Source: Microcoleus sp. EPA2 (GTDB taxonomy: Bacteria > Cyanobacteriota > Cyanobacteriia > Cyanobacteriales > Microcoleaceae). Taken from it: 64,000 nucleotides of DNA. This document shows positions 1 through 64,000 of this stretch, in pieces. The stretch lies in assembly GCA_020882975.1 (NCBI GenBank), contig JAHRFD010000015.1, positions 1 through 64,000 on the forward strand. The letters are read 5' to 3'. Below the pieces are notes generated by a model. It had not been told where the DNA came from. It was given only the letters and a program-made list of their open reading frames with translations, and did not search any database. How positions within the stretch are numbered: position 1 is the first letter of the stretch; the number at the start of each line of letters is the position of its first letter. The position numbers and the translations under genes are program-made.

Positions 1-1
1 A

Positions 2-106
2 ATTGAACAATGCTGGTCTTGGCTGAAAAGTCGAATTCGTAAACTCAAGAATCAGTTTGATTCTTTGCGAGATGCGATCGAGGTTGTCTTACATCTTGCG
101 TCCTAA
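2..106 (+). CDS. IS630-family transposase, C-terminal end (5' end outside window)
   Basis: An open frame enters from the left edge and stops at a TAA at 104-106. It encodes the end of a DDE transposase: IEQCWSWLKSRIRK followed by a short helical tail. The IE..W..LK..IR pattern is typical of the last conserved block of IS630/Tc1-mariner transposases. A 16-bp palindrome (AACCGCCTTGGCGGTT) overlaps the stop codon and may belong to the element's right end. Only about 34 residues are visible, so whether the copy is intact cannot be judged. Confidence 0.7.
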   Translation: MEQCWSWLKSRIRKLKNQFDSLRDAIEVVLHLAS

Positions 107-120
107 CCGCCTTGGCGGTT
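105..120. repeat. Palindrome at the end of the IS630-type element
   Basis: AACCGCCTTGGCGGTT reads the same on both strands and begins at the transposase stop codon. It is either part of the element's terminal inverted repeat or a small terminator-like hairpin. No poly-T tail follows. Confidence 0.4.
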
Positions 121-207
121 GCTATAACTGACCAGAAACTGCTCCGAACAGAATGCTTTCATTCAAACAAAAATAAGGAGCGTTACATTTCATTAACTCA
201 CCCTAAA

Positions 208-248
208 GCGATCGCTATTCCTGTGAGTCGTGATTTTTAGGCGATCGC
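208..248. repeat. Dispersed 41-bp repeat bounded by HIP1 sites, copy 1
   Basis: The unit starts and ends with GCGATCGC and has a core CTATTCCTGTGAGTCGTGA. Two further copies lie at 2379-2420 and 2454-2494, on the other side of the reverse transcriptase gene. The copies differ at a few positions, and the second has lost its right HIP1 site. Confidence 0.7.
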
Positions 249-326
249 ACTTAACCTACAAGATCAGCGATCGCGCCTTTTACTCACCGAATACCAGACC
301 GAACCACACTACAGCGTCATGCCGAT

Positions 327-428
327 ATGATTGAACGCGGTGGGCAGGAAGGAATTGCGGAGGAGTTGGACTACGAAAATGTGAAGGAGCGGTATCTGGC
401 TGCGGTGAAAGCGATCGGTCAAGTTTAA
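327..428 (+). pseudogene. Unidentified coding remnant, C-terminal tail only
   Basis: This frame runs from an ATG to a TAA and encodes 33 residues starting MIERGGQEGIAEELDYENV and ending in KAIGQV. The frame stays open upstream of the ATG for about ten codons without a good start. It looks like the amphipathic C-terminus of a longer protein whose front is lost. I do not recognise the family. The rest of the 107-571 interval holds HIP1 sites and one dispersed repeat copy, with no other gene visible. Confidence 0.3.
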
Positions 429-571
429 TCAATCTGCGATCCCACTTAACCGACAAGAGCAGCGATCGCATTAATAAACATCCCAAAAATCAGATAATTA
501 CAAATTCATCATGATTAAAAGAAAAAAGGCGCGTTGAGCAACGCACCCTACAGCGATGGCGATCGCACTGT

Positions 572-2146
572 TTAGATAATTTTTTCAATAATACCCTTGG
601 TTTTATGTGCTAACTTCCAATGCTTCCTTTCATCTTTACCTAACTTTTGAGACGCTTCTAAAATAGCCAATCTCAGCATATCGGAGGCTGCACTCAAATC
701 ATTCTTAATTACAAGTGCCTCTGATCTGGTTCCACTTTTTGCGATAGCTAATGCTGCATAACGTTTCACAACCTCTGAGGTGGAGTTTTGATAAATTTTA
801 ATGATATCTGTTATGTGATTCCAATCTTCTGATGTGCTAAATATATATAACATCCACATTGCATAGTAATCAGGCGGGGAATTCCGTTTACGAATTAATG
901 GATTTAATAGTTTTTTTGCTATTTTTTTCTTTTTGGTTTTTGGAAGATTGGTGAAAGAAACAACATATTTAGCAATTTGCTCAGATAAGGGGTAAAACAG
1001 TTCGGCACTTTCAATAATTAAATCTAATACTTCATGCTTGAGTTGTTCTGGCACACCAGGAATATGAGGGAGTCTAGTCAAAACATAGTTGACAATTTCG
1101 TAATCTACTAAAGTTGTATCAGAGATAGACCTCTGAAGCATACTGCGAATGTCAAATCTTTGTAGCTGTTCCAAAACATTTTGAATCTCTTCCTCATCAA
1201 GCTCTTCTTCAATGTCTCCTTCATCTTGATAACTAGTATGAACCTTTTTTAACAAAGCAACAGCAGAGTCTCTATCTCTTAAATCCTCATCTGGCTTTGC
1301 AAGCACTTCTTTGATATACCTATGTTTAGGTAGTATTTTTGTCTTCGCTGACTGCAATGTTAGCCCATGATTAGAGAATAACCATTCTCCTAAACGAAAA
1401 AGGTTGGATTGAGTCTCATACTCTGATTTGCAGAATATATTGTAATCATCCACCCAACGAACAAAATCTATATTGTTTGAGTATAAATATGAGTCAACGT
1501 CGATCAATACAGCTTCCGCTAAAATCCTAGATGCATAAGGACCAACAGGAATACCGTAACTATTACGCTCCATTAAATTAGAAATTAATTTCTTTACTAA
1601 GACACGTGCTATTTCCATTCCACGCAGAGTTGTAGCAACTGTCTGAACTATATTTTCTAATCTATGCTGATAAATTCTTGGATAGAAATCGGCAATATCT
1701 GCAATTCCGATAAATTTGATGTCACGTTTATGGGATCTCTTTTGTAATTGATCCAAATAAGAATCGTGCGTTCCTTCTGTATTATAAAGTCTGTCTGCTC
1801 TTGATGTATCAACTCTATGTGAGAATACCCGCTGAGATTTTTTAGGGAGACGTTGAGCTTCTATGTCGTTTTTAACTATTAAAACTAAAGCAGTATAAAT
1901 AATTAAGTCTTCAGGGTGTAGAAGATGGACGATTCGTATGTTTGCTCTACTTTTGGGAGCAAACACTTTCATGGGTTTGTAGGGTTCATAAATGTCTAGA
2001 TCTACATCCTTGATATAATCTTTTACTTCTTGCCACTTGTTCTGTATGTCCACCCATTCGATGGGTTCAGGCAACATTGTACTATATCCGTGATGGTTTA
2101 TCGCTTCAAAAGCATATTCTAATTCTTGCTCGGACAACTTAAACAC
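572..2146 (-). CDS. Reverse transcriptase with helical-repeat C-terminal domain (defence-RT-like)
   Basis: The 524-residue product carries polymerase motif A (DIADFYPRIY, Asp150), motif B (GIPVGPYASRI near residue 200) and motif C (FVRWVDDYNIF, VDD at 232-234 in place of the usual YADD). From about residue 330 to the end it is a run of amphipathic helix pairs resembling HEAT repeats, for example SEVVKRYAALAIAKSG. Group II intron RTs would instead show the X/maturase domain and an HNH, which are absent. RTs of the Abi/UG type carry such helical C-termini and act in phage defence, so that role is an inference. The start is GTG at 2144-2146, preceded by AAGGGAT. No partner gene or ncRNA is obvious, and mobile-element debris lies on both sides. 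Confidence 0.85.
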   Translation of the reverse strand: MFKLSEQELEYAFEAINHHGYSTMLPEPIEWVDIQNKWQEVKDYIKDVDLDIYEPYKPMKVFAPKSRANIRIVHLLHPEDLIIYTALVLIVKNDIEAQRLPKKSQRVFSHRVDTSRADRLYNTEGTHDSYLDQLQKRSHKRDIKFIGIADIADFYPRIYQHRLENIVQTVATTLRGMEIARVLVKKLISNLMERNSYGIPVGPYASRILAEAVLIDVDSYLYSNNIDFVRWVDDYNIFCKSEYETQSNLFRLGEWLFSNHGLTLQSAKTKILPKHRYIKEVLAKPDEDLRDRDSAVALLKKVHTSYQDEGDIEEELDEEEIQNVLEQLQRFDIRSMLQRSISDTTLVDYEIVNYVLTRLPHIPGVPEQLKHEVLDLIIESAELFYPLSEQIAKYVVSFTNLPKTKKKKIAKKLLNPLIRKRNSPPDYYAMWMLYIFSTSEDWNHITDIIKIYQNSTSEVVKRYAALAIAKSGTRSEALVIKNDLSAASDMLRLAILEASQKLGKDERKHWKLAHKTKGIIEKII

Positions 2147-2378
2147 TCAACTATATCCCTTGTTATAAAGTTTTGGCTGAATTATACATTTTGTTCAACA
2201 GAAGATTGAACAGATCCCCCTATAGTGCGATCGCCGATCTTTTAGCTTGGGTTAAGGAACGCAACCCAACGAGAGAAAATGATAACCTCACTGTGGGTTA
2301 CTGCGTACCGACTCAAGTTCGATCGCCGATCTTGTAGGAGAATTATAACTCTGTTTTGGGCTAATTCGTCAAGTTACT

Positions 2379-2420
2379 GCGATCGCTATTCCTGTGAGTC
2401 GTGAGTTCTAGGGGATTGCC
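2379..2420. repeat. Dispersed HIP1-bounded repeat, copy 2
   Basis: This copy shares the core CTATTCCTGTGAGTCGTGA with the copy at 208-248. The right-hand HIP1 site is degraded to GGGGATTGCC. Confidence 0.65.
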
Positions 2421-2453
2421 TCAATTATCTATCTGCTAAAGGTTTTGCGGTAT

Positions 2454-2494
2454 GCGATCGCTATTACTGTGAGTCGTGAGTTTTGGGCGATCGC
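2454..2494. repeat. Dispersed HIP1-bounded repeat, copy 3
   Basis: The core reads CTATTACTGTGAGTCGTGA and both HIP1 ends are intact. It lies only 33 bp after copy 2 in the same orientation. Confidence 0.65.
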
Positions 2495-2654
2495 TCAAAC
2501 CCAGTAAATTTATCCCAGTTTGATTATTTATCCGCATTCTAATCACTATCTTGCTCTATTCGTGTATATCATACCACAGCGAGGTTTTAATGTTAAAGAT
2601 GCGAGGGTATCTTTTAACTCCAATGGCGATCGCATCTATTTAACAGCTAGCAGC

Positions 2655-2850
2655 GATCGCGGCACGAATATTCAAGGACTTTTTTGGCTAAATAGACACC
2701 GCCATTTTCCGACCTTGAGAAGCCACGACGGGTAAGTCTTGCCGATTGGCTGCTAGTCCTTTTTTTGAACTTAGGATAGCCTACCTTACCCCCTTTTCTC
2801 TTCCCCCTACAGGAGTCAAAAAAATTATTGAAATCAGACCCAAATTCTTG
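2655..2850 (-). pseudogene. TnpB (IS200/IS605-type) internal fragment
   Basis: Read on the minus strand, this stretch translates as FFDSCRGKRKGGKVGYPKFK and continues as QSARL..GGVYLAKK. It parallels the same segment of the full-length TnpB at 11467-12594 (NSCKGKRKGRKVGYPKFKKK...QSARLRMGG). No RuvC motifs or zinc finger remain and the frame drifts at both ends. It is a decayed relative, not the same copy. Plus-strand open frames over this region are shadows. Confidence 0.75.
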
Positions 2851-3324
2851 GTGAGATTAACCTCAAGGCTCGAAACAATCAACTTTAAACGCATTCTGGT
2901 TGCCATTAATCATTCTCCTTTTAACATCCATCGTGTTTGATCTGGCACTCAATTTAGCTTGCTTTTGCTGCGCTAAATTGATGATCTATAATTATAAAAG
3001 ATGAGTATATTAGCGCGAGCATTAGGTTAAAATTTTATCTATCACTATTGACATAGATTCAACTAAAAATTAGGAGTTAAATATCTGTCTATTGACTGAT
3101 AGATTTACGGGGGATTTCGAGTCTAGTTAAAGTGGTTAGATAGCAGATAAATTTAATCTTCATAAAATCATCAAAAACTTATATCAAATCCGTGGGTATC
3201 AAAATCATTCATCCCTCTCTTATCTTGCTCTGCGGTCTCTGCGCCCTCTGCGGTTTAATAATTCCGAAACCACCATAAACGATATTATTTTTTTTCCAAG
3301 ATTAGAGTATTTTAGAGGTCAGTG
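2851..3324. other. AT-rich intergenic region upstream of cbpA
   Basis: No coding frame with recognisable content is seen here. The last 100 bp contain the low-complexity CTCTGCGGTCTCTGCGCCCT type of repeat, followed by the leader of the DnaJ-like gene. Confidence 0.4.
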
Positions 3325-4266
3325 ATGCCAACAGCAACGGATTTTAAAGACTATTACACCATCCTAGGAGTCAGCAAAACGGCAACTCCTGAAGAAATCA
3401 AACGGGCTTATCGCAAACTTGCTCGCAAATATCATCCTGACCTTAATCCTGGAGATAAAGACTCCGAGGCAAAATTCAAAGACCTCAACGAAGCAAATGA
3501 GGTGCTTTCCGATCCAGAGAAACGGCCGAAGTACGATCGCTTTGGTGAGCACTGGAACCAGGCTGCTTACAGTGAAGCGCCACCATCTAGAGGTGCTAAT
3601 CCTGGGAATGTTGACTTCGATCAATACGGCGATTTTGATTCCTTTATCAACGATTTGTTAGGTCGATCGGGACGTAGAACCAACACCCAGAGTACAGATT
3701 TTGCTGGCGGATTTCGATCGCAAGCCCCCGCACCGGATAGCGAAGCTGCGATCGCCCTGACATTTTCCGAAGCGTTTCACGGTGTCCAGAAACGCCTGCA
3801 ATTCGACGATGAAACCATCAATATTCGCATTCCCGCAGGCGCAAAACCAGGTAGTCGCATTCGCCTCAAAGGTAAAGGCCGCGCGAGTCCGTTTTCTCAG
3901 CAGCGTGGCGATTTGTATCTAACTATTGAGGTGTTGCCACATTCCTTATTTCGATTTGAAAACAATGACCTTATTTGTGACATTCCAATTCGTCCCGATG
4001 AAGCGGTTTTAGGGACCGAAATTAGCGTTCCCACACCGGATGGTAGCGTAAAAATGAAAGTGCCTAAAGGAGTGCGATCGGGACAATCCCTCAGACTGCG
4101 CGGCAAAGGCTGGACATTGCAAAAGGGGGGACGCGGTGACTTACTTGCCAAACTTCTGATTGTTACGCCAAAAGACTTAAGTGCGATCGAGCAAGAATGC
4201 TACGAAAAAATCCAAGCAAATACCAACTTTAACCCGCGCGCCCAGTTAGAGGAGATTAAATTATGA
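3325..4266 (+). CDS. cbpA: DnaJ-like co-chaperone, CbpA type (no zinc finger)
   Basis: The 313-residue protein starts with a J domain (about residues 8-73, HPD at 37-39) that would stimulate DnaK ATPase. A Gly/Arg-rich linker follows, then the two beta-rich DnaJ C-terminal substrate domains (about 135-300, with [19 protein letters not shown] and [17 protein letters not shown]). The CxxCxGxG zinc fingers of classical DnaJ are missing, which makes this the type II/CbpA class. The ATG at 3325 sits 7 nt after AGAGG and is preferred to the GTG just before it. The next gene overlaps by ATGA and encodes a CbpM-like partner, supporting the CbpA call. Confidence 0.9.
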
Positions 4267-4574
4267 GCTTTAGCCTTTCAACAACGGTGGTTTCACTCGA
4301 AGGAGACCAACTCTACACCTTTGAATATGCTGCATGGGTAACAGAGACTTCGGTTATGCTCGTGAAGGTTTATGTTGAGTTGGGGGTAATTGAGGCGATC
4401 GGCTCAATGCTACATCAGCGCGAGATTGCTCGAATTGCTCAGATTCAGCGGTTGCGTCAAGACTTGGGGCTAAACTTAGTCGGAGCGGCAATGGTGCTAG
4501 ATATGGCGAATGAAATTGCCCAACTACGAGCACAATTAAAGGCATATCAGTCTGATCGATCGAACGCATTATGA
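4263..4574 (+). CDS. cbpM: CbpM-like chaperone modulator
   Basis: This 103-residue helical protein has the MerR-like fold signature of CbpM: an N-terminal winged-helix part ([14 protein letters not shown]), then a long helix pair ([25 protein letters not shown]). CbpM binds the J domain of CbpA and blocks its action on DnaK. Its ATG overlaps the cbpA stop as ATGA, so the two are translationally coupled. Confidence 0.85.
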
Positions 4575-4713
4575 GCTATCAAAATCAATAAATGAACTGA
4601 AACAACGTCTTGAGGTAAATAATTTGGGTGGTCGCATTGTAGGTATTGAAACAGTTGACAAGATGACTGAGCCTCAGATAGTGGCCAAGATTCGACAGCA
4701 CTTTGCCGAGTAG
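4540..4713 (+). pseudogene. Unidentified coding remnant downstream of cbpM
   Basis: A frame different from cbpM stays open from about 4540 to the TAG at 4711-4713. It reads as protein-like sequence (ELKQRLEVNNLGGRIVGIE followed by TVDKMTEPQIVAKIRQHFAE). No ATG, GTG or TTG lies in frame upstream of the conserved-looking part, so it appears to be the tail of a broken gene. The family is not recognised. The rest of the gap up to the tRNA shows no gene. Confidence 0.3.
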
Positions 4714-4834
4714 TGTGATTGCCCTGGGGCTGAGGGGGTGCGATGGGAGGGCGATCGAGATATGTGCAAGGACCGATCGACTCCCACCCCCAATTGACCC
4801 TGAAAAGAGTAGACTCAAAATTGGAAAATAGGTG

Positions 4835-4840
4835 TATAAT
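4835..4840 (+). promoter_or_regulatory. Possible -10 box for tRNA-Gly
   Basis: A perfect TATAAT lies 61 bp before the tRNA 5' end. No equally good -35 hexamer sits 17 bp upstream, so the call rests on the -10 alone. Confidence 0.3.
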
Positions 4841-4901
4841 GTGTTTGAAGTCATTTTTTACGGTGATTCCTACAAGCTAAACACAAGTAAAAAAGACAAG
4901 G

Positions 4902-4973
4902 GCGGACGTAATTCAGTGGTAGAATGTCAGCTTCCCATGCTGAACGTCGCGGGTTCGAGTCCCGCCGTCCGCT
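4902..4973 (+). tRNA. tRNA-Gly(CCC)
   Basis: The 72-nt sequence folds as a cloverleaf. The acceptor stem GCGGACG pairs with CGTCCGC and is followed by discriminator T. The anticodon stem TCAGC/GCTGA encloses the loop TTCCCAT with anticodon CCC, and the T arm contains GGGTTCGAGTCCC. CCA is not encoded. A hairpin terminator follows 15 bp later. Confidence 0.93.
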
Positions 4974-4988
4974 TTGCCAAAAACATTT

Positions 4989-5014
4989 AAAACCCTTGAT
5001 TTCTCAAGGGTTTT
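4989..5014 (+). terminator. Rho-independent terminator after tRNA-Gly
   Basis: AAAACCCTTGA pairs with TCAAGGGTTTT across a 4-nt loop, and the 3' arm ends in four T residues. It lies just downstream of the tRNA. Confidence 0.75.
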
Positions 5015-5351
5015 CGCGTTTCTAGGGTCTAAGTTTGTGCTGTCGTCTGAGCGTTCTTCTGAAGATATCCAGGGGATTCGGAATAAAGCGTCCTTTGCTC
5101 GACCTGCAACTGGTCGCGATCGCTCTTTGTTTGCGGCCAGAGAGCAAGAATTATTTTAGTATCGGCCACCTGCTTACAAGAAAACTTGAGTGTGCGATCG
5201 ACAGCAATAGCAGGGTTTTATTGGCGCCGAAAATCAATTCCAAGATTGCTGCCGCATTAGATGGTGCGGTGCAAACAAGAGAAGTATTCGCATCTTACTC
5301 TTATTACTTCGGACGCATTTATCTCGCTATTGCTTAAAACCATTGTGGGAT
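5015..5351. other. Intergenic stretch between tRNA terminator and pqqE end
   Basis: Short plus-strand frames exist, for example one ending YYFGRIYLAIA at 5337. None has a credible start, ribosome binding site or recognisable motif. The stretch also serves as the 3' flank of the convergent PQQ cluster, and no terminator hairpin was found. Confidence 0.3.
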
Positions 5352-6458
5352 TTAATTAAATCCTTTTGTTCCTGCCGATCGATCGCGGTAGACAAAATCT
5401 TCTTTGTGCACGGACAATCTATCTAACACCGATCGAATTTCAGAGTGTTGGGGTGAAAGATGGCAAACAGGATCGGTAGCCCGTGCATCTTGGGTTAACA
5501 GAAATGCTTGACAGCGACAACCACCCCAATCCAAGGTTTTACGATCGCAACTCTGACAAGGTTCCGGCATCCAATTCGTGCCGCGAAATCGATTCATTCC
5601 CGCAGACTCAAACCAAATCCAATCAAGGGGGCGATCGCGAATATTGCCAAACTCAAGATCGGGAATTGCCATCGCCGCTTGACACGGTAAACCGTCGCCA
5701 TTGGGAGTAATAATTAACGTCCGATTCCCCCAACCGCCCATGCAAGGTTTGGGATATTCAGCGTAGTAATCGGGAATAACATAGAGAATTCCCATCGGAA
5801 TTTTGCGCGTTTGTTGAGCTGCTTTCACCACTTGTTTCGCGCGGGCTAACTGTTCGCGAGTCGGCAATAAAGCATCCCGATTGTGCAGCGCCCAACCGTA
5901 GTATTGAGTATTTGCTAATTCAACGCGATCGGCTTGCAAAATCTCGGCTAGCGATAGCATTTCCTCAAGGCGATCCAGATTCTGACGGTGTAAAACAAAG
6001 TTCAATGTTAGCGGAAATCCTAGCTCTTTTACCAGTTGAGCCGCAGCAATCTTTTGGTCGAACGATCGCGCTCCAGCAATGCGATCGGACTGGGCCGCGA
6101 GGCTATCTTGAATGCTGATTTGAACGTGATCTAAACCCAAGTTTTTTAAATTTGCAGCCCGTTCTTTGGTGAGTAAAGTTCCGGCCGTAACTAATGTCGT
6201 GTAAAGCCCTAACTCGGCCGCAGTTTCGACCAATATTTCTAAGTCTTTGCGTAGCAAAGGTTCTCCACCAGTCAGTCCCAATTGCAAAACACCCAACTTT
6301 CGAGCTTGTCGGATTACTCGCAACCAGTCCTCTGTCGGGAGTTCTTGCTGGTAAGAATTATCGCTCCAATTCATCGGATTCGAGCAGTAGGGACAGCGCA
6401 AAGGACAGCGATAGGTTAACTCTGCAACCAAACTAAAAGGTAATGGAATCTCATTCAT
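5352..6458 (-). CDS. pqqE: PQQ biosynthesis radical SAM enzyme PqqE
   Basis: PqqE forms the carbon-carbon bond between the Glu and Tyr of the PqqA peptide, the first committed step of PQQ synthesis. The 368-residue protein has the radical SAM motif CPLRCPYC (Cys18, Cys22, Cys25) and a GGEPLL SAM-binding segment. Its C-terminal SPASM region is cysteine-rich (CMGGWGNR, CQSCDRK, GGCRCQAF, VCHLS) for auxiliary Fe-S clusters. Its start overlaps the end of pqqD by 8 bp, so the pair is translationally coupled. It is the last gene of the cluster. Confidence 0.95.
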   Translation of the reverse strand: MNEIPLPFSLVAELTYRCPLRCPYCSNPMNWSDNSYQQELPTEDWLRVIRQARKLGVLQLGLTGGEPLLRKDLEILVETAAELGLYTTLVTAGTLLTKERAANLKNLGLDHVQISIQDSLAAQSDRIAGARSFDQKIAAAQLVKELGFPLTLNFVLHRQNLDRLEEMLSLAEILQADRVELANTQYYGWALHNRDALLPTREQLARAKQVVKAAQQTRKIPMGILYVIPDYYAEYPKPCMGGWGNRTLIITPNGDGLPCQAAMAIPDLEFGNIRDRPLDWIWFESAGMNRFRGTNWMPEPCQSCDRKTLDWGGCRCQAFLLTQDARATDPVCHLSPQHSEIRSVLDRLSVHKEDFVYRDRSAGTKGFN

Positions 6459-6714
6459 TTAAAAAACCTCGCTGCGAAATTCGATCGATTAGTTGGCGGA
6501 CATCTGCTTCTACATTGGGGCTAGCAAACTGCGCGGATAACTCTGCAATAATTTCCTCTGTCGTATGGTGGCGATCGCACAGTTTTAAAATTGCCCAAGC
6601 CGTTTTATTCAGTTTGACTGCGCCTTCGGGAAACAAGAGAAAATGCTGTTGCCTGATCTCATCCCAAAACAGCCGCACTCCACAAGCAAGATAGGGATAA
6701 CTGTTATCATTCAT
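6451..6714 (-). CDS. pqqD: PQQ biosynthesis peptide chaperone PqqD
   Basis: This 87-residue protein has the PqqD (RRE) fold: an N-terminal beta part (GVRLFWDEIRQQHFLLFPEG), then the helical part with LNKTAWAILKLCD and TTEEIIAELSAQF. PqqD binds the PqqA leader and presents it to PqqE. It overlaps pqqE by 8 bp. The length is normal for the family. Confidence 0.93.
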   Translation of the reverse strand: MNDNSYPYLACGVRLFWDEIRQQHFLLFPEGAVKLNKTAWAILKLCDRHHTTEEIIAELSAQFASPNVEADVRQLIDRISQRGFLNE

Positions 6715-6746
6715 TTGTTTTCAACATAGTTGACAGTTGACATTTT

Positions 6747-6774
6747 GTAGGGGCGGTGCCCCCGTGCCCGCCCT
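6747..6774. repeat. Dispersed GC-rich palindromic repeat, copy 1
   Basis: The unit begins GTAGGGGCGGTGCCCCCG and ends TGCCCGCCCT. Identical copies lie at 9026-9053, in another PQQ-cluster spacer, and at 59706-59733, inside the GH31 coding sequence. Confidence 0.8.
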
Positions 6775-6868
6775 CTTAGTTGACAGTTAGTAATTTTCCC
6801 AATCTCCCAATCTCCCAATCTCTCAATCTAAAATCTCCCTCTGTTCCCCTCATGTTTCACAAAGAGTA

Positions 6869-6994
6869 ATTATACCAAATCGTAGTTATCCATCACCTTT
6901 ATAAATCCTTCGTTTATAGTCATAGTCTATGCGATTGCTTCACTTCCTTAGCAATGACAATAAAAGGGGTCCTCAACCCGGATTTGGTATTATT
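6869..6994. repeat. MITE-like inverted-repeat element overlapping the pqqC stop
   Basis: The ends AATTATACCAAATC (6869-6882) and GATTTGGTATTATT (6981-6994) are near-perfect inverted repeats about 98 bp apart. The pqqC stop codon (6990-6992) lies inside the distal arm. No transposase is encoded. Nearby, at 6798-6830, are short CCCAATCT repeats. Confidence 0.6.
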
Positions 6995-7712
6995 TACCTT
7001 CGGGACGAGTGTCTCCTCGATCGATCGCTTCAAGCTGGCTCCACAACAGATCGCATTTAAAAATTAATGCTTGAACAGCTTTCTGTTGCATCTCAACAGT
7101 CTGACAGTTTTTCAGCACTAAATTCAGTGCGTAGCGAGCGTCTTGAGGGGCTTGATGCAATCGCACTCGGAAATAATCAAATCCACTTGGCTCGATCCAT
7201 GAATAGTATTTTTCCAACGCAACCAATCGATCGCGAATTGCATCGGGCCCGAACAATTCTGTCAGCGAAGATGCGATCGCTTCAATCCAAGGTTTAGTCT
7301 TGCAGAAATTGACATAAGCATCGACAGCATATCGCACTCCGGGCAAAACATTGCGATCGTCCAACAGTCGATCGCGCGACAGTCCCACCGCTTCACCCAA
7401 TCGCAACCATGCTTCAATTCCTCCTGCTTCCGCACCCTTACCGTCGCGATCGATATTCCGGCCGTCATGGTCGATAATGCGTTGAATCCACTCGCGCCGC
7501 ACTTCGCGATCGGAACAATTCGATAAAATTGCAGCATCTTTAAGCGGAATATTGCGTTGATAATAAAATCGATTAATTACCCAGCGCCGAACTTCTTCTT
7601 GAGTCAATTCTCCTGCATTCATGCGTTGGTGAAACGGGTGCAGGTGGTGGTAGCGGTGGTGTTGCTGGCGCAGCAAATTCTCGAATTCGATCGGTGACAA
7701 TAATTCTTGCAT
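6990..7712 (-). CDS. pqqC: Pyrroloquinoline-quinone synthase PqqC
   Basis: PqqC is the cofactor-less oxidase that closes the last ring and oxidises AHQQ to PQQ with O2. The 240-residue all-helical protein has the family landmarks HPFHQRMNAGELT, WVINRFYYQRNIPLKDAAIL and RIIDHDG. The length is typical. The start codon abuts a MITE-like element whose end supplies AGGA 8 nt upstream of the ATG. The stop codon lies in a second such element. Confidence 0.95.
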   Translation of the reverse strand: MQELLSPIEFENLLRQQHHRYHHLHPFHQRMNAGELTQEEVRRWVINRFYYQRNIPLKDAAILSNCSDREVRREWIQRIIDHDGRNIDRDGKGAEAGGIEAWLRLGEAVGLSRDRLLDDRNVLPGVRYAVDAYVNFCKTKPWIEAIASSLTELFGPDAIRDRLVALEKYYSWIEPSGFDYFRVRLHQAPQDARYALNLVLKNCQTVEMQQKAVQALIFKCDLLWSQLEAIDRGDTRPEGK

Positions 7713-7837
7713 ATAGCAATCCTAAATCATTTGCGTAATTACTGTAGGGGCAATCCCCCCGTGGTTGCCCGATAGATTAGGGGTAGGCACGGGGGCACTA
7801 CCCCTACAAATTTTGCGAATCATTTAGGATCGCTATA
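7712..7837. repeat. MITE-like element in the pqqC leader
   Basis: The ends TATAGCAATCCTAAATCATT and AATCATTTAGGATCGCTATA are inverted repeats enclosing a GC-rich palindromic core (GTAGGGGCAATCCCCC...GGGGGCACTACCCCTAC). The left end touches the pqqC ATG. A degraded further end, TATAGCGATCGCAAATGATT, lies at 7865-7884. Confidence 0.65.
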
Positions 7838-7966
7838 GTTCGTCTAAATTATTTAAGATCTCTGTATAGCGATCGCAAATGATTTGTAAATCTCTTACTC
7901 CCTCCCCTTAGTAAGGGGAGGGTTGGGGTGGGGTTAAAAATTTATGCTTCATTTAGGGTTTCTCTA

Positions 7967-8869
7967 TCACAAAGCAAACATTAATCCATCACAACCAATT
8001 TCAACTCCTTGACTCTCAACTGCTTGTCGCTCAGGAGAATTAGTAACTAGAATTGGATTGGTATTATTGATATGAACTAAAATTTTGCGCAGCCCAGTTA
8101 GTCCTTCAAGCTGCCGCAAACTGCCTTGCTCTCCCGATAAAGGTAAATGTCCCATTTGCAGTGCCGATCGCGCTCCAACACCCAAGGCTGGAAGTTCGTC
8201 ATCAGTCCAAAACGTGCCGTCGATCGCGATGCAATCGCTGGCATTTAAACGGCGCTGCATTGTCTCGTCGATCGCCGCCAATCCCGGTGCATAAGTTAGA
8301 GTTTTACCAGTGCACAGATCGCGAATTGTCAATCCTACACCCCAAACTTCATCCGGCGATCGATCTTCGTTCTGCATATATTTCGGCGGTTTTGTCGAAA
8401 GTGCAAAAGCCTCGACTTCCAGATCGGATGCCAGCGAGATAGAAGCATCTAGAGGCGACCAATCGACACCGCAATAATTTTGCAGTGTCGAAAATAATGG
8501 ATAGCCGGTTGTCAGGGCGAATTTGACTCGATCGGAACTGTAAATTTTTAAAGGATGCGATGATTCCCGCAACAGCATCAACCCAGTCGTATGGTCGATT
8601 TCAGCATCCGTTAAAATGATGCCAGCAAAAGGCAGCGAGCGCCCGTTTTGCGGAGCAAAACAGTTGTGCGTTCTCATTAGTTCAATTTGCTGGCGCACGT
8701 CCGGCGAAGCATTAATTAAAAACCAATCCCCGCCGTTCGATCGAATTGCGATCGATGATTGAGTTAGCGCTGTTGCTTTACCCGATCGACTCGCTTCACA
8801 GCCCCGACAGTGGCAGTTCCATTGGGGAAATCCCCCGCCCGCCGCTGCTCCCAAAATTCTCACGATCAT
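7967..8869 (-). CDS. pqqB: PQQ biosynthesis metallo-hydroxylase PqqB
   Basis: PqqB has a metallo-beta-lactamase fold and hydroxylates the cross-linked Glu-Tyr intermediate. The 300-residue product opens with MIVRILGAAAGGGFPQWNC and the zinc-site CHCRGC (Cys19, Cys21, Cys24). It contains the LTDAEIDHTTGLMLLRE metal-binding segment and ends in a typical ILVHINNTNPIL block. The length matches the family. About 250-270 bp of repeat-rich spacer lie on each side. Confidence 0.95.
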   Translation of the reverse strand: MIVRILGAAAGGGFPQWNCHCRGCEASRSGKATALTQSSIAIRSNGGDWFLINASPDVRQQIELMRTHNCFAPQNGRSLPFAGIILTDAEIDHTTGLMLLRESSHPLKIYSSDRVKFALTTGYPLFSTLQNYCGVDWSPLDASISLASDLEVEAFALSTKPPKYMQNEDRSPDEVWGVGLTIRDLCTGKTLTYAPGLAAIDETMQRRLNASDCIAIDGTFWTDDELPALGVGARSALQMGHLPLSGEQGSLRQLEGLTGLRKILVHINNTNPILVTNSPERQAVESQGVEIGCDGLMFAL

Positions 8870-8931
8870 CTATCAAAATCCGTTAAAAATAAGAATTCAG
8901 CAGCCAGAATTCAGAATAATTCTAACTCCTG

Positions 8932-9103
8932 ATACCAATTTAATCCGTCGTTGCATATATTTCGATCCCCCTCGCATCCCCCTGATAGTCGGGGGACTTT
9001 GAGAAGAATCTTGTCCCATCCGAATGTAGGGGCGGTGCCCCCGTGCCCGCCCTCTTAGTTAGGGGCGATCGGATTCGGGAGCAGCCTCATGAAAAATTGG
9101 TAT
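8932..9103. repeat. MITE-like element between pqqB and the sugar dehydrogenase
   Basis: ATACCAATTT at the left and AAATTGGTAT at the right are inverted ends 172 bp apart. The interior contains another inverted segment (CCCCCTGATAGTCGGGGG) and the GC-rich dispersed repeat copy at 9026-9053. No open frame is present. Confidence 0.6.
9026..9053. repeat. Dispersed GC-rich palindromic repeat, copy 2
   Basis: This is identical to the copy at 6747-6774 and lies inside the larger inverted-repeat element. The following CTCTTAGTT is also shared with copy 1. Confidence 0.8.
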
Positions 9104-9137
9104 GACTCCTGAATTCTGTTGTGTCGATCGACCTCAG

Positions 9138-10364
9138 TTAGCTAGTCGGTTCCAGCCGAATCAATTTACCGTTCGACTCATCTGTGAGAACGTACAGCAA
9201 CCCATCTGGACTTTGGCGCACATCCCGCACCCGCTGCCCGATGCTAATTTCTTCCTGGCTGCGGACATTTCCTGCTGCATCTAGCTCGATCCGGCGCACG
9301 TCTTGAGAAACTAAGCCCCCGGCAAACAGATTTCCCTTCCAAGTCGGAAAACGATCGCCAGTGTAAAACGCCAATCCAGAAGGAGCAGTTGCCGGAGTCC
9401 AAACCACTTTAGGATCTACCATACCGGGGCGCGATCGCTCCTGTGAAATCTCGCCGCCTGTATACTCCTGACTGTGGGTGACGAGCGGCCATCCATAGTT
9501 TTTGCCGGCTTCAGCTAGATTCAATTCATCGCCGCCGCGCGCCCCGTGTTCCGTTACCCAAACTCGTTTTGTTCCCGGATCGAAGGCCAGCCCTTGAATA
9601 TTGCGGTGTCCGTAACTCCAAACAGCCGGATCTGCATTGGCATTTGTTGCCAAGGGATTATCGCGAGGAATTGAACCATCATCGTTTAACCGCACTATTT
9701 TGCCCAGACGGCTGCGTAAATTCTGTGCTTGCTTCCGAATGAGTTGGCCTTCTAGCTGCACCGGTGGATTTCCGCCATCTCCGATCGCGACTAACATGGT
9801 GCCATCTGGCAGCCACTGGATGCGCGATCCAAAATGTTGCGTACCCGACTTGACTTGAGACACCTCGAAGATGACGCGCAAATCCTGCAAAGCTTTGCCG
9901 TCAAATCTGGCTCTGGCAATGCGAGTCCGATTGGCATCGGCGGTGCCGGAGGCGTAAGTCAGATACACAAATCGATTTTCGGCAAATTTAGGATGAAGGG
10001 AAACATCCATCAATCCACCTTGGCCTGATGACATTACGGACGGCACTCCCGCGATCGGAGTTGGTTCCAACACCCCATTTTTCAGCAACCGCAGTCGCCC
10101 TGCTTTTTCCGAAATCAACATACTGCCATCGGGCAGCCATGCCATGCCCCAGGGGCGTTCTAACCCTTCCGCGACCGTTGCTTGCTTGAACCCCTGAGCC
10201 GTGCTGCTTGAAGATACTGCTTGAACGGGCGATGCTTCAGCAGTAGGGGCAGCAGTAGGGGCAACAGCAGCCGTATTTGGGGGAGCGACAGAACAAGCTG
10301 CGATCGTGATTCCAGCACTTGCCAGCCCAATCCTCAGAATTGAGTGTTTTATCAACAAAAGCAT
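9138..10364 (-). CDS. PQQ-dependent soluble aldose sugar dehydrogenase, lipoprotein
   Basis: The 408-residue product belongs to the glucose/sorbosone dehydrogenase (Asd/YliI) beta-propeller family. It oxidises aldoses with PQQ as cofactor, most likely at the cell surface or in the periplasm. Recognisable blocks are LERPWGMAWLPDGSMLI, FGSRIQWLPDGTMLVAIGDG, YGHRNIQGLAFDP and WVTEHGARGGDELN. The chosen ATG gives a signal peptide with lipobox IAAC (Cys24), followed by an Ala/Pro/Thr linker. A longer reading from 10451 would overlap pqqA and is rejected. It lies 14 bp after pqqA and directly before the PQQ synthesis genes, so cofactor and consumer are co-expressed. Confidence 0.9.
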   Translation of the reverse strand: MLLLIKHSILRIGLASAGITIAACSVAPPNTAAVAPTAAPTAEASPVQAVSSSSTAQGFKQATVAEGLERPWGMAWLPDGSMLISEKAGRLRLLKNGVLEPTPIAGVPSVMSSGQGGLMDVSLHPKFAENRFVYLTYASGTADANRTRIARARFDGKALQDLRVIFEVSQVKSGTQHFGSRIQWLPDGTMLVAIGDGGNPPVQLEGQLIRKQAQNLRSRLGKIVRLNDDGSIPRDNPLATNANADPAVWSYGHRNIQGLAFDPGTKRVWVTEHGARGGDELNLAEAGKNYGWPLVTHSQEYTGGEISQERSRPGMVDPKVVWTPATAPSGLAFYTGDRFPTWKGNLFAGGLVSQDVRRIELDAAGNVRSQEEISIGQRVRDVRQSPDGLLYVLTDESNGKLIRLEPTS

Positions 10365-10378
10365 GATAGTTATGACTC

Positions 10379-10543
10379 CTATTGCTGGTTGTAGATATAG
10401 GCGGTGACTTCCAAACACAAATCGAATTCTTCGAGCTCTGGTTTTTCCCAATCTTCAGAAGTGCGGATCGGTTGGCGAGATTCAGGGCGATCGTCGCTAG
10501 CTGAATTTTGCTGTGAGGTTTGAGATTGGTTTTGCGTTGCCAT
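10379..10543 (-). CDS. pqqA: PQQ precursor peptide PqqA, N-terminally extended
   Basis: The 54-residue peptide ends with WEKPELEEFDLCLEVTAYIY plus NQQ. This aligns with the classical PqqA WKKP...LEVTLYISNR, including the Glu-x-x-x-Tyr pair that becomes PQQ. Classical PqqA is about 23-29 residues. Here roughly 30 polar residues rich in Gln, Ser and Thr precede the conserved part. The ATG at 10541-10543 follows AGGAG by 7 nt, which decides the start. It is first in the PQQ cluster and 14 bp from the dehydrogenase. Confidence 0.88.
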   Translation of the reverse strand: MATQNQSQTSQQNSASDDRPESRQPIRTSEDWEKPELEEFDLCLEVTAYIYNQQ

Positions 10544-10988
10544 GAAAATTCTCCTAAAACTTAAAGCTGTGTTCGGAGCGTGCTTGATGCTGTTGCAACT
10601 TCCAGTTATATCGCAAAATCTAAAAAAAGATCGGCCTATCAAAAGGATGAACTCGCGATCGAGAACAGTCGATCCTTTGTCTTTCGCAAGGACTCATGGG
10701 CGATAAAAGCTTCATCTATTATTGACAGAAAAACTGGTTTACAAGCTGCTACTGTACTTGATCAACCTGGAATACGCTGTATGTAGTAAATCCTACAGAA
10801 GTAAGCTTTCTAATATCTTAAGCTTCAGCGGTATTTCGCATACAGGATTATGCACACTACACAAGAGCGATCGTGCAATTCTGCGTTTGTATTGCCTCGA
10901 ATGGGAACAGACAGTTACACATCCTGAATGCTATCTGTCCGGTTTGGGCCCGCAAAACGCGCTTGGGTAGTGCCCAGAGGCCGCAATT
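10544..10988. other. Upstream region of the PQQ cluster
   Basis: No gene is visible on either strand. It must hold the promoter for pqqA, but I could not identify a convincing -35/-10 pair. The Rieske oxygenase remnant begins near its right end. Confidence 0.3.
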
Positions 10989-11234
10989 TTGACAAAGATA
11001 CACCTCTGCAAGACACGCTGGACTTTAATTAACCATCAAGTGTTTGGCGAAGATAAGGACATTGTTGAAGAACAGTATCCCGAAGATTTACCTCGCGCGC
11101 TGCAAGATGAAGTCCACATTGCCGGGGATAAAAGCTCGATCGCCTATCGCTTGCGGATTGGCGGCATTGGGTCTAGGACGATCGTTTACCGCCTAACTCC
11201 TATCTCAATTAAATTTCGGAGATCCAAACCATGA
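10989..11234 (+). pseudogene. Rieske-type ring-hydroxylating oxygenase, C-terminal remnant
   Basis: The segment VFGEDKDIVEEQYPEDLPRA followed by EVHIAGDKSSIAYRLRI resembles the C-terminus of cyanobacterial pheophorbide-oxygenase-like Rieske enzymes, where a VxEEDxxVVExQRPEELP block is followed by the ELHI...SLxYR block. The Rieske and mononuclear iron domains are missing and no genuine start is seen. The last 25 codons look unrelated. It is a relic. Confidence 0.6.
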
Positions 11235-11419
11235 GCGCTGATTTAGAATTTCAAAAACCAATTCCACCAAAGCAATCCTACACAGGTTGGCAAGCAGCAC
11301 TGGCAGAGTTCTTTCAGTTTGATTTCTACAAAACCAATTTCAGAACAGAGACGCTCGCGGGAATCACCACCTTCATGACGATGGGATATATCTTAGTCTT
11401 GACATACTCCCCGGCGTGA
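11231..11419 (+). pseudogene. NCS2-family (AzgA-like) purine permease, N-terminal stub cut by an IS element
   Basis: The frame has an intact front: GGAG is 9 nt before the ATG, and the product includes FQFDFYKTNFRTETLAGITT and FMTMGYILV, the conserved N-terminus and first membrane segment of NCS2 guanine/hypoxanthine permeases. After about 58 residues it runs into the right end of the TnpB element. The remaining permease sequence is not found beyond the element. The insertion was therefore accompanied by a deletion, and the gene is dead. Confidence 0.75.
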
Positions 11420-11560
11420 ACGCACGGGGATTCTTGACACTTCACGGAGATGTGCCACAAGTGGTCTTACCTTCTCTCTGTGTCCGAAAGCGAGTCGTGG
11501 CAATGCCCTATCCCGACTTGATTTATATTTCTTGCTGCGTTCAAATCCCTATCTTGATGT
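11400..11560 (-). ncRNA. Possible TnpB omega-RNA (reRNA)
   Basis: By analogy with ISDra2, the guide RNA of TnpB is made from the 3' end of tnpB and the element's right end, with the guide read into the flank. The position, the terminal hairpin and the orientation fit. This is an inference from element architecture only, and the limits are approximate. Confidence 0.3.
11408..11430. repeat. Right-end subterminal hairpin of the IS200/IS605-type element
   Basis: TCCCCG (11408-11413) pairs with CGGGGA (11425-11430) over an 11-nt loop. This is the usual subterminal hairpin of IS200/IS605 ends. It lies about 37 bp beyond the tnpB stop and at the break point of the permease stub. Confidence 0.65.
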
Positions 11561-12594
11561 GTACCGCAGTTTAAACAGATTAACTCTCGAATTGAAAGGT
11601 CTAATTTGCCCCATTTAAACCCGCAATCTGAGCAAGTTTGGCTTGTAGGTTCCCAACGGCTGATTACCCTCAATTCTCTGCCCAATTTCTCAGATTTACC
11701 CTCACATAGCACCCTAAATTCATACCAGCCTTGCTGACTGATAGCCCTTGCAAGTTTGCGGTTTTTGACCATTCCCGATACATTCAAATCTTCTAAAACA
11801 ATCACTTGGTTATCGTTGACTATTTTAGTAGACAGTTTGTGCAGGAAGTCTTTGCGGGTGTCTGCTATTTGGTTGTGCAGTTTAGCAATTTGGAGGCGTG
11901 TTTTATTTCGGCGTTTTGAGCTGACGGGCTGGCGAGCTAGCTGGCGTTGCAGTCCACGAATTTTCCGGTCTAACTTTTTATAGCTAGGGCTTTTTGCTTG
12001 TTCGCCATTGCTCATCACTGCAAAGGTTTTAATACCTAAGTCGATGCCGATACTTGGATTCTTAGCTTCAACTTGAACTGGCTCAACTTCTACAACAAAG
12101 CTCAAGAAATAGCGATTTGCCAGGTCTTTGATTACCGTGACTGAACTAGGTGTCGATGGTAATTTTCTCGACCAGACTGGATTAACAATTCCAATCTTGG
12201 CTAAGTAAACTCCATTACCTTTAAAGGAAAACCCTCCCATTCTCAAACGTGCAGATTGGCTGTTTGTTTTTTTTTTGAACTTAGGATATCCGACTTTACG
12301 ACCTTTTCTCTTTCCTTTACAGGAGTTGAAAAAGTTCAAGAAAGCAATATCTAAATCGGCAACCGACTGTTGCAATGGAATACAGGACACTTCCCCTAAC
12401 CAAGCTCTTTCTTTAGTGTTTTTGGCTTGAGTGATAACTATTTTTTGAAGCTCCGCCGAACTTGGTTTTTTTTCGGATTGCTTGCAGAGTGCAAGAGCAT
12501 CGTTCCAAACTACCCGAACGCAGCCAAACAACTGAGCCAGGCTCTGTTGCTGTTGGTTGGTCGGGTAGAATCTGTAGCGAAATCTTGCTTTCAT
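11467..12594 (-). CDS. tnpB: TnpB, RNA-guided nuclease of an IS200/IS605-type element
   Basis: The 375-residue product starts MKARFRYRFYPTNQQQ, the usual TnpB N-terminus, so the ATG at 12592-12594 is preferred over an in-frame start 30 bp upstream. The RuvC residues are present: Asp in GIDLGIKTFAV, Glu in VLEDLNVSGM and Asp in DRDLNAARN. A CxxC...CxxC zinc finger lies between the last two (CSDCGFKWG...CLNCG). No TnpA gene is present, so this copy would need a transposase in trans. All nuclease residues are intact. Confidence 0.93.
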   Translation of the reverse strand: MKARFRYRFYPTNQQQQSLAQLFGCVRVVWNDALALCKQSEKKPSSAELQKIVITQAKNTKERAWLGEVSCIPLQQSVADLDIAFLNFFNSCKGKRKGRKVGYPKFKKKTNSQSARLRMGGFSFKGNGVYLAKIGIVNPVWSRKLPSTPSSVTVIKDLANRYFLSFVVEVEPVQVEAKNPSIGIDLGIKTFAVMSNGEQAKSPSYKKLDRKIRGLQRQLARQPVSSKRRNKTRLQIAKLHNQIADTRKDFLHKLSTKIVNDNQVIVLEDLNVSGMVKNRKLARAISQQGWYEFRVLCEGKSEKLGRELRVISRWEPTSQTCSDCGFKWGKLDLSIRELICLNCGTHQDRDLNAARNINQVGIGHCHDSLSDTERR

Positions 12595-12978
12595 AGCTTG
12601 TGCTAAAATTGGCCTGTTACTCAATTATATACAACGGATTTGATATTACCCGGCTCAGGCGATATCCAACTGCTAGGTTTGAATCACTTATATCAAGTTC
12701 GATCTCCCTGATATCTTGCAGCAATGTCAATCAGGGAATTTTTTGTGCGGTCGGACGGGTTTATCCTCCCAACTTTCGATCGCTTTAATTTCTACCTTAA
12801 TAAGTTAACTACCAGCCGGGAAGTCCGTCGGTATATTTAGAGGGGATTAAGAGGTTTTTGAATGCCCAGCATAGGGCTTAAATATAATGCTTGTGGAGAC
12901 AATTTTGAGATAAATGCAAGGTCTTTAGCCCTGGAAACGATATTTTTGTATTTCTAAATCACAGGGCTTCATCACCAA
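12595..12978. other. Left flank of the TnpB element and intergenic region before chaN
   Basis: No gene is visible. The element's left end must lie here but its exact edge cannot be fixed. A terminator-like hairpin at 12705-12744 is described separately. Confidence 0.3.
12705..12744 (+). terminator. Terminator-like hairpin
   Basis: TCCCTGAT (12705-12712) pairs with ATCAGGGA (12730-12737) and is followed by a TTTTTT run. It may have ended the disrupted permease transcript. Confidence 0.4.
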
Positions 12979-13863
12979 TTAATGTTTCCAGATATAGTCG
13001 GCAATGGGTTTGTCTGCGGAAAAAGGAGAGAAGGAAGTCTCTGTAGGCAAATTAAATAAGACCGATCGCGCTTTTACCGAACCAACTCCCAAACGCCTTT
13101 CTACACGGCTAGGAATCCCATGACCATAAACCAGATGTCCTGTCCCCGCTAACACTACAACTTGATAATCGGGATTCGTTTTGACAAATTCAGCTATTTT
13201 TTCAGCCATTGTTTCATCCCACAAAATTTGAGCTTGCAAAAATCTTTCAAAGGCGTTACTATTTCCCAGCTCTGCTTTTTGATGTTGTTGGTAAATCTCT
13301 AGTAACATTTTTCGATAGGCGACGTTATCAGTGCGGATTTCTGCGAGTGGTGGAATGTGCTTTTTTTCATCGGGAGTGAGGCTTTCTAAACCTTGGGTGG
13401 CAACTTTTCTCGTTACTTCTGTTGGTGTGTTTAATGCCAGAAGTTGCAGTTTATTTTCTTTTGCCAATCGCACAATCGGCGCGTAATATTCCCACGGAAA
13501 ACGCCATCTTTGATTGTATTCTGTTTGCTCAATCAATTCCTCTTCTGTGAGTTTACCTGCTACATATTGGTCTAGTACGCTTTGGAAGGGGCGCTGAAAC
13601 ATTTCAAGGGCGATCGCAATTTTCGGGTTTTGTCGCTGCATTTCTCGGATAATCACCAGTTGAGCTTGATGGTCTTCGATGCGATCGTGGGTTTCTCCCA
13701 GATAGACGACTCTTGCCTTTACCAACTGTTGCATAATCTCAGAGTTGGTATAAATCTGCTCTGACTGAGGGCTGGCTGTCGGTTCCGCGGTGGCTGCACT
13801 GCTACACAATAAAAAAATACTGAGCGATAGGGCGCACAGTTTGATGAGTTTGGTTGTTTTCAT
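12979..13863 (-). CDS. ChaN-family haem-iron-binding protein
   Basis: The 294-residue product has a Sec signal peptide (LCALSLSIFLLCSSAATA). The DUF399/ChaN domain follows, with VVYLGETHDRIEDHQ, ALEMFQRPFQSVLDQY and VVLAGTGHLVYGHGIP. ChaN proteins bind haem through conserved Tyr/His residues and are linked to iron uptake. The gene stands alone, and I see no Fur-box-like sequence that I would defend. Confidence 0.88.
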   Translation of the reverse strand: MKTTKLIKLCALSLSIFLLCSSAATAEPTASPQSEQIYTNSEIMQQLVKARVVYLGETHDRIEDHQAQLVIIREMQRQNPKIAIALEMFQRPFQSVLDQYVAGKLTEEELIEQTEYNQRWRFPWEYYAPIVRLAKENKLQLLALNTPTEVTRKVATQGLESLTPDEKKHIPPLAEIRTDNVAYRKMLLEIYQQHQKAELGNSNAFERFLQAQILWDETMAEKIAEFVKTNPDYQVVVLAGTGHLVYGHGIPSRVERRLGVGSVKARSVLFNLPTETSFSPFSADKPIADYIWKH

Positions 13864-14413
13864 ACAAATATTATCCCTTTTTTCTCGATCGCAGGCAGTG
13901 CCAGACTCTAGTATTTTAACTTCATGGCCACCAGCTCATGATTAATAATCCTTTACCTTCTGTCCTCTTGCTGCTACCTTTATTTGTAAAGTTTAGTTGC
14001 AGGTACTTGCACTTTTCAAGCTAGGTGCTAAATTAACAATATGAAGCAAACAAACAGCTTCTCTGACAGATGCCACAGCGAAGTTCAAAATTGAATATTA
14101 AGGAGTAAAACGCTGTTTAATCTCAAATCTGTCTCATCAAAAGTCAATAGCAGCACCCACCAACAAAGCTGATAATTCCTCAAATAATTAGAGGGAGCAA
14201 TGCCAAGGAATTTCTTAATTTATGGCAACTCCGTATCGAAGTTGAAAAAAGAGGAAATCCCTCGCTAGATCTGGTTAGGTGCTGTTGTTGTGAACACAGC
14301 TTTTCGGTTGAGGATGTTGTTGGTAGTAGAGATAGATCCAAAGCATCGGGATTACCCTGCCTAGCCTAGTAACTAGAAAGTTTTATCTAGCAGGAAAACC
14401 CCAACATTTTTTT
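13864..14413. other. 550-bp gap without a recognisable gene
   Basis: Both strands contain only very short frames, such as a 17-codon ATG frame at 14041. No hairpin terminator or known RNA motif was recognised. The GC content looks like that of the other intergenic DNA here. Confidence 0.3.
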
Positions 14414-14689
14414 TTAACCCCAAGTGCGGGAATGCGATCGATAATCAGGACAGTCGATCGCCTCTTCCGACAAGGCTATTGTAGGGCGAACGGGACACTT
14501 GAGGTGGTAGTCGCCAGTAAAAAATACACAATTAGCACAAGGGATTTGGTGCATACGTTGGGCTCGGTGCAGGGAGTCGGTGACAGCACGGCCAATACTT
14601 GAAAATAGCATAAACATTAAGCCCCAGGCAGACACAAAACACAGGGGGACTAAAACAGGCTGTATTGTCTTAATCAAAAAGTAAAGCAT
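14414..14689 (-). CDS. Small membrane protein with a four-cysteine C-terminal domain
   Basis: The 91-residue product has one strongly hydrophobic N-terminal segment (about residues 8-32, VLVPLCFVSAWGLMFMLF). A soluble tail with four cysteines follows (CANCVFF...YHLKCPVRP...AIDCPDY), suggesting a metal site or disulfides on the cytoplasmic or lumenal face. It looks like a conserved cyanobacterial protein of unknown function. It is divergent from the peroxiredoxin gene 168 bp away. Confidence 0.7.
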   Translation of the reverse strand: MLYFLIKTIQPVLVPLCFVSAWGLMFMLFSSIGRAVTDSLHRAQRMHQIPCANCVFFTGDYHLKCPVRPTIALSEEAIDCPDYRSHSRTWG

Positions 14690-14857
14690 AGAAATATTAC
14701 GATTGTGGTAGAAACAGCGTACATATAAACCATCTGGATAGTCAAATTGGCGATCGCAGGACCAAAAAGTTTAAAATCATGTAAAGTTCGATCGAGAAAC
14801 CGGACCCTTGTGAGATGATAGAGAACCGTCCTTAAATACAATTAGAGGAAATCAGTT

Positions 14858-15496
14858 ATGTCTCTGCGATTAGGCGATACAGTTCCCAACTTTACCCAAG
14901 CATCCTCCGAAGGAGAAATCAATTTCTACGACTGGGCTGGAGATAGCTGGGTTGTGTTGTTTTCCCACCCCAAGGATTATACTCCAGTGTGCACTACAGA
15001 ACTAGGTGCAGTGGCCCGTCTCAAGTCTGAATTTGACAAGCGCGGTGTCAAAACCATTGCTCTGAGTGTCGATGATGTAGATTCTCACATGGGCTGGATT
15101 AAAGATATTGAGGAAACTCAAAAAGTCACCCTCAATTATCCAATTTTAGCAGATGGCGATCGCAAAGTCTCAGACATTTACGATATGATCCATCCTAACT
15201 CGTTAAATAACTTAACAATCCGCACTGTTTTTGTAATTGACCCGCAAAAGAAATTGCGTTTGAGCATTACTTACCCAGCGAGTACGGGACGGAATTTCAA
15301 TGAAATTCTGCGGGTAATTGATTCCTTGCAACTTACGGACAAATATAGCGTTGCTACTCCCGTAGATTGGAAAGACGGCGACGATTGCGTAATTGTACCT
15401 TCCATTACCGACCCCCAAGAGTTAGCCGAGAAATTTCCCAAAGGTTACACCCCAGTTAAGCCTTATTTACGGATGACTCCTCAGCCAAATAAATAG
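14858..15496 (+). CDS. 1-Cys peroxiredoxin (Prx6 type)
   Basis: The 212-residue enzyme reduces peroxides through a single peroxidatic cysteine. The active-site block FSHPKDYTPVCTTELG holds Pro38, Thr42 and Cys45. The long C-terminal extension (VIVPSITDPQELAEKFPKGY) is characteristic of the Prx6 class, and no resolving cysteine is evident. AGAGGAA precedes the ATG. The gene is monocistronic as far as can be seen. Confidence 0.93.
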   Translation: MSLRLGDTVPNFTQASSEGEINFYDWAGDSWVVLFSHPKDYTPVCTTELGAVARLKSEFDKRGVKTIALSVDDVDSHMGWIKDIEETQKVTLNYPILADGDRKVSDIYDMIHPNSLNNLTIRTVFVIDPQKKLRLSITYPASTGRNFNEILRVIDSLQLTDKYSVATPVDWKDGDDCVIVPSITDPQELAEKFPKGYTPVKPYLRMTPQPNK

Positions 15497-15596
15497 GTTT
15501 AATTTACCCACAGGTTTGTAGTAGGGACGACAGTCCTTACTACAAACATAAAAATTGCACTATTGTCTTAACAATTGAGATTTGAGGAAAGGCAAA

Positions 15597-16181
15597 ATGC
15601 TGTCATCAACAATCGTATTGCGAATACCGCCAAAATTGCAAATGACAGACGACCAGTTTTTTGAGTTCTGTCAAATCAATAGTGAATTACGCATTGAACG
15701 GAGCAAATCGGGAGAATTGCTAATTATGGCCCCTACGGGTTCGGAGACAGGAAACCGAGAAGGTAATATATTTGGGCCTCTGTGGGTTTGGGCAGAACAA
15801 GATGGTACAGGTTTAGCGTTTACTTCGAGTACAGGATTTACTCTCTCCACAGGTGCAGAAAAGTCGCCGGATGCTGCTTGGATCAAATTGGAAAGATGGA
15901 ATGCTTTGTCACCGGAACAAAAGGAAAAGTTTGCTCCTATTTGCCCGGATTTTGTAGTTGAACTCAGGTCTGCTTCTGACAATCTCAAGCCCTTGCAAGA
16001 AAAAATGCAAGAATATATGAGAGAACCGGGAGTGCAGGTAGGATGGTTAATCGATCGCAAAAATCGCAGAGTTTACATTTACCATCCCGGTTTGCCAGAG
16101 GAATGTTTGGAAAATCCGGCGACAGTCAGTGGCGATCCCGTTTTACCGGGATTTGTTCTGAATATGAGTAAAGTTTGGTAG
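15597..16181 (+). CDS. Uma2-family (DUF820) putative endonuclease
   Basis: This 194-residue protein belongs to the very abundant cyanobacterial DUF820/Uma2 family with a PD-(D/E)xK-like fold. Landmarks are FFEFCQINSELRIERSKSGE, SPDAAWIKLERW and CPDFVVELRS, and the end block VGWLIDRKNRRVYIY is typical. The ATG at 15597 follows GAGGAAAGG, and an upstream TTG is less likely. Members are often mobile, and no function in this organism can be assigned. Confidence 0.85.
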   Translation: MLSSTIVLRIPPKLQMTDDQFFEFCQINSELRIERSKSGELLIMAPTGSETGNREGNIFGPLWVWAEQDGTGLAFTSSTGFTLSTGAEKSPDAAWIKLERWNALSPEQKEKFAPICPDFVVELRSASDNLKPLQEKMQEYMREPGVQVGWLIDRKNRRVYIYHPGLPEECLENPATVSGDPVLPGFVLNMSKVW

Positions 16182-16307
16182 GAGTTGAATCGTGCTGATT
16201 CCCCAACCCATTCGTCAGATTTCAGAACTATAATTAGTAATAAAGTTTCAGTTCGAGAAACCTGTGGAATCGAAAAGTTCACAGGAAACAACTTAGGTAA
16301 ACTCAGC

Positions 16308-17282
16308 ATGGATATTAAAAACGGCTTTGTAGGCACAATAGGCAACACACCACTAATTAGATTAAACAGCTTCAGCGATGAAACTGGCTGCGAAATTCTC
16401 GGCAAAGCAGAGTTTCTCAATCCCGGCGGTTCCGTTAAAGACCGGGCTGCTTTATACATCATTAAAGATGCAGAAGAAAAAGGTTTACTCAAACCGGGGG
16501 GAACTGTAGTAGAAGGGACTGCCGGCAATACGGGTATTGGCTTAGCCCACATTTGCAACGCTAGAGGTTACAAGTGTTTAATCGTGATTCCCGATACCCA
16601 ATCCCAAGAAAAAATAGATGCTTTGAGAACCTTGGGCGCGGAAGTTCGGACTGTTCCGGCTGTCCCCTACAAAGACCCAAATAATTATGTTAAATTGTCT
16701 GGAAGATTAGCAGCGGAAATGGAAAATGCCGTGTGGGCTAACCAGTTTGACAATTTAGCAAATCGCCGAGCTCATTTCGAGACAACTGGACCAGAGATTT
16801 GGGAACAAACCGACGGTAAAGTTGATGCTTGGGTGGCTGCAACGGGTACTGGTGGGACTTTTGCTGGGGTAGCGATGTTTTTGAAATCAAAAAATCCTGC
16901 AATTAAAACTGTCTTGGCCGATCCGATGGGCAGCGGGCTTTACAGTTATTTTAAAACCGGGGAAATTAAGAGTGAAGGTAGTTCGATTACCGAGGGAATT
17001 GGCACCAGTCGGGTTACGAGAAATATGGAAAATGCTCCGGTAGATGATGCGATCCAAATTGATGATACTGAAGCCGTTCGGGTGGTTTACCAATTGTTGA
17101 GAAAAGAAGGGCTATTTATGGGGGGTTCTGTGGGGATTAATGTGGGGGCTGCTGTGGCTTTGGCGAAGCAAATGGGACCTGGACATAGGATTGTGACGGT
17201 ACTGTGCGATGGTGGGGCTCGCTATCAGTCGCGTTTGTTCGATCGACAATGGTTAACTTCCAAAGGTTTGTCACCCAATTAA
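16308..17282 (+). CDS. Cysteine synthase A-like PLP enzyme
   Basis: The 324-residue protein makes cysteine from O-acetylserine and sulfide. The PLP lysine is Lys44 in NPGGSVKDRA, the phosphate-binding loop is EGTAGNTGIG, and the family block ATGTGGTFAGV is present. The ATG at 16308 matches the usual N-terminus (MDIKNGFVGTIGNTPLIRL), and the upstream open frame is not coding-like. The RLFDR C-terminus points to the cysteine synthase subgroup found beside classical CysK in cyanobacteria. Confidence 0.9.
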   Translation: MDIKNGFVGTIGNTPLIRLNSFSDETGCEILGKAEFLNPGGSVKDRAALYIIKDAEEKGLLKPGGTVVEGTAGNTGIGLAHICNARGYKCLIVIPDTQSQEKIDALRTLGAEVRTVPAVPYKDPNNYVKLSGRLAAEMENAVWANQFDNLANRRAHFETTGPEIWEQTDGKVDAWVAATGTGGTFAGVAMFLKSKNPAIKTVLADPMGSGLYSYFKTGEIKSEGSSITEGIGTSRVTRNMENAPVDDAIQIDDTEAVRVVYQLLRKEGLFMGGSVGINVGAAVALAKQMGPGHRIVTVLCDGGARYQSRLFDRQWLTSKGLSPN

Positions 17283-17462
17283 AAGTAAACGAGGACTGAG
17301 GTACTCTTGGGTCTAGAGCCTAGGGTCTAGGGGCTAGATGTTTCCTTTTCTGTCTGGGAATTCCTAAATGCCTAGCTCCTTGACTTGAGAATTGTTATAT
17401 GCTCGCAGCTATTTCCATGATAAAAAAATAGCATATATTGGGAATATTGTCAAATAAAAACT

Positions 17463-17762
17463 ATGAAAATTATCGAATCTTCTCGGCGAGTTCTGGTTTG
17501 TCAAAACCGGACTTGTCGCAAGCAAGGTGGAGCCAAGGTACTGGCAGCTTTTCAGAGTTTGTCACCCTCAGAAGTGGCGGTGGTTGCTAGTAGTTGTTTG
17601 GGACAATGTGGCAGTGGACCGATGGTGTTAGTGATGCCAGAAGAGGTTTGGTACTGCGCGGTTTGTCCTGAAGAAGTAGCCTTAGTGACAGAGCGACATT
17701 TGCGGGGAGGAGAGCCGGTGAAGGCGATGCTTTACCGCAAATTTCATGGCTCTGCTAATTAG
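17463..17762 (+). CDS. Thioredoxin-like [2Fe-2S] ferredoxin
   Basis: The 99-residue protein carries the four cluster cysteines of the thioredoxin-fold ferredoxins: CQNRTC (Cys13, Cys18) and CLGQC (Cys45, Cys49). GSGPMVLVMPEEVWYCAVCP follows, a typical NuoE-like electron carrier segment. An extra Cys-Ala-Val-Cys in this segment is unusual. It sits 180 bp after the cysteine synthase gene, and co-transcription is uncertain. Confidence 0.9.
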   Translation: MKIIESSRRVLVCQNRTCRKQGGAKVLAAFQSLSPSEVAVVASSCLGQCGSGPMVLVMPEEVWYCAVCPEEVALVTERHLRGGEPVKAMLYRKFHGSAN

Positions 17763-17776
17763 TCGATCGCCCTTGT

Positions 17777-19009
17777 TTAAAATTCTTCAGCAAACAATCG
17801 GCGGAGAATTTCCGTAACTTCGGCGCAGATTCTAGCATCGAGTTCGATGGCCAGACTGTCGGTACTCTTAGAACCATCTAAAGTTTTTACACCGCGCAAA
17901 GTCAAAGCTAAAGTTCTGAGTTTGGGTGGCTTTCCACCCGCCTTTGGCCGCTCGTCCACAAACCACATCAAAGCGAGGTAAACTGTTTCTATAGTTCCCC
18001 TAATCGAGCTGACTCCGTGGCCGAGTTTGGAGATAATTACTGGAGAATTGATGACGCCATCCATCCCCAAAGTTTTAATTGCTTGATCTCCATATCGAGC
18101 CGTGTCATTTCCCATGGCTTTAATAATGCTTTTGAGGCTGTTCCACTGAGCACCTCGCAAGCGCGATCGCTGTTCCAGATTGTAGTGCCATCCTAACATT
18201 GAAACTAACTTAGTCAGATCGTAGGCGGATACAAAATTATCTTGTCTAGGGCTATTTTCAGCGGCTGTGAGTACCACTTTTTGTTTGATTTTATCAAAGA
18301 TTTGGGGATTTTCAATAAACGGATCGTCGCCGTAGTCGCTGCGAAAAATGAGGTCATTATTGCCAGTAGTTTTCTTCAGCCACTGTTCGAGTCCTACACG
18401 AGTATCAAAGCGTTTGAACATCGCCGCTAAGGAGTTAGAAGTTGCGATATTTTCCGTATAGCTAATCATGTGTGTGGCTAAATCCTCAAAGGGAATATCC
18501 TTTTGTTGCCCATCTGCATCTCTGATGGTGCAGTTACTAATGTCGCAGTCGGGATATTTGATATTTACTTGACAGACGGTATTGATTAGGGGAATAATTT
18601 TCGTAGCACTCCAAAACTGAGCTTTGGTAAGTGCATTTTTTCCCAGCCACTTCACCTGGATTTTACCATCCACAAAAGTGCCAATACAAACACAGGCTTG
18701 TTGGATGTCTTTGTGGATAAAGTTTAAAGCTTGAGTGTCAATTTGAGGCAGGACTCCCAGGCTAGGAAATGGGCTAAATTTGAGCTGGTTATTGACTGGG
18801 GGAATGTAGCTAATGAGCTTTACACCATCGGGTTTTTGCTTGAGGTAATCGGGATAGTTTTTAATTTCTTTGCGGTAAGCAGACTTTTGAATACCCCAGT
18901 CTAAAAACGCTTGTTTTTCTAAATTAGCTTGGATGTCTATTTCGATTTGGAGGAATTTTTTGAAAATGAGCGATCGATCTTTGGCAATTTCGATGGGAGT
19001 TAGATTCAT
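17777..19009 (-). CDS. Serine beta-lactamase / penicillin-binding-protein-fold protein
   Basis: The 410-residue product has no evident signal peptide. It shows the three landmarks of serine beta-lactamase-fold hydrolases: SxxK as SATK (134-137), an SxN-equivalent TEN (185-187) in MISYTENIATSNSLA, and KTG-equivalent KLG (328-330). The helix SAYDLTKLVSMLGWH also fits the fold. Cyanobacterial members are annotated only as serine hydrolases. Lacking an export signal, it may not act on peptidoglycan, and the substrate is unknown. Confidence 0.7.
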   Translation of the reverse strand: MNLTPIEIAKDRSLIFKKFLQIEIDIQANLEKQAFLDWGIQKSAYRKEIKNYPDYLKQKPDGVKLISYIPPVNNQLKFSPFPSLGVLPQIDTQALNFIHKDIQQACVCIGTFVDGKIQVKWLGKNALTKAQFWSATKIIPLINTVCQVNIKYPDCDISNCTIRDADGQQKDIPFEDLATHMISYTENIATSNSLAAMFKRFDTRVGLEQWLKKTTGNNDLIFRSDYGDDPFIENPQIFDKIKQKVVLTAAENSPRQDNFVSAYDLTKLVSMLGWHYNLEQRSRLRGAQWNSLKSIIKAMGNDTARYGDQAIKTLGMDGVINSPVIISKLGHGVSSIRGTIETVYLALMWFVDERPKAGGKPPKLRTLALTLRGVKTLDGSKSTDSLAIELDARICAEVTEILRRLFAEEF

Positions 19010-19045
19010 AATATTAGTTGGGTAGTCCGTCGGGAATCAGAAATA

Positions 19046-19327
19046 TTAAGCTTTTTTACCACGTACTTGAATACGTTTATCAGTTTTTTGTTTCTTAGCC
19101 CAAGAGATAAATCTCTGGAGTTGAGGGTCGTTTTTGAGCTTTTCCAGGGAGTTGAGCTCTTGGGCTAGGTGTTTGTTGTCAAATAGGGAGTGAATCTGGC
19201 GGTGACAAGCAGAACAAATGTCGATTGTCGGGCTGGGATCTGCGTTTTTTCGCTTGGTGTTTTGTTTGGGTATCAGGTGATGGGCGGTTAATGCTTCCAT
19301 TTCGCGATCGCACAATTCGCACTTCAT
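19046..19327 (-). CDS. Stand-alone small HNH endonuclease-like protein
   Basis: The 93-residue protein has the pattern CELCDRE...LTAHHLIPK...DICSACHRQIHSLF, an HNH motif framed by two CxxC zinc knuckles. A basic C-terminus (WAKKQKTDKRIQVRGKKA) follows. Stand-alone proteins of this family are widespread in bacteria, with unknown role. The ATG at 19327 is preferred because upstream codons run into the IscB element end. It lacks the RuvC and bridge-helix parts of IscB, so it is not simply a broken IscB. Confidence 0.75.
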   Translation of the reverse strand: MKCELCDREMEALTAHHLIPKQNTKRKNADPSPTIDICSACHRQIHSLFDNKHLAQELNSLEKLKNDPQLQRFISWAKKQKTDKRIQVRGKKA

Positions 19328-19351
19328 AAAAAACACTCGGTAAGTGGGAAA

Positions 19352-19372
19352 CTCAGTGGCTTCAGCCCTGAG
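19352..19372. repeat. IscB element right-end hairpin
   Basis: CTCAGTGGCT...AGCCCTGAG forms a 9-bp stem with one bulge. The identical 21-bp sequence in the same orientation lies at 20893-20913, so the pair brackets iscB. A second small hairpin (GGCGATTTCAATCGCC) is found at 19386-19401. Confidence 0.7.
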
Positions 19373-19415
19373 AGGGAAACGGCTCGGCGATTTCAATCGC
19401 CTTGAATCTTCAAAT

Positions 19416-20687
19416 TTAGAATGAGTAGCTATACCCATCTTTATGGTGAATGGTTTTGCAGTATTTATGACTAATCCCTTGCACCAATTCTGATGCCGAA
19501 ATATTGAATGAACCAGTCGATCTAACCGCAACCCGACCAACATACTCACCTATCTTTTTACCACTGGTAACGACTGCTTTTACAATGTCGCCAGTTTGAA
19601 AACCTTTGACAAATTTGTTTCTTGGAACGTACCGAGATGGGAAGCCAAATTTATCGGTACGGCACATTTGACGAGTCCCATGTCCAGTTGCTTTAATTAG
19701 TAATGGTTTACTCGTAACTACAGACAATGATTCAAGTTGACCGACACAAGCAGCATCAAGCCAATGAGTTTTAGGTAGTTGCAGTCGAGTACGATTGAAC
19801 TTTGTCAGCCCACCTGAACCGGTCGAAACGGGCAACCCCGTTTCTTTTAGTCGAGAGAATAACGCCCATCGGGTCGAGTTCACGGCAGCAGCATCCTTAA
19901 GTGGACGTTTTGCTTGTGCAAGAATGTGCTTCAAAATATCAGGTTTCTTTGCCAAGAATCGCTCAACATCTTGAGTGCCTTTCTTCTGATTGCACTGCTC
20001 ACAAGCAAGGCAGAGATTAGAAATTCGATTACTTCCACCTTTGGCTTTTGGCTGAATATGTTCAACTTGCAAGGGTACTTTTTCAATGTTGCAGTAAGCA
20101 CATTTCCTGTTCCATTTGTTCAATAAATATTCGCGGATTTCGTACCCACATAAAATACCTTGCTGGTATTCCAGCCCACTAATTTCTGGGTTTTCTAGTT
20201 GTTGTAGGTCAAATCTGACAAGCTCTTGAACAATCGAATTGATTGGTGCAAGTCTGCGTAATTTATTGACCCAAGTTAAGGTGGTTTCTACCCGGTGTTG
20301 CAAGGATGGTGCTAACCAACCTTTTTGGCGGGTACGGTTCAAAAACCTTGCTTGGCGGTAGCGAGTATGACGGTTTCGTCGTCCTCGACGCAGTGCGCGA
20401 CGGGAATCAAGACTTGCTTTTATGGCTTGCCCTCGATGAGTTAGTTCAGCGCCAAAAATTACTTTTGAGTCGAATAATAAAGCGATGCCAGTAGTTTTAG
20501 AGCCTGGGTCTAACTTGAGAGTGATTGATTCGGAGCTTGCTGTTGCCACCACTTTCAAAATGATGGTAAACGGATAATTCCGAAATACCGCAGCTTTTCC
20601 GGTGTTCAATAACCTACGTGCAAGACCTGGGCGAACCGGATTCAGTGGTCGTTTTTCGGTATCACAAACAAAAACAAAATTAGACAT
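19416..20687 (-). CDS. iscB: IscB, RNA-guided HNH-RuvC nuclease (Cas9 ancestor family)
   Basis: The 423-residue protein has the IscB architecture. The N-terminal PLMP-like segment FVFVCDTEKRPLNPVRPGLA leads. RuvC-I follows (LKLDPGSKTTGIAL, Asp60), then an Arg-rich bridge helix (RRALRRGRRNRHTRYRQARF, about 94-114). RuvC-II (IVQELVRFD) precedes an inserted HNH with zinc knuckles (CAYCNIEK, VEHIQPKAKGG, CEQCNQKKG). RuvC-III (HWLDAACVGQ) is followed by a beta-rich C-terminal domain. All nuclease motifs appear intact. The upstream 200 bp contains the presumed omega-RNA. No TnpA is present. Confidence 0.93.
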   Translation of the reverse strand: MSNFVFVCDTEKRPLNPVRPGLARRLLNTGKAAVFRNYPFTIILKVVATASSESITLKLDPGSKTTGIALLFDSKVIFGAELTHRGQAIKASLDSRRALRRGRRNRHTRYRQARFLNRTRQKGWLAPSLQHRVETTLTWVNKLRRLAPINSIVQELVRFDLQQLENPEISGLEYQQGILCGYEIREYLLNKWNRKCAYCNIEKVPLQVEHIQPKAKGGSNRISNLCLACEQCNQKKGTQDVERFLAKKPDILKHILAQAKRPLKDAAAVNSTRWALFSRLKETGLPVSTGSGGLTKFNRTRLQLPKTHWLDAACVGQLESLSVVTSKPLLIKATGHGTRQMCRTDKFGFPSRYVPRNKFVKGFQTGDIVKAVVTSGKKIGEYVGRVAVRSTGSFNISASELVQGISHKYCKTIHHKDGYSYSF

Positions 20688-20940
20688 TTTCAGTCCTCCC
20701 TTGCGGGGTAATGTTAGCTTCGACCTGGTTATTTAGGCTTGTTAGGCTTTCAACACTGTTCCAGTGACTTTAGAACTGTTTAATTGAAAACGACAGAGCG
20801 GGAAACTAGCTTCGCATTTCGAGGTGTCGTGACCTAAATAACGGCTCCTTTAAAAAGGGGTCTGGTCAGAACAGCTTGTAACTTCTTACAAGCTCAGTGG
20901 CTTCAGCCCTGAGTTACTGACAGTTTTCTCTATGTTGTTT
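20688..20940 (-). ncRNA. Probable IscB omega-RNA region
   Basis: IscB guide RNAs are encoded just upstream of iscB, with the guide at the RNA 5' end beyond the left element end. Here the 205 bp before the iscB ATG hold the CTCAG...CTGAG hairpin (20893-20913), the stem CTTGTAA/TTACAAG (20875-20892), and further complementary stretches such as TTATTTAGG/CCTAAATAA (20730-20738, 20830-20838). No open frame is present. The position and structure fit an omega-RNA; the ends are approximate. Confidence 0.55.
20893..20913. repeat. IscB element left-end hairpin
   Basis: This is an exact copy, in the same orientation, of the hairpin at 19352-19372. It probably marks the left boundary of the element and the first stem of the guide RNA. 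Confidence 0.7.
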
Positions 20941-20982
20941 AATAGTATAAACTACATCAAACCGATGACTAATCACTCACAA

Positions 20983-21738
20983 CTATGCTTTTTTTTCAAA
21001 TACCATTAAATGCTGCTGAGGTAACATTTCCTTAGTTTGTTTCCAAACTAAACCCACCGCTGCCATTTCTTTTTTTACTTGCTTTTGCGTCATTTTGTGC
21101 AAACCTTTAATCGGCAGTAAGGGGTTTTCGCCTCGATACTCGATGGATACTGTGCGTCCTCCCGGTTTCAGTGCCTTGACAATGCCTTGCATCATCTCTC
21201 TTGGATATTCAAATTCGTGATAAGCATCCACCATGACAACTAAATCTACACTGTTTTCTGGTAAATTAGGGTCAGTGACACTACCCAAAACTGGCTCAAC
21301 ATTAGAAATATTTTTCTCAATCTTATTCAATTCTACAAATTTTAGCATTTGCGGCTGCACATCCACGGCAAAAACTTTTCCTTGTGGAACTAATGGCGCA
21401 ATCCGAAAGCTGAAATATCCGGTTCCCGCGCCAATATCTGCGACAATATTTGTTGGTTTTAAATCGAGATTATTCACTAATCTGGCTGATTTTTCTTCCA
21501 TGCCACGAGAAGGTCTTTCCAGCCACCCAGCCCCTTCATATCCCATGACTTTAGCGATTTCTCGACCCATATAAAATTTACCTATTCCATCGGGATTGTG
21601 GATGGTACGCTGCTGATAAATCTCGTTTCCTTTGGCAATTTCACCTGCAATTGCTACACCAACATTGAGTTGTAAGAGACAAAATATTGCCAAGAAAATT
21701 GCTGATATTGAATTGATAATCTTTTTGGTATTATTCAC
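20983..21738 (-). CDS. Exported class I SAM-dependent methyltransferase
   Basis: The product has the Rossmann SAM site VADIGAGTGYFSFRIA, motif II VFAVDVQPQML and the LVVMVDAYHEF segment. From the GTG at 21738 it starts with a clean Sec signal peptide (VNNTKKIINSISAIFLAIFC ending in VAIAGE), about 251 residues in all. Earlier in-frame codons up to 21807 fall in a dispersed repeat and are unlikely to be translated. The substrate is unknown. Exported methyltransferases of this type recur in cyanobacteria. Confidence 0.82.
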   Translation of the reverse strand: MNNTKKIINSISAIFLAIFCLLQLNVGVAIAGEIAKGNEIYQQRTIHNPDGIGKFYMGREIAKVMGYEGAGWLERPSRGMEEKSARLVNNLDLKPTNIVADIGAGTGYFSFRIAPLVPQGKVFAVDVQPQMLKFVELNKIEKNISNVEPVLGSVTDPNLPENSVDLVVMVDAYHEFEYPREMMQGIVKALKPGGRTVSIEYRGENPLLPIKGLHKMTQKQVKKEMAAVGLVWKQTKEMLPQQHLMVFEKKA

Positions 21739-21808
21739 AATAATCCTGAGTTTATGTTTGTAGGTTCTTGGGAACGCCGATGCTTTGGGAGCATCCAGAT
21801 TTTGCATA

Positions 21809-21873
21809 GGCGAAGCATTGCGGCAGACAATTTATTAGTGATAACCAGAGATTTACAGCCGCAATGCTTCGCC
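21809..21873. repeat. Inverted repeat with perfect 16-bp arms
   Basis: GGCGAAGCATTGCGGC (21809-21824) and GCCGCAATGCTTCGCC (21858-21873) are perfect inverted copies with a 33-nt spacer. It is a typical dispersed cyanobacterial palindromic element in the spacer between the methyltransferase and the S66 peptidase. Confidence 0.75.
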
Positions 21874-21952
21874 CCTACGAATATATTTGCAAAACAGAGA
21901 TATGCCCGATGCTTTGGCTCTGGTTCGCCAATATCGAGCAATAATGCCAGAT

Positions 21953-22972
21953 TTAATTAACAGCCGAATCCAATAATCTAATTGTACCATAACCTGCATC
22001 AATTTCAACTTCTTGACCGATGGGCAAAGTGAACTTATCTCGAATATGACCGATGGCAGAACCGTACCAGGCAGGAATTTTCAAGGGGCGGATGCGATCG
22101 GACAAAACTTGAGTTAAGGTGAGAGATTCTTTTGGTGTTTCGGGGTCACACTTGGTACATTGTCCGAAAATAAAACCGGATATTTGATCCAGAATGCCAG
22201 CTAATTTGAGTTGAGTCAACATTCGATCGATGCGATAAACTTCTTCCCCAACTTCCTCAACAAACAAAATATTGTTTTGCCAATCTGGCAGATACCCGGA
22301 GCCAATCATAGTTGAGATGACTGAGAGATTCCCACCGATCAGCTTTCCCCTAGCTTTTCCGTCTCTAATAGTTTCAATATCCATTTTTTGAGGATTTTGG
22401 CAAGTGACAGCACCAGCATCAAACAAAACTTGTTTGAGATAGTCTACTGTAAAAGAACTCCAGCTAGATACACCTAAAGGTCCGTGAAATGTGACCAGAT
22501 TAGTTTTAGTGTGAATAGCTAATAAGAGTGCTGTCACATCACTGAAACCGATAATTATTTTCGGATTGTTACGAATTATGTTATAATCGAGAAGTGGCAA
22601 GATGCGACCGCATCCCCAACCGCCCATACCAGTGAAAATAGCTTGGACTGAGGAGTCGGCGAAGGCGTTATTGACATCGGCGGCGCGATCGGCATCTTTA
22701 CCAGCTAAGTAGCCGTAGCGCTCGTAAAAATGTTCTCCCAATTTAATTTTTAAACCCAAGAGTTCGGCCGCTTTAAAAAAAGGTTTAACTTCCTTTTCGT
22801 AGGCGAAAGCGGCGGGATTGATTAAAGCTACAGTATCACCTAATTGCAGGCGAGGTGGTAAGATAGGAGTGGGGGATTTGGGTAAGATATTGGATTGGGC
22901 GATCGGTAATAATTGAGTACCAATAGCAGTTAGTCCAAAAGTGCGGAGCAGATAGCGACGGGGTATAACCAT
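21953..22972 (-). CDS. LD-carboxypeptidase family protein (peptidase S66)
   Basis: The 339-residue protein cleaves LD-peptide bonds in peptidoglycan turnover or inactivates microcin-like compounds. The nucleophile Ser lies in GFSDVTALLLAIH. The Glu of LFVEEVGEEVYRIDRML and the His of GHIRDKFTLPIG complete the triad. An N-terminal RRYLLRTFGLTAIG suggests Tat or Sec export. The ATG at 22972 is preferred; upstream codons lack coding character. It is divergent from the carotenoid oxygenase, with a 74-bp shared leader. Confidence 0.9.
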   Translation of the reverse strand: MVIPRRYLLRTFGLTAIGTQLLPIAQSNILPKSPTPILPPRLQLGDTVALINPAAFAYEKEVKPFFKAAELLGLKIKLGEHFYERYGYLAGKDADRAADVNNAFADSSVQAIFTGMGGWGCGRILPLLDYNIIRNNPKIIIGFSDVTALLLAIHTKTNLVTFHGPLGVSSWSSFTVDYLKQVLFDAGAVTCQNPQKMDIETIRDGKARGKLIGGNLSVISTMIGSGYLPDWQNNILFVEEVGEEVYRIDRMLTQLKLAGILDQISGFIFGQCTKCDPETPKESLTLTQVLSDRIRPLKIPAWYGSAIGHIRDKFTLPIGQEVEIDAGYGTIRLLDSAVN

Positions 22973-23046
22973 AGTGAGAAAATGAGCGGTGGTATGATTG
23001 TATAATAAAATATATGTTGTGTTTAGTTTAATTGTGAAATTATCCC

Positions 23047-24480
23047 ATGAAAACCGAAAGTAAAACATCAGCTAAAAAATCTTGGGCGAAACCTTTCGCC
23101 AGTCCCGCTACCGAGTTTCCGCTGACTAAACTATCAGTTAAAAGTGGCAAAATTCCCCTCGGATTTCGCGGGAGTCTCTACCGCAACGGGCCTGCTCGTT
23201 TGGAACGCGGAGGTCTTGCTGTGGGACATTGGTTTGATGGCGACGGTGCAATTTTGGCCGTACATTTTACTGATGGCGGTGCGAGTGCTGTCTATCGTTA
23301 CGTGCAAACAGCGGGATATCAAGCTGAGGAAAAAGCTGATAAATTTCTCTACAGTAATTACGGTATGACAGCACCGGGTCCTGTTTGGTTAAGGTGGACT
23401 AAAACTGTTAAAAATGCTGCCAATACTTCTGTTTTAGCTTTGCCCGATCGCCTTTTGGCATTGTGGGAAGGTGGCCCGCCTCACCGCCTTGATTTGGAAA
23501 CTCTGGAAACTTTGGGGATGGACTATTTAGGCAGTTTAGATAGTAACTTTGTGTATTCCGCTCACTGCAAGCGCGACCCGATTACTGGGAATATTTTCAA
23601 CTTTGGAATTACCAATGGTGCGACTACAAAGTTAAATCTGTATAAAAGCGATTTTACTGGCAAAGTCGTACAAAAATCAACTGTTACCTTAGATGGAATT
23701 TACGCGCTCCACGATTATGTTTTTGCGGGAAAGTATTTGATATTTTTTGTACCGCCGGTGCAAGTCAATTTTTTGCCATTGTTAGCGGGAATTAGCAGTT
23801 ATAGCGAGTCCTTTAAGTGGAAACCGGAATTAGGAACGCAGATATTAGTTTTTGACTCGGAAACTCTATCTTTAGTTAGTCGCGGCGAAACCGAGGCTTG
23901 GTTTCAGTGGCATTTTGCTAACGGTTTTGTTAAGGAAGATGGCGATGTGGCGGTAGATTTTGTGCGCTTTGCTGATTTTACAACTAATCAGCGACTGAAA
24001 GAAGTAGCGACTGGTGAAACTCACACCGATGCAGAGGGTACTCTTTGCCGAGTGCATCTCAATCCTCTAACGGCGAAAGTGACAGGAATAGAAGAATTGT
24101 TGGATAAACCTTGCGAGTTTCCCATCGTACCGGCGGCCGAAGTAGGACAAGACTCCCGCTATATTTATGTGGCAATGTATCGACCTCAAGTAGATATTGT
24201 AGCGGAACGTTATGGTGCGATCGCCCGTTTGGACACGCAAACCCGCAATCTCACAATTGCCGACTGTGGCGAAAATCGCTATCCCGCAGAACCCATCTAC
24301 GTTCCAGATATTTTCTCAGAAAAAGGTTGGATAGTAACAGTTGTTTACGACGGCAATTCTGATAAAAGCGAAGTCTGGATTTTTGACAGCGATGGGCTCG
24401 ATCGCGCTCCTGTTTGTCAGCTAGAATTGCCTAGTGTCATACCTTTAGGGTTTCATGGTACTTGGAAAAATGCTGTATGA
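23047..24480 (+). CDS. Carotenoid cleavage oxygenase (apocarotenal oxygenase-like)
   Basis: The 477-residue enzyme is a seven-bladed propeller non-haem iron oxygenase that cleaves carotenoids or apocarotenals. The four iron-binding histidines are recognisable in YSAHCKRDP, YALHDYVF, QWHFANG and GFHGTW. The N-terminal block FRGSLYRNGPARLERGG and HWFDGDGA are family hallmarks. The size fits Synechocystis ACO. No signal peptide is present. Confidence 0.93.
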   Translation: MKTESKTSAKKSWAKPFASPATEFPLTKLSVKSGKIPLGFRGSLYRNGPARLERGGLAVGHWFDGDGAILAVHFTDGGASAVYRYVQTAGYQAEEKADKFLYSNYGMTAPGPVWLRWTKTVKNAANTSVLALPDRLLALWEGGPPHRLDLETLETLGMDYLGSLDSNFVYSAHCKRDPITGNIFNFGITNGATTKLNLYKSDFTGKVVQKSTVTLDGIYALHDYVFAGKYLIFFVPPVQVNFLPLLAGISSYSESFKWKPELGTQILVFDSETLSLVSRGETEAWFQWHFANGFVKEDGDVAVDFVRFADFTTNQRLKEVATGETHTDAEGTLCRVHLNPLTAKVTGIEELLDKPCEFPIVPAAEVGQDSRYIYVAMYRPQVDIVAERYGAIARLDTQTRNLTIADCGENRYPAEPIYVPDIFSEKGWIVTVVYDGNSDKSEVWIFDSDGLDRAPVCQLELPSVIPLGFHGTWKNAV

Positions 24481-24639
24481 GCAGATTGTAAAGAAGTGTT
24501 GCGGAAGATTTATTAAAAATTGTTGCCGCTTTAGCTTCTAGTTGTTAAGGTGTGTGTAGAGAGGTAATTCTCATATCTAGGAGGTGTGCAATTCATGGTC
24601 TATATTTATCAAAGGTTCTGTGGTAATTCTGGCGAATAA

Positions 24640-24890
24640 AATTCGTGGCTATACAGACAAAAACCATCTATTCTGGGTCCATGGAATTTGTGCCTAAACA
24701 CACACAAACCATCAATTCTGACGAATCAAATTCGCGAATTTTTACGGACATACACGCAAACCGTCAATTGTCGGCGAATTAAATCCGTGACTACACACAC
24801 CAAGTCCGCCTGTACAGACACACAAACCGTCAATCCCCGGCGAATTAAATTCGCTAATTTGTACGGTGACACACACCAAGTCTGCCTGCG
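24640..24890. repeat. Degenerate tandem repeat region
   Basis: Units of about 55-70 bp share ACACACAAACCRTCAAT and then CGAATYAAATTCG, with ACACACACCAAGTCYGCCTG in the later units. Three clear units and one weaker unit are seen between about 24640 and 24890. Plus- and minus-strand frames across it are composition artefacts. The remaining bases of the 24481-25137 gap show no gene. Confidence 0.55.
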
Positions 24891-25137
24891 CCGACTAAAA
24901 AAAGGCGAATCTAGCCAGATTTTGTATAATTGTTCACCGGGTTTTCCCACCTCAAGTTTGTCTGCTTGAATGAGGTTTACTTATCAGATTCCTGACCAAT
25001 TTCTGGCACATCAAAGTTTAGTTCAACTCACGGGTACGTTGTCGATTCAAAAGTTTTGAGTTAACTCCACAAAATTCACAACTCACAACTTATAACTCCG
25101 TACTCGGTGAGCACTTCAAATCCAGAGGGTTAAATCT

Positions 25138-25962
25138 ATGCAGCTTCAAGGAAAAACAGCTCTTGTGACAGGGGCTTCTCGCGGAATTGGGCGCTCCATC
25201 GCCCTAGAATTAGCCAGACAAGGCATCAAACGTTTGTTGATTGTGGCGCGCAATCGCCAGCAATTAGTTGAATTAGCGACTGAAATCGAAGTTTTGGGTG
25301 TAGAAGCAGTGCCATTAGCTTTAGACTTAACTCAGTCGGTAGCAGTGAATATTGCGATCGCCCAAGCGTGGCGAGATTGCGGCCCAATTCACCTCCTGGT
25401 CAACTGTGCAGGTGTCGCGCACCAAGCATCATTCTTACGTTCCCCAGTCCCATTGATCGAGGAAGAAATCGCCTTAAATTTACTGGGAACTTACACAGTT
25501 ACGCGCTTAATAGCCAGGAGAATGGCGGCCCAAAGAGACGGAACAATTGTCAATGTTTCGAGCTTGATGGGCAAAATTGCGGCTCCCACAATGGCAACTT
25601 ATTCGGCTACTAAATTTGCCATTTTGGGCTTCACCCAAGCTTTACGCAGCGAGTTGACAGCGTATAATGTTCGAGTCACAGCTTTGCTCCCGTCGCTAAC
25701 AGATACCGACATGGTGCGAGACTTGGAGCAATTTCGGTGGGTGGTGCCGACAACTCCCGAAAAAGTTGCCCTGGCGCTGGTGGCGGGATTGCACAAAGAC
25801 GCGCCGGAAATCTTGGTAGGATATCAAAGTCATTTAGCGGTTTGGTGTCATCGAATTGCGCCTTGGCTGCTAGATTTTGTGTTGCGGATGGCGACTCCCC
25901 AACTTTCGGATAAAGCGCGGGGCGATCGCAAATTGCGAGAGGTTTTAGCTAGCGGGCGATAA
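25138..25962 (+). CDS. Short-chain dehydrogenase/reductase
   Basis: The 274-residue protein has the classical SDR pattern: cofactor loop TGASRGIG (12-19), NCAG, and catalytic Ser-Tyr-Lys in VSSLMGK...YSATKFA. An Arg after the glycine-rich strand (VARNRQQL) suggests NADPH. The C-terminal extension (ILVGYQSHLAVWCHRIAPWL) may contact membrane or substrate. The substrate is unknown. Confidence 0.9.
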   Translation: MQLQGKTALVTGASRGIGRSIALELARQGIKRLLIVARNRQQLVELATEIEVLGVEAVPLALDLTQSVAVNIAIAQAWRDCGPIHLLVNCAGVAHQASFLRSPVPLIEEEIALNLLGTYTVTRLIARRMAAQRDGTIVNVSSLMGKIAAPTMATYSATKFAILGFTQALRSELTAYNVRVTALLPSLTDTDMVRDLEQFRWVVPTTPEKVALALVAGLHKDAPEILVGYQSHLAVWCHRIAPWLLDFVLRMATPQLSDKARGDRKLREVLASGR

Positions 25963-26038
25963 CCTTTTTAGTTTGAGGTAAACAGTTTGTAGGGTGCGCA
26001 CTGCGCACCTTACCTTTGGCAAACACTCTAACTGTTAG

Positions 26039-26341
26039 TCACTCATCCTCATCAGAAAATAGCGACGGTAAATCCCGTTCTCCCCTCAGCACCCTGATAA
26101 TTTCAATTCCACTGTCTATCGCCCGATAAAGAATAATGTAACCCATGAGAGGAAGCCCTCGCACAGAAACAGCTAGTTCCTCGTAACTACGCCCCATGTT
26201 AGGAAAGTTAATTAAATGGCGACACTTTCGATTGAATTCCTCGACAAACTGTTCTCCGGCTTCAATATTTCTAGCTGCAAAGTAATCAGAAATTTCATCT
26301 AAATCGCGACTCGCTTCTGGAGAAACAATGTAGCGACTCAT
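26039..26341 (-). CDS. parE: ParE-family toxin
   Basis: The 100-residue RelE/ParE-fold protein has the typical SPEASRDLDEISDYFAARN start, the FPNMGRSYEEL turn and the late strands GYIILYRAIDSGIEIIRVLRG. ParE toxins poison DNA gyrase. It lies 2 bp downstream of its antitoxin gene. Confidence 0.92.
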   Translation of the reverse strand: MSRYIVSPEASRDLDEISDYFAARNIEAGEQFVEEFNRKCRHLINFPNMGRSYEELAVSVRGLPLMGYIILYRAIDSGIEIIRVLRGERDLPSLFSDEDE

Positions 26342-26343
26342 CT

Positions 26344-26619
26344 TTAGTTCTCCCGCATTTTCCGAAATTTTTCCTGCAATCTTGCTATGACTATTTCTCC
26401 ATCAATCCCTTCACCGAGATCGAGTTGAGCTATTCCTGTTGATACTTTTGGTCGCGTTTCTTCTACCCATTTTTGATAGCTGTTGCTCTCTTTGGGCTCG
26501 CTGTTGTCGGCTAGGAGTTCTAATGCAGCTGCGATTACCTCCTCCGCCGAAGGATATCTGCCACTTGTAACTTGTGCTTCTATGAATTTTTGCTGCTCAG
26601 GCTTGAGAGTAATTTTCAT
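26344..26619 (-). CDS. parD: ParD-family antitoxin
   Basis: The 91-residue protein begins with a ribbon-helix-helix (MKITLKPEQQKFIEAQVTSG and YPSAEEVIAAALELL), which binds DNA and autoregulates the operon. A C-terminal toxin-binding tail follows. It precedes parE by 2 bp. Confidence 0.92.
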   Translation of the reverse strand: MKITLKPEQQKFIEAQVTSGRYPSAEEVIAAALELLADNSEPKESNSYQKWVEETRPKVSTGIAQLDLGEGIDGEIVIARLQEKFRKMREN

Positions 26620-26652
26620 GGGGTTTACCTCTGAGAACCTTTAACTATTATA

Positions 26653-29600
26653 TCATTTCCACTCGCCCTGAAGGGTAAAAGCCGCCCAATAATAGGGCGA
26701 TCGCCATTTTTCTTGCGACATCATTTCCATCTGCGCCGCCCTCAAAGCTGCCGCCGGCGCTAACTTTTCTTGCAGCATTTTCTGATAAAACTTTTGCATC
26801 AATACAGAAGTTCCTTCATCGTCCACATTCCACAAACTCACCCCTACCCGCTGCGCCCCCGCATACATAAACCCTCTGGTTAATCCCACCATTCCCTCGC
26901 CTTGAATATTCTGCCCCAGTCCCGTCTGACAAGCACTTAAAACTACCAAGTTTGCGGATAGTTTCAAGTTGAAAATATCCGTGAGGCGCAAAAAGCCATT
27001 GACAAGATTGCCATTGTCATCCACCATCGACATCATAATTCCTGACAGTTCGGGATTTTGACTGTTGGCGATGCCGTGGGTGGCAAAGTGAACGATTTGA
27101 TAATTGGCTAAACTGCCATCGGTAGCGGTAGCGCGAGTGGCCGCAAAATCAAATTGTTGAGTTCTAGCAACGGAAGGTACTAAACTTAATATTATGTCGG
27201 CTTCTTTGCGAGTAAAAGGCAGGCGTTTGGGCGGCCATGACATATTAGCAGCGCGGATCGATCGACTTAAACCGAGGTTATTTGACTCTAGCTTTTCGGT
27301 CGTTGCTTGAGTAACTGTACCCTTGACTCGTTCATCATCTAGACTGAAAACCGGATCTGCTAAAATTGCTAAAATTTGACTGGGCTGTTTTCTGTCGGCG
27401 TAATTTTGCCGGAGAATGCCGAGAGTTGAGGCGGAAGGCAAGGTAATAATTTCATTTCGAGCAATTAAGAAATTACTAGCATTTTGTTCTGCTGCCTGTG
27501 TCAGTGATAAAGCTGCAAAAGGAGTATAGTGCAGCACGCCGTCGGGAACAATTAATAGGCGTTTTTGTCCTAACTGCGCTGCGGCTGGCTGTAAAATTAA
27601 CTGACTCAAAGCTGCACTGGATTCGGCAACTTTTTGGGGAAGTTCTCTCAAACGCGGGTTAGTTACAGTGTCTCGAAAATTCTTGGCTGCTGTCTCAATA
27701 TCAACCTGTTTGGGAAGTTCGTAGCTGGTGATTCCGGTTGATGTCACAACCCACAAATAACTACGATTTTTGCCGAGGGAATATTGCAATAAAATCGTGT
27801 TTTCATCAAGAATCTGTTTTTGAATTTCTGGCAGTGTTAAAGGTTGGGGTTGGGTGAGGGAGGCATAGCGGGGACTGGTACTGCGAATTTGGGTTTGATT
27901 TTGCTGGTATTGTTGCAATAATTCCCGGCGTTTATTGTCGATTTCAGTGATTTTAGTGGGATTGGGGTTGGGACTGCTGATTGTTTCGATGCGCTGCTTT
28001 TCTGTGGTGTCTAGTTGCTGTTGCAAGCTCTTTTCTTGTTGCAGCAAATCGGGGGAAATACCCTCGCGAATGTTGGCATTACTTTCAGAGAGGAGTTCTA
28101 GGAAGCTGCGGGCTCTCGAACGTTCGCTGGCTTCTAAGGCTTTGGCATCATAACCGGATTTCGGATTAGTTTTATGCAGTTGCATTAACAAATCGATGTA
28201 GAATTGGTAGTAGTTTTGTACAGTGGCAAAGTAGGAGCTGCGGAGTTCTGGGCTGGCTATTTTGGTGCGGAGATTTTCGATGATTTCGAGAGAATATTCA
28301 ATATTTTTGAGGGCTTGGGTAAGATTGTTTAGATCGCGTTTGGCATAAGCCATGCTGTAAAGACTGAGGGCTTCCTGTGTGCGATCGCCCACAGCCCTAG
28401 ATAGGGGAAGAGACTGGTTGTAATACTCTAGCGCTTTGAGTTGTTCTCCCAATGCTGAGTAGACTAAGCCGATGTTGTTGAGGGTGCCAGCTTCTCCTGA
28501 GCGATCGCCCAGGGCCCGATATAGGTGAAGGGACTGGTTGTAATACTCTAGCGCTTTCTGTTTTTCTCCCAAATCTGAGTAGACTAAGCCGATGTTTTTG
28601 AGGGTGCCAGCTTCTTTCGCGCGATCGCCCAGGGCCCGAAATAGGGGAAGGGACTGGCTGACATACTCTAGTGATTTCTGTTGTTCTCCCAATGCTGAGT
28701 AGACACCGCCGATGTTGTTGAGGGTGGTGGCTTCCCCAGAGCGATCGCCCAGGGCCCGAAATAGGGGAAGGGACTGGCTGTAATACTCTAGGGCTTTGAG
28801 TTGTTCTCCCAATGCTAAGTAGACATTGCCGATGTTGTTGAGGGTGCCAGCTTCTCCTGAGCGATCGCCCACGGCCCGAGATAGGGGAAGAGACTGGCTG
28901 TAATACTCTAGCGCTTTCTGTTTTTCTCCCAAATCATCGTAGACTAAGCCGATGTTGTTGAGGGTGCCAGCTTCTCCTGAGCGATCGCCCACGGCCCGAC
29001 GCAGGGGAAGGGACTGGTTGTAATAATCTAGCGCTTTGAGTTTTTCTCCCAATGCTGAGTAGACACTGCCGATGCTGGTGAGGGTGGCTGCTTCTCCTGA
29101 GCGATCGCCTACTGCCCGATATAGGTGAAGGGACTGGTTGTAATACTCTAGCGCTTTGAGTTGTTCTCCCAATGCTGAGTAGACACTGCCGATGTTTTTG
29201 AGGATGGCAGCTTCTCCTGATCGCTCGCCTACTGCCCGACTCAAGGGCAGGGACTGGTTGTAATACTCTAGGGCTTTGAGTTGTTCTCCCAATGCTGAGT
29301 AGACACTGCCGATGCTGGTGAGGGTGGCTGCTTCTCCTGAGCGATCGCCCACGGCCCGAAATAGGGGCAGGGACTGGTTGTAATACTCTAGCGCTTTGAG
29401 TTGTTCTCCCAATGCTGAGTAGACATTGCCCATGTTGTTGAGGGTGGTGGCTTCTCCTGAGCGATCGCCCACGGCCCGAAATAGGGGCAGGGACTGGCTG
29501 TAATACTCTAGCGCTTTGAGTTGTTCTCCCAATGCTGAGTAGACATTGCCCATGTTGTTGAGGGTGGTGGCTTCTCCTGAGCGATCGCCCACTGCCCGAC

Positions 29601-30432
29601 TCAGGGGCTGGGACTGGCTGTAATACTCTAGGGCTTTGAGTTGTTCTCCCAATGCTGAGTAGACATTGCCCATGTTGTTGAGGGTGCCAGCTTCTCCTGA
29701 GCGATCGCCGAGAGTCCGATATAGGGGAAGAGACTGGCTGTAATACTCTAGCGCTTTGAGTTTCTCTCCCAAATTTGAGTAGACTAAGCCAATCTTGATG
29801 AGGGTGTTCGCTTCCCCTCGGCGATCGCCGAGAGTCCGATATAGGGGAAGAGACTGGCTGTAATACTCTACCGCTTTGAGTTTCTCTCCCAAATCTGAGT
29901 AAACTAAGCCGATGTTGTTGAGGATGCCAGCTTCCAGTGAGCGATCGCCCCCGGCCCGACTCAAGGGAAGGGACTGGCTGTAATACTCTAGTGCTTTCTG
30001 TTTTTCTCCCAAATCTGAGTAGACAGCGCCGATGTTGTTGAGGGCGATTGCTTCTCCTGGGGGGTCGCCCACGGCGCGACTTATAGGTAGCGACTGGCTG
30101 TAATACTCTAGCGCTTTGAGTTTTTCTCCCAAATCATCCCAGATATTACCGATGCTAGTGAGCATCACAACTTCTTTCGCGCGATCGCCCGCTTCCCGAA
30201 ACAATTTTAATGCTTCTTCCAACTTGACGAGCGCACCTCTTTTTGCTTCGGCTGTTCCTTGATTGTAGAGTTGTTCTGCTTCTTTGACAGCTTTTTGGGC
30301 AGCCTTCCTAGTGCTAATTTGTGCCGTTTGTACGGCTTTACCAACGGGTACGGTTGCTGCTACTGGCTGACTTAACTGAAGCGAAAGCGCGATCGACATT
30401 CCAGCTAAAATCAATTGAGGGCGATCGAACAT
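26653..30432 (-). CDS. Secreted TPR-CHAT protease-like protein, 15 near-identical TPRs
   Basis: The 1259-residue protein starts with a signal peptide ([20 protein letters not shown]). Fifteen 40-residue tetratricopeptide repeats of the form GDRSGEAxTLNNIGxVYSAL follow, plus a divergent sixteenth, and then a CHAT domain. The catalytic His is in HFATHGIAN and the Cys in VVLSACQTG, as in caspase-like peptidases. The ATG at 30432 follows AAGGGG and matches the start of the downstream paralogue. At DNA level the 120-bp units are strongly homogenised, and most GDR codons are GGC-GAT-CGC, embedding HIP1. It likely acts outside the cytoplasm on an unknown partner. Confidence 0.9.
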
Positions 30433-30563
30433 AACTACCCCTTTGGTATTTTTTTCAATCTTAATCATTAGCCCGCTTAGTGTAAAGGCGGGAATTGATA
30501 ATTGGTAATTGGTAATTGCTTGAGAAAGTATCTCACTTACATGAATTTTTTTTAACTATCGTA

Positions 30564-33503
30564 TCACTTCCACTCCCCTTGCAGCGTAAAAGCAGACCAA
30601 TAATAGGGAGAATTCCATTTGTCCTGTTCCATCATTTCCATCTGAGCGGCTCTTAAAGCCGTGGCAGGTGATAACTTTTGTTGGAGCATTTTTTGATAAA
30701 ACTTTTGCATCAATACCGCAGTTCCTTCATCATCCACATTCCACAAACTCACCACCATTCGTTGAGTACCTGCATACATAAAACCTCTGGTTAATCCCAC
30801 CATGCCTTCGCCTTTAATATTCTGGCCAATTCCCGATTGGCAAGCACTTAAAACCACTAAATCTGCGGACAATTTTAAGTTAAAAATATCTGTGAGTCGT
30901 AAAAACCCATTCACAAGATTGCCCTTGTCATCTACCATCGACATCAGAATTCCTGACAATTCTGGATTTTTACTGTTGGCAATGCCGTGGGTTGCCAAGT
31001 GAAGGATTTGATAATTGGCCAAACGGCCATCGGTAGCAGTAGTGCGACTGGCATCAAAATCTAAATTTTGACTGCTAGAAGCTGAAGGTACTAAACTTAA
31101 GATTGTTTGGGCTTCTTGGCGGGTAAAGGGTAGGCGCTGGGGCGGCCATGCCAGATCGGAACTACGCAGCGATCGACTTAAACCCTGGTTCTGAGATTCT
31201 AACTTTTCCGTTGTTGCTGGCGTCAGCTTTCCTTTGATTCTTTCATCATCTGGACTAAAAACTGGATCGGCTAAAATTGCTAAAGTTTGAGTGGGTGGTT
31301 TTCTGTCTCCGTAATTTTGCCGGAGAATTGCGAGAGTAGAAGCGGAAGGTAAAGTGATAATTTCATGTTGGCTGATTAAGGGAAGGTAGGCATTTTGTCG
31401 GCTGCTTAGGGAAATAGTTAAAGCGGGAAAAGGGGTATAGTGTAAAATACCATCGGGAACGATTAATAAGCGTTTATCGCCTAATTGGCTGGCGGCGGGT
31501 TGTAAAATTAATTGACTGAGATTTGCACTGGCTGCGGCAACTTTTTGGGAAATATTTCTCAACCGGGGGTTGGTAACGGTGTCTCGGAAATTTCGGCTGG
31601 CGGTTTCTATCTCGGCGCGTTTTGGTAATTCATAGCTAGTTAGTCCCTTTTGGCTAATCACCCAAAGATAACTGCGGTCTTTGCCGAGGAAATATTGCAA
31701 TAAAATAGTGTTTTCATCGATAATTTGTTTCTGAATTTCTGGGAATGTTAAAGGTTTGGGTTGGGTAAGGGCTGCATACCGGGGGCTGGCGGTACGAATT
31801 TGGGTTTGAATTTGCTGATATTCTTGCAAAAGTGCGAGCTGTTGTTTGTCTATTTGTTCGATTTCCGTTGGGTTGGGATTGGGGAGGCTAACTGCTTCGA
31901 TGCGCTGTTTTTCAATGGCATTTAGTTGCTGTTGCAAGCTCTTTTCTTGTTGAAGTAAATCGGGTGCAATGCCTTCGCGAATGTTGGTGTTTGTTTCTTG
32001 GAGGAGTTCGAGGAGGCTGCGGGCTCTCGAAAGTTCGCTGGCTTCTAAGGCTTTGGTATCATAACCTAATTTAGGATGAGTTTTGTGCAGTTGCATTAAC
32101 AAGTCAATGTAAAATTCATAGTAGTCCTGTACGGTAGCAAAGTATGAGGTGCGGAGTTCAGGGCTGGTAATTTTGGTGCGGAGATTTTCGATGATTCTGA
32201 GAGAGGCTTGAATGTCCTGGAGGGCTTCGTTAAGATTATTTTGGTCGCGTTTGGTAACAGCTATATTGTAAAGGATACCAGCTTCAATCGATCGCTCGCC
32301 GATGGCCCTACTCAGGGTGAGCGACTGACTATAATACTCCAAAGCTTTCTGTTTATCTCCCACATCTGAGTACATACCCCCGATGTTGGTGAGGCTGACA
32401 GCTTCGCCCCGACGATCGCCCACTGCCAAAAGTAGGGGAAGGGATTGTTTGTAATACTCTAAAGCTGTCTGTCGATCTCCCAAATAGTTGTGGATATTAC
32501 CTATGTTGCTGAGAGTGATAGCTTCGCCGTGGCGATCGCCTACGGATCGTTTCAGCGTCAGCGATTGGGTTAAATACTCTAAAGCTTTCTGTTTTTCTCC
32601 CAAATCGTCGTAGATTCTACCAATATTGTTGAGAGTGATACCTTCGTGCCAGAGTTCGCCCAGTGCCCGAAGCAGGGGAAGGGATTGTTTGTAATACTCT
32701 AAAGCTGTTTGTTGCTCTCCCAAATAGTCATAGACAGCCCCAATGTTGTCGAGGGTAACAGCTTCCTGGGAGCGATCGCCGACGGCGCGACTCAGAGTAA
32801 GAGATTGGTTGTAATAATCTAAAGCTTTCTGTTTTTCTCCCAAATTGTCGTAGACACCCCCGATGTTGCTGAGGATACCAGCTTCGTGCCAGCGATCGCC
32901 AATAGTCCGAATTAGAGGAAGGGATTGGCTGTAATACTCTAAAGCTTTCTGTTGCTCTCCCAAATTTGAGTAAACTAAGCCTATGTTGGTGAGGGTGATA
33001 GCTTCAAGCGATCGATCGCCTAAAGTCCGACTGAGGGGAAGGGATTGGCTGTAATACTCTAAAGCTTTCTGTTTTTTTCCCAAATTGTCATAGACAGCCC
33101 CGATGTTGTTAAGGGTGATAGCTTCCTGTGAGCGATTGCTAGTAGCCCGACTCAGGGGCAGGGATTGGTTGTAATAATCTAAAGCTGTTTGTTTCTCCCC
33201 CAAATCGTCGTAGATTCTGCCAATGTTATTGAGCGTGATTGCTTCTTTGGTGCGATCGCCAGCTTCCCGATACAGCTTTAATGCTTCTTCCCATTTGGCG
33301 ATCGTACCTCTTTTTGCTTCGGCAGTTCCTTGCTGATAGAGTAGTAATCCATCATTTAATGCTTTTTGGGCCGCCTCGATACTGCTATTTTGTGCTGTTT
33401 TTACGGCTTCCTCAACAGGCGTGGCGGCTGCACCGGGCTGACTTAACTGAAGCGAAAGTCCGATTAATATACCCGCCAAAAACCATCGAGTGCGATCGAA
33501 CAT
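30564..33503 (-). CDS. Secreted TPR-CHAT protease-like protein, paralogue with 8 TPRs
   Basis: The 979-residue product repeats the design of its neighbour: a signal peptide after [20 protein letters not shown], eight 40-residue TPRs plus a divergent ninth, and a CHAT domain. The catalytic His lies in HLATHGIAN and the Cys in VVLSACQSG. The CHAT halves of the two proteins are very similar, whereas the TPR blocks differ in number and are more diverged here. The arrangement is a tandem duplication, 131 bp apart, in the same direction. Confidence 0.9.
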
Positions 33504-33543
33504 AGTCAGCCCTTGTGTATTTTATTTAATCTTAATCATTTTT

Positions 33544-34311
33544 TCAGTTACCCTTAACCGGATGTTGACCGTAAAAAGGCAAAGCATCCGACCAATCTGG
33601 ACGACTACCCATTTGCCACTCCAAATAAGCCAATTCTAATACGCTAGAAACCGACGCACCCAACCCGCTAGTAGCTTCAATCAACTGATAAGAATTACCC
33701 CAACCATCCAACTTTTCCTGCCAAGATTCAGGAGTCATCACCGTATCAGGAAACAACTCATTCAAACCCGAATCTTGATTAACTGAATAAACAGCCCCAA
33801 ATAATTGACCGCGCTGTGCAGGCATTTGCACCGCCACATCATCTCTCAAAAGCCCCCCCTTAATAAGGGGGGGTTGGGGGGGTTCCAATTCCAAAAGCCC
33901 CCCCTTAATAAGGGGGGGTTGGGGGGGTTCCAATTCCAAAAGCCCCCCCTTAATAAGGGGGGGTTGGGGGGGTTGTGCCCAAGCAAAAGCCGCCAAAGTT
34001 GAAATAGCAAAAATCGGAATATCCAACTGTTGAGCCAAAGTCCGGGCTGTCACCATACCAATGCGAGTCCCCGTGAAACCTCCTGGCCCCTTAGCAACTG
34101 CAATAAAAGCCAAATCCGCCCAAGTTTGCGGCTGAATAAACTCAACTAAATACTGGTGCAAATGAGTTGCTAAATCCCGATCCAAATTCCAAGTTGCAGA
34201 GCGAGATTCACCGGCAAAATTGCTGATGGCGAAACCAAGTTCGCGACTAGCTGTGTGCAAGGCTAAGCCGTATTTTTTAACTGAGGTTGCGGATTTGGGA
34301 TGGCTATTCAT
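33544..34311 (-). CDS. tsaB: tRNA threonylcarbamoyladenosine synthesis protein TsaB with a repeat insertion
   Basis: TsaB is the structural partner of TsaD in making t6A37 of tRNAs. The 255-residue protein has the actin-like-fold segments YGLALHTASRELGFAIS and VAKGPGGFTGTRIGMVTAR. Residues 113-156 are three copies of PPQPPLIKGGLLELE, encoded by a 45-bp dispersed repeat, which disrupt the family alignment but keep frame. It is an essential gene, so the inserted protein is presumably functional. The kinase gene ends 3 bp upstream, so the two are probably co-transcribed. Confidence 0.9.
   Translation of the reverse strand: MNSHPKSATSVKKYGLALHTASRELGFAISNFAGESRSATWNLDRDLATHLHQYLVEFIQPQTWADLAFIAVAKGPGGFTGTRIGMVTARTLAQQLDIPIFAISTLAAFAWAQPPQPPLIKGGLLELEPPQPPLIKGGLLELEPPQPPLIKGGLLRDDVAVQMPAQRGQLFGAVYSVNQDSGLNELFPDTVMTPESWQEKLDGWGNSYQLIEATSGLGASVSSVLELAYLEWQMGSRPDWSDALPFYGQHPVKGN
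33848..33974. repeat. Three tandem 45-bp palindromic repeats inside tsaB
   Basis: Each unit contains CCCCCCTTAATAAGGGGGGG followed by TTGGGGGGGTTCCAATTCC. Units start at 33848, 33893 and 33938, the third being shortened. The unit length is a multiple of three and is open in the tsaB frame. It also forms plus-strand open frames that are shadows. Confidence 0.92.
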
Positions 34312-34314
34312 TAT

Positions 34315-36027
34315 TTATTGATAATTTTCCTTAATAAAAAACAGAGGAGAAGCTACAACTAAGCAAGCCAAAAGAAAGCCAAATATTCCCGTATTTAAAA
34401 TCCTGGAATTTCCCATGCTTCCGGCCATCAGAAACAACAATACTAAAGTTGCAAATAAATTGTTATTCGCAAATTCTTTATTTTGGGAAACTTGATACTT
34501 GACGAACATAAAAGCCACTGAAATTATCAGGGCAAACATAGCATTAAAAATCACTATTTGAGAGCCAAAGATAAACCAAACTAAGCTAAACATCAGTAAG
34601 TCTATCCAAAACTCTTTTGTTTGCAACTTGGGCAACCAAAAATCTTGGGTAGCAAGGGGCGCGATTTGCTTAGCTAATTTATTATGACTCAGGCGAATGA
34701 TTTTATTTCTTAACTTAATCTTTGGGTCAATTTGCAATACTTGCTGCCACTCTGGCGCGCGGGAATTGTTAACTCTGCCCAACAGCTTCACGGCTGCAAC
34801 TTTATTTAACTGCAAATCGGTGAGTCTGGTGGTAATTATTTGAGCTAAGTGCGGATAATAAACGGGATTGTCTGGAGTTCTGTTGATGACGATATTCAGC
34901 TTGTGCTTGGCTTGGTTAACTTGAATTATCACATGATATGGGGCGATCGCCTCTTGCAAAGCTTGTTGAATTGCGGCGTGCTCTTGGGGACTGAACAGGG
35001 ACACACCGGGCGCAGGTGTCAGCACCCGTTCTGCGGGTTCCTCCGGCGCGTCTAAAACAGGCGAAGCCTCTAAATATACCGGTTTGGGGTTCAGTTGCCG
35101 GATGACGGCTGATACTGAACTATAGCGCCGATTGGTGGCACTTTGGAGCATGGTGTCGAGGATGCGGCCGAAATCGTCGCTAACAGCGGTTTTCAAATAA
35201 TTTCGCCACGCCCAAGTATCCTCGGTGGTGTCGAACAAATCGAAGGGGGGAATTTGAGTCAGTAAATGAATGCAGGTAACGCCCAAACTATAGATATCGC
35301 TGGCAAAAACTGCCTTACCCATCAGTTGTTCTGGGGCCGTATAAGCAGCGCTACCGATGATTGTACCAGTTGGCTGCAAGCCCGGTGCTGTTACTTTTTT
35401 AGCGGCACCAAAATCTACGAGAACAATATCTTTTTGAAACGGAGATGGTTGAAAGGAATTTTCTAGTGGTGGTAAAGGGGTTGGGGAGAGTCGGCGACGA
35501 ATAATATTTTCGGGTTTGATGTCACGGTGAATGACTTTTGATTTGTGGACAAAGTGGAGGACTGGTAATAAATCCTGGAGGATTTTACGAATTTGAGTTT
35601 CGGTGAATGCTCCTTTTTGTTCTAGTTCTTGAGCTAGGTTTTTGCCGTCTATAAATTCTTGTACTAAATATTGTCTGCCGTTTTGTTCAAAATGTGCTAA
35701 TAATTCGGGAATTTGCGGGTGTTTGCCTAATATTTGTAGCTGGGCTGCTTCTTGGTGAAATAGTCGATCGGCTTTTTCAGCGGGGTTTTTTTGGGGTAAG
35801 GATTGCTTGATGACGCACTGGGAAAAAATCTGGGGTTTGGTTTCATCTACTGCTAGGAATGTTCGACCAAAACCGCCTTGTCCGATCGGCTTTATGGTAC
35901 GGTAGCGAGATGCTGGCGAGGCTTGTGCGTCTGGAGTTAACAATAATTGTGAGCCGCAACTTTCGCACAATTCTGCATCACCGAGGTTTTGCGGATGCTG
36001 ACAAGTTGGGTTTAAGCAATAGCTCAT
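34315..36027 (-). CDS. Ser/Thr protein kinase with N-terminal zinc ribbon and C-terminal membrane segments
   Basis: The 570-residue protein begins with a zinc-ribbon (CLNPTC...CESCG). The kinase domain runs from about 42 to 310, with glycine loop IGQGGFGRTF, VIHRDIKPEN catalytic loop, VDFGAAK magnesium loop and the SAAYTAPEQ APE-like motif. The C-terminal third contains a small soluble domain and three or four hydrophobic helices (IDLLMFSLVWFIFGSQIVIF, FATLVLLFLMAG, GIFGFLLACLVVAS). The zinc-ribbon kinase layout is cyanobacterial. It lies 3 bp upstream of tsaB. Confidence 0.92.
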   Translation of the reverse strand: MSYCLNPTCQHPQNLGDAELCESCGSQLLLTPDAQASPASRYRTIKPIGQGGFGRTFLAVDETKPQIFSQCVIKQSLPQKNPAEKADRLFHQEAAQLQILGKHPQIPELLAHFEQNGRQYLVQEFIDGKNLAQELEQKGAFTETQIRKILQDLLPVLHFVHKSKVIHRDIKPENIIRRRLSPTPLPPLENSFQPSPFQKDIVLVDFGAAKKVTAPGLQPTGTIIGSAAYTAPEQLMGKAVFASDIYSLGVTCIHLLTQIPPFDLFDTTEDTWAWRNYLKTAVSDDFGRILDTMLQSATNRRYSSVSAVIRQLNPKPVYLEASPVLDAPEEPAERVLTPAPGVSLFSPQEHAAIQQALQEAIAPYHVIIQVNQAKHKLNIVINRTPDNPVYYPHLAQIITTRLTDLQLNKVAAVKLLGRVNNSRAPEWQQVLQIDPKIKLRNKIIRLSHNKLAKQIAPLATQDFWLPKLQTKEFWIDLLMFSLVWFIFGSQIVIFNAMFALIISVAFMFVKYQVSQNKEFANNNLFATLVLLFLMAGSMGNSRILNTGIFGFLLACLVVASPLFFIKENYQ

Positions 36028-36057
36028 TGGATTTTAGATTTTATATTTTAGATTATT

Positions 36058-36419
36058 GATTGGTAATTGGGAATTGGGAATTGGGAATGGGGAATTGGGG
36101 AATTGGGGAATTGGGAATTGGTTATTGGCAGCTCCAAGCGACGAAAAAATTACCAATTACCAATTACCAATTACCAATTACCAATGACTAATGACCAATG
36201 ACTAATGACCAATGACTAATGACCAATGACCAATGACCAATGACTAATGACTACTGACTAATGACTAATGACCAATGACCAATGACTAATGACCAATGAC
36301 TAATGACCAATGACCAATGACTAATGACCAATGACTAATGACCAATGACTAATGACCAATGACTAATGACCAATGACTAATGACCAATGACTACTGACTA
36401 CTGACTACTGACTACTGAC
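36058..36419. repeat. Heptamer repeat arrays (AATTGGG and TRGTCAT families) between kinase and ycf34
   Basis: At 36060-36125 the units are AATTGGG-like. At 36151-36185 they are ACCAATT. From there to 36419 alternating ACCAATG and ACTAATG heptamers run without interruption. The first and second parts are roughly complementary and could pair. The array ends directly at the ycf34 stop codon. Such arrays are short tandemly repeated sequences of filamentous cyanobacteria, not CRISPR. Confidence 0.9.
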
Positions 36420-36668
36420 TTAAGTTGGTACGAGTTCGCCCGGCCGCAATTTTGCCCATTTTCCCATTTCTTCCTTGAAACTTTCACAGCCGACTACATC
36501 CCATTCCATTTCTACTTCATCTTGGCGGGGGCGGATGTTGACGTTGATTGTGGGTTCTACGGGGTCGAAATCGGGGGTTTCGGTGAGGTGAGGCTGTTCG
36601 TGCTGTCCTTCTACGGCGTGGTAAGTGAAGCAGCGGTCTACATAATGGCAGTTAACACAAATACACAT
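36420..36668 (-). CDS. ycf34: Ycf34 family protein
   Basis: The 82-residue protein starts MCICVNCHYVDRCFTYHAVE, the Ycf34 signature with Cys residues that coordinate an Fe-S cluster in Synechocystis. PHLTE...FDPVEPTINV follows. It is linked to photosynthetic electron transport. The stop codon is immediately followed by the heptamer array. Confidence 0.93.
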   Translation of the reverse strand: MCICVNCHYVDRCFTYHAVEGQHEQPHLTETPDFDPVEPTINVNIRPRQDEVEMEWDVVGCESFKEEMGKWAKLRPGELVPT

Positions 36669-36774
36669 CTTTGATATCCTCTGTGCATTTCAAAAAAATT
36701 GGTGAATTTCGAGCTTTCTGTTAATCTAGCGTAACCAGAGTTTTATGGTTGTAAGTTTATTTATTTTTGTTGCG

Positions 36775-38028
36775 ATGTCGAATAGTTTGCCACCTACATT
36801 ATCTCCTGATTCTTGGCCGTTTGATTTGGAACTGCTGACACCACCTGCTTATTTGGTGGGGGGTGCGGTGCGGGATGCGTTACTGGGAAGGCGATCGCCT
36901 TATTTTGATTTAGATTTTGTTATGCTAACACGGGCAGTGAAGACTGCTCGAAAAATTGCCGATCGCACTAATGCTGGGTTTGTCTTGTTGGATGCGGAAA
37001 GGCAAATTGCACGGGTGGTGTTTGCGGGCGGTACGGTGGATTTGGCGCAGGCGGAAGGGGGGAGTCTGGAGGGGGATTTGTGGCGCAGGGATTTTCGGAT
37101 TAATGCGATCGCCTGCAATCCTTTTACCGGAGAAATCATCGATCCTGTGGATGGTCAAACTGATTTGCGGCTGGGTTTGGTGCGGATGATTTCCCGCGCC
37201 AATTTGGAAGATGATCCGCTGAGGTTATTAAGAGCTTACCGTCAAGCGGCGCAGTTGGGTTTTGCGATCGAACCGGAAACCCAGTCGGCGATTCGCGAAT
37301 TAGCACCGCTGTTGAGTCGGGTAGCGGTGGAACGGGTGCGGACAGAATTGGGTTATTTGTTAAGCAATCCTAACGGCGCACCTTGGATTTGTCGGGGTTG
37401 GGAAGATGGTTTGTTTTCGATTTGGTTTGAAAGTGCGATCGACCGTTTTGATACTTTAACCAAAATTGACCAATCTGCTGACCAATTAACAACAATTTAC
37501 CCGGAATTAGGAAAGGAATTCGGACGCCCGATTCGAGATACGATTAAAACGCCGTTGTTGGCTGTGGCTAAGTTGGCTATTTTGGCAGATACTGACCCAA
37601 CAATGGCTGAAACTGAGTTGCTACGGTTAAAGTATAGCAATGCTGAGATTAAAAGTGCGATCGAGCTTGTGAAATATTTGCCCAAATTGCAACAAAAGGC
37701 AATCTCTGAAATGTCTTTGCGAGAACAGTATTTCTTATTTCGAGATGTGGGAATAGTATTTCCCGTTTTAGCAGTTTTAGCCGTAGCGGTGGGAGTTGCG
37801 ATTGATGAGATTTCACTATTAATTAATCGCTATCTTGATGCGGGCGATATAGTTGCACATCCGACACAATTAGTTAGCGGCAATGATTTAATGGAATATT
37901 TAAATATGCCCAGAAGTCCGCAAATTGGTCAATTATTAATGGAAATTCAATTAGCGCGGGTGGAGGGGAGAATTTCTACTCGCGAAGCCGCGCTAAAATT
38001 GGCAGCCGAGTTGATTGATATTCATTGA
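36775..38028 (+). CDS. CCA tRNA nucleotidyltransferase / poly(A) polymerase family protein
   Basis: The protein of about 417 residues has the class II nucleotidyltransferase head YLVGGAVRDALLGR with the DLDFV Asp pair, RRDFRINAIA, DPVDGQTDLR and the EDPLRLLRAYR-like block (EDDPLRLLRAYRQAAQLGF). It adds or repairs tRNA 3' CCA, possibly as one of a split CC/A-adding pair. The internal ATG at 36775 gives a normal N-terminus, and an ATG at 36745 would add ten hydrophobic residues. Confidence 0.9.
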   Translation: MSNSLPPTLSPDSWPFDLELLTPPAYLVGGAVRDALLGRRSPYFDLDFVMLTRAVKTARKIADRTNAGFVLLDAERQIARVVFAGGTVDLAQAEGGSLEGDLWRRDFRINAIACNPFTGEIIDPVDGQTDLRLGLVRMISRANLEDDPLRLLRAYRQAAQLGFAIEPETQSAIRELAPLLSRVAVERVRTELGYLLSNPNGAPWICRGWEDGLFSIWFESAIDRFDTLTKIDQSADQLTTIYPELGKEFGRPIRDTIKTPLLAVAKLAILADTDPTMAETELLRLKYSNAEIKSAIELVKYLPKLQQKAISEMSLREQYFLFRDVGIVFPVLAVLAVAVGVAIDEISLLINRYLDAGDIVAHPTQLVSGNDLMEYLNMPRSPQIGQLLMEIQLARVEGRISTREAALKLAAELIDIH

Positions 38029-38233
38029 TTTTACAACTCTCGCCCCAGTCAACCCCAACTTTAAACCCCAATATTTGTCTGGCGGGTTCACCAACAATAT
38101 TGGCCTAAAACCGATCATCTCGTAAACCCGCCCCCACTTGAGCGGTAAATCGCAATCTACCTCTTTTAAAATACAAGGGTTAAAGTGCGATCGAATCAAT
38201 AGTCTCTTGACAAGAATAGCTGCAATTAATATT

Positions 38234-39247
38234 ATGGAACTGAGAAATATCAACAAAAATAGTTCAATGCAACCTTTGAATATGATATCACCTGTGACTG
38301 CAACACAACGGGGATTGCGAGAGGTTTATCACAGCGAATACGGCATTCTATATCAGGAAGACTGTCTCAAATTTTTAGGTGCTATTCCCGATGACAGCGC
38401 CGATATTGTATTTGCCGATCCGCCATTTAATCTGGGCAAAGATTATGGCACTGGTGCAAGCGATCGACTAAATTCCAGCGATTATCTTGCTTGGTCAAAA
38501 CAGTGGCTTAAAGAAAGTATTAGAGTGCTGAAGCCTGGGGGAAGTCTATTTATTTTCAATTTACCTAAATGGTGCATTGAATACGGTGCATATTTAAATC
38601 AAGAAGGAATGAATTTTCGTCACTGGATAGCTTGTAGAATGCCTAAAGCCTTTCCTCGCGGCAAGAAAATGTCTCCCGCACACTACGGATTGCTTTACTA
38701 CACAAAAGGCGAACCAGCAGTTTTTAATAAAGTTTATACGCCGATTCAAGTCTGCCGACATTGTGGAGGAGAAATTAAAGATTACGGCGGACACCGCAAA
38801 AAATTAAATCCTCAAGGTATTAACTTAATGGATGTTTGGGATGCTCCCGAAGATGTCTGGGAAGATGCTTCAGCAGATATTATCGAAAAAAATCTGTGGA
38901 CTTTAATTGAGGAAATGTGGACAGATATCCCACCAGTACGACACAGACAGCACAAGAAAAGGGGAGCCAACGAATTAGCTCCAATCATGCTGGAACGCAT
39001 CATTGCTATGGCATCGCATCCGGGACAAGTTGTAATCGATCCGTTTGGAGGTTCTGGTACTACATTTTATGCAGCAGAGAAGTTGGGCAGGTATTGGCTA
39101 GGTACAGAAATCGGCGATATAGAACCAGCAGTCAAGCGGTTACAAGACTTGGCAAATGGAAATGTAGAAAATTGGGAATCAGCAAGGGGAAATACCAAAA
39201 ATAAAGCCCAACCAAACGAGTCAATTCAACTAGAGTTGTTTTCTTGA
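38234..39247 (+). CDS. Type II DNA methyltransferase, beta class
   Basis: The product of about 337 residues has the catalytic DPPF motif (IVFADPPFNLGKDY) before the SAM motif (VVIDPFGGSGTTFYAAEKLGR). This is the motif order of beta-class amino methyltransferases (N4C or N6A). A CRHCGGE zinc-knuckle-like patch lies in the target region. The start is uncertain: ATGs at 38234, 38267 and 38282 all lack a clear Shine-Dalgarno. Its 3' end faces, 12 bp away, a gene for a BamHI-like endonuclease, making a restriction-modification pair. Confidence 0.9.
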   Translation: MELRNINKNSSMQPLNMISPVTATQRGLREVYHSEYGILYQEDCLKFLGAIPDDSADIVFADPPFNLGKDYGTGASDRLNSSDYLAWSKQWLKESIRVLKPGGSLFIFNLPKWCIEYGAYLNQEGMNFRHWIACRMPKAFPRGKKMSPAHYGLLYYTKGEPAVFNKVYTPIQVCRHCGGEIKDYGGHRKKLNPQGINLMDVWDAPEDVWEDASADIIEKNLWTLIEEMWTDIPPVRHRQHKKRGANELAPIMLERIIAMASHPGQVVIDPFGGSGTTFYAAEKLGRYWLGTEIGDIEPAVKRLQDLANGNVENWESARGNTKNKAQPNESIQLELFS

Positions 39248-39259
39248 ATGCCAAAAATT

Positions 39260-39853
39260 TTATATTAAAGCGCGACCATCTGTGCCTTTAGTAATTGTAG
39301 GTACGCTGCTATCAACGGCATCATGCTCAATTACAAATATGGCCAAAAAACCTTGTTGTATGTTAATAGCACGCCAGACATCAAAGTAAGGCTCTAGTTC
39401 CTCATAGTTGCCAATTCGATCGGTCAAATAAGGGTACAGTTTCCGGCTGGGCAAAACTAATGCCGTCCCCAAAAAAATCCCTCGTAAAATACCGAGAACC
39501 AGTTTGTTAACCGCACGGTGACTTGATGAGATGTTTCCTGTTTCCCATTCAAAGGCAAATAAATGATTGTCTAAGATTTTGGTAGCATCTACTCGTCCAG
39601 GGAATCTCGTTGCAAATCTGATTTTAGTTTCAAGCTGCCATCCAAAATCGTCATGAAGAGCAGCCATACAAGCATTTTTGATAGGTTTGACACCATTCCC
39701 GTGCCTGGTTGGATTTATCGTAAAGCTGGATGCACCGACCGGCCAAACGATGGCGTCAATAGCAATCCGTATTTCATTTTTGATAACTCCCCATTCTTGT
39801 GATTCCTCAAAGTCACCGTGACTAATAAGTGATACTTCTTGAACTATCTTCAC
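39260..39853 (-). CDS. BamHI-like type II restriction endonuclease
   Basis: The 197-residue protein contains the PD-(D/E)xK variant core PGRVDATKILDNHLFAFEWE. An Asp is followed by ExE in place of ExK, as in BamHI. TGNISSSHRAVNKLVLG, LVLPSRKLYPYLTDRIGN and TKGTDGRALI are blocks of the BamHI-like family. It would cut the site protected by the convergent methyltransferase. The recognition sequence cannot be read from the protein. Confidence 0.85.
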   Translation of the reverse strand: MKIVQEVSLISHGDFEESQEWGVIKNEIRIAIDAIVWPVGASSFTINPTRHGNGVKPIKNACMAALHDDFGWQLETKIRFATRFPGRVDATKILDNHLFAFEWETGNISSSHRAVNKLVLGILRGIFLGTALVLPSRKLYPYLTDRIGNYEELEPYFDVWRAINIQQGFLAIFVIEHDAVDSSVPTITKGTDGRALI

Positions 39854-39859
39854 AACGTA

Positions 39860-40219
39860 CTAAGCCTGTTCATTTATACTTGCTCTTAATTCTGTCGGCA
39901 ATTCAAACTTCCCATCTGCACCCGCTTCAAACTCCATCACTTTCAACACCGCATCCACATTCAGCGGCCCGTAAATATGGGGATACATATCTCCGGCGGC
40001 CGGTTCATACTTAACCTCTGCTTCCACTTTTTCCGAATCTATCCACAGCAAAAGTAATCCTGTTTGTCCGAGAAAAAACTTATTGGCACTTCTAGTAATT
40101 TGTGGGATTGTCGAACAGTGGATGAATCCTTCAGAGTCTAGGGTATCGCCGCGATAGAATTGAAGCTGTTTTGCTTCTTCCCATTGTTGGCTTTTAGCAA
40201 TGTGAAATATAACGCTCAT
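39860..40219 (-). CDS. DUF952 family protein
   Basis: The 119-residue protein has the DUF952 signature: IFHIAKSQQWEEAK at the start, SEGFIHCST in the middle, and the late block KYEPAAGDMYPHIYGPLNVD. The family has an ADP-ribosyltransferase-like fold, but its function is unknown. It starts 6 bp beyond the end of the restriction endonuclease gene's start side, in the same direction. Confidence 0.88.
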   Translation of the reverse strand: MSVIFHIAKSQQWEEAKQLQFYRGDTLDSEGFIHCSTIPQITRSANKFFLGQTGLLLLWIDSEKVEAEVKYEPAAGDMYPHIYGPLNVDAVLKVMEFEAGADGKFELPTELRASINEQA

Positions 40220-40320
40220 AAATTGATAAGTTTAACGTAAAACAATCTGCTTTTGGATACCAGGTTTTTTCCAGTATCTGCCGATATTACCATAACATGA
40301 AATCGAGGCAGAGCCTCTAG

Positions 40321-40428
40321 ATATGCGTTACCAGGAAGAGCCTGGTAACGAGATTTTACAACAGTTTAAATATGCGTTACCAGGAAGAGCCTGGTAACGA
40401 GATTTGAACGAGATTTTACAACAGTTTA
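40321..40428. repeat. Two tandem copies of a 48-bp palindromic repeat
   Basis: Each copy contains GTTACCAGG-AAGAG-CCTGGTAAC, a 9-bp stem, followed by GAGATTTTACAACAGTTTA. The second copy has an 11-bp internal duplication and runs into the stop codon of the cupin gene at 40426-40428. Confidence 0.8.
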
Positions 40429-40878
40429 GCAGGCCACGAGTAAATCCGATCGCCCTAATACTCTCATATCTTCCTCATCAAGTTCCACGGGCATACCGCT
40501 GCGTATTAGTTCTACAAAATCTTCATTAGGGACCATGATGCACAAAGTATACAACCGTTCGCTACCAGTATTCTCAATTAGGTGGGTGCTGGTGGGTGGC
40601 ACCAACAAACTATCTCCCGCCCTAATACTAACAGTTTTGCCATCACAGGTTGCTCGCCCTTGTCCCTTGAGTACAAAAAACATTTCTACTGCCAATAAAT
40701 GCCGATTGGGAGGAGTTTTGCCACCCACATCAAAAATTTCGATGCAAACTGTTAAGGAACTATTGGCTGCTGCGGGATCGAAGACGATGGCTAATCTATT
40801 AGTATCCCGTGGACTAATGCGAAATGCTTGGTAGTCTTGGGGAGACTTTGACACGGGAATCATGCACTGATTTGTCAT
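40426..40878 (-). CDS. Cupin-domain protein
   Basis: The 150-residue single-domain cupin has the two metal-binding blocks (PPNRHLLAVEMFFVLKGQG and AGDSLLVPPTSTHLIENTG). Histidines and Glu are at the expected places. The chemistry is unknown. It lies 241 bp from an isochorismatase-family gene in the same direction. Confidence 0.88.
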   Translation of the reverse strand: MTNQCMIPVSKSPQDYQAFRISPRDTNRLAIVFDPAAANSSLTVCIEIFDVGGKTPPNRHLLAVEMFFVLKGQGRATCDGKTVSIRAGDSLLVPPTSTHLIENTGSERLYTLCIMVPNEDFVELIRSGMPVELDEEDMRVLGRSDLLVAC

Positions 40879-40971
40879 GTTTTTATTATGGTAAATTATC
40901 CGTTGTTATGTTTTTAATGTCATTAGCGAGGGAGCCAGAGTCATTAGTTTAGGATTTAGGTATGGGTGGCC

Positions 40972-41034
40972 AGAAACCGGGTTTTTACGAGAAGACCCGT
41001 TACAGGCGACAAAAACTGCAAAAACCCGGTTTCT
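40972..41034. repeat. MITE-like element bounded by AGAAACCGGGTTTTT, copy 1
   Basis: AGAAACCGGGTTTTT at the left and AAAAACCCGGTTTCT at the right are inverted ends of a 63-bp element. Two relatives lie at 47602-47666 and 48284-48349. Confidence 0.8.
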
Positions 41035-41066
41035 TTGGTGCTGGTTGTTATGTTTCTGATGTCATT

Positions 41067-41119
41067 ATGACTAATGACTGCTGACTAATGACTGCTGACT
41101 AATGACTAAGGACTGACTG
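41067..41119. repeat. Short TRGTCAT-type heptamer array at the 3' end of the isochorismatase gene
   Basis: ACTAATG and ACTGCTG heptamers alternate and end at the stop codon of the minus-strand gene that starts at 41890. It is the same repeat family as the arrays at 36185-36419 and 50819-51211. Confidence 0.75.
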
Positions 41120-41890
41120 CTATTTAATTGCTTCTAACATAGCCTGAGAATTCGACAAAAAACCAAAACATTGCTTAACGTTATATAGAGTAGCTTGCCA
41201 GCAATAATCTGGCGATGTCGTAGCAGTACAATCTTTGACCAAAATGCAGTCGTAACCCAGGAAATTAGCATCTTGCAGCGTCGCCATCACGCACTGATCC
41301 GCGTTGACTCCTCCAAAGAAAAGTGTAGTTTTGCCCAGGTTTTTGAGAATACTATCTAAAGGAGTATCCCAAAAGCCACTCATCCGATATTTATCAATGC
41401 AAATATCCTCCGGTTGCACTTCTAATTCATCGACAATTTGCGCGGCCCAACTCCCAGCCATTAATACAGAAGCACCGTTTTTTGGTAGCGGATCTCCCAA
41501 ACCTACACCGTCGCCTGTGGGATTATAAACGTGACGGGAAGCTGCGCTAATATTGAGCAAATCGGGGCGGTTTCCCCAGTTGATCCAAATAATGGGAATT
41601 GCGTGCGATCGCAATTTTGGCAGTAAATTTTGTAAAGGAATAATTGGAGTTCTCGCTGGCGTTACATCTACGCCAATATGTGATAGCCAACCGTCGGGAT
41701 GACAAAAATCATTTTGCATATCTATCACCAACATTGCAGCTTTGGCTAAATCCACACGCAGCGTTTTAGTTTGTGTTTCCAAAGTTACAATTTGGGGCGG
41801 TAGTTGGGGGCGAGTGATGTCGGCAATTTTGGCATCAACTTTCCAAGCATTCGGCGGCACGCCCAAGGTACGGAGATTTTCAGGATTCAT
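41120..41890 (-). CDS. Isochorismatase-like cysteine hydrolase
   Basis: The 256-residue enzyme has the catalytic Asp in VIDMQNDFCHPDGWL, a Lys in the central region and the nucleophile Cys in FGGVNADQCVMATLQDA. The size and the HPDGWL segment resemble RutB-like ureidoacrylate or amide hydrolases more than short nicotinamidases. It is divergent from an amidohydrolase gene, and the two may act on one nitrogen compound. That is an inference from context. Confidence 0.88.
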   Translation of the reverse strand: MNPENLRTLGVPPNAWKVDAKIADITRPQLPPQIVTLETQTKTLRVDLAKAAMLVIDMQNDFCHPDGWLSHIGVDVTPARTPIIPLQNLLPKLRSHAIPIIWINWGNRPDLLNISAASRHVYNPTGDGVGLGDPLPKNGASVLMAGSWAAQIVDELEVQPEDICIDKYRMSGFWDTPLDSILKNLGKTTLFFGGVNADQCVMATLQDANFLGYDCILVKDCTATTSPDYCWQATLYNVKQCFGFLSNSQAMLEAIK

Positions 41891-42198
41891 AGGTTCTATC
41901 GCACAAAACTAATTTCAATTTTATCACTATTTTTTTACTTACTAATTTACCAAAGGTGCAGATTTTATGTTTAATAAATTCACAAAAATTAAACACAACT
42001 ATTCTGACAATTTTTAGGCGATTCGATCTAATTAAATTGTCCTAGCCTAGATTATCCCCAAATCTAGATATCTTAAGGAAAGTTTTATAATAATTCATCT
42101 GTAATTCAATATGCTAAAATCCTTGGGGCGCAGCCAGTTTTAGACCGGACCGATCGTAAAATATAAATAGATGTGAATTCACCAGCAGGGGTCAATCT
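41891..42198. other. Divergent promoter region between isochorismatase and amidohydrolase genes
   Basis: The 308 bp are AT-rich and contain no open frame of note. Both promoters should lie here. I found no exact GTAN8TAC NtcA box. Confidence 0.35.
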
Positions 42199-43848
42199 GT
42201 GAGCTTTACAATTCAAAATGTTTTAATTCCCGTTGAGGGTGGTTATCAAACCGCAGAGGTGCAGGTGGTGGATAATTGCATAAGTGCGTTAGCGAAGCCC
42301 TCGAAGAGGATCGCACCCAACAACCCCTCTGTTAATTCCCCCCCTTACCAAGAGGAAACCCCCCTTTTTAATTCCCCCCCTTACCAAGAGGAAACCCCCC
42401 TGTTTAGTCCCCCCCCTTACCAAGGGGAAACCGCCCTGTTTAGTCCCCCCCCTTACCAAGGGGAAACCGCCCTGTTTAGTCCCCCCCCTTACCAAGGGGA
42501 AACCGCCCTGTTTAGTCCCCCCCCTTACCAAGGGGGGGATAGGGGGGGTGAAACAGTTATCGACGGCACAAATAAGCTGCTGCTTCCCGGTTTTGTCAAC
42601 GCCCACACGCATTCTTCGGAAATGTGGCAGCGGGGCATAATTCCCCCTTTGCCGCTGGAATTGTGGATTGCAGAATTGTACGATTTCACCCCTCTCGATA
42701 CCGAACAAATTTACTTAAGTGCACTGGGAACAGCCGTAGAAACATTACTATCTGGAGGGACAACCGTAGTCGATCATTTAGTCTTGATTCCCGGACAAGA
42801 ATTAGAGACAATTGCGGCAGCAGTTCGCGCTTACCAAGAAATTGGAATTCGCGCTTTCATCGGGCCGTTAATTCAAGATGAATCTCTAAAATCGGGAATG
42901 CCCGGTGGCGAGAGTGGTATCGAGACAGCAGCTTATTTGCGATCGACTCAGACAACTTTAGATTTAATGGAATCAGCCATAAAACAGTTTCATAAACCAG
43001 AATTAGGTGTGAATATATTATTAGCGCCGACGGGAATTCAACTGTGCTCTGATGCGTTATTTGAAGGCTGTATCGATTTGAGCGATCGCCAAAATCTTTG
43101 CCGCCACGCCCACCTCTTAGAAACCCGCGCCCAGAAACAATTAGCTCAAGAAAAATATGGTTGTAGCGCCGTAGCACACTTGCAACAAATTGGGTATTTG
43201 AGTCCCAGAACATCCCTAGCACACTGTGTTTGGTTGGACGATGCAGACATTGCAATTATGGCAGCAACCCAATCCACCGTTGTCCATAATCCCCTCAGTA
43301 ACCTACGCTTAGGAAGCGGTATCGCACCAATTTTAAAATACCTTCAAGCGGGAGTAAATGTTTCCTTTGGTTGCGACGGTGCCGCTAGCAATGACTCCCA
43401 GGATTTGCTAGAAGCGATTAAGATTGGTTCCCTATTGCATAACATCAAAGATTTAGATTATCGGCACTGGATTACGCCACGACAGTCAGTAGAAATGGCT
43501 TCATTAGGAGGAGCCAAAGGCTTAAATATGGCAGATAAAATTGGTTCTTTGACTGTAGGTAAACGAGCGGATTTTGTGTTATACGATTTAACGAATTTAT
43601 CATTACTACCACGGACCGATCCCATTGGTTTACTCATTCTGGGTCGTCCGAATAATGCTGTACATAGTGTTTGGGTAAATGGCAAACAAATTGTAGCAGA
43701 AGGTAAGGTGAAAACAATTGATGTTGATGATTTGAGAAAGGAATTATTCGATCGCAGTGAGTGGACTAGCAAGCGCCAATCAGCAATGGTGACTGAAATT
43801 GAGGCTCATTACCGCCAAGTGATGAATTTGCCCGATCGCTCTGAGTAA
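42199..43848 (+). CDS. TRZ/ATZ-type amidohydrolase with a repeat-derived insertion
   Basis: The 549-residue metal-dependent hydrolase has the HxH metal motif in GFVNAHTHSSEMW (His136, His138), CRHAHLLETRAQ, LAHCVWLD and the FGCDGAASNDSQD metal Asp. The closing block GSLTVGKRADFVLYD is typical. It probably deaminates or dechlorinates a heterocycle. Residues 33-117 are not family sequence: LAKPSKRIAP is followed by six 12-residue units (NSPPYQEETPLF or SPPPYQGETALF), all encoded by dispersed repeats. The GTG start follows AGGGG by 8 nt. Confidence 0.88.
   Translation: MSFTIQNVLIPVEGGYQTAEVQVVDNCISALAKPSKRIAPNNPSVNSPPYQEETPLFNSPPYQEETPLFSPPPYQGETALFSPPPYQGETALFSPPPYQGETALFSPPPYQGGDRGGETVIDGTNKLLLPGFVNAHTHSSEMWQRGIIPPLPLELWIAELYDFTPLDTEQIYLSALGTAVETLLSGGTTVVDHLVLIPGQELETIAAAVRAYQEIGIRAFIGPLIQDESLKSGMPGGESGIETAAYLRSTQTTLDLMESAIKQFHKPELGVNILLAPTGIQLCSDALFEGCIDLSDRQNLCRHAHLLETRAQKQLAQEKYGCSAVAHLQQIGYLSPRTSLAHCVWLDDADIAIMAATQSTVVHNPLSNLRLGSGIAPILKYLQAGVNVSFGCDGAASNDSQDLLEAIKIGSLLHNIKDLDYRHWITPRQSVEMASLGGAKGLNMADKIGSLTVGKRADFVLYDLTNLSLLPRTDPIGLLILGRPNNAVHSVWVNGKQIVAEGKVKTIDVDDLRKELFDRSEWTSKRQSAMVTEIEAHYRQVMNLPDRSE
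42286..42316. repeat. Dispersed GCGTTAGCGAAGCC repeat inside the amidohydrolase gene
   Basis: GCGTTAGCGAAGCCCTCGAA then GAGGATCGCAC encodes ALAKPSKRIAP. A reverse-complement relative at 57764-57794 encodes ALAKPSERIAP in the GH31 enzyme. Confidence 0.8.
42334..42549. repeat. Six tandem 36-bp repeats inside the amidohydrolase gene
   Basis: Units contain CCCCCCCTTACCAAGRGGAA and are exactly 36 bp, keeping frame. The first two (PLFNSPPYQEE type) differ from the next three (ALFSPPPYQGE type), and the last ends in GGGGGGGATAGGGGGGG. Confidence 0.92.
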
Positions 43849-43907
43849 GGTAAAATTGACATTTAGCCTTTGTCACTAACATAAGGTAGCCAAGGGTAAT
43901 TGGTAAT

Positions 43908-45116
43908 ATGTACAACAAGTTGATGATTAAACTACACCGATCGCAGAGGATATTGGCTTTAATACTTGCTTTTGCGATCGCCCTCACATCCACCGCCATC
44001 TTCTCTCCCCGTGGCTGGGCTCAAACTCCGCCAAAAATGCCTATAAAAACCGAATTGCGTGGCATTTGGTTGACCAACATTGACAGCAATGTCATCTTCT
44101 CCCAGAAAAACATAAATGACGCTGTAAATCGCCTAGAAAAACTTAATTTTAATACCATATATCCTACCGTTTGGCAAGGGGGTTATACCATTCATCCCAG
44201 CGCTGTAGCCAAACGAGTATTCGGACAATTAAACGACCCAGCACCAGCATTAAAAGGGCGAGATGTTCTCAAAGAAATCATTACAGAAGCACATAAAAAA
44301 GGGATCGCAGTCATCCCTTGGTTTGAGTTTGGTTTCATGGCCCCAGCCAAATCGGAATTAGCGAGATTGCACCCCGACTGGCTGGCGAAACGACGCGACG
44401 GTTCAACTATTTGGAAAGAAGGTATAGAAGATCGGGTATGGCTGAGTCCTTTTCATCCCGAAGTGCAGAAATTTATCCAAGATTTAGTTGTGGAACTTGT
44501 GGCAAATTACGATCTAGATGGGATTCAATTTGACGACCATTTCGGCTTACCCTCAGAATTTGGATATGAACCGCTAACGGTTTTAATGTACCAAAAAGAT
44601 ATCAAAAAACCTCCCTCGAACGACTCCCGCGAAACCTTCTGGGTGCGCTGGCGTGCAGACAGAATTAATGACTTCATGGCGCGACTTTTTAGAGCTATCA
44701 AAGCCCGCAAACAAAAATGTATTGTTAGCTTATCTCCAAACCCTTTTAACTTTGCCTTACCCGCTAGTTTGCAAGACTGGTTTACCTGGGAAAGACGCGG
44801 TTACATCGAAGAAATTGTGTTGCAGGTTTATCGCAGCGACATCAAGCGTTTTAATCAGGAACTGGAACGGGAAGAAGTTAAACTGGCTAAGCCTCATATT
44901 CCCACAGCGATCGGTATTTTAACGGGTTTAAAAAATAACCCGGTTCCCCTCAAACAAATTCAAGCACAAGTACAAGAAGTGCGAAAACGAAACTTTGCCG
45001 GTGTCTCATTCTTTTTCTATGAAAGCTTATCAAGTTGGGCCAAAGAAACTCCCGAAGAGCGAAATACGGCATTCCGAGCATTTTTTCCCACAAAAATACA
45101 GCGTCCGTCAGTTTAA
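43908..45116 (+). CDS. Secreted glycoside hydrolase-like protein (GHL10 / DUF187-type)
   Basis: The 402-residue protein has a signal peptide ([18 protein letters not shown]...GWAQ). The GHL10 TIM-barrel follows, with [61 protein letters not shown] and [13 protein letters not shown] ends. The Asp pair of FDDHF is the likely catalytic site. It acts on an extracellular glycan of unknown type. An internal ATG at 43923 is an alternative start. Confidence 0.88.
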
Positions 45117-45161
45117 AATATTGTAGGATGTTTGTAGTCAGCACTTTAGTTCCCAGAACCA

Positions 45162-45280
45162 GGAAGCAGGAAGAAGGAAGAAGGAAGAAGCAAGAAGCAA
45201 GAAGGAAGAGAATTCCCAATTCCCAATTCCCAATTCCCAATTCCCAATTCCCAATTCCCAATTCCCAATTCCCAATTCCC
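45162..45280. repeat. GAAGAAG and AATTCCC heptamer arrays in the hisA leader
   Basis: GAAGAAG-like heptamers (45162-45210) switch to ten perfect AATTCCC units (45211-45280). Only AAATT separates the last unit from the hisA ATG, so no Shine-Dalgarno sequence is present. Confidence 0.92.
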
Positions 45281-45285
45281 AAATT

Positions 45286-46059
45286 ATGAATGTAATTCCC
45301 GCGATCGACTTATTGGATGGAAAATGCGTCAGACTCTATCAAGGAGACTACGCCAAATCCCAAACTTTTAATGACAACCCCGTCCAAGTCGCCAGACAGT
45401 GGGTCAACGAAGGCGCAACCATGCTACATTTAGTAGACCTCGACGGGGCTAAAGCAGGTCATCCTGTCAACCAAGCAGCCATTGAAGCCATTGTCAGAGC
45501 CGTTGATGTTCCCTGTCAAGTGGGAGGCGGAATGCGCGATCGCACTTCCGTGGCTGCTATCCTTAATTTAGGCGTTCGGCGGGCAATTCTCGGCACTGTG
45601 GCTGTCGAAAAACCGGAATTAGTCGGTGAATTGTGCAGCGAATTTCCCGGTCAAATTCTGGTCGGTATTGATGCCAGAAATGGTAAAGTTGCAACTAGAG
45701 GCTGGCTAGAAACATCGGAAGTTTTAGCAACAGAATTAGCACAGCAAATGGCAGAATTAGGTGCTGCTGAAATTATTTATACCGACATTCACCGCGACGG
45801 TACAATGGAAGGGCCCAATTTGGAATCTTTGCGCGAAATTGCCAATGCTATTTCGATTCCGGTGATTGCTTCCGGTGGTGTTAGTTCGATCGCAGATTTG
45901 TTGAGTTTGTTAGCCTTGGAATCAATTGGTGTCAAAAGTGCGATCGTTGGTAGAGCCATTTATACTGGAGATATCTTGCTAAAAGAAGCAATTCAAGCCG
46001 TAGGTCAAGGGCGATGGCAGGATGTTCCTCCCGATTTGGGTTCTTCAAGTTTTGCTTGA
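45286..46059 (+). CDS. hisA: Phosphoribosylformimino-5-aminoimidazole carboxamide ribotide isomerase HisA
   Basis: HisA performs the fourth step of histidine synthesis. The 257-residue (beta/alpha)8 barrel has the N-terminal [22 protein letters not shown] with the catalytic Asp, [16 protein letters not shown], the second catalytic Asp in [15 protein letters not shown], and the phosphate site IASGGVSS. The ATG abuts the heptamer array. Confidence 0.96.
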
Positions 46060-54817: not shown

Positions 54818-55971
54818 TGCGAATTCAAGTCGATTCAAACCTCATATTGGAGGCTTTGCTAAATCGTAGTCAATTTATACGAGATGCGAGAAATTGCTGG
54901 CTGCTTCTCGGACTTCCTCACGTTCAGGGGTACATGACTGAGAGCGGTTTAAATCAAATCCGCTTTCATTTAAGCAAGGTGGAGGATGAACAAACTGCTG
55001 ATGAAGTTGTTTCTGAAATTAAAAAAATTATAAAAGTCTCCTTTGTTAACCGCTGTATTGAAGACAAAGCAAGGTCATTAAATATCAGGGAGTTTGAATC
55101 TGCAATCGAGGTAGCTTGTGCAATTGAGATGGATGTAAGTGCAATTGTCACCCAGAACCCTCAAAAGTTTGAGGGTTCTGGTTTGTCAATTCTCTCAGTG
55201 AGTGATTTATCAGAGCGCAATCAGCTAGAAGAAAGATTAAACAAGCCAAGTTTACCGAGTTTACCTATTTTACAGGTAGGTAGTTTGCCAGAATTTAGAT
55301 ACCAATTGAATCGCAGTTTTTACCAGCCGGAAAATCCCCTACAGTTGTGTCTATTTCAAACCTCGGAGGTTGAGAGTACCTTGAGCTATAGAATCCGAAA
55401 TCCCATTGGTACTGTATTAAAAGTTTTTAAATTATTAACAAAAGAAGACTTACAAGGTATAACTATTAAGGAATTAAGTATACTAACCAACCATTCACAG
55501 AAAACCACCCAAAGTATTATTTGGGATTTTGAAAATTTTAATATGGTACTTTCTCAAGGAGATACAGTAGTAATTCAACCATATTTGTTGAATTTATCAG
55601 AAAATGAAGTTGCTGAATATTTGGCTGGTAGATTAACAAACCATGTAGTTACCAAAGAAATATATAGGCAACTAGAGCATCGCAAAATTATGACAAGATG
55701 GGGATTACAGGAATTAATAGCTGAGATATCTCCCACTAAAAAGTCCGTCAGCACTAAAACCTCACAGGACTATACCAGTAGAATGCTCACATGGTTTTTA
55801 TATACAGGATTGTTGGAAGAGCGAGTTAAGAATATGTTTGTCAAACCTCTTGGCGAGGGTAAACAGAAGGGGAAATTAATAGAAGAAGCAGAAGCAAAGC
55901 AACTCGAACTTTTTACAGAATCCTATTTCAATATCCAGATAGATTTGCCGAACTCGCGCCCCACCTTTTAA
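54817..55971 (+). CDS. PIN-domain protein with a C-terminal winged-helix-like region
   Basis: The 384-residue protein begins with a PIN-like domain (about 1-130): VDSNLILEALL (Asp6), YMTESGLNQI (Glu), FESAIEVACA (Glu) and IVTQNPQKF, where one metal acid is replaced by Asn. The middle (about 190-270) contains TIKELSILTNHSQKTTQSII and WDFENFNMVLSQGD, which looks like a winged helix. PIN proteins are RNases, and the long extra domain is unusual for VapC. The first domain follows an XRE protein, which fits a toxin-antitoxin layout. The stop may be a frameshift product (see the next entry). Confidence 0.65.
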   Translation: MRIQVDSNLILEALLNRSQFIRDARNCWLLLGLPHVQGYMTESGLNQIRFHLSKVEDEQTADEVVSEIKKIIKVSFVNRCIEDKARSLNIREFESAIEVACAIEMDVSAIVTQNPQKFEGSGLSILSVSDLSERNQLEERLNKPSLPSLPILQVGSLPEFRYQLNRSFYQPENPLQLCLFQTSEVESTLSYRIRNPIGTVLKVFKLLTKEDLQGITIKELSILTNHSQKTTQSIIWDFENFNMVLSQGDTVVIQPYLLNLSENEVAEYLAGRLTNHVVTKEIYRQLEHRKIMTRWGLQELIAEISPTKKSVSTKTSQDYTSRMLTWFLYTGLLEERVKNMFVKPLGEGKQKGKLIEEAEAKQLELFTESYFNIQIDLPNSRPTF

Positions 55972-56063
55972 CACCTAGTGATGAGCAGTATGGTGATAAA
56001 AATGCGATCTATAAAGTCTGGGCGATATTTGCGAACAACAAAGAAATATTAACTTTGAGTTGA
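55935..56063 (+). pseudogene. Out-of-frame coding tail after the PIN protein gene
   Basis: In another frame the DNA reads LFQYPDRFAELAPHLLTPSD then EQYGDKNAIYKVWAIFANNK, ending EILTLS. It has no start of its own, overlaps the end of the PIN gene and runs into the Fic 3' end. A single-base shift would fuse it to the PIN protein or to a lost neighbour. Confidence 0.4.
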
Positions 56064-57254
56064 TGGTATAGAATCAGATTTTTCGGGATTGATTAGTGAG
56101 TAGCTGCTTTCAAAAAGATCCAGATAGGGTTTGTAACGATAAAGTCTGTTGCGTTGCCAACCTGTGACTTCATCAAGCAAAGCAATTTCTACAAATTTAT
56201 CGACTATTTTCCTAGCTGTTGCGTAACTACATTGCAATTCGTTTTCTACTAAACGAATATTGACGATTGGGTGCTGAAAAAGTATATCTAGCAAGCGCAA
56301 ACCATAACTGCTACTGGAAATTTGCTGACCGATTATTTCGCGGTGTTTTTCGCGCATTTCCAGAATAGAACGGGCTGTAGTTGTTGCTGACTGGCTGACT
56401 TCAAAAATACCTTGAAGAAAAAACTTTAACCATCCTTCCCAATCTCCATGAGTGCGAATTGCCATCAGGCGATCGTAATATTCTATTCGGTGAAATTTTA
56501 GATAATGACTGAGGTATAGTAAAGGCTTTTGTAGGATTCCTTGCTGACAAAGCAGAAAAGTAATTAGCAATCGTCCAATCCGTCCATTTCCATCTAAAAA
56601 TGGGTGTATTGTTTCAAATTGAGCGTGAGCTAATCCGCAATGAATCAGTACAGGTAAAGAATTGGTATCGTGCAAAAATCTCTCTAGGTTGTCGAGAGAT
56701 TGGTGCATTTCTGCAACTGTTGGAGGTACATAGGCCGCAGTACCCAGGTTACAACCTTGAGGGCCAATCCAATTTTGACTTTTCCGAAATTCTCCCGGTG
56801 TGCGATCGCTTCCTCGCACGTCTTTGAGTAATTCTGTATGAATTTCTCGCAGCAAGCGCAGACAAAGTGGAAATTCTTGAAGCCGCTTTAAACCGTAGTT
56901 CATGGCGTTAACGTAGTTAACAACCTCTTGCACATCTTTAAAGCGTTCTTGACCTTTGACATCAATTTCATATTGAAGTACGTCCTCTAGGGTGCTTTGC
57001 GTTCCTTCAATTTGCGAACTAAGAACGGCTTCCTGACGGACGTACATCGCTACGAATAGGTCAGGGTTGGGCAAAATAGAGGTAGCACCGTCTAGTCTTC
57101 CCAAAGCGCGATCGGCATTGGAGAGCAAGCGATGAAGCTCTGCGTCCATTTTAATGGGCGGTTCGGGAGGGAGGGGCGCTGGAATGAAGGCGCTGTATCC
57201 TTCAATTTGTTGGACGTATCGACCAGATCGCATCATTGGGTGACGGAGGGACAA
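56049..57254 (-). CDS. Fic-family AMPylase-like protein
   Basis: The 401-residue protein has the Fic active site HPFLDGNGRIGRLLITFLL with the catalytic His. The N-terminal inhibitory motif is SSQIEG (S/TxxxEG), so it is a class II Fic. A DUF4172-like N-terminus (MYVRQEAVLSSQIEGT) and a C-terminal winged helix (VENELQCSYATARKIVDKFV) complete the typical layout. It would transfer AMP to protein targets, which are unknown. Confidence 0.93.
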   Translation of the reverse strand: MSLRHPMMRSGRYVQQIEGYSAFIPAPLPPEPPIKMDAELHRLLSNADRALGRLDGATSILPNPDLFVAMYVRQEAVLSSQIEGTQSTLEDVLQYEIDVKGQERFKDVQEVVNYVNAMNYGLKRLQEFPLCLRLLREIHTELLKDVRGSDRTPGEFRKSQNWIGPQGCNLGTAAYVPPTVAEMHQSLDNLERFLHDTNSLPVLIHCGLAHAQFETIHPFLDGNGRIGRLLITFLLCQQGILQKPLLYLSHYLKFHRIEYYDRLMAIRTHGDWEGWLKFFLQGIFEVSQSATTTARSILEMREKHREIIGQQISSSSYGLRLLDILFQHPIVNIRLVENELQCSYATARKIVDKFVEIALLDEVTGWQRNRLYRYKPYLDLFESSYSLINPEKSDSIPSTQS

Positions 57255-57384
57255 AGGTTGAGGTCTTGTTATCTTATGTTATTCCAGTGAAATAAGACGG
57301 CTGTATCGAAATCTTATTATAGCAAAAGTCTTTTTAGTATAATAAGATTGCCAGGACAGGCCAACTCGATCGCAATACGAGGAT

Positions 57385-57463
57385 ACAGCAGTGCTGTGTC
57401 CCTACGGATATGGTTGAGACAGGAGGACACAGCACTGCTGTGTCCCTACGGATATGGTTGAGA
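57385..57463. repeat. Direct repeat pair of about 35 bp
   Basis: ACAGCAGTGCTGTGTCCCTA at 57385 and ACAGCACTGCTGTGTCCCTA at 57429 each continue CGGATATGGTTGAGA. Each copy contains the palindrome ACAGCAnTGCTGT. It lies between the fic and GH31 genes, close to the GH31 stop. Confidence 0.75.
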
Positions 57464-57470
57464 AAATTGC

Positions 57471-59915
57471 CTAAAATGTCAAACGCCGCACCGTACCATC
57501 ATCCGTAAATCGCTGTTCCCCAATCCCCACAACTTCGACAGTAACTTCGCGCTCCGAAATCGCAAACTCTCCCTCCCGCGCCGCAATTTCAACGATACTT
57601 TTGTCCCCCTCAAAATACACCTGATAATTAGTCGTAGCCCAGACACCTTGTTCGTGTTCAAAACTGTGTCCGTCGTCTTCATAAAGCGTCCATTCACCAG
57701 TTCCGGGCCAAATTCGCATTTTCAAAGAATCAAGCGGTTGTTCGCTGACAAATTGCTGCACGGGCGCGATCCTCTCCGAGGGCTTCGCTAACGCAATTAT
57801 CCCCCCACCGCGGGCGTACAGTGGCATTCTCTCCAAAGGCGCATGGGCTAAAATGTGCGTCGGGCCGTGATAGCATTCGCCCGTCCACCAATCGTACCAA
57901 GTACCCTGGGGCAAATACACGGCGCGATGCTCGACTCCGGGGCGGTAAATCGGTGCCGCCATCAGCGACGGGCCGAGCAATACTTGATCGTAAAGGTGAT
58001 AAGTTGTGCGATCGCGCGGAAAATGATACAATAGCGGTCGCAAAATCGGCGCTCCCGTCGTTGCAGCTTCCCAAAACAGGGTGTAAATGTAAGGCAACAA
58101 CTGATAGCGCAAATTGATGTATTCGCGACAGATTTGCTCGGTGCGATCGCCAAAAACCCAGGGTTCGTGCTGGGCCGTACTCAGCGCCGAATGACCGCGC
58201 ATCAAGGGATACAGCATCCCCACCTGCATCCACCGCGCGAACAATTCAGCGGTTGCATTCCCCGCAAAGCCGCCGATGTCGCAGCCAACAAACCCAACGC
58301 CGGAAAGCCCCATGTTGCAAAGCATCGGTAGCGACATTTCCAAATGTTCCCACACCGATTGATTGTCCCCCATCCACACCGACGAGTAGCGCTGTACGCC
58401 CGCAAAACCCGATCGCGTCAGCACAAAAGATCGATCGCGCGATCGCAGTTTTTGCAACCCCTCAGCACAAGCTTTCGCCATCATCAACCCGTACAAATTG
58501 TGGGTTTCCGCGTGAGTAGAAAGCGCTTCTGGCGGGCCCTGTGGCGCATCCAGCGGAAACCAGATGTGTTCGCCGCCATCCCCAAAAGGTCTTTCTGCGA
58601 TCGCCGGTTCGTTCATATCGTTCCAAATCCCCGCAACCCCCATATCAGTCAGGCTTTGGTGCAATTCTCCCCACCACTGGCGCACGTCGGGACGCATGAA
58701 ATCGGGAAATACCGCTTTATCGGGCCAAACGTAACCGTGGAAAAGCTTTCCGTCTGCGGTACGGACGAAGTAGTCGTTTTCCACACCGCGATCGAATATT
58801 TCGTAATCTGCTTCCGGTTCGTACTTGACACCAGGATCGACAATCGTCACCACCTTGAAACCGGCTGCTTTCAAATCTGCGATCAGTTTCGCGGGATCGG
58901 GGAAACGCTTCGGGCTCCAGGTAAACACGCGGTAGCCGCGCATATAGTCGATGTCGAGGTGGATGACATCGCAGGGAATGCTGCGATCGCGAAATTCCTT
59001 AGCCAACTCCCGCACCACGTCCTCTGATTCGTAGCTCCAGCGGCACTGGTGGTATCCCAGCGCCCATTTTGGCGCGAGTGGCATCCGACCGGTTAACTGG
59101 GTGTAGGTGGCGAGAATTTGGGCTGGTTCCGGGCCGTAAATGATGTAATAGTCGAGTTCCGTGTCTCTGGTTTCCATCCGCAAAATGCCCGGTTGTTCGG
59201 CGCCGATGTCGAATTGACTCCAAAATGTGGTGTTGAAAAAGATGCCGTAAGCGCGATCGGGATTCAGGGCGATGTAAAATGCGATCGCCTGATACATTTC
59301 ATCGGTGAGGGAATTGTAGTCGAGGGAGTCCGTTGTCCAGTTAGTTTTGACTTCCGAGAGTTTGTCTAGGAAGCCCGTGCGTTCCCCGAAACCGTAGAAG
59401 TGTTCGTCGGGTTCGATTTGTTTCCAGGCGGCGGTTGCGCCTGTGCGCCATCCCATCGGGTTCGCGCAGTCGCTAGCAAAGGGTTTTCCTAATTTGTCGA
59501 AGCATTCGATGGAAGTGCGATTTCGATTGACAGAAACTAATATTTGTGCTGTTTCTATTTCGATTTTTTCCGCTGTTTCTCGCACTTCAAAAGGCACGAT
59601 TTCCCATTGTTCGTCGGGGAGAGTTACTGAGTGCAATTTGCTTTGACCCCCCCCCTGCCCCCCCTTGCTAAGGGGGGGTGATAATTTTATTTCTTGCCCC
59701 CCGTTGTAGGGGCGGTGCCCCCGTGCCCGCCCTGGTTGGGGGGGGTTTGGCCACATTCGCACTCGAATTAAATTCGGCGCGAGGATGCTGATTTTGAGAG
59801 CGGAATTGGTACAGTTGAAGTGAATTGCGCGATCGGTTTTGTCGATCGATTGCACTGAGCCAATAATTGACCAAGGCTGTTCGGTAGTTTGGAGTTTTCC
59901 GAAGTATTGTGGCAT
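57471..59915 (-). CDS. GH31 alpha-glucosidase with repeat-derived insertions
   Basis: The 814-residue enzyme hydrolyses alpha-glucosidic bonds. The nucleophile Asp lies in GIWNDMNEPA (about residue 432) and the acid/base Asp in SSVWMGDNQSVWEHL (about 516). DVIHLDIDYMRGYRVFTW and GCDIGGFAG are family blocks. Residues about 58-91 (PPQPGRARGHRPYNGGQE and LSPPLSKGGQGGGQ) are translated dispersed repeats. A second one near the C-terminus encodes ALAKPSERIAP. It has no signal peptide, so it acts in the cytoplasm. Confidence 0.93.
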   Translation of the reverse strand: MPQYFGKLQTTEQPWSIIGSVQSIDKTDRAIHFNCTNSALKISILAPNLIRVRMWPNPPQPGRARGHRPYNGGQEIKLSPPLSKGGQGGGQSKLHSVTLPDEQWEIVPFEVRETAEKIEIETAQILVSVNRNRTSIECFDKLGKPFASDCANPMGWRTGATAAWKQIEPDEHFYGFGERTGFLDKLSEVKTNWTTDSLDYNSLTDEMYQAIAFYIALNPDRAYGIFFNTTFWSQFDIGAEQPGILRMETRDTELDYYIIYGPEPAQILATYTQLTGRMPLAPKWALGYHQCRWSYESEDVVRELAKEFRDRSIPCDVIHLDIDYMRGYRVFTWSPKRFPDPAKLIADLKAAGFKVVTIVDPGVKYEPEADYEIFDRGVENDYFVRTADGKLFHGYVWPDKAVFPDFMRPDVRQWWGELHQSLTDMGVAGIWNDMNEPAIAERPFGDGGEHIWFPLDAPQGPPEALSTHAETHNLYGLMMAKACAEGLQKLRSRDRSFVLTRSGFAGVQRYSSVWMGDNQSVWEHLEMSLPMLCNMGLSGVGFVGCDIGGFAGNATAELFARWMQVGMLYPLMRGHSALSTAQHEPWVFGDRTEQICREYINLRYQLLPYIYTLFWEAATTGAPILRPLLYHFPRDRTTYHLYDQVLLGPSLMAAPIYRPGVEHRAVYLPQGTWYDWWTGECYHGPTHILAHAPLERMPLYARGGGIIALAKPSERIAPVQQFVSEQPLDSLKMRIWPGTGEWTLYEDDGHSFEHEQGVWATTNYQVYFEGDKSIVEIAAREGEFAISEREVTVEVVGIGEQRFTDDGTVRRLTF
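57764..57794. repeat. Dispersed repeat (reverse complement of GCGTTAGCGAAGCC) inside GH31
   Basis: GCGCGATCCTCTCCGAGGGC then TTCGCTAACGC matches the reverse complement of 42286-42316 apart from a few bases. It encodes ALAKPSERIAP. Confidence 0.8.
59645..59755. repeat. Nested palindromic repeats inside the GH31 N-terminal region
   Basis: A CCCCCCTTGCTAAGGGGGGG element is followed by TTGCCCCCC. The 28-bp GC-rich repeat (59706-59733, identical to 6747-6774 and 9026-9053) and then GGTTGGGGGGGG come next. The frame of the host gene stays open across all of it. Confidence 0.85.
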
Positions 59916-60413
59916 ACACTGTGAGTCTAAATATCATCGATATTGCTTTCAGCAGTTAAGGGTTGTCATCTGGCAAAAGGAAGAAGTGAGTAAATGAACT
60001 TAATTAAACGTAAAACTATCTCGCTGTTAGAGCCTTTACCCGATCGATGTGGCTTTGCAGTAGCTGTCACTAAACCCGACTTTCGGCGAGTTCCCACCAA
60101 CACCATTTTCCATCTTCCATCTCCTCTTCCCAGATTTCCAACAAAAGTGCGATCGCTTCCGGTTTTTAGTTGCTCATTATGGTATATTGATTTCACAGGT
60201 TTAATGCTCATAAAATAACTATGTTAGAATCGACATAGAAATTTTAAATTGGGTAAATTATTCAAACTTACCACTTCCCTAGGATGAAAATTCACCTCTG
60301 ATTAGTGAAAAGTTTTTGCTATATTTATATTGACAAACATCAGCTTATAACTCACCCAGGGAAAACAGTCACCTTGAAATTTGTATGGGTGGTACAATTA
60401 TTGGAGTAAATCG
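59916..60413. other. Divergent intergenic region between GH31 and the FIST gene
   Basis: Small frames on both strands (about 75-81 codons) have no start context or recognisable motif. The promoters of both genes must lie here. Confidence 0.3.
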
Positions 60414-61568
60414 ATGTTAAAAACTGTAGTTGGTCATAGCAACGACCCTGATTCTCTCTCGGCGATCGCAGAAGTCCTAGAGCAATGCCACCAATCCCTG
60501 TCAGGAGCATCACCTCAAGCGGGTATACTGTTCGCAGCCATTGACTTTGAACATACTCTCATCTTAAATCAAATTCATCTGACTTATCCGGGAATTGAGC
60601 TAATTGGTGGCACCACTGATGGAGAGATGTCTTCTGTTCTAGGATTTGAGCAAGATTCCCTGACTCTGATGCTATTTTGTGCAGATAAAATCAAAATTAC
60701 TGCTGGCATTGGACGAGACATTTCTCAGGACTTAAATAGCGCCATTAAAACCGCTATTGTTCAAGCAAAAATAGGTCATACAGAAGAGGTTAAACTCTGT
60801 ATTGCTTTGCCAGAAAGTCTCACCACTAGCGCCGTTTTGATGTTGGATAGTTTGAATCAAGGTTTAGGGGGAAACATACCTATTTTTGGCGGACTCACCG
60901 CGGACAGATGGCAGTTTAAAAAAACCTATCAATTCTACAAAACCGGAGTTTATAGCGATGCCTTTCCGATTCTTTTAATATCGGGTTCAATCCTGTTTTC
61001 TCACGGTATTGCTAGTGGTTGGAATCCCATTGGCAAGGGAGGTAAAGTTACCAAAACTTCTCAAAATATAGTGTACGAAATTGATAGTAAACCTGCTCTG
61101 GAATTTTATCATCATTATTTAGGAAAAATGCCACCATCCTCAGAATATCCCCTAGCCGTGTTTGATGTCAATGAAAATCATTACTATTTGCGAGCACCCA
61201 GTGGAGTTTATGATTCAGAGATTGGTAGCGTGACCTTTTTTGGAGATCTTCCCGAACAGGCGATCGTTCAAATTACCGAAACTACCCACGATAGTATTCT
61301 ATCTGCCTCTCGAACCTCCATGATGCAAGCCTTAGAGAATTATCCCGGCAAAGAACCGGCGGCTGCTTTGTATTTTTCCTGTGCCAGTAGGCGACAAATC
61401 TTAGGTACTCGAACTAAAGAAGAATACGCACTAACTCAAACCTGTTTGACCAAATCTTTGCCCACTTGTGGCTTTTACACCAATGGGGAAATTTCCCCCT
61501 TAACAGCTCTGGGTATCTCCTATTTTCACAATGAAACATTTGTCACTTTGCTAATCGGAGAAGCCTAA
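60414..61568 (+). CDS. FIST-domain sensor protein
   Basis: The 384-residue protein consists of an N-terminal FIST domain (about 15-220, AGILFAAIDFEHTLILNQIH, LIGGTTDGEMSS, GGLTADRWQFKKTYQFY) and a FIST-C domain (about 225-380, ALEFYHHYLGK, CASRRQILG, CGFYTNGEISP). FIST domains bind small ligands such as amino acids. GGAG is 8 nt before the chosen ATG. The histidine kinase gene begins 1 bp after its stop, so the pair forms a sensory unit. Confidence 0.92.
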   Translation: MLKTVVGHSNDPDSLSAIAEVLEQCHQSLSGASPQAGILFAAIDFEHTLILNQIHLTYPGIELIGGTTDGEMSSVLGFEQDSLTLMLFCADKIKITAGIGRDISQDLNSAIKTAIVQAKIGHTEEVKLCIALPESLTTSAVLMLDSLNQGLGGNIPIFGGLTADRWQFKKTYQFYKTGVYSDAFPILLISGSILFSHGIASGWNPIGKGGKVTKTSQNIVYEIDSKPALEFYHHYLGKMPPSSEYPLAVFDVNENHYYLRAPSGVYDSEIGSVTFFGDLPEQAIVQITETTHDSILSASRTSMMQALENYPGKEPAAALYFSCASRRQILGTRTKEEYALTQTCLTKSLPTCGFYTNGEISPLTALGISYFHNETFVTLLIGEA

Positions 61569-61569
61569 G

Positions 61570-62652
61570 ATGCAGTCAGAAGAAATAGATGTTAGGGCCA
61601 GAATTCAGCAACTTGAAAAAGAAAATCGCATTTTACGCAAGAAATTAGAGCGATCGGAGACAACTTGCCAAGAACTAGAGCAAACGAATCAAAAAAAAGA
61701 ATCTTTGCTGCGGCAAATTATCAACGACCTAGAAAATTCCCAAAAAGAAGTCAAAGAAAAGCGTCAGCTAGAACAGACTCTGAGCGAACTTAAACGCACT
61801 CAAGCCCAGCTCGTTCATGCTGAAAAAATGTCTAGCCTAGGGCAACTTGTAGCAGGAGTCGCTCATGAAATTAATAATCCCGTCAACTTCATCCACGGCA
61901 ACTTAAAATACTTGGAGGACTATGCTCAAAACCTGTTGAATATCGTCCAACTTTATCAGCATTATTACCCCAATCCGGTAGCTGAAATTCAAGGCGAGGC
62001 AGATGCAATAGACCTAGATTTTTTGCAGCAAGACTTGCTCAAAATTCTGACTTCTATGAAGCTAGGAACAGAACGCATCCGTAACATTGTCCTGTCTTTG
62101 CGGATTTTTTCGCGAATGGACGAAGCTCAACTCAAGTCAGTGGATATTCATGAAGGAATTGATAGTACATTGCTCATTTTGCAGCATCGTCTGAAAAATC
62201 AGCCGGAAAGCTCAGAGATTCAGGTGATTCGGAACTACGGTAATTTGCCACTGGTGGAGTGCTATGCCGGACAACTGAATCAGGTGTTTATGAATATTCT
62301 GGTCAATGCTATTGATGCCATTGAAGAATTAAATCAAAAACGAACGGTTCCAGAAATAAAAGAAAATTCTAGTCAGATTACTATCTCTACATCAGTGATT
62401 GATGCCCAATGGGTACAAATTGCGATCGCAGATACGGGATTAGGAATTCCCGAAGCAATTCAAAAACAAATATTTAATCCCTTCTTCACCACAAAACCCA
62501 TTGGGAAGGGCACAGGAATGGGAATGGCGATTAGTTACCAGATTATCACTGAAAAACATGGCGGCAAGCTCATGTTTTTTTCAACTCCCGGAAGAGGGGC
62601 GGAGTTTGTGATTCATATTCCTATCAAGAAGCAAGTCTGTAATCCGGTTTAA
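61570..62652 (+). CDS. Soluble histidine kinase paired with the FIST sensor
   Basis: The 360-residue protein starts with a coiled coil (about 8-75). The H-box GQLVAGVAHEINNPVNF carries the phospho-acceptor His. The ATPase domain has NQVFMNILVNAIDAIEE (N box), IADTGLGIPEAI (G1) and KGTGMGMAISYQII (G2). No membrane segment or receiver domain is present. The input is most likely the FIST protein encoded immediately upstream. No response regulator gene is adjacent. Confidence 0.93.
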   Translation: MQSEEIDVRARIQQLEKENRILRKKLERSETTCQELEQTNQKKESLLRQIINDLENSQKEVKEKRQLEQTLSELKRTQAQLVHAEKMSSLGQLVAGVAHEINNPVNFIHGNLKYLEDYAQNLLNIVQLYQHYYPNPVAEIQGEADAIDLDFLQQDLLKILTSMKLGTERIRNIVLSLRIFSRMDEAQLKSVDIHEGIDSTLLILQHRLKNQPESSEIQVIRNYGNLPLVECYAGQLNQVFMNILVNAIDAIEELNQKRTVPEIKENSSQITISTSVIDAQWVQIAIADTGLGIPEAIQKQIFNPFFTTKPIGKGTGMGMAISYQIITEKHGGKLMFFSTPGRGAEFVIHIPIKKQVCNPV

Positions 62653-62850
62653 CCAATTGGTCGCCTCCTCAAACGCGACTATATATACGATCGAGTGGCA
62701 AATTCTAGAATAGTCTATCGATATGGAGGACAATTGACGACTATTCCCTCCCTACCACCCTAAACGCCACAGTCTAGGAACCGCCCTACATAAGCCAGAG
62801 ACATCTCGCCCACAGCTCTCTACCACCATTGTGCCACAAAATTAAATTCT

Positions 62851-62864
62851 GTATCTTAGGATAC
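62851..62864. promoter_or_regulatory. NtcA-binding site of the glnN promoter
   Basis: GTATCTTAGGATAC is a perfect GTA-N8-TAC NtcA box and is itself palindromic. Exactly 22 bp downstream lies a TAN3T -10 box. This is the canonical class II NtcA-activated promoter geometry of cyanobacterial nitrogen genes. Confidence 0.85.
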
Positions 62865-62886
62865 ATTTATTTAATTAATGATTGTT

Positions 62887-62892
62887 TACACT
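62887..62892 (+). promoter_or_regulatory. -10 box of the NtcA-dependent glnN promoter
   Basis: TACACT fits TAN3T and is spaced 22 bp from the NtcA box. Transcription would begin near 62899, giving an unusually long leader of about 465 nt before the glnN ATG. I saw no known riboswitch motif in the leader. A GTCAGGACTAAAGCCCTGAT hairpin sits at 63244-63263. Confidence 0.7.
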
Positions 62893-63366
62893 CTCCAAGT
62901 GTGGATTGTGTATTTTCGATAATTCTCCAAAACCTCACATAACAGTGTTACTTGGTAGAATGCGATTTGACGATCGCCAAACAGTTAAAAACCCTAAGTA
63001 GTTTTGACCTGAATTCACAGGAATCCATAGGCACAAAATTTTTGATCTTACCAGGGTAAAAATTAGGTACTAAATCTGTGCAAAGTTGATATCAATGATA
63101 TTGACTAAAGTTAGTACACTCTCTTGCCATCTATTGTTTTGTTAATAACCAATATCCAACCGCATCTGACACTAGATTGTCATCAATATGGTGTCTGGGC
63201 GATCGGACCTAGCACTAACCACCCGTAATAAAACTTGTTTGTAGTCAGGACTAAAGCCCTGATTATAAAACAAGAAACAGGACTAGCATCCTCACTAAAA
63301 ACTGGCTGTTCCTAAGCCTTATCTTTTCAAAACTACTTCTCCCGTAATCAACACCAAAAAACTATC

Positions 63367-64000
63367 ATGAGTGGAAACGAATCGCGCGTTCAAGCAATTT
63401 CCCAAATTGTCAATCGCCAACTGACACCTACCAAGCCTCCGAAACGACTAGAAGATATGTGGGCAACAGATGTCTTCACTCTCAGCAAGATGCAAGAGAG
63501 TCTGCCCAAAAGCATTTTTAAATCCGTAAAAAACACAATTCAAACAGGTCAAAAACTCGACCCTTCCATCGCTGACGTAGTTGCAGTAGCCATGAAAGAC
63601 TGGGCTATTTCCAAAGGAGCATTGTACTACGCCCACGTATTTTATCCACTCACCAACAGCACCGCTGAAAAACACGACGGTTTCATCTCTGTACAAAGCG
63701 ATGGTTCAGTCATCTCAGAATTTGCCGGCAAACTGCTAGTACAAGGCGAACCCGACGGCTCCTCCTTCCCCAACGGCGGCATCCGTTCCACCGCCGCCGC
63801 TCGCGGATACACAGCCTGGGATGTCACCAGCCCTGCTTATGTCATGGAAACAGACAACGGCATGACCTTGTGCATTCCCACTGTTTTCATCTCCTGGACA
63901 GGCGAAGCATTAGACAAGAAAACACCGCTGTTGCGTTCCATTGCCGCCATGAACAAAGCAGCAACCCGCGTTTTGAAACAATTAGGAAATACCGAAGTTG
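63367..64000 (+). CDS. glnN: Type III glutamine synthetase GlnN, N-terminal part (3' end outside window)
   Basis: The first 211 residues are visible, including [40 protein letters not shown] and [39 protein letters not shown] is the GSIII signature region. GSIII makes glutamine from glutamate and ammonium and is induced by nitrogen starvation in non-diazotrophic cyanobacteria. The NtcA promoter upstream agrees. No clear Shine-Dalgarno precedes the ATG. Confidence 0.95.

What the first reader, a model, noticed from the sequence alone, without database searches (positions are those of the whole stretch)
5352..10543. Complete PQQ biosynthesis cluster with its own PQQ dehydrogenase in a cyanobacterium
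pqqA, a PQQ sugar dehydrogenase lipoprotein, pqqB, pqqC, pqqD and pqqE lie in one minus-strand block. PQQ synthesis is best known from proteobacteria, and a full set in a cyanobacterium is uncommon. Placing the consumer enzyme between pqqA and pqqB suggests a dedicated periplasmic sugar-oxidation unit. Acquisition by transfer is possible, but the HIP1 sites inside the genes argue for long residence.
Basis: partly seen in the sequence, partly recalled or inferred. Interest (0 to 1): 0.75.

Follow-up and report, generated by a model that had tools for sequence, protein, structure and literature searches.

The report
PQQ cofactor operon in a cyanobacterium
This cyanobacterium carries an intact set of genes for making the redox cofactor PQQ with a matching sugar-oxidising enzyme between the first two genes, a rare and patchily inherited trait in its order whose enzymes nonetheless look like the ordinary ones.

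Summary
In detail: pqqA, a PQQ-type aldose dehydrogenase lipoprotein, pqqB, pqqC, pqqD and pqqE lie on the minus strand at 10543-5352. All five Pqq proteins pass their NCBI cut-offs. No disabling change was found: the one substitution at a published active-site residue (PqqC His154 to Ile) also occurs in the solved Methylorubrum extorquens PqqC, from a PQQ producer.
The cluster is rare, not unique: pqqB passes cut-off in 16 of 388 genomes of the order and 3 of 61 of the family. Cyanobacterial PqqB+C+E form one clade against seven outgroup rows, nearest Actinomycetota, not Proteobacteria.
The dehydrogenase lies between A and B in 10 of 22 loci, before A in 5, not seen nearby in 5, unresolved in 2. 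These orders match the Pqq tree but not the RpoB tree, so the cluster moved between cyanobacterial families. Within this genus divergence equals that of rpoB, so residence is long.
Reservations: no PqqF-type protease passes cut-off; "dedicated" holds in this genus (3 of 3 against 0 of 26) but 14 genomes of sister genera keep the dehydrogenase without pqqB; one relative (G660) has lost pqqE and half of pqqB but kept it. PQQ production is unproven.

The parts
10379..10543 (-). pqqA, 54-aa precursor peptide; Glu45 and Tyr49 are the E-x-x-x-Y pair that becomes PQQ; about 25-30 residues longer at the N-terminus than the usual 23-29 aa peptide
   Evidence: TIGR02107 24.1 bits over cut-off 20, PF08042; AGGAG upstream of ATG; long N-terminus kept in close relatives
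9138..10364 (-). PQQ-dependent aldose (sugar) dehydrogenase, predicted lipoprotein, YliI/ASD type
   Evidence: PF07995 440 bits; closest solved structures 7cdy and 2g8s; counterparts of sGDH His144, Arg228-Asn229 and Arg406/Arg408 kept at H177, R254-N255, R378/R380 (the sGDH residue names and roles are recalled); start ATG and lipobox read from sequence
7967..8869 (-). pqqB, metallo-beta-lactamase-fold iron hydroxylase of the pathway
   Evidence: TIGR02108 360 bits; C19, C21, C24, D88, D92, H93, H241, H266 invariant in 83 of 83 aligned PqqB
6990..7712 (-). pqqC, PQQ synthase (cofactor-independent oxidase)
   Evidence: TIGR02111 305.5 bits; AlphaFold model pLDDT 91.4, Foldseek first hit 1otw, PqqC with PQQ bound; active-site residues kept except His154 to Ile
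6451..6714 (-). pqqD, peptide chaperone
   Evidence: TIGR03859 81.6 bits; only PqqD-family hit in the genome
5352..6458 (-). pqqE, radical SAM/SPASM enzyme that cross-links Glu and Tyr of PqqA; overlaps pqqD by 8 nt
   Evidence: TIGR02109 508 bits, single copy in the genome at E <= 1e-50; C18, C22, C25, C239, C259, C301, C304, C314, C316, C332 invariant in 66 of 66
9025..9060 (.). short dispersed repeat in the GSDH-pqqB spacer
   Evidence: identical to 6746-6781, third copy near 59705
7743..7810 (.). degenerate direct and inverted copies of the same repeat in the pqqB-pqqC spacer
6746..6781 (.). the same repeat in the pqqC-pqqD spacer

Best explanation
This is a working PQQ operon of a cyanobacterial branch of the known pathway, coupled to its main user. 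PqqE, with PqqD as chaperone, joins Glu45 and Tyr49 of the 54-residue PqqA. A general M16-type protease encoded elsewhere cuts the product out, PqqB hydroxylates it, and PqqC closes and oxidises the rings to PQQ. The cofactor is exported and loads the lipoprotein sugar dehydrogenase, whose gene follows pqqA, so the cell can oxidise aldoses outside the cytoplasmic membrane and pass electrons to an unknown acceptor. The cluster entered cyanobacteria once or a few times from a non-proteobacterial branch, spread between families, and is absent from most genomes of this genus, most simply by loss. Shown: gene content, intact residues, trees, gene orders, co-occurrence. Inferred: activity, protease, export, substrate, electron acceptor.
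For: All five Pqq proteins pass curated cut-offs. Catalytic and cluster-binding residues are kept. The two lineage-specific active-site residues have counterparts in M. extorquens enzymes. In the genus, a close dehydrogenase copy (85% identity or more) occurs in exactly the 3 of 29 genomes with pqqB. In the Pqq tree the order A-GSDH-B against the two other orders needs one change. Divergence within the genus equals rpoB. Candidate proteases are two adjacent M16 genes on contig C1.
Against: No PqqF-type protein passes its cut-off (best 89 of 320 bits). Three spacers of 254-275 nt with repeats leave co-transcription unproven, and consensus promoter and terminator scans gave no more sites than shuffles. 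PqqC lacks the His154 that published work (recalled) holds essential in the Klebsiella enzyme. 14 genomes of sister genera keep the dehydrogenase without pqqB, and G660 keeps it after losing pqqE, so it need not depend on self-made PQQ. A single origin in cyanobacteria is not shown: in the PqqC tree named Gemmatimonadota-type rows stand at an unresolved fork among cyanobacterial groups.
Confidence: 0.85

Rival explanations
1. The cluster is a relic or a partial pathway: genes persist but PQQ is not made, because PqqC is impaired at the oxygen-activation residue and no dedicated protease exists.
For: PqqC His154 to Ile; no PqqF over cut-off; repeats have entered three spacers; 26 of 29 genomes of the genus lack pqqB; in a relative, G660, the cluster is decaying.
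Against: All reading frames are intact here and in G401. Ile stands at that place in M. extorquens PqqC and in 17 of 17 cyanobacterial PqqC that reach it. Per PMC2294125 (passages) Acinetobacter needs only four genes, so pqqF is not always required.
Confidence: 0.1
2. The radical-SAM cluster makes a peptide product other than PQQ from the long PqqA, and the dehydrogenase is a bystander.
For: PqqA is about twice the usual length with a conserved N-terminal half in close relatives; the dehydrogenase also lives without pqqB.
Against: The E-x-x-x-Y pair, PqqB and PqqC are all kept and pass family cut-offs set for PQQ; a PQQ-type dehydrogenase sits beside them in 15 of 22 cyanobacterial loci.
Confidence: 0.04
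3. Recent capture of a foreign operon by this one species.
For: Patchy distribution: G409, closest by RpoB of the four genomes of this genus compared, lacks pqqB.
Against: Two congeners have it, with flanks unlike the window's, one of them measured at rpoB-like divergence; background HIP1 density; LEGE 13415 and this family stand together in both the Pqq and the RpoB tree.
Confidence: 0.05

Closest known systems
pqq gene clusters of Methylorubrum extorquens AM1 and Klebsiella pneumoniae
   Same: Same enzymes A to E (order in those species recalled); PqqC Ile154 and a carboxylate at PqqB position 90 as in M. extorquens
   Different: A dehydrogenase gene lies between A and B; PqqA is 54 aa instead of 23 or 29 (lengths from PMC2294125); no pqqF or pqqG in the cluster; pqqC and pqqD not fused as they are in M. 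extorquens (PMC10906245)
pqq clusters of other cyanobacteria (for example Calothrix NIES-4105, Mastigocoleus testarum, LEGE 13415)
   Same: One clade in the PqqB+C+E tree against seven outgroup rows; PqqC Ile154 in 17 of 17 that reach it
   Different: Gene orders over 22 loci: A-GSDH-B 10, GSDH-A-B 5, no GSDH seen nearby 5, unresolved 2
Aldose sugar dehydrogenase YliI/ASD of Escherichia coli (2g8s) and the 7cdy glucose dehydrogenase
   Same: Homology over nearly the whole mature length, 251 and 257 bits
   Different: Lipoprotein anchor and linkage to pqq genes; E. coli makes no PQQ (recalled; the name YliI for 2g8s is recalled too)

Membership tests
PQQ biosynthesis cluster | PqqA with E-x-x-x-Y | tested here: met
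   E45/Y49, TIGR02107 over cut-off
PQQ biosynthesis cluster | PqqB, C, D, E equivalogs over curated cut-offs | tested here: met
PQQ biosynthesis cluster | PqqE radical-SAM and SPASM cysteines | tested here: met
   10 cysteines invariant in 66 of 66 sequences
PQQ biosynthesis cluster | PqqC active-site residues (Klebsiella Y23, H24, R80, H84, Y128, E147, H154, R157, Y175, R179, K214; list partly recalled) | tested here: inconclusive
   All kept but H154, which is Ile; Ile also in 5vrc of M. extorquens
PQQ biosynthesis cluster | PqqF/PqqG protease | tested here: not met
   Best 89.2 bits against cut-off 320; generic M16 genes present. Not needed in every PQQ producer (PMC2294125)
PQQ biosynthesis cluster | PQQ made by the cell | not testable with these tools
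   needs assay
PQQ-dependent aldose/glucose dehydrogenase (PF07995) | family score and PQQ-binding residues | tested here: met
   440 bits; His, Arg-Asn and Arg/Arg positions aligned to sGDH; PQQ binding itself untested
TIGR03606 sGDH subfamily (non_repeat_PQQ) | score over 434.55 | tested here: not met
   141 bits; nearer 7cdy and 2g8s

The most novel reading that the evidence does not exclude
PQQ is a shared good in cyanobacterial mats: a few producers feed the many relatives that kept a PQQ sugar dehydrogenase but do not make the cofactor (in this family 14 genomes without pqqB against 3 with it). G660 would be caught in the change from maker to user: its dehydrogenase frame is intact while pqqB is cut short and pqqE is gone from the genome. 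The conserved long PqqA leader is then a cyanobacterial addition that targets or times precursor processing.
Probability: 0.25. Interest if true: 0.6.

Novelty: new member of a known kind. Interest (0 to 1): 0.4.

Why it matters
Oxygenic phototrophs are not usually counted among PQQ makers (general knowledge). An intact, long-held cluster linked to a sugar dehydrogenase points to sugar oxidation outside the cell membrane in some cyanobacteria, and to possible cofactor exchange with relatives that keep only the enzyme. It also shows that the Ile154 form of PqqC, as in the solved M. extorquens enzyme, is the common form in the non-proteobacterial rows sampled here, which bears on how PqqC activates oxygen.

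Tried and rejected
PqqC His154 to Ile and PqqB Gln90 to Glu were first taken as signs of an altered or dead pathway, because the remaining loci were His in 68 of 68 and Gln in 73 of 73. Rejected after checking solved enzymes of M. extorquens: Ile in PqqC 5vrc and Asp at PqqB position 90 in 4z7r. Six alphaproteobacterial plasmid loci had Asp at 90 and His (4) or Ile (2) at 154.

A single mobile A-GSDH-B unit: the arrangement needs one change on the Pqq tree, but the GSDH tree rejects one clade of linked GSDHs when ten database rows, nine of them of unknown linkage, are included (39 rows, p-AU 8e-7). With those ten, two outgroup rows and one long orphan row (G393) left out (26 rows, another model) one clade is the best tree but with support 26/70. 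Unresolved. The f5+f11 test (p 0.009) is weaker than the Nostocales-type test (p 9e-59).

Empty site: DNA of congeners around the tRNA-Gly and dnaJ flanks was compared with the window; flanks are rearranged and no empty site was found. Plasmid linkage: 214 plasmid records hold PqqC, all under 60% identity; no cyanobacterial name is among the ten commonest genera or the 15 rows shown. Literature: the listings (29 papers; 16; 15 of 26 shown; 7) have no title or abstract start about cyanobacterial pqq genes; PMC10515406, a review of cyanobacterial heterotrophy, has no 'pyrroloquinoline' in its main text (find). Subscription papers are mostly not held.

The probability of the novel case was raised from 0.20 to 0.25 for that fact.
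Full report
The observation. Reading the minus strand from 10543 down to 5352 gives pqqA (54 aa), a dehydrogenase (408 aa from ATG 10364), pqqB (300), pqqC (240), pqqD (87) and pqqE (368), all open. Each Pqq protein passes the curated NCBI cut-off for its step. The dehydrogenase is a PF07995 protein nearest the solved 7cdy and 2g8s enzymes and begins with a lipoprotein signal. pqqA and the dehydrogenase are 14 nt apart and pqqD overlaps pqqE by 8 nt; the other spacers are 254-275 nt and hold copies of one dispersed repeat. In LEGE 13415 (L016) the dehydrogenase and pqqB are contiguous, so the long spacers may be secondary.

Are the parts intact? PqqE keeps ten cysteines in 66 of 66 sequences; PqqB keeps C19, C21, C24, D88, D92, H93 and H266 in 83 of 83 (roles recalled). 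PqqC keeps Y23, H24, R80, H84, Y128, E147, R157, Y175, R179 and K214 (Klebsiella numbers) but has Ile for His154. PMC2294125 (passage) says H154 and R157 move into the active site on substrate binding, the title of 3hml calls H154S an active-site mutant, and I recall published work placing H154 in an oxygen-binding core needed for turnover. In one search, 17 of 17 cyanobacterial PqqC that reach this position have Ile (5 of 22 do not reach it), as do two Actinomycetota; a Streptomyces plasmid has Met, a Paenibacillus Val; six alphaproteobacterial plasmid loci have His (4) or Ile (2); the remaining loci have His in 68 of 68 (5 of 73 without PqqC). The concern falls away because M. extorquens PqqC, solved as 5vrc, has Ile there too, and that species makes PQQ (PMC2294125 and PMC10906245, passages). 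PqqB position 90 is Glu in the 21 cyanobacterial loci that show it, Gln in 73 of 73 remaining loci and Asp in 6 of 6 alphaproteobacterial ones, with Asp in the solved M. extorquens PqqB. PMC10906245 calls PqqB an iron-dependent hydroxylase (passage); that this was shown for M. extorquens is recalled. An AlphaFold model of PqqC (pLDDT 91.4) has PQQ-bound 1otw as its first structural match.

The missing step. PMC10906245 (passage) places a PqqF/G protease between PqqE and PqqB. The best PqqF match in this genome is 89 of 320 bits. The genome has several M16 peptidases, including two adjacent genes on contig C1; these are candidates only. PMC2294125 notes that Acinetobacter needs four genes.

Distribution. 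PqqC over cut-off: 1 of 386 genomes in a phylum sample, the window's own; 12 others gave 24-65 bits and are taken as another TENA-type family. PqqB over cut-off: 3 of 61 in the family, all in one genus of 29 genomes; 16 of 388 in the order, in 8 genera of 149. Five more genomes of the 388 gave lower scores: G645 and G584 end near a contig end, G660 is truncated inside its contig, G621 (32 bits) and G395 (22 bits) are not PqqB. The protein database adds PqqC entries named Microcoleus, Nostoc, Aliterella, Calothrix and cyanobacterial MAGs, so such genes are already annotated. Of the 22 cyanobacterial loci (19 from these genomes plus L016, L017, L019), 14 show all of A to E, 5 are cut by contig ends, and 3 are incomplete without that excuse: G536 lacks pqqE nearby, G526 lacks A, D and E nearby, G660 has A, the dehydrogenase and a cut pqqB. 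A genome search finds pqqE elsewhere in G536 and G526, and none in G660.

Relationships. In a PqqE tree of 39 of 66 available rows the five cyanobacterial rows are one clade (98) beside two Actinomycetota (94), then a Paenibacillus and an Acidobacteria row, with the rest apart. In the PqqB+C+E tree the 22 cyanobacterial loci form one clade (100/99; seven outgroup rows, five rows less than half filled, LG+G4) with three subclades that match gene order: A-B (f3, f6 g18), dehydrogenase-A-B (f11), and A-dehydrogenase-B (f5, Mastigocoleus, Calothrix/g231, LEGE 13415, this genus). For two of the five A-B loci only 805 nt (G638) and 1,977 nt (G555, with a 21% relative on the other strand) lie upstream of pqqA. 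A larger PqqC tree (134 rows, quick) is less clean: Longimicrobiales and Gemmatimonas rows and two cyanobacterial MAG rows sit at an unresolved fork beside the group that holds the window, so one origin in cyanobacteria is not shown. RpoB groups f5 with f11 (100/100), and g18 with Mastigocoleus and Calothrix (100/99). Forcing the latter together on the Pqq data is rejected (p 9e-59), and f5 with f11 less strongly (p 0.009). So the cluster has moved between cyanobacterial families. LEGE 13415 and this family stand together in both trees, and pqqA-pqqB DNA is 81.5% identical between the window and congener G411 against 82.7% for rpoB, so recent history here looks like descent with losses. HIP1 octamers stand at background density in the genes (0.91 against 1.02 per kb); the hexamer CGATCG is denser in them (7.5 against 2.9 per kb).

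The user enzyme. In the genus the close dehydrogenase (85% identity or more) is in 3 of 29 genomes, exactly those with pqqB; chance for that split is 2.7e-4 if genomes were independent, which they are not. One other congener (G416) has a 39% relative. In sister genera 14 genomes have a dehydrogenase of 59-75% identity without pqqB (plus G421 with a contig-end fragment); in two of the 14, G394 and G429, the gene is split across frames. Only pqqB was tested there. G660 shows the step in progress: an intact dehydrogenase frame (415 aa) beside a pqqB that ends after about 190 matching residues, with no pqqC, D or E in the following 7 kb and no pqqE in the genome, while its sister G644 has the full set. 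So the enzyme is coupled to the cluster here but can outlive it.

PqqA. The peptides of close relatives keep a long N-terminus (MATQN...) before the W-E-K-P...D-L-C-x-E-V-T-A-Y core, and more distant cyanobacterial frames are also open well upstream; the Solirubrobacterales peptide, and probably the Acidobacteria and Paenibacillus ones, fit the usual short form. The Shine-Dalgarno supports the long start. Its function is unknown.

Verdict. A real, intact, uncommon PQQ operon of a known kind in a cyanobacterium, long resident in its genus, with an unusual but subclade-wide placement of its dehydrogenase. That it makes PQQ is likely and unproven.

Noticed in passing
window 572-2146 (-): A 524-aa reverse transcriptase with its best PADLOC match to the defence family Drt8 (427 bits over nearly its whole length); far below cut-off for NCBI's Drt4.
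   Followed up: partly
window 11231-12624: A TnpB (IS200/IS605 type) gene lies beside a 62-codon frame that looks (by recall, not tested) like the start of a membrane permease cut short.
   Followed up: no
L201 97-225 and window 11399-11527: 129 nt identical between the window and congener G395, at the edge of the TnpB gene, suggesting a mobile-element end.
   Followed up: no
L018 (= L173): The contig titled 'Candidatus Gracilibacteria' SU_1_2 is cyanobacterial: HIP1-rich, cyanobacterial Pqq proteins, and a contig of the same length and gene positions lies in genome G637 of the window's order.
   Followed up: yes
L177 (G660), reverse strand 7182-7844: pqqB cut short after about 190 matching residues and followed by unrelated sequence; no pqqE in the genome; dehydrogenase frame intact.
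   Followed up: yes
G394:C1:5066054-5067079 and G429:C44:2371-3742: Dehydrogenase genes split across reading frames in genomes without pqqB, perhaps decay or assembly error.
   Followed up: no
window 6990-7712 (-): The window's PqqC has a short insertion just after the active-site HDG motif, shared in that form only with P0001 among the aligned rows; congener G401 has a shorter variant of it.
   Followed up: partly
PqqC alignment: The rows with Ile, Met or Val at 154 also have mostly Cys132, Cys215, Tyr123 and Tyr189 (each 113 or more of 127 rows, many near-identical) where the His154 rows have other residues; their role is unknown.
   Followed up: partly
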